Virus record (IMG/VR): IMGVR_UViG_3300037451_000011
Location: 1 to 28,290 of that record
Reading direction: 5' to 3' (one strand)
DNA from: a virus
DNA length: 28,290 nucleotides
In this document: positions 1 to 28,290 of the stretch, in pieces
Layout of the letters: each line of letters opens with the position of its first letter
Numbering within the stretch: position 1 is the stretch's first letter
Translations under genes and position numbers: made by a program
Notes under the pieces: model-generated
What the model saw: the letters and a program-made list of their open reading frames with translations, nothing else
Databases searched by the model: none
Told to the model about the DNA's origin: nothing

Positions 1-354
1 GTGTACTTCCGGCACAAGAAAAAGCCGATGTGTTTCGCGTGCGACCGCTGGGAAAATATCGAGGACAATATGCACGCGATCGCCAAAACGATCGACGCTC
101 TCCGCGTCATCGAGCGATGGGGGTACGGCCAGATGGTCGAGCAGGCATTCACGGGATTCACCGCTCTGCCCGCCCCCGAGCAGCCGTGGCAAGTACTCGG
201 ACTCAATACTAGCGCCCCTACACGAGCGCAGATCGAGGAGGCCCACCGTCGGCTGGCTATGCAGCACCATCCAGATCGAGGCGGAGATACGCAACAAATG
301 GCCAGAATCAATGCCGCTCGAGATGCACTGTACGAGCGGTTGACTTCAGTTTAG
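1..354 (+). CDS. Phage J-domain (DnaJ-like) protein, 5' end probably outside window
   Basis: The visible 117 residues end in the C-terminal half of a J domain: a WQVLGL start, a helix with AHRRLAMQ, the HPD tripeptide encoded at 268-276, then RGGD and a final helix with INAARDAL. HPD is the motif by which J proteins stimulate the ATPase of Hsp70/DnaK, so the product probably recruits host DnaK. The preceding stretch (TIDALRVIERWG, then AFTGFTALPAP) resembles the N-terminal part of J-domain proteins I know from other phages. A GTG sits at base 1, but the frame is open to the edge, so the true start is probably upstream. It lies on the opposite strand to the late operon, consistent with a different (early or replication) unit. 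The J-domain call is secure; the cellular role is inferred. Confidence 0.8.
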   Translation: MYFRHKKKPMCFACDRWENIEDNMHAIAKTIDALRVIERWGYGQMVEQAFTGFTALPAPEQPWQVLGLNTSAPTRAQIEEAHRRLAMQHHPDRGGDTQQMARINAARDALYERLTSV

Positions 355-369
355 TGCGACGGGTTAGTA

Positions 370-477
370 ATGGCCGAACGCTGTATGTGTTGTGACAAAG
401 CGGCAGAATATGCCTGCGATGCTATGTCCTGGAGCCGGACGAGAGCCCGGCCCCCGTATCGTCTACGAGAGCCTTGA
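370..477 (+). CDS. Possible 35-residue Cys-containing small protein
   Basis: An ATG at 370 opens a short frame ending in TGA at 475-477. The N-terminus reads MAERCMCCDKAAEYACDA, with four cysteines in 12 residues, followed by an Arg-rich tail. The Cys spacing and the CD-A-AxxxCDA pattern resemble the start of small phage zinc-binding proteins, but the usual second Cys/His cluster is missing, so it may be truncated. It starts 15 bases after the stop of the J-domain gene on the same strand, with a weak GGG before the ATG. It could equally be a chance frame. Confidence 0.3.
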   Translation: MAERCMCCDKAAEYACDAMSWSRTRARPPYRLREP

Positions 478-573
478 GGCCCCTAGCAATTATCAACGCA
501 CGCATCTACTACTCAGTATTGAGTTGACACGTGGGCTTGGATCTACCCAAAAACCAATAGCCTAGCCAAGCCA
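478..573. other. Convergent intergenic region with small palindrome and long-loop inverted repeat
   Basis: This is the meeting point of the plus-strand J-domain unit and the minus-strand late operon. It contains a perfect inverted repeat ACTCA-GTAT-TGAGT at 511-524, a TTGACA at 524-529 overlapping its right edge, and a 7-bp inverted repeat (GGCTTGG 534-540, CCAAGCC 566-572) with a 25-base loop. I see no GC-rich hairpin followed by a U-run on either strand, so termination here may be Rho-dependent or simply leaky. Confidence 0.4.
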
Positions 574-954
574 CTAAGCAATCGAAAAACCAGTGGGCGG
601 ACTCGGCTGAATGACTGGCTGTGGAATCGAGAACGGAATCTCAGAGGTCCACGCGCTGGTAGCCTGAGCTCCACCCAACGTGTCAGTCTGGTCCACGGCG
701 GCCCAGTAATTGCCGGGTGCAAGCGGCTTGCCGAGAACGGCCGCGATCTGCGCCGGAGTTACGCTGGTAACGCCAGCGGCGAGCTGCACCACGAACTGAT
801 AGTTACCGGCGGCATGCGTCGTATCGCCATCGAGCCTAATACCAATCGTAGCCGCCGACTCCGTCTCGCCCGTCGGCAGAGGCGTGCCCGTAATGTCGGT
901 CGTCGATAATGTGAAGGATAACCCCTTGACCAGGGGAGTAAAAGTCGTAGTCAT
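574..954 (-). CDS. Ig/fibronectin-like beta-rich protein, unknown function
   Basis: The product has 126 residues and looks like a single beta-sandwich. It begins MTTTFTPLVKGLSFTL, has alternating hydrophobic strands (NYQFVVQL, GNYWAAVDQ) and ends in a Pro-rich tail. I do not recognise the family. Such small Ig-like proteins in phages often decorate virions or bind carbohydrates, and that is the only functional hint. The ATG at 952-954 has a good Shine-Dalgarno sequence (GAGGTG four bases upstream) and overlaps the stop of the preceding gene by four bases. It is the last gene of the late operon. Confidence 0.65.
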   Translation of the reverse strand: MTTTFTPLVKGLSFTLSTTDITGTPLPTGETESAATIGIRLDGDTTHAAGNYQFVVQLAAGVTSVTPAQIAAVLGKPLAPGNYWAAVDQTDTLGGAQATSAWTSEIPFSIPQPVIQPSPPTGFSIA

Positions 955-1250
955 AAGTCACCTCTTGGTTGTAACACTGGGGGTAATACGATTGAGCCGA
1001 TAGCATGCCGGAGATTGATCGCGTGCCGCACTTCGTCGAATGTCTTCGCCATTGGCGTATTGGTCTCTCGGCAGAATTCGTGGTCGTGTATCAGATTGGA
1101 TACCAACATCCAACAGTAGTCATGGTGTCGATCGCACCAGAACCGAAGCACTAAATCAGCCGGCCCCTGGATTATCCAAGCGCTGATCTCGATACCGCGC
1201 AGAGCCTGGATCAGCTCTTTGCGCGCATTCAGCTGATTTTTGGTGGGCAC
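951..1250 (-). CDS. Hypothetical protein, 99 residues
   Basis: I do not recognise this protein. It starts at a GTG (MPTKNQLNARKELIQALRG) with no clear Shine-Dalgarno. The middle is rich in Trp, His and Cys (FWCDRHHDYCWML), followed by HDHEFCRETNTPM and a helix with FDEVRHAINLRHAIG. It has no signal peptide or obvious membrane segment. It overlaps the preceding gene by 22 bases and the following one by four, which supports translation in the same operon. The His/Cys content could mean metal binding, but no standard ligand pattern is visible. Confidence 0.5.
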   Translation of the reverse strand: MPTKNQLNARKELIQALRGIEISAWIIQGPADLVLRFWCDRHHDYCWMLVSNLIHDHEFCRETNTPMAKTFDEVRHAINLRHAIGSIVLPPVLQPRGDL

Positions 1251-1543
1251 ACGTCGTCGGCGATGACAGACTGGGCGCGCAGTATGTCGCCTCGGACGGC
1301 ATTACGGCAATGCTGAGGATTGAGCATGATAGCGTTGATGATCGGGGCAAGGATGCGGCCACGCAACTTGCCTTGGGCCTGCGCAGTGCCGGCTCGTCCG
1401 GAGAGGGTTTCGCCGGGGCGACCATTGAGGTAGGCGGATGCTAGGATATCCCAGCCTAGGGCCACCTTAAAGCACCAGGAGGAGCGGCCGGCGAGCACGA
1501 TCGGCAGGACGACTAGGACCACGAAGAGCGCCAAGCCGATCAT
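1229..1543 (-). CDS. Small membrane-anchored protein downstream of holin
   Basis: The 104-residue product has an N-terminal hydrophobic segment (about residues 2-19, LALFVVLVVLPIVLAG) and then a soluble part with WDILASAYLNGRPGETLSGR and ILAPIINAI...NPQHC. That second part matches a pattern common in small phage proteins near lysis genes (a D/E-ETLS-R motif, then a hydrophobic helix and an HC pair). Those proteins are usually annotated as hypothetical, so no function is assigned. The ATG overlaps the holin stop by four bases, so translation is probably coupled. The context suggests a lysis accessory role such as holin modulation, which is inference. Confidence 0.65.
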   Translation of the reverse strand: MIGLALFVVLVVLPIVLAGRSSWCFKVALGWDILASAYLNGRPGETLSGRAGTAQAQGKLRGRILAPIINAIMLNPQHCRNAVRGDILRAQSVIADDVCPPKIS

Positions 1544-2061
1544 TTGGCCGCCGCCGCCGCGAGCGCGCTGTCCTTTTTTGCGCTACCGAGCGAGGAGCCG
1601 AAATAGAAACTGACCACTCCGGCCCAGGCTGTGCCGAGTGAGCCGAGCATCACCAGAAGCGCATCCCCGCCCACGGCCGGCTTGCCGTTCCAGAGCATCA
1701 CGCCGAGAACACCAAAAAATCCGATGGTGATCGCATAGGCGAGGATCGCCGGCGTGCCATCCTTCAACGCCACCTCGCGCGCTCGGGCGTTCGCGATGTC
1801 ATCGTAGATGAGCTTGTCGTCCTGGATCCCGAGCGTGCTCATCTGGACCTGGAAGTCCTGCTCGGCCTTCTTGATGGATGACAATTGATCTGGAGTGGCC
1901 GCCACGAGCGCTGCTGAGGTGGCTTGGTCATCGGTCGGAGGCGTGCCCAGGATCGCAGAGAGCGCGGTCGCTGCGAGGCCTCCGAAGGGGCCAAGGGTCG
2001 CCCTAGCGATCGTCGGCGCCACGGTCTGCAGAACATGCAGCGCGTCTTTTGCCAAATTCAT
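1540..2061 (-). CDS. Holin of the 3-TM gene-transfer-agent type
   Basis: The product of about 173 residues has an amphipathic N-terminal part (APTIARATLGPFGGLAATALS), a central charged helix containing DDKLIYDDIANARAREV, and two strong membrane segments near residues 105-124 and 132-153. It ends with a YFGSSLGSAKKDSA motif. This arrangement is that of the holin superfamily named for gene-transfer-agent release, which makes inner-membrane holes that let the endolysin out. The start at 2059-2061 is chosen because AGGGGG lies nine bases upstream; the frame is open further, to 2100. It follows the endolysin gene and is followed by a coupled small membrane gene, forming a lysis cassette. Confidence 0.85.
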   Translation of the reverse strand: MNLAKDALHVLQTVAPTIARATLGPFGGLAATALSAILGTPPTDDQATSAALVAATPDQLSSIKKAEQDFQVQMSTLGIQDDKLIYDDIANARAREVALKDGTPAILAYAITIGFFGVLGVMLWNGKPAVGGDALLVMLGSLGTAWAGVVSFYFGSSLGSAKKDSALAAAAAK

Positions 2062-2105
2062 GCGCGTGTACCCCCTGAGGTGAGATGTAGCCAGGAACAC
2101 AGTAA

Positions 2106-2537
2106 CTATGTCAGGAATAGAGCTTTCTCCAACTGGCGCCGACGCTCCAGTCCCGCATTCTCAATCCCCCTCACCTCATCCCATTTCTGAAACTGCTCCG
2201 CAGCCGACGTCGTGTCGTCCGCATTGAGGAATTTCAGCAGCGTCGATCCGCCTAGGCCTCGCGCTCCGGTGCCGACGTTGAAACAGAAGATCACGAGCGC
2301 GTCGAATTGCGTTTGCGTAAGCGGCACGTGTACGAGGAGCCCAACGGCCTGCTCAAACCGTTGCAGATCCTGCCGTAGCCATTCCTTGGCCTGCTCCATC
2401 GTGCAGGTCATCCCCTGGTGCACGTCCCCGGTATGACCGTATCCGATCGTCCAGACGCCTCCAGAGTCGAGGTATGCATGCGCCTCGAAGGTCTCGGCGA
2501 AACAGAGTATGGCGAGACCGAGGGGTGAGAGTTTCAC
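2106..2537 (-). CDS. Endolysin, GH24 muramidase (T4/P22-type lysozyme)
   Basis: The 143-residue protein cuts the glycan strands of peptidoglycan at the end of infection. The GH24 catalytic triad is visible with its classic spacing: Glu15, eight residues, Asp24, five residues, Thr30, within ETFEAHAYLDSGG and TIGYGHT. Downstream elements also fit the family: a QFDALVIFCFNVG helix, GSTLLKFLN and GLERRRQLEKALF near the end. The start is a GTG at 2535-2537 preceded by GGAGGG at eight bases. The N-terminus is only weakly hydrophobic and lacks a clear signal-arrest-release segment, so export through the adjacent holin is likely. Length is normal for a single-domain phage lysozyme. Confidence 0.93.
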   Translation of the reverse strand: MKLSPLGLAILCFAETFEAHAYLDSGGVWTIGYGHTGDVHQGMTCTMEQAKEWLRQDLQRFEQAVGLLVHVPLTQTQFDALVIFCFNVGTGARGLGGSTLLKFLNADDTTSAAEQFQKWDEVRGIENAGLERRRQLEKALFLT

Positions 2538-2604
2538 GCGTCATACCCTCCGCGCCCATTGTCCTGGTGCACGATTACGTGAGTTGGCCCGAACACTCCC
2601 CACT

Positions 2605-2883
2605 TCATAGTTTTTTGGCCCTCTCTTCGAGTATCTCAGTGATCGCCACCCGCTTCTCGAGCGTATCGATGACTTTTGCCTGCGCATGGAACGCGCCGCG
2701 GATCCCGGTGTCGTGCGTCCCAATATCCTGCTTACACCGCTCCATGTCCTTATCGACAGCTGTCACTTGCCGGCTAAGGGATGCGAGCTGATCACTCACC
2801 GCGTAGAGCCGAGTGGCGATGAATCCCAATATCATGGTCTCTATGGAGACGATGATCCCTAGGCCCCACATCAGGGCCTCCAT
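2605..2883 (-). CDS. Small membrane protein with coiled coil, possible spanin or lysis accessory
   Basis: The 92-residue product has one N-terminal membrane segment (about residues 4-25, LMWGLGIIVSIETMILGFIATRL) followed by a long helical region with heptad-like spacing (SDQLASLSRQVTAVDKDMERC, then VIDTLEKRVAITEILEERAKKL). An N-terminal TM followed by a periplasmic coiled coil is the layout of inner-membrane spanins, which help disrupt the outer membrane. Its place just before the endolysin fits a lysis role, but similar small proteins also occur as unassigned virion or membrane genes. The Shine-Dalgarno AAGGA lies seven bases before the ATG. The gene call is good; the function is inferred. 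Confidence 0.7.
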   Translation of the reverse strand: MEALMWGLGIIVSIETMILGFIATRLYAVSDQLASLSRQVTAVDKDMERCKQDIGTHDTGIRGAFHAQAKVIDTLEKRVAITEILEERAKKL

Positions 2884-2886
2884 GGG

Positions 2887-3102
2887 TCAATCCTTAGGTC
2901 TAGGTCTGGTAGCCTCGACGATGAGACGACCGAGGAACTCGAGGTCGTCCTGGTCACCCTTGATCGAGCCTTTGACAGAGATCTGCTCTATGCGGTCTCG
3001 AGCTCCGGAATTGGTGGGGTAGAAACACGAATTCATCACGACCGGAATCAGGATCGCGATTTTCTCATGTATGGACTGTTGTATTACGCCGCCGGCGCCC
3101 AT
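2887..3102 (-). CDS. Hypothetical small protein, 71 residues
   Basis: I do not recognise the family. The protein reads MGAGGVIQQSIHEKIAILIP, has a short hydrophobic patch (IAILIPVVM) and a charged C-terminus ending ATRPRPKD. The frame is open upstream to 3213, but the ATG at 3100-3102 is chosen because AGGA lies six bases before it and it starts immediately after the stop of the preceding gene. It sits among small membrane genes upstream of the endolysin. Nothing supports a specific function. Confidence 0.6.
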   Translation of the reverse strand: MGAGGVIQQSIHEKIAILIPVVMNSCFYPTNSGARDRIEQISVKGSIKGDQDDLEFLGRLIVEATRPRPKD

Positions 3103-3103
3103 G

Positions 3104-3391
3104 TCATTTCCTTTCAGAGGGTTTAGTCTGTTTGAACGATTCAGCGTCAGGATTGCCCTGCGGACCACGCGTGTAGTCTCCTGGTAGTACGAGCCCGGCC
3201 CGGTGCGCGACAACCGTCCAGTCGTCGAGCTTCAGTTCGGTCATTCTATATTGCCGGTCGAGGCTTTCGAACGCTCTCTCCATTTGCGCCCGCTCGGCGA
3301 TATCCAGACCCATCACGACGCCACAGGCACCGATCACGACGGCCAGGATGATGATCACGAGCAAGGTGGCGCCCTCGAAGCCGAAGCGCAC
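3104..3391 (-). CDS. Small membrane or lipoprotein-like protein upstream of lysis genes
   Basis: With the GTG at 3389-3391 as start, the product has 95 residues: a short N-terminus (MRFGFEGA), a strong hydrophobic stretch (TLLVIIILAVVIGACGVVMG), then a charged helical domain. The sequence VVIGAC resembles a lipobox with Cys at residue 23, so an outer-membrane lipoprotein is possible; a plain TM anchor is equally compatible. The frame extends upstream to an ATG at 3679, inside the preceding gene. That ATG has AAAGG eight bases before it, but the extra 96 residues are Gly/Arg/Asp-rich and look like an out-of-frame shadow. The context suggests a lysis or spanin-like role, which is inference. Confidence 0.55.
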   Translation of the reverse strand: MRFGFEGATLLVIIILAVVIGACGVVMGLDIAERAQMERAFESLDRQYRMTELKLDDWTVVAHRAGLVLPGDYTRGPQGNPDAESFKQTKPSERK

Positions 3392-3459
3392 GTTGTTGAC
3401 GTTCGTGAGGCCGCCCTGAGCTCCGCTGACCGTCGTGCAGTTCTCCGGATGGACCTGAG

Positions 3460-3909
3460 TTAGTGGAACACCTTGGCTTCGAGGCGGGACGTTCGCTCCT
3501 CCTCGGCCCGCATCCTCTGCAGCATCGCCTCCTTGTCTTGCTGTCTCGCCCCCTCGCTGTCGATCTGCCTCGTCTCGATCGACGATAGACGCGAGTTCAC
3601 CAATGACTGCTCCCAGATGACTCCGGCAATCCCCAAAGGGATCAGGCCCGCGACGATGGTCAGGATCCACTTTTGCCATGATGGGGGCCTTTCGTAGTAC
3701 GAGCCGATATGGAGGGCGGTACGAGGTGCGTAATCCGGATCGGGTCCCCGTTCCCGGTGGTCACGCATCTCATTGCTGTGGCGTTCAAAGATGCCGCAGG
3801 CTTTCCAGAGGATCGTCGCGGCCTGGTCCAGCAGGGATTTGTGTTCGGGATGTTGAGCCGGAACCGACACAGGTCGAGAAAGGTCGCTGAAGATCGTCTG
3901 CGCGCTCAT
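3460..3909 (-). CDS. Single-pass membrane protein with coiled-coil C-terminus
   Basis: The 149-residue product has a soluble N-terminal region of about 80 residues, one membrane segment (residues 81-99, WILTIVAGLIPLGIAGVIW), and a charged helical C-terminus (NSRLSSIETRQIDSEGARQQ, ending EERTSRLEAKVFH) typical of a coiled coil. I cannot assign a family. Proteins of this shape occur in phage lysis modules (inner-membrane spanin-like) and in host-membrane-modifying cargo. It is the first gene after the fibre genes, separated by a 69-base gap. AGGAG lies four bases before the ATG. Confidence 0.65.
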   Translation of the reverse strand: MSAQTIFSDLSRPVSVPAQHPEHKSLLDQAATILWKACGIFERHSNEMRDHRERGPDPDYAPRTALHIGSYYERPPSWQKWILTIVAGLIPLGIAGVIWEQSLVNSRLSSIETRQIDSEGARQQDKEAMLQRMRAEEERTSRLEAKVFH

Positions 3910-3978
3910 GAGACTCCTGGGCGGGCCCGTCTGGACTGCGCGACAGCGTAATATAGCGTGAGCTTGAGGTCTACCGAG
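3910..3978 (-). promoter_or_regulatory. Gap between fibre and lysis region with a possible sigma70-like -10 box
   Basis: One of the few untranslated gaps in the minus-strand operon. Read on the minus strand it contains TATATT (plus-strand positions 3950-3955) in a locally AT-rich patch, about 40 bases before the first lysis-side start codon. No good TTGACA-like -35 box is seen at the correct distance. Nearer the start codon there is a GC-rich palindromic patch (CGGGCCCG). It may be a weak promoter letting the lysis genes be expressed separately, or just a spacer. Confidence 0.25.
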
Positions 3979-4605
3979 CTATGTATATCGGAATATTACG
4001 AGCCCATCGTGACCTGCAGTCGGGTTTATGTTGGGCGACGACGAGCCGCCCATTCCACCATTGGCTCCAGTGCCATTGATGCCGACCGTCCCAGACGCTC
4101 CGGGCCCACCGGCTTGCCCTGGACCGCTCCCTGCGGTACCTGTTCCGCCTGTCGTATTGGCGGCAGTGCCACCGCTCGCCGATCCGCCGGCGCCTCCCGC
4201 GCCTCCGGAATTCACGCTGGCCACGCCACCTAATCCACCGGTCCCGCTCATGGTGGTAATGCTGAACGTGCCGCTGCTGACTGACGAGGCGCCCCCATTA
4301 CCTCCATTGGTGGGGGATCCGCTGTTTACGCCAGCTGCCCCAGCCGCCCCGATCACCACATTGATTGTCTTACCGCCGCTTCCCACCACGGAAATTGACG
4401 TGCGATTGTACCCCCCTGCGCCACCTCCGCCGCCGCCGCCCGTACTCGTTCCGCCGCCTCCTCCCGCGGCGTCCCATCTCTCGACGACTAAGTTAGATGC
4501 GTTCCCCGGAATCGTCTCTGTAAATGATCCAGCGGTGTTGAATGTATGGGTGACGGCTATGAATGTGCTCTTTGCTCCTAGCAGGACATTAAGAATTCCG
4601 GTCAT
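3979..4605 (-). CDS. Glycine-rich fibre or adhesin-like protein
   Basis: The 208-residue protein begins with a short beta-rich region (AVTHTFNTAGSFTETIP, then NLVVERWDAAGGGGG). The rest is dominated by Gly-rich runs punctuated by Ser/Thr/Asn and ends in DGLVIFRYT. This design, a strand followed by polyglycine stretches, is seen in phage fibre-tip proteins. In gp38-type adhesins, glycine-rich segments pack as polyglycine-II helices and carry host-specificity loops. It follows the fibre gene directly with an ATGA overlap, so it is probably a receptor-binding tip or fibre accessory. Virion assignment is from context and composition; the exact attachment is unknown. Confidence 0.65.
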   Translation of the reverse strand: MTGILNVLLGAKSTFIAVTHTFNTAGSFTETIPGNASNLVVERWDAAGGGGGTSTGGGGGGGAGGYNRTSISVVGSGGKTINVVIGAAGAAGVNSGSPTNGGNGGASSVSSGTFSITTMSGTGGLGGVASVNSGGAGGAGGSASGGTAANTTGGTGTAGSGPGQAGGPGASGTVGINGTGANGGMGGSSSPNINPTAGHDGLVIFRYT

Positions 4606-5546
4606 GTCAGGCCGGCACCGGATATGATGGCAGTGTTTGAGAGTTGAAAAATGATCGTTGCCAAACCTATGCTACTCAGAGTTCTATTTCCTGAAGTGAC
4701 GCCATTTCCAGCCCAATATAGATTGACGCCAGTTCCCTGAACGATGGTGTAGGTATTAGTGCCGTTGCTGGCAAGCACGCTCACAATATCACCAGCTGAA
4801 AAAATTCCATTGGGAACCGTCAAAGTCTGTCCAGTAGATCCATTCAAAACTACAGTCTTTCCTCTGTCAGACAACTGTAGTGTGTAGTTAGACGATTGAG
4901 TATTTGTGGGTGTTCCACGCCATCCAACATCCTGTAGAGTCCCTCCTTGATCGATAGCCTGTGTTAGTCCATCACCCCGAACCTGAAAATACTCCGTACC
5001 TCCTGAAGAATTAAACACATTGAAAGCCACATCCGCAGAGGTGGTGCCTGCCAATACAGTGGCGCCAATGGACTGCCCGGATGTACCAGATCCTTGGAAA
5101 ACCGCAGCCGGCGAGTTGGCATGACCATTGACCGTCAGGGCAAATCCAGAGGTCGGGACGGGAATATTGACAGTTCCAGTGCCACTGATTGTTAGACGCG
5201 TAGAACCACCCGTCGCGAAGGAAATCTGCTGTGCGGTAGATAAAGTGAATGCGACTCCTGTCGCATCCGCTACGGAGAATGTCAGCGCTGGATTGTTTGA
5301 TCCGCCAGTCCTCCCCCATAGCGTAATATTGCCATCCGTCGCGCGAGTCAGATTGAGCTGCTGCTTCCAATTGAGGGTAGCATTGGGGATGTTCTGGCTA
5401 TCGATCGTGAGACAATTCTGGATACCTGCCGCGAAGTCATTATCCTCAAGATCGAACTTGGTGGAAGAGATGGGGAGACCGGAGTTGGCATCGTTGCCCC
5501 AGCTTGCATATCCTCTTGTGTATGTTCCACTACCGTTCCAGGGCAC
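4602..5546 (-). CDS. Tail fibre protein
   Basis: The 314-residue product starts with the N-terminal pattern widespread in podoviral fibres: MPWNGSGTYTRGYASWGND, then FDLEDNDFAAGIQNCLTIDS. This part probably attaches to the tail. The middle and C-terminal parts are Ser/Thr/Gly-rich beta repeats (VFNSSGGTEYFQVRGDG; TNTYTIVQGTG), ending in a beta-rich knob with LATIIFQLSNTAIISG. It should contact the host receptor. The start is a GTG at 5544-5546 with AGGTGA three bases upstream. Parts of the gene (roughly 4640-5000) look clearly more AT-rich than neighbouring genes, as is common in receptor-binding genes exchanged between phages. No enzyme motif is visible. Confidence 0.75.
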   Translation of the reverse strand: MPWNGSGTYTRGYASWGNDANSGLPISSTKFDLEDNDFAAGIQNCLTIDSQNIPNATLNWKQQLNLTRATDGNITLWGRTGGSNNPALTFSVADATGVAFTLSTAQQISFATGGSTRLTISGTGTVNIPVPTSGFALTVNGHANSPAAVFQGSGTSGQSIGATVLAGTTSADVAFNVFNSSGGTEYFQVRGDGLTQAIDQGGTLQDVGWRGTPTNTQSSNYTLQLSDRGKTVVLNGSTGQTLTVPNGIFSAGDIVSVLASNGTNTYTIVQGTGVNLYWAGNGVTSGNRTLSSIGLATIIFQLSNTAIISGAGLT

Positions 5547-5553
5547 GAGTCAC

Positions 5554-7260
5554 CTATTGAGGGTTTGAATTCTGTGCGGCGCGGTTGATCGCGGCTCGCA
5601 TGGTCGTTCCGGCGATCTCGCGCGCACCCTGGCTGGTCCTGGCTTTGAGTGCCTCCGCGAGCTGCTGAGCGTAACGCTGCGGCGCGGTCTGCCCGGCCAG
5701 GATGTTTCGACCGGTTTGCGTGCCGATCATGCCCAGCGCACCGGCCGCGCCCAATGCCGCGGGAATCTGCGCACCTGGGACAAAGTGATGGATAGCCAGC
5801 CCCGCACCGGCGAGTGCTCCAGTGGTTCCGTGGGATGCGCCAGTGCGAGGATTTCGCTCGGTGAATATGTCGCGGCCGGCGCTCGACCAGTCACGCATGA
5901 GGCCCCCGCCGCGAGCGTATTGGTTGTCCTCCGCCGCCGCCTTGACTGCCTGCGAGAGCTGGGCCGGCGTAAATCCGTGTGTTTGGTCGCCGCCTCGCTT
6001 AATGGCATCTCGGATGATCGCCAACTTCGGGTAGGCGTCATTGGCAGTCTGGAGAGCCTGCGCCGCATCTGCCGGGATCTGCTCGTTGATTGAGTCGGTG
6101 ATGCGATCCCTCGCAGATCTCAGCAGTTGAGCATACTTCTTCCCCGCCTGATCAACGCCTGCGCCTCGAATCTCCTCGTTGACTGCGGAGCGCAGCTGAA
6201 TGAGGTGCTCGCTTTTCCAGCCACCCGTAGAGTTGGCTTTTTCACCGATGGCGTCTATTTTTCCCTCGAGGAAATCTTGAGCATTTTGGCGAATATCGGC
6301 GCCCGCGCCGACAGTCCTATCGTTGGCCGCTTGCCTTAATGCATCGGCCAGTCCTTGATTTCGTGAGGGGATGGCTGGCTTGACCGGAAATCCCTCGGCC
6401 GCCTTGTACAGCGGACCGTACGAATCCTGTGTCTCTTTGAACAGCTCATTGGGGTCTAGGCTCTTGCTCTGTAGGACATGCCCCGGCGCCGCTGACTCCT
6501 CGATCACCCCGCGCTGGAAATCCTGCTGAGACTGCGTGCGGGCCTTCTCGACGATATTTCCCACTACCGGGACGCCGCGTACGTTCTCTTCGATCTTGTT
6601 CCAAATGCCTTCCGGGTTCATCTGGCCGGGAGTGAGACGGACCCCTTCGTCGATAAGCTGCTGAGCCTCAGGTGTGCGCCTCAGTCCATATGCCAGCTTT
6701 TGCCCGGCGGTCATGGTGGCTGGCAGAGCGAGTCCAGTGACGGCGCCAGTGAGCGCGCCTTCGCCCCTCTGGCCGGGATCCGCCATCAATGCACCCTGTC
6801 CAGCGCCCTCCGCGGCACCTGTAATGAAAGGATTGGAGATTGCCTTCGCACCTAACGATGTGGCACCGATAGCGCCTTCGGCGCCCATAGTTGCCGGGGC
6901 CAACATCGAGGTTTCTCCAACCAATGACCCAAATCTCCCGGCAGGCTGGCTCATCAGCGGCGCATCCAGCTGCCTGGCATTCTCGAGGTCCTGGTCCGAC
7001 TCCAATCCGATCAGATTTCCCGCATGACGCACGACATTGGTCATGCCGCGACCGATGCCCTCCAGCGTCATCTGGCCCTCGCCCTCGCCATATACCGGGC
7101 TGTTCTTCGGGATGGCGTATGGGTTGCCGGGTTTGACGCGGCCGATTTTCCACTCGGGGCTGCCCGGATCGAACTCGTCAAATGGATTGGCAGCCGAAGT
7201 AGCGGAAGTAGCGCCAGTAGCCGGTGACGTGTCGAACTCGTCGAATGGGTTAGTAGCCAT
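5554..7260 (-). CDS. Large ejection-type internal virion protein with NPFDEFD repeats
   Basis: The product of about 568 residues starts MATNPFDEFD and repeats NPFDEFD again after a short Ala/Ser/Thr linker. After a Gly/Pro-rich segment come long Ala/Gly-rich stretches that could insert in membranes (GAIGATSLGAKAISNPFITG; GALAGAGLAIHHF then AALGAAGALGMIG near the C-terminus). The middle is helical and charged. N-terminal NPFD-type motifs and small-residue membrane helices are typical of podoviral proteins ejected with the DNA, and the position next to another large internal protein and the fibre agrees. An alternative ATG lies five codons upstream (7275). No transglycosylase motif was recognised. 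The function is inferred from context. Confidence 0.65.
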   Translation of the reverse strand: MATNPFDEFDTSPATGATSATSAANPFDEFDPGSPEWKIGRVKPGNPYAIPKNSPVYGEGEGQMTLEGIGRGMTNVVRHAGNLIGLESDQDLENARQLDAPLMSQPAGRFGSLVGETSMLAPATMGAEGAIGATSLGAKAISNPFITGAAEGAGQGALMADPGQRGEGALTGAVTGLALPATMTAGQKLAYGLRRTPEAQQLIDEGVRLTPGQMNPEGIWNKIEENVRGVPVVGNIVEKARTQSQQDFQRGVIEESAAPGHVLQSKSLDPNELFKETQDSYGPLYKAAEGFPVKPAIPSRNQGLADALRQAANDRTVGAGADIRQNAQDFLEGKIDAIGEKANSTGGWKSEHLIQLRSAVNEEIRGAGVDQAGKKYAQLLRSARDRITDSINEQIPADAAQALQTANDAYPKLAIIRDAIKRGGDQTHGFTPAQLSQAVKAAAEDNQYARGGGLMRDWSSAGRDIFTERNPRTGASHGTTGALAGAGLAIHHFVPGAQIPAALGAAGALGMIGTQTGRNILAGQTAPQRYAQQLAEALKARTSQGAREIAGTTMRAAINRAAQNSNPQ

Positions 7261-9001
7261 CGGGTACATACCCATATTTCTGCTGGAAGAACGGCTTCAG
7301 CTCGGGATGCTGGGTAAGCTTGTCGAAGGCCGCTTGAGGGATATTCAAGCCGCGATCCTTGGCCAATTGAGCTTGGCGCTCGGTATCGTGCTTCATCGCA
7401 AAACTCTGCATCGAGTGAGGCGACGCGGGCCCCGAATACCATCCCTCGAACCGCAACGGATCATGCCCGGCGTCGATGTACCGCTGGTAATCCTGAGATC
7501 GCTGTTTCTGGTATGCCATGACCACGGCCTGCTGCTTCAACAGCGCCTGTGCCGCCTCGCGAGTCTGCTCCGTCGAAGGACTGGCCTCGTTCTTCTGCAA
7601 CATCACCTCGGATGAGGTCATGCGAGGCCCGTAGATTCCCTTGGCGCCGTTCAGCGCGATCGTCACGAGATTCTTGTTGGCGATCTGGGTATTGGTCGCG
7701 GCTTCGCCATCGAAGATGCTGGGCGCGAGCTGATGTAGCACTGCCTGCACGTGCGTCATTTCCGAAGATAGCGGCCCCGCATTGGACTTCTCGAGCGCCT
7801 TCTGTGCCTCAGAGATGCGCATCAGCGTGGCGTCGGCCAAATCGGATTCGCCATTGTACTTCTTGTAGAGCTCGACGCGATCCTTGGCCCTGGCGTCCTG
7901 CATGACCTTGTCATCGATGGATGGACCGCCCAGTCCAGACGGTGCGGCAGCGCGCGGTGCGTCCGGGAATGGATCCGGCTTGTTAGCTGGACCCGGTGCC
8001 GATGGCATTTGCGGTGCCGGGGGAGAACCGAAGTACTGTTTGGGCGTCTGAGGCTGTCGAGGCATTGAGCCGCCGCCCTGAGGAGAAGGGGCGGAACCTT
8101 GTTGTCTTGCGCCCGGCGGAGGTCCAAGCACGTCGCCAGTCCATCCAACTCTACTGCCCCCCCCTTGTGTCGGGAAAGTGCCTTCGGTATTGGCATTTTT
8201 CGCCGCAGCCTCTGCTGCCGCCAAATCTGCCGCCTGCTTGTTGTATCCCGGAATAGTCGACGAGGAGACATTTCCCTGGGCATCCAATGACAGATGCTGT
8301 CCCGGGCCGCCTTGGGGTAGCTGCCTCCACTGTCCGTCGGGGCCCTGAACCCAGCCACCCGGCCGCGCTTCGATTGTGGCCTTCTTGACGTTCTCTGCGC
8401 GTAGCATTGCCATGGCGCGATTCGGATCACCGCCCGCCGCCGCCAGCGCAGTCCGCCATTCCGGCGTGCCCGCGAGCAGCTCAGCATACTTGGCTGGATC
8501 CTTCACATAGGCCTGCATGGCTACGGCTGATGGTATCCCCGCCGGATTCATCGGGTTTTGCGGCGTCGTCTGCGGCTGACTCGCCGCGATCGTCTGATCC
8601 AAACTCGCGCCAGGCAGACGACGCACGCTCGGCTGCACGCTTTGCTCATCCGGGAATGAAGATGGAGGCTGCGCTTGTAGCGGCGTCCCTTGCGTCGTCT
8701 GTCCTCCTGGCGCGAAAGCTTGCATCCCTTGCGAATATTGCTGGGTGAGGGCCGGCACCGCCTGATTGAATCCACGGCGCGACATGAGCGCCTCCGCGAG
8801 CTTCGACAGCGCGGTAATCGGACGAACTCGAGCAGCTTGGTAGTACTTGCCACCCCCGCCCGGCTGCTGAAGGTCTGCACTGGCCGGACTTAGTGACATG
8901 CCCTGCAACGCCTGGGCGAGCGCCATCTGCCGCTGAGTCTGGAGCCACTGACCCGGATCAACTCCAGGCGGAATGGCTCCCATGCTGCTTGAATCGGCCA
9001 T
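7250..9001 (-). CDS. Large internal/ejection-type virion protein, Pro/Gln-rich
   Basis: The 583-residue product starts MADSSSMGAIPPGVDPGQWL. Its N-terminal third has helical segments (QRQMALAQALQGMSL; ITALSKLAEALMSRRG), the middle is long, low-complexity and Pro/Gly/Gln-rich, and the C-terminal 200 residues are helical and charged (DKVMQDARAKDRVELYKKYN, later EAAQALLKQQAVVMAYQKQR). No catalytic motif was recognised. It starts with an ATGA overlap on the preceding small gene. The position between the S74-domain protein and the NPFDEFD protein matches the block where podoviruses keep ejection proteins (P22 gp7/gp20/gp16 analogues), but sequence alone does not prove this. Confidence 0.65.
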   Translation of the reverse strand: MADSSSMGAIPPGVDPGQWLQTQRQMALAQALQGMSLSPASADLQQPGGGGKYYQAARVRPITALSKLAEALMSRRGFNQAVPALTQQYSQGMQAFAPGGQTTQGTPLQAQPPSSFPDEQSVQPSVRRLPGASLDQTIAASQPQTTPQNPMNPAGIPSAVAMQAYVKDPAKYAELLAGTPEWRTALAAAGGDPNRAMAMLRAENVKKATIEARPGGWVQGPDGQWRQLPQGGPGQHLSLDAQGNVSSSTIPGYNKQAADLAAAEAAAKNANTEGTFPTQGGGSRVGWTGDVLGPPPGARQQGSAPSPQGGGSMPRQPQTPKQYFGSPPAPQMPSAPGPANKPDPFPDAPRAAAPSGLGGPSIDDKVMQDARAKDRVELYKKYNGESDLADATLMRISEAQKALEKSNAGPLSSEMTHVQAVLHQLAPSIFDGEAATNTQIANKNLVTIALNGAKGIYGPRMTSSEVMLQKNEASPSTEQTREAAQALLKQQAVVMAYQKQRSQDYQRYIDAGHDPLRFEGWYSGPASPHSMQSFAMKHDTERQAQLAKDRGLNIPQAAFDKLTQHPELKPFFQQKYGYVPDGY

Positions 9002-9189
9002 CAGCTATGATCTCCGTCTTCTGGCCATGCATTCGCGGGATAATTCGTCTCGATTTGCGGCCCATTCTCATTGGTGCCCGTGCCCGGTTGTCGATCCTGC
9101 GGGCGCGGCGGCGCCTTCGGCCTACGCTTCGCGGCCTTCAGCGCCAAAGCCAACTTCTGCAGGTTAGGTGCCAGCACCGCTGCCCCCAT
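9001..9189 (-). CDS. Small basic hypothetical protein
   Basis: From the ATG at 9187-9189 the product has about 62 residues: MGAAVLAPNLQKLALALKAA, then a basic Pro/Arg/Lys segment (KRRPKAPPRPQDRQ) and an acidic tail (NAWPEDGDHS). A GTG at 9220-9222 would add 11 residues. It overlaps the preceding gene by 26 bases, and its stop overlaps the next start as ATGA, which supports real, coupled translation. I do not recognise it. Its place in the ejection-protein block suggests a minor virion component. Confidence 0.45.
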   Translation of the reverse strand: MGAAVLAPNLQKLALALKAAKRRPKAPPRPQDRQPGTGTNENGPQIETNYPANAWPEDGDHS

Positions 9190-9496
9190 CCGGGACGCCC
9201 ATGCCTGCCGGAGACGGGTCACTGGCGAGCGAGGTGCCTTGCGACGGCACAGGCGTTTGAGGCTGCTGTTGCCCCTGTACCTGCTGCTGGAGCTGCTTCT
9301 GTTTCTGCGCCCTCAGCAATGCCACGATGAGCTGCGAGGCCGCATTGACGCCGCCGGCCGCCATGTTAGCTCCCTGCGGAGCGCCAGCGCCCAATGACTG
9401 CTGGGCCGCGTCAAATCCAGACAGAGGATTGGCGCCGCCGAACTGCGATTTGTACTGCGCTAACATCTGCTGGACCTGTTGTGGTGACATTGACAT
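9164..9496 (-). CDS. Small Gln/Gly-rich putative virion protein
   Basis: The 110-residue product starts MSMSPQQVQQMLAQYKSQFG, contains a helix with AASQLIVALLRAQKQKQLQQ, and finishes in a disordered Gln/Pro/Ser/Gly tail. No family is recognised. It lies between the S74-domain protein and the large internal proteins. Its composition resembles its larger neighbours, so a minor internal or ejection role is plausible. The Shine-Dalgarno is weak; translation may depend on the upstream stop only two bases before the ATG. Confidence 0.55.
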   Translation of the reverse strand: MSMSPQQVQQMLAQYKSQFGGANPLSGFDAAQQSLGAGAPQGANMAAGGVNAASQLIVALLRAQKQKQLQQQVQGQQQPQTPVPSQGTSLASDPSPAGMGVPDGGSGAGT

Positions 9497-9498
9497 AG

Positions 9499-10707
9499 TT
9501 ATGCTCGTGCGTAGTCGACGTAACGGGTGCCGTGTCGGTCTTTAGCCACTGCATCCGGAGTGATCTTCTCGGCTTCCTGGGCTAGCACGCCAACCTGCTT
9601 CGGCTCATCCTTACCCTGGAAATTATATCGGTAGGTATACAGCGCATTGCCACGCGGAGTCTTAGCGCCAATCGGCTGTATGTCGGTTTTCTCGCGCTTG
9701 TCCGAGAGGATGAATGCAGCCGCGACCGACGCCAGCGCGCCCAGGTCTGCATTTTGACTTGAGACGTTGGCGTTGTAGCCAGCGAGCTGTCCTTGATACT
9801 GATTCTCGAACGCCTGCATGATATTCGGTGCACCAACGCCACCACCATTTCCGCCACCACCAGATCCGCCGCTGACTCCACCTACTGCGGCCGCGCCGGC
9901 CGGATTGCTTCCCACAAGCGAGAGGTAGTTCGCTATCGGGCCGCCCTGCGCCTGATTTACATCGCTGATTTCCTGGCCCTGAGCCTGTAATCCCTGCCCG
10001 AACGCCTGGTTCTCGGCCTGTGAGTACGCATTGGATCGGTCCGCTTGGAATGCCTGCATCGCGTTGTCATAGGCGGGAGTGCCCGGGGTCGCGCCTGAAT
10101 TGCGTAGCGACGCATCGAGCTGCTCCTGATTCTGGGTCCAATGCGGATCCATTGCGGCCGTCTCAGTGCCATACGCTGCCTTCATGGCCTGCTCCCCGAA
10201 CAGCCCGTTCTGTCCTTCGGTGGGCATCTGATAGCCGTTCAGGACCTGCCCGACATTCGAGCCGGCCGCCTCGCCGAGCCCCTGTGATTGACCGGCCAAA
10301 CTCTCTCGCCCTGATAGCAAGCTTTGCTCTACCGGGGATAGCGTTTGTGTCTCGGTGTACTGAGGGGCGATCGAGTCGTTTGCGTTGAAATTACCTGTGG
10401 GTGTCGTCCCAGATCCATACCCAGGCGGCGCTCCTCCATACCCTTGGACACCCCTAAGCTCTCCCCCGATGCCAGAGGGAGGGACTTGGTAGGGCGATGG
10501 AGGCAGGGCCTGGGTGCCGGCACTTCCTCCGTAGGGAGTAGCGCCGATACCGGAAGGGTTGACGCTCCAGGTGCTCGATCCAAACGGCGTCACCTGATTC
10601 ACATCTCCCAGCGCGGCGTTGTAGTTGGCGGCCTGAGTGCCATATTGGTATTGAGCCTGCGCCGACTGGTACGGGTCCGGAGCGCTCGGTGCCGACTTAC
10701 CGCCCAT
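9499..10707 (-). CDS. Structural protein with short C-terminal peptidase S74 (intramolecular chaperone) domain
   Basis: The 402-residue product has a Gln/Gly/Ser/Tyr-rich N-terminal region (MGGKSAPSAPDPYQSAQAQY), a middle with helical Ala/Gln repeats, and a final 70 residues that match the start of the S74 domain: ILSDKREKTDI, LYTYRYNF, QVGVLAQEAEKI, PDAVAKD, YVDYARA. In endosialidase-type proteins the catalytic pair is Ser and Lys five residues apart; here Ser335 and Lys340 fit exactly. Such domains help trimers fold and then cut themselves off. This copy ends right after the VDY motif and lacks the usual helical C-terminus, so it may be a fold marker rather than an active protease. Neighbours suggest an internal or neck protein rather than a classic fibre. 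Confidence 0.75.
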   Translation of the reverse strand: MGGKSAPSAPDPYQSAQAQYQYGTQAANYNAALGDVNQVTPFGSSTWSVNPSGIGATPYGGSAGTQALPPSPYQVPPSGIGGELRGVQGYGGAPPGYGSGTTPTGNFNANDSIAPQYTETQTLSPVEQSLLSGRESLAGQSQGLGEAAGSNVGQVLNGYQMPTEGQNGLFGEQAMKAAYGTETAAMDPHWTQNQEQLDASLRNSGATPGTPAYDNAMQAFQADRSNAYSQAENQAFGQGLQAQGQEISDVNQAQGGPIANYLSLVGSNPAGAAAVGGVSGGSGGGGNGGGVGAPNIMQAFENQYQGQLAGYNANVSSQNADLGALASVAAAFILSDKREKTDIQPIGAKTPRGNALYTYRYNFQGKDEPKQVGVLAQEAEKITPDAVAKDRHGTRYVDYARA

Positions 10708-11039
10708 TACATCACCGCCCTCTGCGCGAGGGGCGCGCCGGTACCGCCGCCCATCTGACCGAGCGCATTGGCGAGCATCTGAGGCCTATTCCCGACCGGC
10801 GGCTGCTGCCCCTGGTTAAGTGGTGGCAGAGATCCCCCTCGAGGAGGCTGCCCGACACCCGGCCGCAGCTGCGCCTCGCCCGGTACAGAGTACCGAGGTT
10901 GCATGTTCGTGATCGGCGCCGATCCCATGACCGGATAACTGGCACCGGGGATGCCGCTAGCTGTGCCCGCGGGCGGGCTGTAGGCCGCCGGTTTCGCGCC
11001 GCCACCGCTCATCCCGGGTCGAAAATTGTTTGCGCCCAT
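10707..11039 (-). CDS. Pro/Gly-rich disordered putative virion protein
   Basis: The 110-residue product starts MGANNFRPGMSGGGAKPAAY and is almost entirely Pro, Gly, Ala and Gln, ending in GGGTGAPLAQRAVM. No family is recognised. It overlaps the C-terminal end of the GNAT gene by 83 bases in another frame. The ATG has AGGGCGG four bases upstream, which supports it. Its stop overlaps the ATG of the S74-domain gene. Disordered composition shared with the downstream proteins suggests a minor structural component. Confidence 0.55.
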   Translation of the reverse strand: MGANNFRPGMSGGGAKPAAYSPPAGTASGIPGASYPVMGSAPITNMQPRYSVPGEAQLRPGVGQPPRGGSLPPLNQGQQPPVGNRPQMLANALGQMGGGTGAPLAQRAVM

Positions 11040-11475
11040 GAAACCGCCCTACGTTGAGGAATCGACACTCCTCGCGGAGCATGCCATAAACGATCAAATC
11101 ATCACCGTTTGGAAGGATTTTGCGCACGAGGCCCTCTCGGACGAACCCTAAGTGCTCATCGAAGCGCTGCGCCGGTAGGTTGCGAGAAGGCACCAGCCCG
11201 GTCACGCGCCTACACCCGAGCTGCTCGAAGGGATATCTGAATCCCTCGCCCAGGAATGACTTGCATAGCCAGCGACGCCCCGGAAGCGCCGCGACGTGCA
11301 TATGGATGTCGGTGCGGGTGTAGTTCTGGTAGATCACGCCGGCCAGTAGTGCGCCAGTCTGGTCCGCGAGACCGATCGCTGTATAGGGTGTCGTACCAAA
11401 CTCGAACACATCGATCTTGGACGCCACCCACTCCGCGACGCGCTTGTCCTGGTTGGCGATAATGAACCTACCCAT
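10957..11475 (-). CDS. GNAT-family N-acetyltransferase
   Basis: The 172-residue product has the beta-alpha layout of GNAT acyltransferases: N-terminal strand MGRFIIANQDKRV, strands around GALLAGVIYQNYT and DIHMHVAALP, a helix (GEGFRYPFEQLGC), then RRVTGLVPSRNLPAQRFDEHLGF and REGLVRKIL...DLIVYGMLREECRFL, which is the typical C-terminal region with the NLPAQRFxExLGF helix. GNATs transfer an acetyl group from acetyl-CoA to an amine. The classic glycine-rich CoA loop is not obvious. Similar GNATs occur within tail/virion modules of many proteobacterial phages; the substrate is unknown. The last 25 or so residues, beyond the usual end, overlap the next gene. Confidence 0.75.
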   Translation of the reverse strand: MGRFIIANQDKRVAEWVASKIDVFEFGTTPYTAIGLADQTGALLAGVIYQNYTRTDIHMHVAALPGRRWLCKSFLGEGFRYPFEQLGCRRVTGLVPSRNLPAQRFDEHLGFVREGLVRKILPNGDDLIVYGMLREECRFLNVGRFHGRKQFSTRDERWRRETGGLQPARGHS

Positions 11476-13105
11476 AGAAAAAGCTGCCTTTCTTGTAGAG
11501 GAAGTTAGTTGATTGCCACTTGGCTGTCACTCCATTGACATTGGCCTTCATCTGCATGGAAGACGAATATCCTGTTCCATTCAAACCGATCCAAGGTTTG
11601 ATGATCTGCTGGTTATCTCCCCATGACGATACGTTCCACATTGCAACATTCCATTGAGCTCCGGTCACGGTGGATACTGGAATCGTCTCGGGAAACGCAG
11701 TCGTGCTGAAGTCAGTTAGCAAGTTGATGACGACCGTGAGCGCCCCGCCCACCTGGAATATCGGCTGGCACTGCGTATAAATCTTGAGTAGCTCGGGGTC
11801 CCCGAAATAGGAGAAGGCCGGCTGAGCTGTGACTATGTACGAATTACCATCATCATTATTACCAACATCTCCTTGGGCCACATATCCCGAAGCTCCAAAG
11901 TATATGTTGTTTGACATCAACTCGAAGCAGAATGGATTCCATGATGATAAGATCTGACCCCACGTGCTCCAGGCTCCCGATATTGTGTTCTGGACGAACT
12001 GAAAGCTAGCCGTGGCCGAAATGGGCACATTGACGACGATCTTCTGCCCGGTCGGATACAGAACGACCTGCCAGCCGAAGTTTTGGCCGAAAGTCTGCGC
12101 GTTGCCGTTGATGGCCGTGCGGATCTTGTCCGTGATGGCTACGGTCGGCTGAGAGCGGTCGGTGACCAACGCCTTAGAGATGGGGATCAAGCCATCCGTC
12201 GTCAGTAGCGCGGCATCAGAGCCTATCTTGGCCCATGCCCGTCGCCCCACTGCCAGCGGGGATCCGATCTGGAAGTGACCCACCTCGAACCATGTCGATG
12301 CCTGGGCCGGATCGAATCCCTCGAACATCACGACCTCACCCTGGGTGGAGACGAACGCGATGTAGTCAGTGATGCCGGCCGAGTTGTCCACGCTGTTGGT
12401 CACGATGCAGGCGAGAGATCCGCCCTGATTGAAGTTCGGCCCCATCGGCAGAAGAGTCATTGCTCCCGCGAATACGTTTTGCGGCAGGTAGTACACGTTC
12501 AGCGTGCCGGCCTGCACGAACCACAGGCGGCTTTTGTACCGGACGACCTGACTCAGGGATGTGAGCGGCGAGGGGCCCGAGGTCCAGGCATAGGGCGAAC
12601 TCGACGCCGTGATCGAATGCCACGTCCCATCGTAGATCAGTGGATTATCCACGCCATTTGCCAGCACTAGCGCTTCGGCTGTACCAGTGCCTAACATAGT
12701 CCAGTCGTATTGGACGTTAGTGACCTGCTGGATAGTGTTGCCGGCACCGCCGACCACAGGAGATCCCGCGGACCCTCCACCAGCATTGTCGACGCGGTAG
12801 ATAGATCCAACACCAGCAGAGATGACTCCGGCGAAAAGAAGGTTGAGGCCGCTGATAGCGTTATAGGCCATGACCGACAGGCAGTTTCCTGTGAACGTCG
12901 CGAGTGTTGCCTTGCCGCGCCGGAGTTCCACCCAGCTCGGCTGGCAGAACATGTTGTCGAGAACAATGGCGTCCGTCTCAGGCATGTTAGCCAGAGCATC
13001 GCGCGCATTGATGCCGCCGACTGGCGCGGCTAGCGTATATCCCTGCGCCTCAGGCTGAGTGGCCTGCTGCAGGCGTAGTTGGCGGATGGCGGAGGCGCGC
13101 GGCAC
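11468..13105 (-). CDS. P22 gp10-like tail nozzle / DNA-stabilisation protein
   Basis: The 545-residue product is beta-rich, with many aromatic-ended strands of the kind found in beta-propellers (YDGTWHSITAS; SRLWFVQAGTLNVYYLP; DYIAFVSTQGEVVMFEG). The N-terminal region has the GGINARDALANMPETDAIVLDN pattern shared by podoviral tail-nozzle proteins of the P22 gp10 type, which plug and extend the short tail after packaging. It follows a gp4-like connector gene in the expected order. The start is a GTG at 13103-13105 with AGGAG six bases upstream; an ATG four bases earlier is in a different frame. Homology is inferred from motif pattern, length and gene order. Confidence 0.75.
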   Translation of the reverse strand: MPRASAIRQLRLQQATQPEAQGYTLAAPVGGINARDALANMPETDAIVLDNMFCQPSWVELRRGKATLATFTGNCLSVMAYNAISGLNLLFAGVISAGVGSIYRVDNAGGGSAGSPVVGGAGNTIQQVTNVQYDWTMLGTGTAEALVLANGVDNPLIYDGTWHSITASSSPYAWTSGPSPLTSLSQVVRYKSRLWFVQAGTLNVYYLPQNVFAGAMTLLPMGPNFNQGGSLACIVTNSVDNSAGITDYIAFVSTQGEVVMFEGFDPAQASTWFEVGHFQIGSPLAVGRRAWAKIGSDAALLTTDGLIPISKALVTDRSQPTVAITDKIRTAINGNAQTFGQNFGWQVVLYPTGQKIVVNVPISATASFQFVQNTISGAWSTWGQILSSWNPFCFELMSNNIYFGASGYVAQGDVGNNDDGNSYIVTAQPAFSYFGDPELLKIYTQCQPIFQVGGALTVVINLLTDFSTTAFPETIPVSTVTGAQWNVAMWNVSSWGDNQQIIKPWIGLNGTGYSSSMQMKANVNGVTAKWQSTNFLYKKGSFFYG

Positions 13106-13114
13106 TCATAACTC

Positions 13115-14089
13115 CTAACTTCCGAATCCTGTGTCAGGCACGTTGGATGAATTCAGTAGCCTAATTCCCGACGCCCGCGCGTTCAGTGGAAGATTTCGCG
13201 CCATCTGTGTGCGACCAGTGATGGCGGCGACCTTATCGTCATACTCCTGCCACTCATCTGCCCAGGCCATGCCGAGAGCCTTGAGAACTCGCCACTTGAG
13301 AGACATAGTGATGAGGTCTTCCGGGATAACGGCCGTGTCCGTGTCGAGCACGAATGCTGTCTGCACAGCCACTGTCGGCGCGCCGCTCAGAGCCACCCAA
13401 TTTATTGAGGCGTACTCGAGTACTAGTTGATCTGCGATCGGACTGGCCTGCCCCGTCGGCACATACGGCGCCGGATTCACGAATATCTGCCCGGCCATGA
13501 GCCGGTAGCGAAGACGCGGACCCACTGGACTGATGCCCGACTTGAGAACCTGCCACTCCTGGGCATTTACAGGCCCGAGCAGCTGCCACCGGAAGTTACG
13601 ATCCCATCCTGTTTGCGGGATGAAGTAGTTTAGGTCGGACGGCTGCGGATATGCCTCCTGCCCAAATGCCAGAGACGAGTCGACGCCCGTCACGCTGAGG
13701 GTGGGCACTGTGGAGTTCTGAGACATCGTCAAAGTGCCGGCGCCCGAATTCACGGATACGACGGCGGCGTCATTCAGAGCGAACGTAGAAGCCACCTGCC
13801 ATCCGGGCTGAACACCAGCCAGATTGATGCCAGTGATATTCGTAATGACCGGAGAATTCGCCGTGAATGTCCCAGTGAATGGCCCAATGCCGACCAGGTT
13901 GAATAGAAACTGCTTGCGCAGCGCCGGCCAGTAGTCCGACGCCTTTGTCACGTCCCGCAGCTCGAACCCGGATCGATTGGCGAGAGCGAATGCCTTGATG
14001 ACATTCGAGTCGGTGTTGCCGACGACCGTAGATGGCGGCGCCAGTCCTATCTCACCGAAAGCCTGCTGTACGATCGTGAGCAGCGACAT
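13115..14089 (-). CDS. Head-tail connector (tail adaptor) protein, gp4/tubular-A-like
   Basis: The 324-residue product begins MSLLTIVQQAFGEIGLAPPS and continues with a helical segment, SNVIKAFALANRSGFELRDV. This resembles N-terminal helices of podoviral adaptors that dock under the portal ring. The centre is a beta-domain insert (about residues 68-125). The C-terminal part returns to helical sequence (ALKALGMAWADEWQEYDDKV preceded by EDLITMSLKWRV), typical of this group. It lies directly before the nozzle gene, the usual position for the adaptor. The start overlaps the upstream stop (TGATG). The family is inferred from pattern and context. Confidence 0.65.
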   Translation of the reverse strand: MSLLTIVQQAFGEIGLAPPSTVVGNTDSNVIKAFALANRSGFELRDVTKASDYWPALRKQFLFNLVGIGPFTGTFTANSPVITNITGINLAGVQPGWQVASTFALNDAAVVSVNSGAGTLTMSQNSTVPTLSVTGVDSSLAFGQEAYPQPSDLNYFIPQTGWDRNFRWQLLGPVNAQEWQVLKSGISPVGPRLRYRLMAGQIFVNPAPYVPTGQASPIADQLVLEYASINWVALSGAPTVAVQTAFVLDTDTAVIPEDLITMSLKWRVLKALGMAWADEWQEYDDKVAAITGRTQMARNLPLNARASGIRLLNSSNVPDTGFGS

Positions 14090-14937
14090 CAGGCATCTTC
14101 CTTTTCCTCAGCGCTCTCAACGATCTCCCGGGTGCGCTTCGAGATCTTCACGGAGGCTGTCTTCAGCGGCTGAGGCGCGGGAGGCGCGGCCGCCTGCATC
14201 ATCGGCGCCTGTGCCCGCATACCCTGCGCAAACTGCGCCTGCATGTTCACGATGGTCGCCTCGAGCTGCTTGATCTTCTCATCCTGCAGAGCGACCTTTT
14301 CCTCTGCCCGTGACGCCTTGGCTTGCTCGCTGGCGACGATCTTGTTGCGCGTGCGCTCGTCGATCGCGGCCCGCGCCAGGTCGCGGTACTTGCGGCCGCC
14401 CATGATGGCGCCGGCATTGGCGTCTGACAGCGCGGCGAGTGCCTCAACCGTGGGGATGCTGAGGAGCTTGAGGGATTCGGCGTACGATCGCGTGACGACG
14501 CCCCACTCCTCGATCGGCCAGCCATCATCGGCTTTCTCGCCGCGGCGCATGAACCGCGCCCAGGCATTGGGGTACTTCGCGGTGTCGGGCCGATCACCGT
14601 TCGGACACTGCTGTAGCACCTCCCACGTCGTGTGATATTCACCCGAATCGGGATCTATCGCGGTGTCATACTCGATGCCGGACGCCAGCGTATCCCACAC
14701 GGTCTTGGAGTTGCCCGGCGCCACGATGCGCACCCAAATGCGGTCCTGGAAGATGGGAAAGCCCATGCTCTCCGTCAGGTATTCCATCGGATATGGCTTG
14801 ATGTAGAACTCAACAATCAACTCTCCGTCGAGCCCCGCTCCGCCCTCTCCCGAACGGCCATAGAGGACACGGCTCGAGTCCGACTTCGGGCTTTCGAGCA
14901 TGCGCGGGGGTGCGAACTGCGGCATATCGAGACTCAT
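14089..14937 (-). CDS. Hypothetical virion-module protein with C-terminal coiled coil
   Basis: The 282-residue product starts MSLDMPQFAPPRM at the ATG 14935-14937, which has GGAG nine bases upstream and overlaps the preceding stop; the frame opens 15 bases earlier. The first half is a mixed globular domain rich in Trp and Tyr (VEFYIKPYPMEYL; WARFMRRGEKADDGW). The second half is a long coiled coil (VASEQAKASRAEEKVALQDE then IKQLEATIVNMQAQF) and a Pro/Ala-rich tail. I do not recognise it as an enzyme. Its place between capsid and connector genes suggests a structural or assembly protein. Confidence 0.6.
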   Translation of the reverse strand: MSLDMPQFAPPRMLESPKSDSSRVLYGRSGEGGAGLDGELIVEFYIKPYPMEYLTESMGFPIFQDRIWVRIVAPGNSKTVWDTLASGIEYDTAIDPDSGEYHTTWEVLQQCPNGDRPDTAKYPNAWARFMRRGEKADDGWPIEEWGVVTRSYAESLKLLSIPTVEALAALSDANAGAIMGGRKYRDLARAAIDERTRNKIVASEQAKASRAEEKVALQDEKIKQLEATIVNMQAQFAQGMRAQAPMMQAAAPPAPQPLKTASVKISKRTREIVESAEEKEDA

Positions 14938-16877
14938 AGTGATTTTCTCCAACAGAAGTTTGCGCCGACCTCGACCTCACCAAACACTTCCTCGACCGCT
15001 CGCTTGACGCCCCATTGGGGATAGTCCGTGTTGTCATAGTCGTGGCCGGATATGAAGCCGCCCGGTTTGATCTTCGGTAGCCAAGCCTTGATATCCGCCA
15101 GGCAACACTCGTAAGAGTGATCAGCGTCAATAAAGACGAAGTCCAGTGACTCATCGGGCACCTTTGAGGCGACCGCCAATGACGTCGACCTCATAATCAG
15201 GGCACGCTGTCCGGCGAAGCGCACGGCCTTGACGGTCGATTCGTAGTAATGGTCCTGCTCGTGCTGGTTGAGCGATCCATGGAACTCGCCGAGTCCTTCT
15301 TCGCCATTGCCCGGAGCCCACGGGTCGACCATCAGGAGTTTCATGTCGGGACGATTCAGCAATAGACGCTGGGAGAGCGCACCGGTGAACACACCTATTT
15401 CCGCGCCCTGTGGGTGCGATATATCCTTAAGCCAAGACAGAATCTGCTGGGCGCGCTCGTCGACCGATGGCGGCTTCAGCAAGGAGGCAATGTGCGGGAT
15501 CAGGCCATCACCGAAGACGCGAATGACGCAGCCCTTCTCGAGAAGGAGCGGGACATGCTCTTTGAAGTCCTCCGCTTGAGTGACCATCCAGGGTGCGCAG
15601 CGGAATGAGCGTCCACCGACGCGCACGTCGAGCGTCTTCTCACCGTCGTTGAGAGACTGAGGGTAGGCGTGATGGTGCGCGCCGTCGTCGTAGCTCGAGT
15701 CGAAGCCGAAGAGGTTGATATGGCGGTGGCCGAGCATGTAGGCGAGGACAATGGCCTTCATACCGACCGTGGTGCCGCCGCCTATGCTAGGCACGTCGGC
15801 TTTGTCGAGTAGAGGTTGATACGATGTCATGGCTGCGTGCCAACAGACAAGATCGTCACCAGCCCACTGCAGAACGCCAGGATGACATTGCGAGGCGTAG
15901 TACTTGGGTATGGCGTCTCCCATATGCACGAAGTTCATCATCTCAATGCGCGCATCTAACATTATATGCGCATCTTCACGAATGCCATTCTGTCGAAGGA
16001 ATTCATGGGCGCCATTCGTAGCGTAGACCTTCGCACCGGACATCTGCATGCCGCGGATGTAGAATAGATTCGTCTCGAGACTCGGGCCACCGCCAACGAT
16101 GATTGCGGTACGCGTGTCATTGCCAGCCTTTACCCATCTACAGTCTCGCGCCATCGCCGAGAGTACATTAGCGCGTAGCTGGTCGTCCGGCACGTTGGAT
16201 TGCACGATCCACTCGATCGCAGAGCCGCCCCCTACTTTCCAGACTTCCGGAACCCAACCAGAAGTGACCTCATGGGGCCGGGGGTGGCCGTGGAAGAATA
16301 CGACCGAGGTGCCGCGTGGAATCTGGGTGCGGCAGTCAACCTTGAAGCTACGGAATTTGCCGGGGAAGATGTCTTGCCATAGGTCAATTGGCCAATTCCA
16401 CCCTTGTGAAATACATTGTTCAAACCATTCCTGATCTCCTCCCGATGGCAAAGGGCATCCTTGTTGATACCATCTCTGCCAAAAAAGATGGGTACAATTC
16501 AGAGATTCCCACGCCATTACACTGGATTGAAGCCCATTAGGACGGTATGCATCCCTAAGAATGGCAAACGGACCATTATATCGCGCAATCTCATCCAGAG
16601 GACCCGTGATGACCGTATCCAGATCGAAGTACAACACCCTCTCGCCCGGAGGAAATGTATCGCTGCAGAACAAGTACATCTTGTTCCACCACCCCTCCAG
16701 TCCCTCGGGCAGAGGCCTGGCTTTGATACCAGTCTCTAGCCCGATAGGGTCATCCGTGAAACAGGTAAAGTCTCCTGAAAATCCCGCAGGTAGATTCCGC
16801 CGCACCATGTCAAACAGGGTGTTGACATACTTAGGGCCGTACAGCTTGCCCCACTTCACACAACATACCCTTAACAT
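14934..16877 (-). CDS. Three-domain fusion: GT-A glycosyltransferase, DUF115/MptE-like, class I methyltransferase
   Basis: The 647-residue protein has three recognisable parts. Residues 1-210 look like a GT8-type GT-A glycosyltransferase: WWNKMYLF (63-70), the DxD metal motif in YFDLDTVI (D85, D87), GGDQEW (146-151) and a C-terminal HGH (196-198). Residues about 235-470 match the DUF115/MptE-like fold found in flagellin-modifying Maf proteins: IIVGGGPSLETN (259-270), TNGAHEFLRQNGI (287-299) and GFDSSYDDGAHHHAY (391-405). Residues about 475-647 form a SAM-dependent methyltransferase: AEIGVFTGALS (492-502), MVDPW (516-520), DFVFIDADHSYE (579-590), IKPGGFISGHDY (603-614). The product probably builds, caps or methylates a glycan on virion or host surface. 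The target is unknown. GGAG lies seven bases before the ATG, inside the end of the HNH gene. Confidence 0.85.
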   Translation of the reverse strand: MLRVCCVKWGKLYGPKYVNTLFDMVRRNLPAGFSGDFTCFTDDPIGLETGIKARPLPEGLEGWWNKMYLFCSDTFPPGERVLYFDLDTVITGPLDEIARYNGPFAILRDAYRPNGLQSSVMAWESLNCTHLFWQRWYQQGCPLPSGGDQEWFEQCISQGWNWPIDLWQDIFPGKFRSFKVDCRTQIPRGTSVVFFHGHPRPHEVTSGWVPEVWKVGGGSAIEWIVQSNVPDDQLRANVLSAMARDCRWVKAGNDTRTAIIVGGGPSLETNLFYIRGMQMSGAKVYATNGAHEFLRQNGIREDAHIMLDARIEMMNFVHMGDAIPKYYASQCHPGVLQWAGDDLVCWHAAMTSYQPLLDKADVPSIGGGTTVGMKAIVLAYMLGHRHINLFGFDSSYDDGAHHHAYPQSLNDGEKTLDVRVGGRSFRCAPWMVTQAEDFKEHVPLLLEKGCVIRVFGDGLIPHIASLLKPPSVDERAQQILSWLKDISHPQGAEIGVFTGALSQRLLLNRPDMKLLMVDPWAPGNGEEGLGEFHGSLNQHEQDHYYESTVKAVRFAGQRALIMRSTSLAVASKVPDESLDFVFIDADHSYECCLADIKAWLPKIKPGGFISGHDYDNTDYPQWGVKRAVEEVFGEVEVGANFCWRKSL

Positions 16878-17305
16878 CTGAATTCTCCAATGCCGAGGTG
16901 CTTTCTAGCGTTTCTTCTGGAGCACTGGATACAGTATCTTCTTCCTCCGTAAAAGGCGGTATTTTCCTCATTCATTGCATGTCCATGCTTGCAATGAGTC
17001 TGTGGATTTGAACGCCTTTTCAAGTTGATGGATGGCCCAAGACCTCTCTGAAAATTCACCTTCTGAGGGACCGCTTCGAGATGCTCGGGATTTACGCAGT
17101 TACGGAGGCGGCATAAATGATCAATGACGAGGGACCCATCTATCGATTGCAGATTGTGATGTATGCGATAAGCGAAGCGATGAGCGTATTCGTTCTCCTG
17201 ACGCTCGTTCCTAACTTTCCCGTATCCATTCTGGGAAATGGCGCCTTGCCATAGAACGCAACCTGAAGGATCAGTGGTGCACCGCTTCGCGAATCGCTCA
17301 ATCAC
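16871..17305 (-). CDS. HNH endonuclease (homing-type)
   Basis: The 144-residue product has a clear HNH core: AHRFAY (41-46), then IDHLCRLRNCVNPEHLEAV (61-79) with the catalytic His63 and the Asn/His pair N72/H75. Downstream THCKHGH (104-110) and RRYCIQCSRRN (122-132) form a likely second zinc-binding unit. Such free-standing HNH enzymes cut DNA and often spread as homing genes; some aid terminase, but this one is far from the terminase genes. The GTG start abuts the stop of the preceding gene without a gap and has GAGGG upstream. The gene looks more AT-rich than its neighbours, which agrees with mobility. Confidence 0.9.
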   Translation of the reverse strand: MIERFAKRCTTDPSGCVLWQGAISQNGYGKVRNERQENEYAHRFAYRIHHNLQSIDGSLVIDHLCRLRNCVNPEHLEAVPQKVNFQRGLGPSINLKRRSNPQTHCKHGHAMNEENTAFYGGRRYCIQCSRRNARKHLGIGEFRC

Positions 17306-18103
17306 TCAGGCACCCTCGAGCTGACCGTGGTTGGGGTAGTAGACCAATACCAGACTCTGCGTTGATGTGGTGGTTGAAGTGGCGATGCGGCTTCCGAGGA
17401 TCGCACCGCCGGCCGAAGCCGTTCCATAGATGCGACCCGCCGTGCCTGATACATACCCCGCCGTATTCGGCGTGATCTGCACAGCCGTCTTCAAGGTCCA
17501 CGCCCGGCCGCTGATCTGATACCAGGCGACCGTGATCTGGTTGGCCTGAGATGCGAGGCCGGAGCCATCGTAGAGTGGCGTGATCGGGAAGACCGTACCC
17601 TGCGTGAGAGCCTGGGAGGTGGCGCCCACCGCCGCGCTCGATACCGCTACCGCGACCGGCACGCTCGTCTTCTGGCTCGTGGCCTTCGCCGGCAGAGTCG
17701 TAATCAGGTAGGTAGCATCCCACTGGACCAGCGTGCCTACAGGTAGTGCATTCGACACCGGGTTACGCAGAGCGATGAACTCAGCCCATCCCAATGTCGG
17801 TTCCCACGCAGTTATGATCTGCCCGGGCGAGACAGGGAAAATAGGCGTAGGTAGCACCGGGCTTGTCACAGTTCCGGGTGTGGTCGCGGCCGACTCAGGC
17901 TTCAGAAATACCGTGTTGAATCCCGCATATGGACCTGGCAGATCCGCCCATACACGCCCTATATCGTAGTCGCCGAGCTGGTTGTTCTGAGCCACCCAGT
18001 TGTAAGAGACGCCATTGGTCACGGTGGTTGGAAATCCCGGAGGCACGTAGGTCTGCGAGGCGAAAGGCGATACCGGGGTTGCTTTGAGTGTGATGATTCC
18101 CAT
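17306..18103 (-). CDS. Putative capsid decoration or head-associated protein
   Basis: The 265-residue product directly follows the major capsid gene with a strong Shine-Dalgarno (AAGGAG). It begins MGIITLKATPVSPFASQTYV and is beta-rich and low in charge, with segments such as FPVSPGQIITAWEPTLGWAE and GTLVQWDATYLITTLPAKAT, and a C-terminus with QSLVLVYYPNHGQLEGA. There are no enzyme motifs. Position and composition point to a head-decorating (cementing) or other virion protein. I do not recognise the family, so the role is from context only. Confidence 0.6.
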   Translation of the reverse strand: MGIITLKATPVSPFASQTYVPPGFPTTVTNGVSYNWVAQNNQLGDYDIGRVWADLPGPYAGFNTVFLKPESAATTPGTVTSPVLPTPIFPVSPGQIITAWEPTLGWAEFIALRNPVSNALPVGTLVQWDATYLITTLPAKATSQKTSVPVAVAVSSAAVGATSQALTQGTVFPITPLYDGSGLASQANQITVAWYQISGRAWTLKTAVQITPNTAGYVSGTAGRIYGTASAGGAILGSRIATSTTTSTQSLVLVYYPNHGQLEGA

Positions 18104-18113
18104 ATATCTCTCC

Positions 18114-19097
18114 TTACGCGGCCAACAGGCCCTGGAGGAAGCGATTCGACGTGGTCATGTTGCCGGCGAAGCCGACGAGCTTAACCATCGCATCCTGGTT
18201 GACCGCAAAACGCTCGTCCCCGAGGGGCGAAAAGTTTCGATCCTGATGGGGGCGGAAGAATATGTACTTCGTGTTCAGGAAGAACATTGTGTTAGTAGGA
18301 GCGCCGCCACCTAAGCCGCCGTCCAGAACCACGTCGCAGTTCATATACTTCAAGGTCTGGAAGCCGAGCTCGGCCAGATCCTCATCGCCGACACGCTGCA
18401 GGGCCTGCATACTCTCCAGGTAGTAGCGGTAGAAGTTGTTGTCGGCAACGATCAGATCCGGCGCATCGGCGCCGCGCACCAACTGTAGGTAGACGCGGTT
18501 CATGTAGGTCTGGATGGTGGCCGTCGAGACAGCGGCGCCGCCCGTGGTCAAGCCGCTGAAGAATACGTTGCGCCAGAACTGCCACACTGACGGATCAATA
18601 CCGCCCACTATCCCGGAAGAAGGCGTCGCGGATACCAACAGCTGAAGGCCACCAATCTGCCGTCCGCCATCCGCAGTGCCGTTTGAATAGATGTCTAGGG
18701 CGACGTTGTTGGTGAGAGTCTGCTCGGCGTTCTCGATGCGCCCTTCCAACAGGTCTATAATCGCCTCTTCGCCGGAGTTCTGTAGCATCTCGAGGCCCGA
18801 GATGGAGACGGCGACCGCGGCCTGGGCATAGTTGTACTCGGCTCCGGTGAAGACATCAGACGGGCTGATGTTGAGGGCCTCGTACCCGGAGTATCGCTTG
18901 TAGGTGCCGTTTTCCTGGTAGTTGAGTTCCTGGACGATGGTTCGACCACCGGAAACAGGTTTGACCCGGCCGCGCGCTCTCAATCGATAGAGCAGAGCAT
19001 TGTTTTTCGTGACGTTGTCGGCCAACTTACCCGTGCGATTGCGCAGGGTCGTGGTCACGATTTCCGTCATCGTGGCTGAAGGATTGATAAGTGCCAT
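18114..19097 (-). CDS. Major capsid protein
   Basis: The 327-residue product has the features of an HK97-fold capsid subunit of podoviral type: N-terminal MALINPSATMTEIVTTTLRN, a region with SGGRTIVQELNYQENGTYKR and YSGYEALNISPSDVFTGAEY that looks like the E-loop, a long spine helix (EEAIIDLLEGRIENAEQTLTN), and C-terminal A-domain strands (PDLIVADNNFYRYYLESMQA; NTMFFLNTKYIFFRP). Length is in the normal range for capsid proteins without a prohead protease domain. It follows a scaffold gene with a 19-base gap and has GGGAG five bases before the ATG. It should form the T-number shell around the packaged genome. Confidence 0.9.
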   Translation of the reverse strand: MALINPSATMTEIVTTTLRNRTGKLADNVTKNNALLYRLRARGRVKPVSGGRTIVQELNYQENGTYKRYSGYEALNISPSDVFTGAEYNYAQAAVAVSISGLEMLQNSGEEAIIDLLEGRIENAEQTLTNNVALDIYSNGTADGGRQIGGLQLLVSATPSSGIVGGIDPSVWQFWRNVFFSGLTTGGAAVSTATIQTYMNRVYLQLVRGADAPDLIVADNNFYRYYLESMQALQRVGDEDLAELGFQTLKYMNCDVVLDGGLGGGAPTNTMFFLNTKYIFFRPHQDRNFSPLGDERFAVNQDAMVKLVGFAGNMTTSNRFLQGLLAA

Positions 19098-19115
19098 GAT
19101 AACTCCCGAAAAGGT

Positions 19116-20297
19116 TTAGACGCGCGATTTCGCTTCCGCGAACGCGGCTCTTAATTCGTCTCCAATCGAGCGATTTCCTGTGCCATTGGCTTGCGGGGGT
19201 GAGCCCGCACCAGTGCGCAGTGAACCGCCTTTGCGACGGGCAGCTTCTGCCTTGCGTCGCTTGTCCTCCGCGGCCTGTGCGGCGGCCTGTGCCTGCTGCT
19301 CGATTGCTTTGGAGGTCTCGGGATGAGCCTTGACGGCAAGTTGGTAGGCTTCTTCGAGCGTCGTTGCATTCCCCGCTGATAAGATGGCGGACATGAGTCC
19401 GGTCAATGTCTCGAAGTGGGGAAAAGACGGTTGGCCGTTGGCATCGACTTTCGAGCGGAAGGCTTCAATCTCGCTGTGTGTCGCTTCGATCTCCGCTTGT
19501 TCGCGCTGCTGCGCCTCGGCCCGCTGGCGAGCCTGTAACCGTTGATCGACGGCTCTATCGACGAGCTGGTCGATTGGAACGTTGGACTGCTGTGTGTTTT
19601 GAGGCTGAGCGCCGGACTGCTGGGATTGCATCCCCAGTGCCCGTAAATCGACTCCGTTCTGGGCAGCCAGCTGGCGAAAGATATTCGCGCGATTGCCGGG
19701 ATCGGAGTTGTGAATCTGGTTGATGATGCTGAGCACTTCTCTGAACAGGCCGACGGGATTGCCGCCGCGCGCCTGAATCATCGGCGCGAACTCATTCGCG
19801 GCCAGCATGAACTGATTGCCGACGCCGCGGATCTCGTCGTGCTCGGTGATGCGGCGATGGGCTTCCTGCTCGCGGCGCGCTACGATCTGCTGCGCGGCGG
19901 CCGGGAGCTGGGACCAGAGCTGCTTCTCTTGAGCGCTCCAGCTTTGGGGAGCGGGGAGAGCTACATGGGCAGCGGGTTGCTGTCCAGAAACTGCAGGTAC
20001 CTGTTCACCACCAGATTGGCTATTTTCGGGCTGTTGCGTCTGCTGCGAGGATTTATCAGGTACCGCCTGATCAGCACCCGATGCCGCCTGTCGCGATGCA
20101 AAGCGTCCATTGGTACCCCTTCCGTCGCCGCGATCCGAAACAGGAGAACCTGAGTGATCTGCTCCAGCGTCATCCCCACTCTCATCTCTGGCGTTAATCT
20201 CATCGCGCGCAGCCTCGATCTCCTCGCGGATGCTACGCTCTTTGGGCTCAGGCGTATCGTCGGCGACGACTTCGTCTTCTTGTATAAGCTCAGCCAT
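19116..20297 (-). CDS. Scaffolding protein
   Basis: The 393-residue product is very acidic at the N-terminus (MAELIQEDEVVADDTPEPKE), highly Gln/Ala-rich and helical in the middle (QLPAAAQQIVARREQEAHRR; QRLQARQRAEAQQREQAEIE), and ends in a basic stretch (DKRRKAEAARRKGGS) followed by a short helix DELRAAFAEAKSRV. A rod-like acidic/helical body with a basic C-terminal end is typical of podoviral scaffolds, which bind coat protein through that end. The place between portal and capsid genes is the canonical one. The ATG overlaps the preceding stop (ATGA). Confidence 0.85.
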   Translation of the reverse strand: MAELIQEDEVVADDTPEPKERSIREEIEAARDEINARDESGDDAGADHSGSPVSDRGDGRGTNGRFASRQAASGADQAVPDKSSQQTQQPENSQSGGEQVPAVSGQQPAAHVALPAPQSWSAQEKQLWSQLPAAAQQIVARREQEAHRRITEHDEIRGVGNQFMLAANEFAPMIQARGGNPVGLFREVLSIINQIHNSDPGNRANIFRQLAAQNGVDLRALGMQSQQSGAQPQNTQQSNVPIDQLVDRAVDQRLQARQRAEAQQREQAEIEATHSEIEAFRSKVDANGQPSFPHFETLTGLMSAILSAGNATTLEEAYQLAVKAHPETSKAIEQQAQAAAQAAEDKRRKAEAARRKGGSLRTGAGSPPQANGTGNRSIGDELRAAFAEAKSRV

Positions 20298-20923
20298 CAG
20301 CTCTCATCCCCAACGGTCGGTGCGCCGTTTGTGGTGCAGCAGGAGTTATGTTGTACGGTAGTCGCCCAGTCGCCGCACCAGAAGACTCGGTCGTCTACGA
20401 CTTTCCACAGAGTAGGTTTCTTCTTCCAGCACTCGTGGCAGCCGAAGACGTGGCCGGGCGAGCCTCCCTTGCGCACGCCATAATTAGCGACGGACGACGA
20501 GATGCGAGGTCCGCGCAGCTCGGGGTCGCCCACATCGATCCTTTCCCACAGACCGCAGCTGCCGTACAGAAGGTTGATGATCAGGAAAGGGTAGTTTCCG
20601 CTGCCATCCTCTTCCTTGTCGTCGTCGTACACTAGTAGGCAGATGTTTCCCTGACGCTGGTTGCAGCGCCCGCAGGGATAATCGCCTTGGTCATCAAGCG
20701 TATGCGTATCGCCGCAGAACTCATCCGCGTACTGCCCCTTTTTGGAGGCGCGCATGCGGTTGTGATCGACCTGAATGGCCAGCTTCGGAGTCAGCGCGGC
20801 CGGCTGGATGAACATGCCGTTCTTGTCGCGCGGGTAATCCACGACCGGGCGGCGCGGGCCGGGCGCGTCACGGTCCTTCTTGGCGGACAGAGCGGCTTGT
20901 AGCTCCTCGCGGACGCTACCCAT
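20297..20923 (-). CDS. Cys-rich protein with HiPIP-like Cys pattern, unknown function
   Basis: The 208-residue product carries ten cysteines. Four of them (C84-x2-C87-x7-C95-x27-C123-G-x-W) have the order and the aromatic partner seen in high-potential iron-sulphur proteins, which use CxxC, C and C near a Trp to hold a 4Fe-4S cluster. A second group includes GCHECW (C162, C165), C183 and C195-C196. The N-terminus (MGSVREELQAALSAKKD) is helical. It lies between the FmdB-like gene (8-base overlap) and the scaffold gene (ATGA overlap). A metal site, zinc or Fe-S, is likely; the cluster type and role are inference. Confidence 0.65.
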   Translation of the reverse strand: MGSVREELQAALSAKKDRDAPGPRRPVVDYPRDKNGMFIQPAALTPKLAIQVDHNRMRASKKGQYADEFCGDTHTLDDQGDYPCGRCNQRQGNICLLVYDDDKEEDGSGNYPFLIINLLYGSCGLWERIDVGDPELRGPRISSSVANYGVRKGGSPGHVFGCHECWKKKPTLWKVVDDRVFWCGDWATTVQHNSCCTTNGAPTVGDES

Positions 20924-21293
20924 TGCGCTCCCTTAGCCCCCCGCGCCGCGTATCCGGCACAGTGTGCTTCGCGATCGCAGCCTTCAAACTCTCACGCACC
21001 TCTTTCTTGGTGACGGTACGGCGCATCTCCTTGGTCGGCTTGATCGGCGCGTCCCCCAGCTCCACCAGACGATTGCGCTTGAGAAACTTGCGATGCTGGT
21101 CCCGGCTGGTGATCGGCTTCCCCATCATGTCGCCGCCGACCGCGATGTAGGGCTTGATGTCACCGATGCCGACGCAGGGGGAAATGACGCGGGTGACCGG
21201 GTGCGGATGCTCGGGCGGGACGCGATAGTCCGACATCGAGCGAAAAACCTCGATTTCGCCGCACTCATCGCAGTTCCAGACATACGTTGGCAT
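20916..21293 (-). CDS. FmdB-like zinc-ribbon protein of phage type
   Basis: The 125-residue product starts like FmdB zinc-ribbon proteins: MPTYVWNCDECGEIEVFRSM, with C8-x2-C11. In most relatives a second CPxC follows about 20 residues later; here the place is taken by EHPHPVTRVI (H29, H31), with a single C40 after it. The following part (GGDMMGKPITSRDQHRKFLK, then RNRLVELGDA) is the pattern I know from phage-borne versions that sit next to portal genes. The C-terminus is basic. The role is unknown; a head-assembly or regulatory adaptor is possible. It starts 45 bases after the portal stop. Confidence 0.7.
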   Translation of the reverse strand: MPTYVWNCDECGEIEVFRSMSDYRVPPEHPHPVTRVISPCVGIGDIKPYIAVGGDMMGKPITSRDQHRKFLKRNRLVELGDAPIKPTKEMRRTVTKKEVRESLKAAIAKHTVPDTRRGGLRERNG

Positions 21294-21337
21294 TGATTTA
21301 CCCCTGAAACGGACTGTATCACTGCCGCGCTAAAGGT

Positions 21338-23887
21338 TCACTCTTTGGCATGTCCATTGGCCTTCGGCATCGACTTCTCGTGCTGCCTCTGTTTCTCCCC
21401 CTCCTGGGCCTGGTGGTGAAGGTCCTGGTCGTGCTGCTCGCCCTGGTGATCGAGGTCCATGCGCTTCTCGTTCAGCTTCACATGCGCCTCCATCTGGGCA
21501 ATATGGATCTTCGCTACGACCTCGAACTGCACCTTTTCAGCCTCGAAGCGATTCTTCATCTCCTGGATCTGCATGTCGCTTGATGCTTTCAGCTGAGCCT
21601 TATGTGCCTCAAGATTGGCCTGCATCTGCAAATCGTGGTCAGCGCGGACCTGCTCCATCTGATTCTTGACCGATTCCTGCTGGGCCTCTGCTTGCTGCTT
21701 GGCCTGGGCGATCTGCGCGTCCAGCTTGGCTTGCTGCGCGGCGATGGTGAGCTTGACTTGCCCTTCGGCCATCGCCTTCTGCACCTCTGGCGGAGGCCCC
21801 TTGGGCTGGCTGGCCGACTTCTGCAGCGCGTCCATGGCGTCCTCGAAGGCCTGCTCGATGGGGCGCGCCGACTTAAATGACCGGATGGCGAACATCATCA
21901 GCTCGCCGAGCATCGGAATAATCTCCGGCGCAGTGCTACCGGCCATGATGGCCTTGTCGAGGAATCCGCCGACTGCGGTGACGAGCTCGACGCGCGAGTT
22001 CTTCTCGGCGTCGTCGTCCATCCTAATCGTGGAATCTGTCTCGATGTCGAGGCGGAACTCGCGGTGCATCGGGTTCTGCAAGAGCTGCTCGATCTCTTCC
22101 CAGGTGGGCAGCTCCAGTAGGGCCAGTTTCTCGGGACTCTGCGGGGCCTGACCGGGTGCCGTCGACATTCCGCTCGGAGGCGCCCCCGGATGCATCATCC
22201 CCGGCGCCGCCGGAGCACCCTGAGCTGCGCCTGGCGCTGATAGTGGCTGGCCCTGAGGACCTTGCCAGCCCCGTCCTGGCTGAGCGGTTTGTTGAGCTTG
22301 AGTAGCGGCAGCCTGTTGCTGCTGGATGAGTTGCAACTGGAGTTGGAGTTGCTGCTTTTCAACGTTGGTGAGGAGCTTGACTCCGCTGATCTGCTTGAGT
22401 GTGTCGATATCATAGCCTGCGACGATTTCTCCGACGATCCTGATCGTGTCACGCGCGAACCTCTGGACCTCAGTCTGGGCATCTTGGATGCGTAGGATGC
22501 TGAAGTTTCCCTTAATCTCCTGGGCGGTGGCTGTCTCATTTGGATCGCTGAAGCCGCGCACGATGTCGGCAATACCAGTGAGTTGATAGACATCCTCAAT
22601 TAAACTCTGTCTCTGCTCACGCAGCTGAGAGAGGGTCTCGGCGATCTCCTGCAGGGGTAGCAGCTCGAACGAGCCCGCCAGCCCTCCCTTGTCCTTCATC
22701 GCGGCCCAGCCGCTCACCGGAACTAGTTGGTTTTCCACGCCTTCCGAAAGAAGACGATCCAACGCTTCCGCCGACGCATCTCTAACTCCCGCCACTTTGA
22801 GCGCCTTCGAGATAGCCACGATACGAGTCGACAGCTCATCGATCTCGTTCGCCTGATCCTGATAGAAGGTGTAATTCGGTGTCGGTAGCAACTCGTCACT
22901 GAGCGCATTGGCCATCAAGGGCCGAGGGCAGGGGAAGAATCGATGCAGTCCAAGGTCGTCATCCCGCTTGTCGAGCAGCTTCGGGAAGTTCTTCACTAGC
23001 CAGTATCGTTTGCGCTCCTTCTTGTCGTGGACCTCGTAGACCACGGCCTTTTTGCGCGTGATGCGGATCTGAGTATCAGTGAGATTCTTCGGGGACCAGT
23101 CGAGTGGGATCTGCATAATCTCCTCCTCACTCAGATCTGAGAACCGCTCTCGCAGCTCGTCGCGGTCCATGTAGGCGCGCTTCCAAAGCAACCTGACTTC
23201 CTGCCAGGTGCGCGCCCAGGACCAACCCATGTCCTCCCAGGAGACGTAGTCAATGATGGTCTCCTCGTACTTGAGCTGCTCCTCCTGAACCTCGTCCTCC
23301 TGGTCCGAGGTGACGGCCGCGCCCTCGACCTTGGTTTCCTCGTTCTGTTCGCCTGGGTCGGCGCCCTCGTCTTTCGCCGCTGGCGTCTCGGGCTTGTGGA
23401 AGTGCGGCTCGTATCTAACCCAAACACAGGCCATTCCAGGTAGCTCATAGTCCTGGATGGCTAACCTCATCAAATAGAAAAAGTCGTTGACATTATCAAG
23501 GGTGTATTCAATCGACCTCTCCAGGATCTCCGCCGCCGTGCGTCCGATAGGGTCGCGATCCTTGTATCGCCGTTCAACAATCGGCTTAGGATTGCGTGCA
23601 TACAGCGCGGGCAGACGCGTCTGGATATTCGCCCACAGGATGTTATAGCGAGTAATGGCGTCTTCTCGTGGACTGCGCACATCTCGATACTTTTTGAGGA
23701 TCTTTCGGCCTCGACGCAAAAAATTATCGAAGATACGTTCATGGGTGTCGATTTCGTCTTTGAGCCACGCGACGACTGGAGTGAGTTGTAGTCCTGGATG
23801 CGGGTTGGGCGATGCCCACTGATCCTCTGTCCCGCGCTTTTTCAAGCGCTTGGCCGGCGAGCCATCGGGCATGAGAATGCGGGCCAT
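21338..23887 (-). CDS. Portal protein (P22-type, long form)
   Basis: The 849-residue product forms the dodecameric ring through which DNA enters and leaves the head. Portal-type features are FDNFLRRGRKILKKYRD, YNILWANIQTRLPALYARNP and VERRYKD in the N-terminal wing, AIQDYELPGMACVWVRYEP, and the stem region with RLLSEGVENQLVPVSGWAAM, SLIEDVYQLTGIADIVRGFS and NETATAQEIKGNFSILRIQ. After about residue 520 come Gln- and Pro-rich segments and a long C-terminal coiled coil of some 140 residues ending near EKSMPKANGHAKE. That tail resembles the helical barrel of P22-type portals and makes this protein longer than P22's 725 residues. It lies after the terminase module and before the scaffold/capsid genes. 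Confidence 0.92.
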   Translation of the reverse strand: MARILMPDGSPAKRLKKRGTEDQWASPNPHPGLQLTPVVAWLKDEIDTHERIFDNFLRRGRKILKKYRDVRSPREDAITRYNILWANIQTRLPALYARNPKPIVERRYKDRDPIGRTAAEILERSIEYTLDNVNDFFYLMRLAIQDYELPGMACVWVRYEPHFHKPETPAAKDEGADPGEQNEETKVEGAAVTSDQEDEVQEEQLKYEETIIDYVSWEDMGWSWARTWQEVRLLWKRAYMDRDELRERFSDLSEEEIMQIPLDWSPKNLTDTQIRITRKKAVVYEVHDKKERKRYWLVKNFPKLLDKRDDDLGLHRFFPCPRPLMANALSDELLPTPNYTFYQDQANEIDELSTRIVAISKALKVAGVRDASAEALDRLLSEGVENQLVPVSGWAAMKDKGGLAGSFELLPLQEIAETLSQLREQRQSLIEDVYQLTGIADIVRGFSDPNETATAQEIKGNFSILRIQDAQTEVQRFARDTIRIVGEIVAGYDIDTLKQISGVKLLTNVEKQQLQLQLQLIQQQQAAATQAQQTAQPGRGWQGPQGQPLSAPGAAQGAPAAPGMMHPGAPPSGMSTAPGQAPQSPEKLALLELPTWEEIEQLLQNPMHREFRLDIETDSTIRMDDDAEKNSRVELVTAVGGFLDKAIMAGSTAPEIIPMLGELMMFAIRSFKSARPIEQAFEDAMDALQKSASQPKGPPPEVQKAMAEGQVKLTIAAQQAKLDAQIAQAKQQAEAQQESVKNQMEQVRADHDLQMQANLEAHKAQLKASSDMQIQEMKNRFEAEKVQFEVVAKIHIAQMEAHVKLNEKRMDLDHQGEQHDQDLHHQAQEGEKQRQHEKSMPKANGHAKE

Positions 23888-23892
23888 TTACG

Positions 23893-24813
23893 CTACCACA
23901 CGCAGACGACACATAGGCCATTGCCGCCGTTTCCACCGGCGCCAGAGGGCTGTGTCGCAATTGAGCTGCCTCCACCCCCACCCCCGCATCCAATAGCGCC
24001 ATTACCCCCTGCAAATCCTGCGCCGGTTGCACTGGAGGCACCGCCAGCTCCGGCAGATCCGCAGACGTATGCCACATCATTCGTGCCATTTGGGCCGGCA
24101 CCCGCCCCTCCCATAGCTTGGATATCGGTCGATGTGCAGGGGGTATATCCGCCGTTACCGCCATTTTGCGAGACTGGTACTGCTGCTAATCCCGCCCCTG
24201 ACCCACCTCCGGCACCCCCGTAGCCAGCATTGCCACCGGGATTTCCTGCTCCACCTGAGGAACATCCGGCACCCCCCGCCCCTGCAACGAGTCCGCTTGC
24301 TGGAGGAAGTGCTGCTCCCCCGCCCCCGATTGTGCCGCCTCCAGGACCTGCTGCCCCTCCAGAGGATCCTGTAGCCGAGCCGCCTGCTCCTGATATTCCC
24401 GCGCCGCCGCCGCCGCCGCTACTTGAGGCGGACAAACCCCCAACTCCGGCCCCGCCAGCGAAGCCAATGACGAATTGGTCGAATACCGTGTTACCAGATG
24501 GCATCGAACCGGAATTACCATTTCCTCCGGTGACAGATGCGCCGCCCGCACCGCCAGTGGGCACAGTTACTACGCATGTAGCCGGTAGTGCAGCCAACGG
24601 CATCGTCGCTTCCCCGAATAATCCGCCTCCTCCCGCGCCTCCCCCAGAGCATACAGTACCCGGTCCAACGGATGCTCCAGAACCGCCGCCCCCGGCAGGA
24701 CCTATGCAGATGATTCTGGCAAATGTGCCGATGGGATAAGGGTTTATCCAAGTTCCATTGGTGGTGAATGTCTGAACCTGGGTAGGGATTTGAGGAGAAT
24801 ATGTAGTCTCCAT
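23893..24813 (-). CDS. Glycine-rich adhesin/fibre-like protein
   Basis: From the ATG at 24811-24813 the product has about 306 residues. The N-terminus (METTYSPQIPTQVQTFTTNG, then TWINPYPIGTFARIICIGP) is the strand-rich domain that commonly precedes glycine-rich phage proteins. The rest is a long series of Gly-rich blocks with Ser, Ala, Pro and several Cys, ending GNGLCVVCVW. An alternative ATG nine codons upstream (24840) overlaps the previous gene more deeply; the chosen start follows that gene's stop almost directly. It resembles the protein at 3979-4605 in design and may be a second virion adhesin or head/tail decoration. Its position in the head module, far from the fibre gene, is unusual. 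Confidence 0.6.
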   Translation of the reverse strand: METTYSPQIPTQVQTFTTNGTWINPYPIGTFARIICIGPAGGGGSGASVGPGTVCSGGGAGGGGLFGEATMPLAALPATCVVTVPTGGAGGASVTGGNGNSGSMPSGNTVFDQFVIGFAGGAGVGGLSASSSGGGGGAGISGAGGSATGSSGGAAGPGGGTIGGGGAALPPASGLVAGAGGAGCSSGGAGNPGGNAGYGGAGGGSGAGLAAVPVSQNGGNGGYTPCTSTDIQAMGGAGAGPNGTNDVAYVCGSAGAGGASSATGAGFAGGNGAIGCGGGGGGSSIATQPSGAGGNGGNGLCVVCVW

Positions 24814-24814
24814 A

Positions 24815-25135
24815 TCACGATCCCGCGTACGCAGTAACATCTATAATGGCCGTACCGGTCTGGCCGATGAACCTTAAATTTTGTTGGCCATGGGCGGTAT
24901 ATCGTAGTTCCTGACCGATCGCCAGCGGATATCCAATGGCGGCCGTGGGCGCGACACCATCATCGCGCCATCGCACCGCCGCGGTCTCGCATTGGATAAT
25001 GAGCAGCTGAGTGCCCGCAGGAATACCGGCCGCTGTCGCGCTTCCGAAAGTGAGAGAACTAACTAAGGTGCTCGCCGCCAGGGCGCCCGATTGCGCGTAG
25101 CCGAGCGGCGACTCGGCCATGTATCCCTGTTGCAT
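24815..25135 (-). CDS. Conserved phage beta-rich protein, unknown function
   Basis: The 106-residue product contains a pattern recurrent in small proteins of many proteobacterial phages: AAGIPAGTQLLIIQCETAAV, then VRWRDDGVAPTAAIGYPLAI, GQELRYTA and a final strand IIDVTAYAG. These are predicted beta strands of a small jelly-roll-like fold and are usually annotated as hypothetical or structural. It lies one base after the Tad2-like gene and is followed directly by the glycine-rich protein. A minor virion role is the most likely reading. Confidence 0.6.
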   Translation of the reverse strand: MQQGYMAESPLGYAQSGALAASTLVSSLTFGSATAAGIPAGTQLLIIQCETAAVRWRDDGVAPTAAIGYPLAIGQELRYTAHGQQNLRFIGQTGTAIIDVTAYAGS

Positions 25136-25136
25136 G

Positions 25137-25433
25137 TTAGCTGATTACCTGCCAGTCAGTCGCCAGGACATCTACCTGCTCGGGTACCCAGCCGAAATGG
25201 ACGCCATTTCCCGGGACGTATAAAGTCAGGATTGGCGCCACATTGACCACCCCACCGGGCAATGACGCCACAAGAGCCGACAGCGCTGCATTTGTGAAGT
25301 CTTCCGCGGGCACACCAGTGACAGACGCCGTCAAAAACAACTGCCAATTACGACCCTCCGTCACCCAAACGGCTCTCTGCACTACCGAACCTGACTGCAT
25401 GGCCGAGACGGCCTGACTGATGTTCATTGTCAT
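25137..25433 (-). CDS. DUF2829 / Tad2-like protein, candidate anti-Thoeris signal sponge
   Basis: The 98-residue product follows the DUF2829 (Thoeris anti-defence 2-like) layout from end to end: an N-terminal helix with MNISQAVSAMQSG, then VVQRAVWV and WQLFLTAS; a less conserved middle (residues 40-60); APILTLYVPGN; and the signature end FGWVPEQVDVLATDWQVIS. Known Tad2 proteins form tetramers that bind and sequester glycocyclic ADP-ribose signals made by Thoeris, and some also bind cyclic nucleotides of CBASS. Whether this copy binds any signal is not known; the family also contains proteins of unknown function. The ATG overlaps the upstream stop by four bases, so it is translated with the 75-residue gene. 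Confidence 0.75.
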   Translation of the reverse strand: MTMNISQAVSAMQSGSVVQRAVWVTEGRNWQLFLTASVTGVPAEDFTNAALSALVASLPGGVVNVAPILTLYVPGNGVHFGWVPEQVDVLATDWQVIS

Positions 25434-25657
25434 TGAGATTCTCCGGATTGAGTTGCGGTGATTTGAGTGAGGCTTTCATGAGCCTCAGGGGAGAGGCCTA
25501 ACTGGAAGTGGAATAGCGACCATTCAGGGCCGCGTTTTTTGGCTAGGGTCTCGGCACGGGTGCGGGAGAAGACTGACTGAGCACCATCGCGGGTAGTGAT
25601 AAATCGACCCTGGTTGTCGTACTTACCTACCTGCCATTCGACGAGTTCTGTTTTCAT
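25430..25657 (-). CDS. Hypothetical 75-residue protein coupled to Tad2-like gene
   Basis: The protein reads MKTELVEWQVGKYDNQGRFI at the start, then TTRDGAQSVFSRTRAETLAK and SLFHFQLGLSPEAHESLTQI. It appears to be a small alpha/beta protein without Cys or membrane segments. I do not recognise it. GAGG lies five bases before the ATG, and this region is a tandem duplication of about 11 bases. The gene is translationally coupled to the DUF2829 gene, so a related accessory or defence-countering role is possible by association only. Confidence 0.55.
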   Translation of the reverse strand: MKTELVEWQVGKYDNQGRFITTRDGAQSVFSRTRAETLAKKRGPEWSLFHFQLGLSPEAHESLTQITATQSGESQ

Positions 25658-25682
25658 AGCGCCCTCATGGCGCCCTCATCCA
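25658..25682 (-). repeat. Tandem 11-base duplication upstream of the 75-residue gene
   Basis: Read on the minus strand, the segment before the start codon contains ATGAGGGCGC twice in a row (followed by C and then T), just upstream of the true ATG. Each copy supplies a GAGG ribosome-binding core and a tiny ATG-to-TGA frame of four codons. It is probably a local slippage duplication; it could alter ribosome loading on the downstream gene. Confidence 0.55.
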
Positions 25683-25714
25683 GATTAGGCGAAACCTGCC
25701 AAGTCTCATCGGTA

Positions 25715-27181
25715 TCATATCCTCTCACTCCTCGTCGGCAGTCTCTCTTTCGGAAAGAACACATCATCCGCCGTGAGATCTTGCAGGAATTTCGGCTTCG
25801 GTTTGTCCTCCGCAGCCTTGATCGGCTGCCAAACCTGTCCGATGATCTCGAAGGCGTCAGAGCCGTGGGATGACCAGTCGTGAAAAGGCTCGTCCGACAG
25901 CATCTTACGCTTCTCATCATATGCGAAGTGGTAACTCGATAGAGCGTCTCGCCCCTTCTCGGTAGCATCCTTGTCGAACCAGCAATACTCCAGAGTCTTA
26001 CGCGCGGCGCTGATCTGATCCATCTGGTTGATGGCCGGGATAACATTCATCGAGTATCCCCAGTCATGCATAAGGTCTCCGAATGAGCGGCCGCCGGCAG
26101 CCAGGGTCTTGGCGGCCGTGTCATGTGGGCCATAGTGCTGACCGTACTTGTAATAGGCGCGGTGCCCATGGCCGACCAGAATGTTTTGCCGAGTCACGCG
26201 GCCGCCGGCGAACCCCTTGCGAGGCGCCTCAAGCTTGTGGCCGGCCAGGATCTCGGCGTAGTGCTGAGCGTCCTTGCCGGTATTATGATAGTAATCAATG
26301 ATATGGACTTCATTCCTCGAAATCTGGAAGAACCATATCGCAGTGGCGTCGCTGTATCCTAAATCCCAGGCTGTATGGACCTCGACGGATCTGTCATGAG
26401 GCACCAGGGTGATTCGGCCCTCAGCGTCGAGCTTGCGTAGCTGGCGCGCGTAGATGGCACCCAGGATGGCCGCTTCGAACGAGCATAGGTACTCCTGCTC
26501 GAACATATTCTGGCCCATTTCGTCGCCGTACTCACTGATCAGCTCGGATCGCTCCTCCTCCAACTCGGCCTCGGTGAAGACACTGGTTTCCGTGGCCGGC
26601 AGCACTTGGTGAAACCAGCCCTGCGCGGCCTTGGCAGCCTCTAGGAGTTTGAGTCCGTGGTTCTTGCCGCGCGGAGTGGTGATGAAGATGGCCCAACCCC
26701 CGTTCTCTCTCAATATGGGGCGCATATAGGCCCAGGCGTGGGGATCAGCCAGAGCCCATTCGGAAAATACGATACCAACTGGTGGAGATCCAACCAGCGC
26801 GTTGTAGTTATCACTGCCGACCACCTGCCAGAACGAGCCGTTGTGCAGCTCGATCTTCATCTCGTTGTTGAGAACTCGCTTGCACAGGATAGGGGGAAAG
26901 GCCTCATGTATGCGGCGCTTGCCGGTGTGTGGGTTGATGGCATCCCAGATGGCTTTACGCGCCTGCTCAGCCTGGGGAAGCATGTGCCAGTAGTTGCCAA
27001 CGCGCTGGTGAGCGGCGTAACAGGCCCAGTGCATGGCCACGTCATCTTTGCCGGCCCGACGGTGCCAGACGGCATAGGCGCGTTTACCGCCGGCGGCGAG
27101 GTAGTTCCAGAGCAGGTCCTGGTGAGGCTCGGTGTACCAGGACCCGAAGACGTCGAACTCAGTGAGTGTGGACTGTTCCAT
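25715..27181 (-). CDS. terL: Terminase large subunit
   Basis: The 488-residue product is the packaging motor ATPase plus nuclease. The Walker A motif is WHRRAGKDD (39-47); Walker B is GIVFSEWA (136-143) with catalytic Glu141; the coupling motif is TTPRGKNH (168-175). The nuclease half begins near HTAWDLGYSDATAIWFF (269-285), where Asp273 and Asp278 are the expected metal ligands; later conserved blocks include EIIGQVWQPI. Length and motif spacing match podoviral large terminases. It starts 12 bases after the small-subunit stop. Together with the portal it translocates DNA into the prohead. Confidence 0.95.
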   Translation of the reverse strand: MEQSTLTEFDVFGSWYTEPHQDLLWNYLAAGGKRAYAVWHRRAGKDDVAMHWACYAAHQRVGNYWHMLPQAEQARKAIWDAINPHTGKRRIHEAFPPILCKRVLNNEMKIELHNGSFWQVVGSDNYNALVGSPPVGIVFSEWALADPHAWAYMRPILRENGGWAIFITTPRGKNHGLKLLEAAKAAQGWFHQVLPATETSVFTEAELEEERSELISEYGDEMGQNMFEQEYLCSFEAAILGAIYARQLRKLDAEGRITLVPHDRSVEVHTAWDLGYSDATAIWFFQISRNEVHIIDYYHNTGKDAQHYAEILAGHKLEAPRKGFAGGRVTRQNILVGHGHRAYYKYGQHYGPHDTAAKTLAAGGRSFGDLMHDWGYSMNVIPAINQMDQISAARKTLEYCWFDKDATEKGRDALSSYHFAYDEKRKMLSDEPFHDWSSHGSDAFEIIGQVWQPIKAAEDKPKPKFLQDLTADDVFFPKERLPTRSERI

Positions 27182-27192
27182 GTTCCACGGAA

Positions 27193-27510
27193 TTACCCTT
27201 CACTCTCCTGTGAATCCAACGGCTTATGACCGTTCACGCGATCCCTGCGATTTGCGTGGAACATCTCAGGGGGGCGGTCAGTTGGATTGCGGAAGACGAA
27301 TTGCATGTTGCCCATGACGTTCAGATCTTGCGGCTGAGTTGCGTTGCCGACGACTCTCGAAAGAAGAAACGTTGCCGCCTTTAACTGTGTGATTCCAAAG
27401 GGATGTTCCTTTGCATTCTCGATGTGATCGTGAAGCTTTCTGAGGAGCATTCCTACCCGGATTCGTTCCCTAACCCGCTCCGGAGTCCAGAGTGTCTTCT
27501 TACGGGCCAT
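27193..27510 (-). CDS. Terminase small subunit (putative)
   Basis: The 105-residue product is basic and helical: MARKKTLWTPERVRERIRVG, then LLRKLHDHIENAKEHPFG and ITQLKAATFLLSRVVG, followed by a Pro/Asn-rich tail. The phrase (I/L)TxxQLKAAxxLLxRV is characteristic of small DNA-binding proteins encoded right before large terminases in many proteobacterial phages. It would recognise the packaging site and recruit the large subunit. The ATG lies just after the stop of the previous gene. Identity rests on this motif and on position. Confidence 0.75.
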   Translation of the reverse strand: MARKKTLWTPERVRERIRVGMLLRKLHDHIENAKEHPFGITQLKAATFLLSRVVGNATQPQDLNVMGNMQFVFRNPTDRPPEMFHANRRDRVNGHKPLDSQESEG

Positions 27511-27511
27511 G

Positions 27512-27925
27512 TCAGCTCGCGTTCATCGCCCAGTTATCGCCACCGAAGTAGAACAGGTATGCAGTGAGACCGGTCGCGATGAGAACCCCAGTGCCAGCTG
27601 AATTATTCTTTAGGGTACCGAGGGAATTGTTGGGGAAGATGGTTAAATTCTGCCCGCTGTGATTGGCGATAATCATCGTGTCGCCTGGTAGGCACGGGCC
27701 ATTGGGATTCGTGTTACCCGCTACTGTCACGTCCGCACCGCCGAGAAGTTTGATTGCGCATGCGCCGCTATTCGTCTGGACCACAACGCTATCGGTAGGC
27801 GCGAGGGTCGCGGCACCAATGGTCACTGTGTTACTGATCTGCCCCTGAGCCAGTTTAGAAATAAAGCCGGCCTGGGCCTGCCGTTGGAATTCAGGCTCAC
27901 CGACGAGCCATGTCTGAATCGTCAT
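27512..27925 (-). CDS. Small beta-rich putative virion protein
   Basis: The 137-residue product starts MTIQTWLVGEPEFQRQAQAG and then consists of beta strands with Asn/Gly/Thr turns (VTIGAATLAPTDSVVVQT; GDTMIIANHSGQNLTIFPNN), ending LTAYLFYFGGDNWAMNAS. The second half resembles the terminal knob of the fibre protein at 4602-5546 in style (strand-turn patterns with a GDxxxI...N...I block), so a structural or fibre-associated role is possible. It stands directly upstream of the terminase small subunit. The ATG lies two bases before the preceding stop region, so the genes are close-coupled. Confidence 0.6.
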   Translation of the reverse strand: MTIQTWLVGEPEFQRQAQAGFISKLAQGQISNTVTIGAATLAPTDSVVVQTNSGACAIKLLGGADVTVAGNTNPNGPCLPGDTMIIANHSGQNLTIFPNNSLGTLKNNSAGTGVLIATGLTAYLFYFGGDNWAMNAS

Positions 27926-27926
27926 A

Positions 27927-28290
27927 TCAGTACATCACCGACCGACGTCGGCCCTCCGATCGGGTTTTGGCAGTTCCACTGAGTCGTTCCATGCGGCCCC
28001 GGTGCCCTTCGTTGCCGCCGGTGATAATGGCCTCCCGGTTCTTGGCGCGATGCTCGGCCATGTCGATGCCGACTCGGCGTCCCGTGATATTGCCGCTGGT
28101 GGTGGGGGGCGCTTTCTGCCCGGGCATGCTAACGCGCCGCTCCTTGGTGTGGACATGATAGCCACCGGTCGAGCTCGCCCCCTTCAGGGTTCCCTCTGAT
28201 CGGGTGGAGGCCGCGCGATAGCTTTTCGTGGTCGTGCCGTCTGCGCCCTTCCCCATGCCCTTGGCGCCGGAGCTGCCGCGTTTTCCGACA
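27927..28290 (-). CDS. Basic hypothetical protein, 5' end outside window
   Basis: The frame ends at 27927 and stays open through the right edge. An internal ATG at 28254-28256 would give 109 residues (MGKGADGTTTKSYRAAST), but the upstream codons read GKRGSSGAKG, a similar basic Gly/Ser-rich composition, so the true start is probably outside. The protein is strongly basic and polar (SRTKERR-type segments, HTKERRVSMPG, GRRVGIDMAEHRAKNREAII) without hydrophobic core motifs. I do not recognise it. A nucleic-acid-binding or disordered virion protein is possible. Confidence 0.55.
   Translation of the reverse strand, partial: VGKRGSSGAKGMGKGADGTTTKSYRAASTRSEGTLKGASSTGGYHVHTKERRVSMPGQKAPPTTSGNITGRRVGIDMAEHRAKNREAIITGGNEGHRGRMERLSGTAKTRSEGRRRSVMY

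Follow-up and report, generated by a model that had tools for sequence, protein, structure and literature searches.

A GT8-like, Maf-like and methyltransferase fusion in the virion module of Mx8-type phages, a candidate enzyme for glycosylation of the phage particle

The 638-residue A064R protein of the chlorovirus PBCV-1 joins a glycosyltransferase (residues 1-212), a second glycosyltransferase of an unrelated family (213-438) and a SAM-dependent O-methyltransferase (439-638) in one chain; antigenic variants and in-vitro assay identified D1 and D2 as rhamnosyltransferases and D3 as a 2-O-methyltransferase acting on the capsid glycan (PMC9614988). Maf proteins glycosylate Ser and Thr residues of flagellin, and the central domain of Maf resembles Cst-II (PMC11339370). 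The mycobacteriophages Che8, Corndog and Myrna glycosylate proteins of the capsid and the tail tube with glycosyltransferases of their own (PMC12363180, citing Freeman 2023), and that account describes no triple fusion, PF01973 domain or fixed capsid-side cassette. Two multidomain UniProt/BFVD entries (A0A6J5PVH5 and A0A6J7XC21), named 'MptE-like [uncultured Caudovirales phage]', match the protein described below strongly in both structure and sequence, over 486-670 columns; their annotation is automatic, and the literature found describes no function or system for them. Nor did we find literature linking DUF115/MptE-like proteins to a phage system. The phage glycosyltransferases of PHROG 1962, including PmgQ of P1 and HdmD of P7, are relatives of the first domain of our protein at about 29-36% identity; the match spans that domain only, and they are fused to neither PF01973 nor a methyltransferase.

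The window analysed here, 28,290 bp long, comprises an entire IMG/VR virus record that may be a genome fragment; one gene in it encodes all three domains (Table 1). A sequence-only reading had reported a single continuous frame at this site while omitting its strand; the frame is present on the minus strand, opening with an ATG at 16877 behind a GGAG Shine-Dalgarno sequence at about 16885-16888, and running without internal stops to a stop codon at 14934-14936. The motifs listed in that reading were all recovered in place: DLD at residues 85-87, GGGPSL at 262-267, GFDSSYDDGAHHHAY at 391-405, and EIGVFTG, FIDADHSYE and KPGGFISGHDY. A frameshift or assembly artefact joining separate genes is ruled out, as the same frame recurs in more than 30 other metagenome contigs with an omega of 0.04-0.27 in each of the three domains (dS being near saturation), and this purifying selection is accompanied by motif residues that are near-invariant among 28-32 relatives. 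The proposal that the active-site signatures are intact holds for these motifs in all three domains; the one correction concerns H198, which is kept in 10 of 30 relatives. The fusion is real, conserved and functional-looking, and its context adds meaning beyond the earlier reading. It has no membrane segment (maximum 19-residue hydropathy 1.35), and a model of the full-length protein has a pTM of 0.58, so that the placement of the domains relative to one another is uncertain.

Table 1. Coordinates of the fusion gene, its domains and the neighbouring genes in the window
Feature	Coordinates	Strand	Basis
Tail/neck protein closing the slot	13115..14089	minus	phrog_6013 1e-38
p50-type neck/structural gene, start codon overlapping the fusion stop (ATGA)	14089..14937	minus	Mx8 p50 homologue by profile
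GT8-like / Maf-like (PF01973) / Methyltransf_24 fusion gene, 647 aa	14934..16877	minus	one frame in >30 IMG/VR contigs
Domain 3 (residues 486-647), Methyltransf_24 class I SAM O-methyltransferase; E493-x-G-V-F-x-G, D584-A-D-H587, G-H612-D613	14937..15422	minus	PF13578
Domain 2 (residues 225-470), PF01973/DUF115, Maf- and GT42-sialyltransferase-like	15468..16205	minus	PF01973, Maf 5mu5
Domain 1 (residues 1-214), GT8-like; D85-x-D87, G147-D148-Q149, H196-G-x-P-x-P	16236..16877	minus	phrog_1962, GT8-type structures
HNH endonuclease inserted ahead of the fusion, after the virion protein gene	16871..17305	minus	phrog_826 5e-39; PF13392
Putative head-decoration virion protein at the position of Mx8 p49, adjoining the slot on its upstream side; candidate acceptor	17306..18103	minus	iterated profile
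Mx8-type major capsid protein (MCP); the other candidate acceptor	18114..19097	minus	phrog_9953 1e-125

Domain and profile searches (PF01973, PF13578, PHROG 1962 and a GT8-type structure) support the three enzyme classes that had been proposed. PHROG 1962 matches residues 7-214 (E=9e-29), and a profile of domain 1 finds the GT8-type structure 6mw5 (E=1.8e-7) as well as glycogenin; Foldseek matches its AF2 model to GlyE and glycogenin. Three features of GT8 enzymes are present, namely a GT-A fold (that of glycogenin and GlyE), a DxD motif (D85 in 29/29 relatives, D87 in 28/29) and a C-terminal metal-binding histidine, H196, which is invariant (30/30); of the H196-x-H198 pair suggested earlier, only this first member is thus conserved. 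Pfam PF01501 (GT8) gives no match to the fusion protein of the window at E<=1, and reaches E=0.23 in the related locus L052. As the assignment is by profile and fold, 'GT8-like' is the proper term.

Domain 2 scores well above the curated cut-off of PF01973, MptE-like (Maf_flag10), with 72.7 bits against 34.6 (E=4e-20). The Pfam name raises the reading, which we regard as highly improbable, that this is a 6-hydroxymethylpterin diphosphokinase or another pyrophosphokinase and that the fusion serves cofactor or nucleotide metabolism; the fold also matches an archaeal pterin kinase, and a neighbour of the fusion in L045 carries a CTP-dependent riboflavin kinase-like domain. When a profile built from 50 sequences was compared with known structures, however, Maf (5mu5) came first at E=7e-17, followed by the archaeal pterin kinase 8sd5 (4e-5) and Cst-II (about 3e-3), and the gap between the first two, 64.5 against 26 bits, is about 38 bits. 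Foldseek ranks the AF2 model of the domain (pLDDT 94, pTM 0.91) in the same direction, with Maf 5mu5 ahead of the pterin kinase and mammalian sialyltransferases after it, and the G-I-D-F-Y...Y-A-F stretch of Campylobacter-type sialyltransferases aligns with GFDSSY...HHAY of domain 2. The pterin kinase identity is disfavoured by these Maf-first matches, and the link between DUF115 and Maf that had been drawn is upheld by them. A characterised kinase is not the closest relative, and in place of a pterin pathway the fusion partners and neighbours are glycan enzymes, in a slot that adjoins capsid genes. By profile and predicted fold, domain 2 is Maf- and sialyltransferase-like rather than pterin-kinase-like. 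It is the central catalytic domain of Maf that gives this best sequence and fold match; Maf has N- and C-terminal domains of its own and acts on flagellin, whereas these domains and a flagellin locus are absent here, their places being taken by GT8-like and Methyltransf_24 partners and by capsid neighbours. Maf transfers a nonulosonic acid to Ser or Thr of its protein substrate; no nonulosonate genes were noted in the slots examined.

Domain 3 has the features of a class I Methyltransf_24 enzyme: PF13578 matches with 59.2 bits against a curated cut-off of 26.3 (E=8e-16), SAM motif I and the D-x-D-H and H-D motifs are present, and E493, D584, H587, H612 and D613 are invariant in the relatives. 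Phages glycosylate DNA, and the methyltransferase domain matches a PHROG named 'DNA methyltransferase', so the cassette might serve to modify the bases of phage DNA, by making the modifying group or by attaching it; we consider this scarcely probable, given that Methyltransf_24 and FkbM are not among the usual DNA methyltransferase families, that the closest folds are sugar or small-molecule O-methyltransferases (MycF, NovP and MeT1 among them by Foldseek), and that the scanned ORFs of the window included none noted as a base-hypermodification gene.

The best reading of this architecture and its proposed role is that the fusion would be a phage analogue of A064R. The two are almost the same size, and each places two glycosyltransferase domains and a methyltransferase domain in that order in one soluble virus-encoded chain with a role, in our case proposed, in a capsid glycan. 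A064R differs in belonging to a eukaryotic algal virus, in extending an existing N-glycan of the major capsid protein, and in its domain 2, described as a new rhamnosyltransferase family, ours being PF01973. No A064R homologue was recognised among the PDB matches listed for the fusion, and an unnamed 638-residue BFVD entry matches it weakly. As the likeness is one of size, order and proposed role, the fusion would work like A064R, which is not to call it an A064R. The earlier reading had held the three-part arrangement not to be a described one. In the sources searched it is new as a phage architecture; it is not categorically new, since there are precedents both for a GT-GT-MT capsid enzyme and for virion glycosylation by phages, A064R having been characterised and multidomain MptE-like phage proteins standing in UniProt/BFVD. 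As far as those sources show, what is new is the phage architecture, the Maf-type domain beside capsid genes, and the conserved cassette slot.

The location of the fusion within a virion gene cluster, as claimed previously, is borne out, with capsid and virion-protein genes on one side and p50 and tail genes on the other. The module has the Mx8-type order of terminase, portal, scaffold-like protein, MCP, p49-type protein, HNH, fusion, p50, tail protein, p52 and GNAT, and the MCP is 61% identical to that of Bradyrhizobium phage ppBjS10J-1, the nearest cultured capsid, and 49-50% to those of Mx8 and Mx9. The label 'decoration protein' for the p49-type product comes from its position and from a profile whose iterations bring in Mx8 p49, itself annotated as 'virion structural protein'; neither Pfam nor PHROG gives a match. 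The stop codon of the fusion and the ATG of the p50-type gene overlap at 14934-14937, which makes translational coupling of the enzyme to this downstream virion gene probable.

Relatives were collected from IMG/VR by two peptide motifs irrespective of context, giving 51 loci. The search for the same domain order in other phages that had been recommended yields 30 non-identical sequences, including the window, with the full GT8-MptE-MT24 order and identities of 42-83%. Mx8-type head or tail genes adjoin all 51 loci, both flanks being visible in 44, and the slot occupied, in modules of the Mx8 podovirus type, is bounded by the p49-type virion gene on one side and by p50 and the tail genes on the other. 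The lineage bearing the fusion is known from metagenomes only. The corresponding slots of the cultured phages Mx8, BUCT555, ppBjS10J-1, RHph_I3_18, Mwe-JY13 and 45A6 contain no recognisable fusion, and a tblastn search of 50,697 cultured phage records with the MptE domain of the window gave no match at E<=0.01. Among the matches listed in such records for the GT8-MptE protein of L090, whose IMG/VR identifier suggests an isolate genome, only the GT domain is covered. Two peptide-pattern scans of bacterial genomes and prophages gave no homologue, a weak negative owing to the narrowness of the patterns.

A survey anchored on the MCP covered 80 loci, near-duplicates included, with both slot boundaries present in 67. 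The slot is short in 40 of the 67 and long (>1.3 kb) in 27, and a PF01973-type domain occurs in 24/27 long slots against 0/40 short ones; as any inserted gene lengthens the slot, the association with length is partly mechanical, and only the content of long slots is informative. On the MCP tree the module was gained or lost at least eight times. Its composition varies in a manner that fits glycan synthesis, as judged from domain matches. FkbM, a family unrelated to Methyltransf_24, replaces the latter as a fused domain on three separate branches of the GT8-MptE tree (L038-L041, L044, L045) and is a separate gene in the same slot elsewhere (L053, L086, L090, L100, L102); it was not found in MptE-negative loci of the survey. 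GT2 domains precede GT8-MptE in L047, L049 and L052, the slot of L052 also holds a Polysacc_synt_2 dehydratase (4,6-dehydratase) and FdtA, and FdtA recurs in L049, with a hexose C-methyltransferase in L047, a weakly matching sulfotransferase in L053 and a hexapeptide transferase in L101. That parts fused in the window are separate and adjacent elsewhere points to one pathway.

The fixed place of the module can also reflect a slot that tolerates insertions, which HNH genes enter too, and the fusion might then be cargo, a moron gene without a constant virion role among assorted genes; the many loci with a short slot and no module are compatible with this. We judge it very unlikely, because a protein of glycosyltransferase type is found in nearly every long slot, omega is low and the methyltransferase role has been refilled repeatedly. 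The long slots of L094 and L097 lack PF01973 and carry a different insert, which in L094 encodes a TPR protein that Glyco_transf_9 matches; that of L112 contains a methyltransferase-like gene and an unassigned protein, again without PF01973. The gene at L094:7055-8443 (also in L097) combines TPR repeats with a Glyco_transf_9-like region in an OGT-like layout, and may be another route to virion glycosylation.

We propose, with a probability of about two in three, that the fusion is soluble, acts late and assembles a short glycan carrying O-methyl groups, the acceptor probably being a virion surface protein, so that the phage would decorate its own particle. Order of action, sugar identity, acceptor, benefit to the phage and late expression are what we infer. 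The Maf-like domain would most likely place the first sugar on the acceptor protein, the GT8-like domain being less likely in this role; the DxD-type GT8-like domain would then extend it with a sugar from an NDP-sugar, or the two would act in reverse order; and the Methyltransf_24 domain would cap the product by O-methylation of the sugar. The acceptor would most likely be the p49-type virion protein or the MCP, encoded by adjacent genes.

The sequence-only reading had suggested a self-contained enzyme that adds and methylates a sugar, perhaps on the capsid decoration protein or on the host surface. LPS synthesis commonly involves GT8 enzymes and sugar O-methyltransferases, and the virion acceptor is a candidate; the enzyme might instead modify host LPS or EPS, blocking superinfection or hiding the infected cell, with its site in the virion cluster giving only late expression. 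We think this unlikely. The protein has no membrane segment, no flippase or gtrA/gtrB-like partner was seen in the slots examined, the gene sits constantly between capsid and tail genes and its ATGA overlap couples it to a virion gene, and the enzyme that domain 2 matches best, Maf, has a protein as its substrate. The case for virion glycosylation is now far stronger than on the earlier reading, given the constant slot and its interchangeable glycan cassettes, and the presence of glycan genes of dozens of related phages in one spot suggests that these phages dress their particles in methylated sugars.

The Ser/Thr content of MptE-positive phages was considered as a possible sign of the acceptor. 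It is higher in both the p49-type protein (p=0.008) and the MCP (p=0.0008) before correction for relatedness; after correction the MCP difference is no longer significant (median p 0.22), which leaves both proteins as candidate acceptors.

A broader proposal, for which we see the chances as evenly balanced, is that Mx8-type phages own a dedicated and exchangeable capsid-glycosylation locus. In this one fixed slot beside the capsid gene, enzymes built on PF01973 would be exchanged, together with methyltransferases and genes for sugar nucleotides, in the manner of serotype cassettes, and the methylated glycan coat would differ from phage to phage; the triple fusion would represent the locus in self-contained form and would be the first counterpart of A064R known in a phage, its Maf-type domain acting on a capsid protein and not on flagellin. 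Such a locus would account for the high variability of the slot. If our reading is correct, an environmental phage lineage coats its capsids with enzymatically built methylated glycans through a protein laid out, by parallel evolution, like one from a giant virus of algae to which the phages are unrelated, and the domain employed is one familiar chiefly from the glycosylation of flagellin. Annotations such as 'MptE-like' and 'DNA methyltransferase' would become a testable virion-glycosylation locus, and the fusion would offer work on protein glycosylation a compact enzyme in a single chain.

Several further features of these modules were observed. The homing-type HNH gene of the window has an 88% identical counterpart in L004 and is missing in L001, and other HNH-like genes lie near the same spot in L037, L086, L095 and L104. 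Beside the GT8-MptE-FkbM gene of L045, the gene at 5162-6118 joins a SAM methyltransferase-like region to the CTP-dependent riboflavin kinase-like domain (PF01982), an odd content for a capsid module. The start of the MCP gene seems broken or shifted in frame relative to relatives in L004:3052-4041 and L013:4862-5833, which may be an assembly error. Mx8 p53 bears the note 'potential holin', and the GNAT-like acyltransferase at 10957-11475 (minus strand; phrog_4470) is conserved in the same module of most Mx8-type phages. Two separate PF01973-type genes lie in or around one slot at L109:10667-13163, where they flank p50, and at L120:7331-10124.

Follow-up and report, generated by a model that had tools for sequence, protein, structure and literature searches.

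A divergent Tad2-like gene between the terminase and portal genes of a virus, with a conserved, rewritten predicted ligand pocket

The Tad2-like gene and its neighbors

The window, that is, the whole 28,290-nucleotide stretch of viral DNA analyzed here, carries a Tad2-like (PF11195) gene of 98 aa on the minus strand (25137-25433), which is read from an ATG start as 25433-25137 and is identified by a match to the full PF11195 profile, an AlphaFold2 model, and superposition on Tad2 structures. The earlier note on this DNA had described a 98-residue ORF at 25137-25433, with no strand given, and had placed it between terminase and portal; both statements hold, with the terminase large subunit (TerL) gene at 25715-27181 (minus strand; phrog_2, E=2.4e-20) and the portal protein gene at 21338-23887 (minus strand; phrog_12082, E=9e-179). 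A GGAG at 25441-25444 (minus strand), read from the sequence 7 nt before the ATG, is the probable ribosome-binding site. The ATG overlaps by 4 bp (ATGA, 25430-25433) the end of an upstream 75-aa gene of unassigned function (25430-25657, minus strand), for which Pfam-A and PHROGs searches gave no family match and whose product yields a poor model when folded from the single sequence without an alignment (pLDDT 54.6). Two genes separate the Tad2-like gene from the portal gene. Directly downstream, after a gap of 1 nt, lies a 106-aa gene of unassigned function (24815-25135, minus strand), and beyond it a gene for a Gly-rich 315-aa protein (23893-24840, minus strand), which is probably a virion or fiber component, judging from its composition and from weak tail-protein matches to PF21722 and phrog_863, both below significance. 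The major head protein gene (18114-19097) lies beyond the portal gene on the same strand as the Tad2-like gene. A promoter and terminator scan gave nothing above shuffled sequences, and a promoter belonging to the Tad2-like gene itself is neither shown nor excluded. Elsewhere on the minus strand of the window, the structural gene block includes a gene for a 647-aa protein (14934-16877) that matches a glycosyltransferase at its N-terminus and a DNA-methyltransferase family at its C-terminus, and a gene among the tail genes (10957-11475) matches an acyl-CoA N-acyltransferase family (phrog_4470, E=2.4e-44).

Family membership and predicted fold

The PF11195 profile search that the earlier note had proposed gave a significant match to PF11195 (Tad2-like, DUF2829) in Pfam-A, with 46.3 bits (E=6.4e-12) against a curated cutoff of 25 bits. 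The match spans profile positions 1 to 73 of 73, so that the full-length DUF2829 pattern, which the note had read from the sequence alone and which included the FGWVPEQVDVLATDWQVI end (residues 80-97), is recovered. The score is weaker than those of typical members with the same model (about 70-98 bits), and the likelihood of a chance match is remote. In a phmmer search of PDB sequences, the best sequence match was SPO1 Tad2 (E=2e-5), and two PHROGs families of unknown function match the same residues as PF11195. The AlphaFold2 model, built on an alignment of 44 sequences, has a mean pLDDT of 96.7 and a pTM of 0.80. A Foldseek search of the PDB with this model returned 24 chains at E<=0.001, all of them Tad2/AcrIIA7, and nothing else convincing. 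By sequence profile and predicted fold, the 98-aa protein is thus a genuine but divergent Tad2-family member, with both family and fold firmly assigned.

According to PDB titles, characterized Tad2 proteins hold different ligands on one fold, namely, gcADPR in SPO1 Tad2, His-ADPR in ModTad2, and cGG in SptTad2; they are reviewed as sequestering gcADPR or cyclic dinucleotides (PMC12043709). In VIA-align superpositions, the model is closest to SptTad2 in its cGG complex (8wjd; Z 12.9, 95 residues, 1.9 Å) and HgmTad2/AcrIIA7 (8kbi-8kbm; Z 12.8), over 95 residues at 1.9 to 2.2 Å for the two proteins together, followed by ModTad2 with His-ADPR (9eib; Z 12.2) and SPO1 Tad2 gp34.65 with gcADPR (8sme-8smg; Z 11.1-11.8). 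The next unrelated PDB entry scores Z 4.7, compared with Z 11-13 for the Tad2 matches. SptTad2 and HgmTad2 share with the window protein a long insertion (residues 36-66; 25236-25328, minus strand), which aligns in the superposition with their beta2-beta5 insertion, a feature linked in the review to cyclic dinucleotide binding (PMC12043709); however, they are only about 20% identical to it, and their GWNGKGM and SQTD elements are replaced in it. SPO1 Tad2 resembles the window protein in its PF11195 match but has no long insertion, has the canonical pocket loop, and is encoded among small accessory genes. ModTad2, also of the PF11195 fold, differs in its canonical RxGWNGKGM loop and is 21-23% identical.

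Several other matches touch on the family. PF11195 proteins in which a second N-terminal stretch (motif GYISWSPADVFE) is fused to the Tad2 domain occur at L019:3770-4270 and L021:3851-4294, and phrog_872 and phrog_1048 match the Tad2 part only with their C-terminal ends. The model also resembles, at Z 3.0-4.7 over about 60-65 residues with 15-21% identity, one domain of mitoribosomal small-subunit proteins from several lineages (e.g., 5aj3_j, residues 60-143); this weak structural match was not borne out when the family alignment was used for a sequence profile search.

Rewritten pocket elements

Two short elements of the protein depart from the family. The beta1-beta2 loop (residues 21-30, AVWVTEGRNW; 25344-25373, minus strand), delimited by the family alignment and DSSP of the model and conserved in a second phage (L004), has a two-residue insertion and replaces the family GWNGKGM. 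Of the 79 family members compared, 78 carry RxGW[ND]G and then xx[MLQ], or something close to it; the 98-aa protein reads RAVWVTEGRNW. In the beta4-alpha3 region (residues 81-89, GWVPEQVDV; 25167-25193, minus strand), located from the family alignment, the W[LVA][AP]SQ[TS]D of nearly all members appears as WVPEQVD (S85E and T/S87V). The RxGW[ND]Gxx loop and SQ[TS]D are common in PF11195 members rather than a curated requirement of the family, and the replaced residues are near-invariant even in distant members (G22 in 41 of 42, the N in 41 of 42, and S85 in 42 of 42). Among 23 positions common to SPO1 Tad2, ModTad2, SptTad2, and HgmTad2, 11 are kept here, including R20, W23, G27, W82, D88, D93, and W94, and 12 are changed, among them the pocket-loop residues G, N, K, M, and F and the first residue (S) of SQ[TS]D.

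The pocket for ADPR-type ligands is made up of the beta1-beta2 and beta3-beta4 loops, beta4, the beta4-alpha3 loop, and alpha3 (PMC12043709), and on this basis both rewritten elements belong to it. Since near-invariant pocket positions are rewritten, it is not to be assumed that the protein binds gcADPR, His-ADPR, or a cyclic dinucleotide. The preferred ligand probably differs from that of every characterized Tad2, because both pocket-lining elements differ from those of every characterized Tad2.

A lineage shared with an unrelated phage

A 39.8-kb contig (L003) has the gene order of the window and an identical Tad2 protein, with 1 nucleotide difference. Both variant elements recur nearly unchanged in L004, an unrelated phage whose Tad2 protein is 70% identical; among the window genes compared (over 10 kb of L004), Tad2 alone is in common. 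Between the window and L004 genes, dN is 0.27 and dS is about 3 (saturated), and 38 of 67 identical residues are encoded by different codons; from these comparisons, the Tad2-like gene is under strong purifying selection in both. The variant loops, picked after the alignment was seen, are more conserved between the two than the rest of the protein (20/22 versus 67/96; p about 0.01). Because the loops are the better conserved part, the site looks maintained and re-specialized rather than decaying, as far as two independent sequences can indicate.

In a tree of 48 members, the window and L004 proteins form a pair with 100/99 support, and the stem leading to this pair measures 3.0 changes per column. 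The lineage is placed weakly, beside another long branch, and no origin is claimed for it on that account. Protein, alignment, and loop-DNA-pattern searches of viral contigs found no members other than L004 and the window group itself, which comprises the window and 2 further contigs, and none was found in bacterial genome contigs. As for a host, the best bacterial match, a 45% identical TerL in a Phenylobacterium MAG, was too distant to name one. Near its Tad2 gene, L004 also encodes an aspartyl/asparaginyl beta-hydroxylase domain protein (L004:6017-6628; PF05118, 57.7 bits).

A variable slot between TerL and portal

Close relatives of the window virus differ in what they carry between TerL and portal. 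The 75-aa gene is kept in L007 (TerL 92% and portal 96% identical), L008 (81% and 86%), L009 (78% and 82%), and L010 (TerL 77%), and no PF11195 match is present anywhere in the records L007 to L011 (TerL 73-92% identical), of which the L007 to L010 fragments span the region from TerL to portal. The TerL-portal interval differs in each of L007 to L010, whose slots contain instead a 356-aa protein, a DUF4329/JAB-like 182-aa protein, a 161-aa protein, and a 72-aa ORF; L009 has a 66% identical relative of the 106-aa gene, there without Tad2. Since the 75-aa gene persists without Tad2 in L007 to L010, whose TerL is 77-92% identical, the Tad2-like gene is, in terms of gene content, an exchangeable accessory (moron) gene, and it is probably not structural. 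The same observation bears on the coupling to the 75-aa gene pointed out in the earlier note: the overlap does not represent a fixed partnership, because relatives keep the 75-aa gene without Tad2. That Tad2 is the only compared gene shared with L004 and is missing from the relatives is what is expected of a mobile counter-defense gene. The 182-aa slot protein of L008 (L008:7474-8022) has a weak DUF4329/Prok-JAB match (25.0 bits versus a cutoff of 28.6) and is a candidate for another accessory or counter-defense gene in the same slot.

Genomic position of Tad2-like genes

The position of the gene in the late operon, which the earlier note contrasted with an early anti-defense island, turns out to be not unusual but common in the family. 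Fifty longer viral contigs carrying PF11195 genes were surveyed; the sample was ranked by resemblance to the 98-aa protein and includes a few near-duplicates. TerL was found in 25 of them, and in 14 of these 25 it is encoded on the same strand as the PF11195 gene and no more than 5 kb away (5.6 expected under a uniform gene position; p about 1.5e-4); with a limit of 3 kb, the count is 9 (3.4 expected; p about 0.004). Klebsiella phage IME346 (Jedunavirus) has the identical order of TerL, DUF2829, and portal (annotated DUF1073) with 4-bp overlaps, although the phage is unrelated and its DUF2829 protein has the canonical RAGWNGKGM and SQTD. Tad2-like genes also lie between head morphogenesis and scaffold genes in SpaA1, just upstream of a coil-containing protein and the MCP in Vibrio 1.127.O, between lysis and TerS-TerL genes in Kapi1, before TerS-TerL in QDWS595, between the MCP and tail tubular A in NKA196, and between TerL and the MCP in Vibrio 1.205.O. 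In Sinorhizobium phage AP-20-A, the Tad2-like protein P015, of putative function and closest to ModTad2 (50.5%), is encoded in the late module between a predicted holin (p014) and autolysin (p016) (PMC13299392). Accessory-region Tad2-like genes are found in SPO1, Listeria LP-083-2 (in a tRNA cluster), and PaBG. As Tad2-like genes often stand beside terminase and head genes, position alone indicates neither early or late anti-defense nor a structural role. Read from its sequence, the unusual feature of the window gene is its conserved rewritten pocket and not its position.

Possible functions during infection

The explanation we favor, and consider fairly likely, is that the gene encodes a divergent Tad2-type sponge with an altered ligand preference, carried as an exchangeable accessory gene of the late operon. 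Situated in the variable TerL-portal slot, it would be translated along with the rest of the late operon, and its product would most likely assemble into a tetramer of the Tad2 type. By sequestering an immune nucleotide, either a cyclic dinucleotide or a TIR-derived molecule of the ADPR type, this tetramer would delay abortive infection. The major head protein of a phage can set off Thoeris (PMC12043709), and late expression would fit such a trigger, in that co-production with the head genes would make the sponge present when capsid-triggered signaling begins.

The protein could also be a late-acting canonical Tad2 that binds the usual ligands (gcADPR, His-ADPR, or a cyclic dinucleotide) through other side chains, the loop changes being neutral for specificity. 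Ligands already vary among characterized Tad2 proteins that share this fold, and the window protein keeps R20, W23, G27, W82, D88, D93, and W94 together with the dinucleotide-associated insertion; the near-invariance of the replaced G22, N, and S85 in distant members nevertheless makes this rather unlikely. The Tad2 fold might instead have been taken over for a virion component that is packaged, or ejected with the DNA, or for a helper of packaging or assembly. This idea was raised in part by the earlier note, and the gene does lie between TerL and portal; in the unrelated phages NKA196 and SpaA1, Tad2-like genes are flanked by virion or head genes, and in Momine by two large genes read as coding for internal virion proteins. 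We regard it as improbable, in view of the absence of the gene from relatives with TerL 77-92% identical, the occurrence of the same lineage in L004, where no other window gene was detected, and neighbors that vary between phages. Foldseek and VIA-align comparisons of the model with the PDB gave no virion-protein fold, and a literature search on the presence of the Tad2-like protein in virions found nothing relevant. The least probable possibility is a decaying or repurposed remnant that binds no signal and may bind, for example, protein or nucleic acid: the long stem of the lineage and the lost motif residues would suit it, but strong purifying selection, loops conserved between two phages, and a model of such high pLDDT would not.

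Within the favored reading of a sponge with an altered ligand preference, a more specific and rather doubtful version is that the pocket shared by the window and L004 proteins has been rebuilt for an immune nucleotide outside gcADPR, cADPR, His-ADPR, and cyclic dinucleotides; if true, it would point to an unrecognized immune signal in the hosts of this lineage. With its intact predicted fold and conserved rewritten pocket, the protein is a candidate for use as a small, inexpensive probe of another signal, because the immune nucleotide held on this one fold varies from one Tad2 protein to another. In Pectobacterium phage Momine, the Tad2-like gene (L017:4001-4276) lies between genes for late proteins of 899 aa and 1263 aa, the latter annotated diguanylate cyclase/phosphodiesterase, and both are probably internal virion proteins. 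If they are ejected, Momine would be a better test of a virion-delivered sponge than the window gene.
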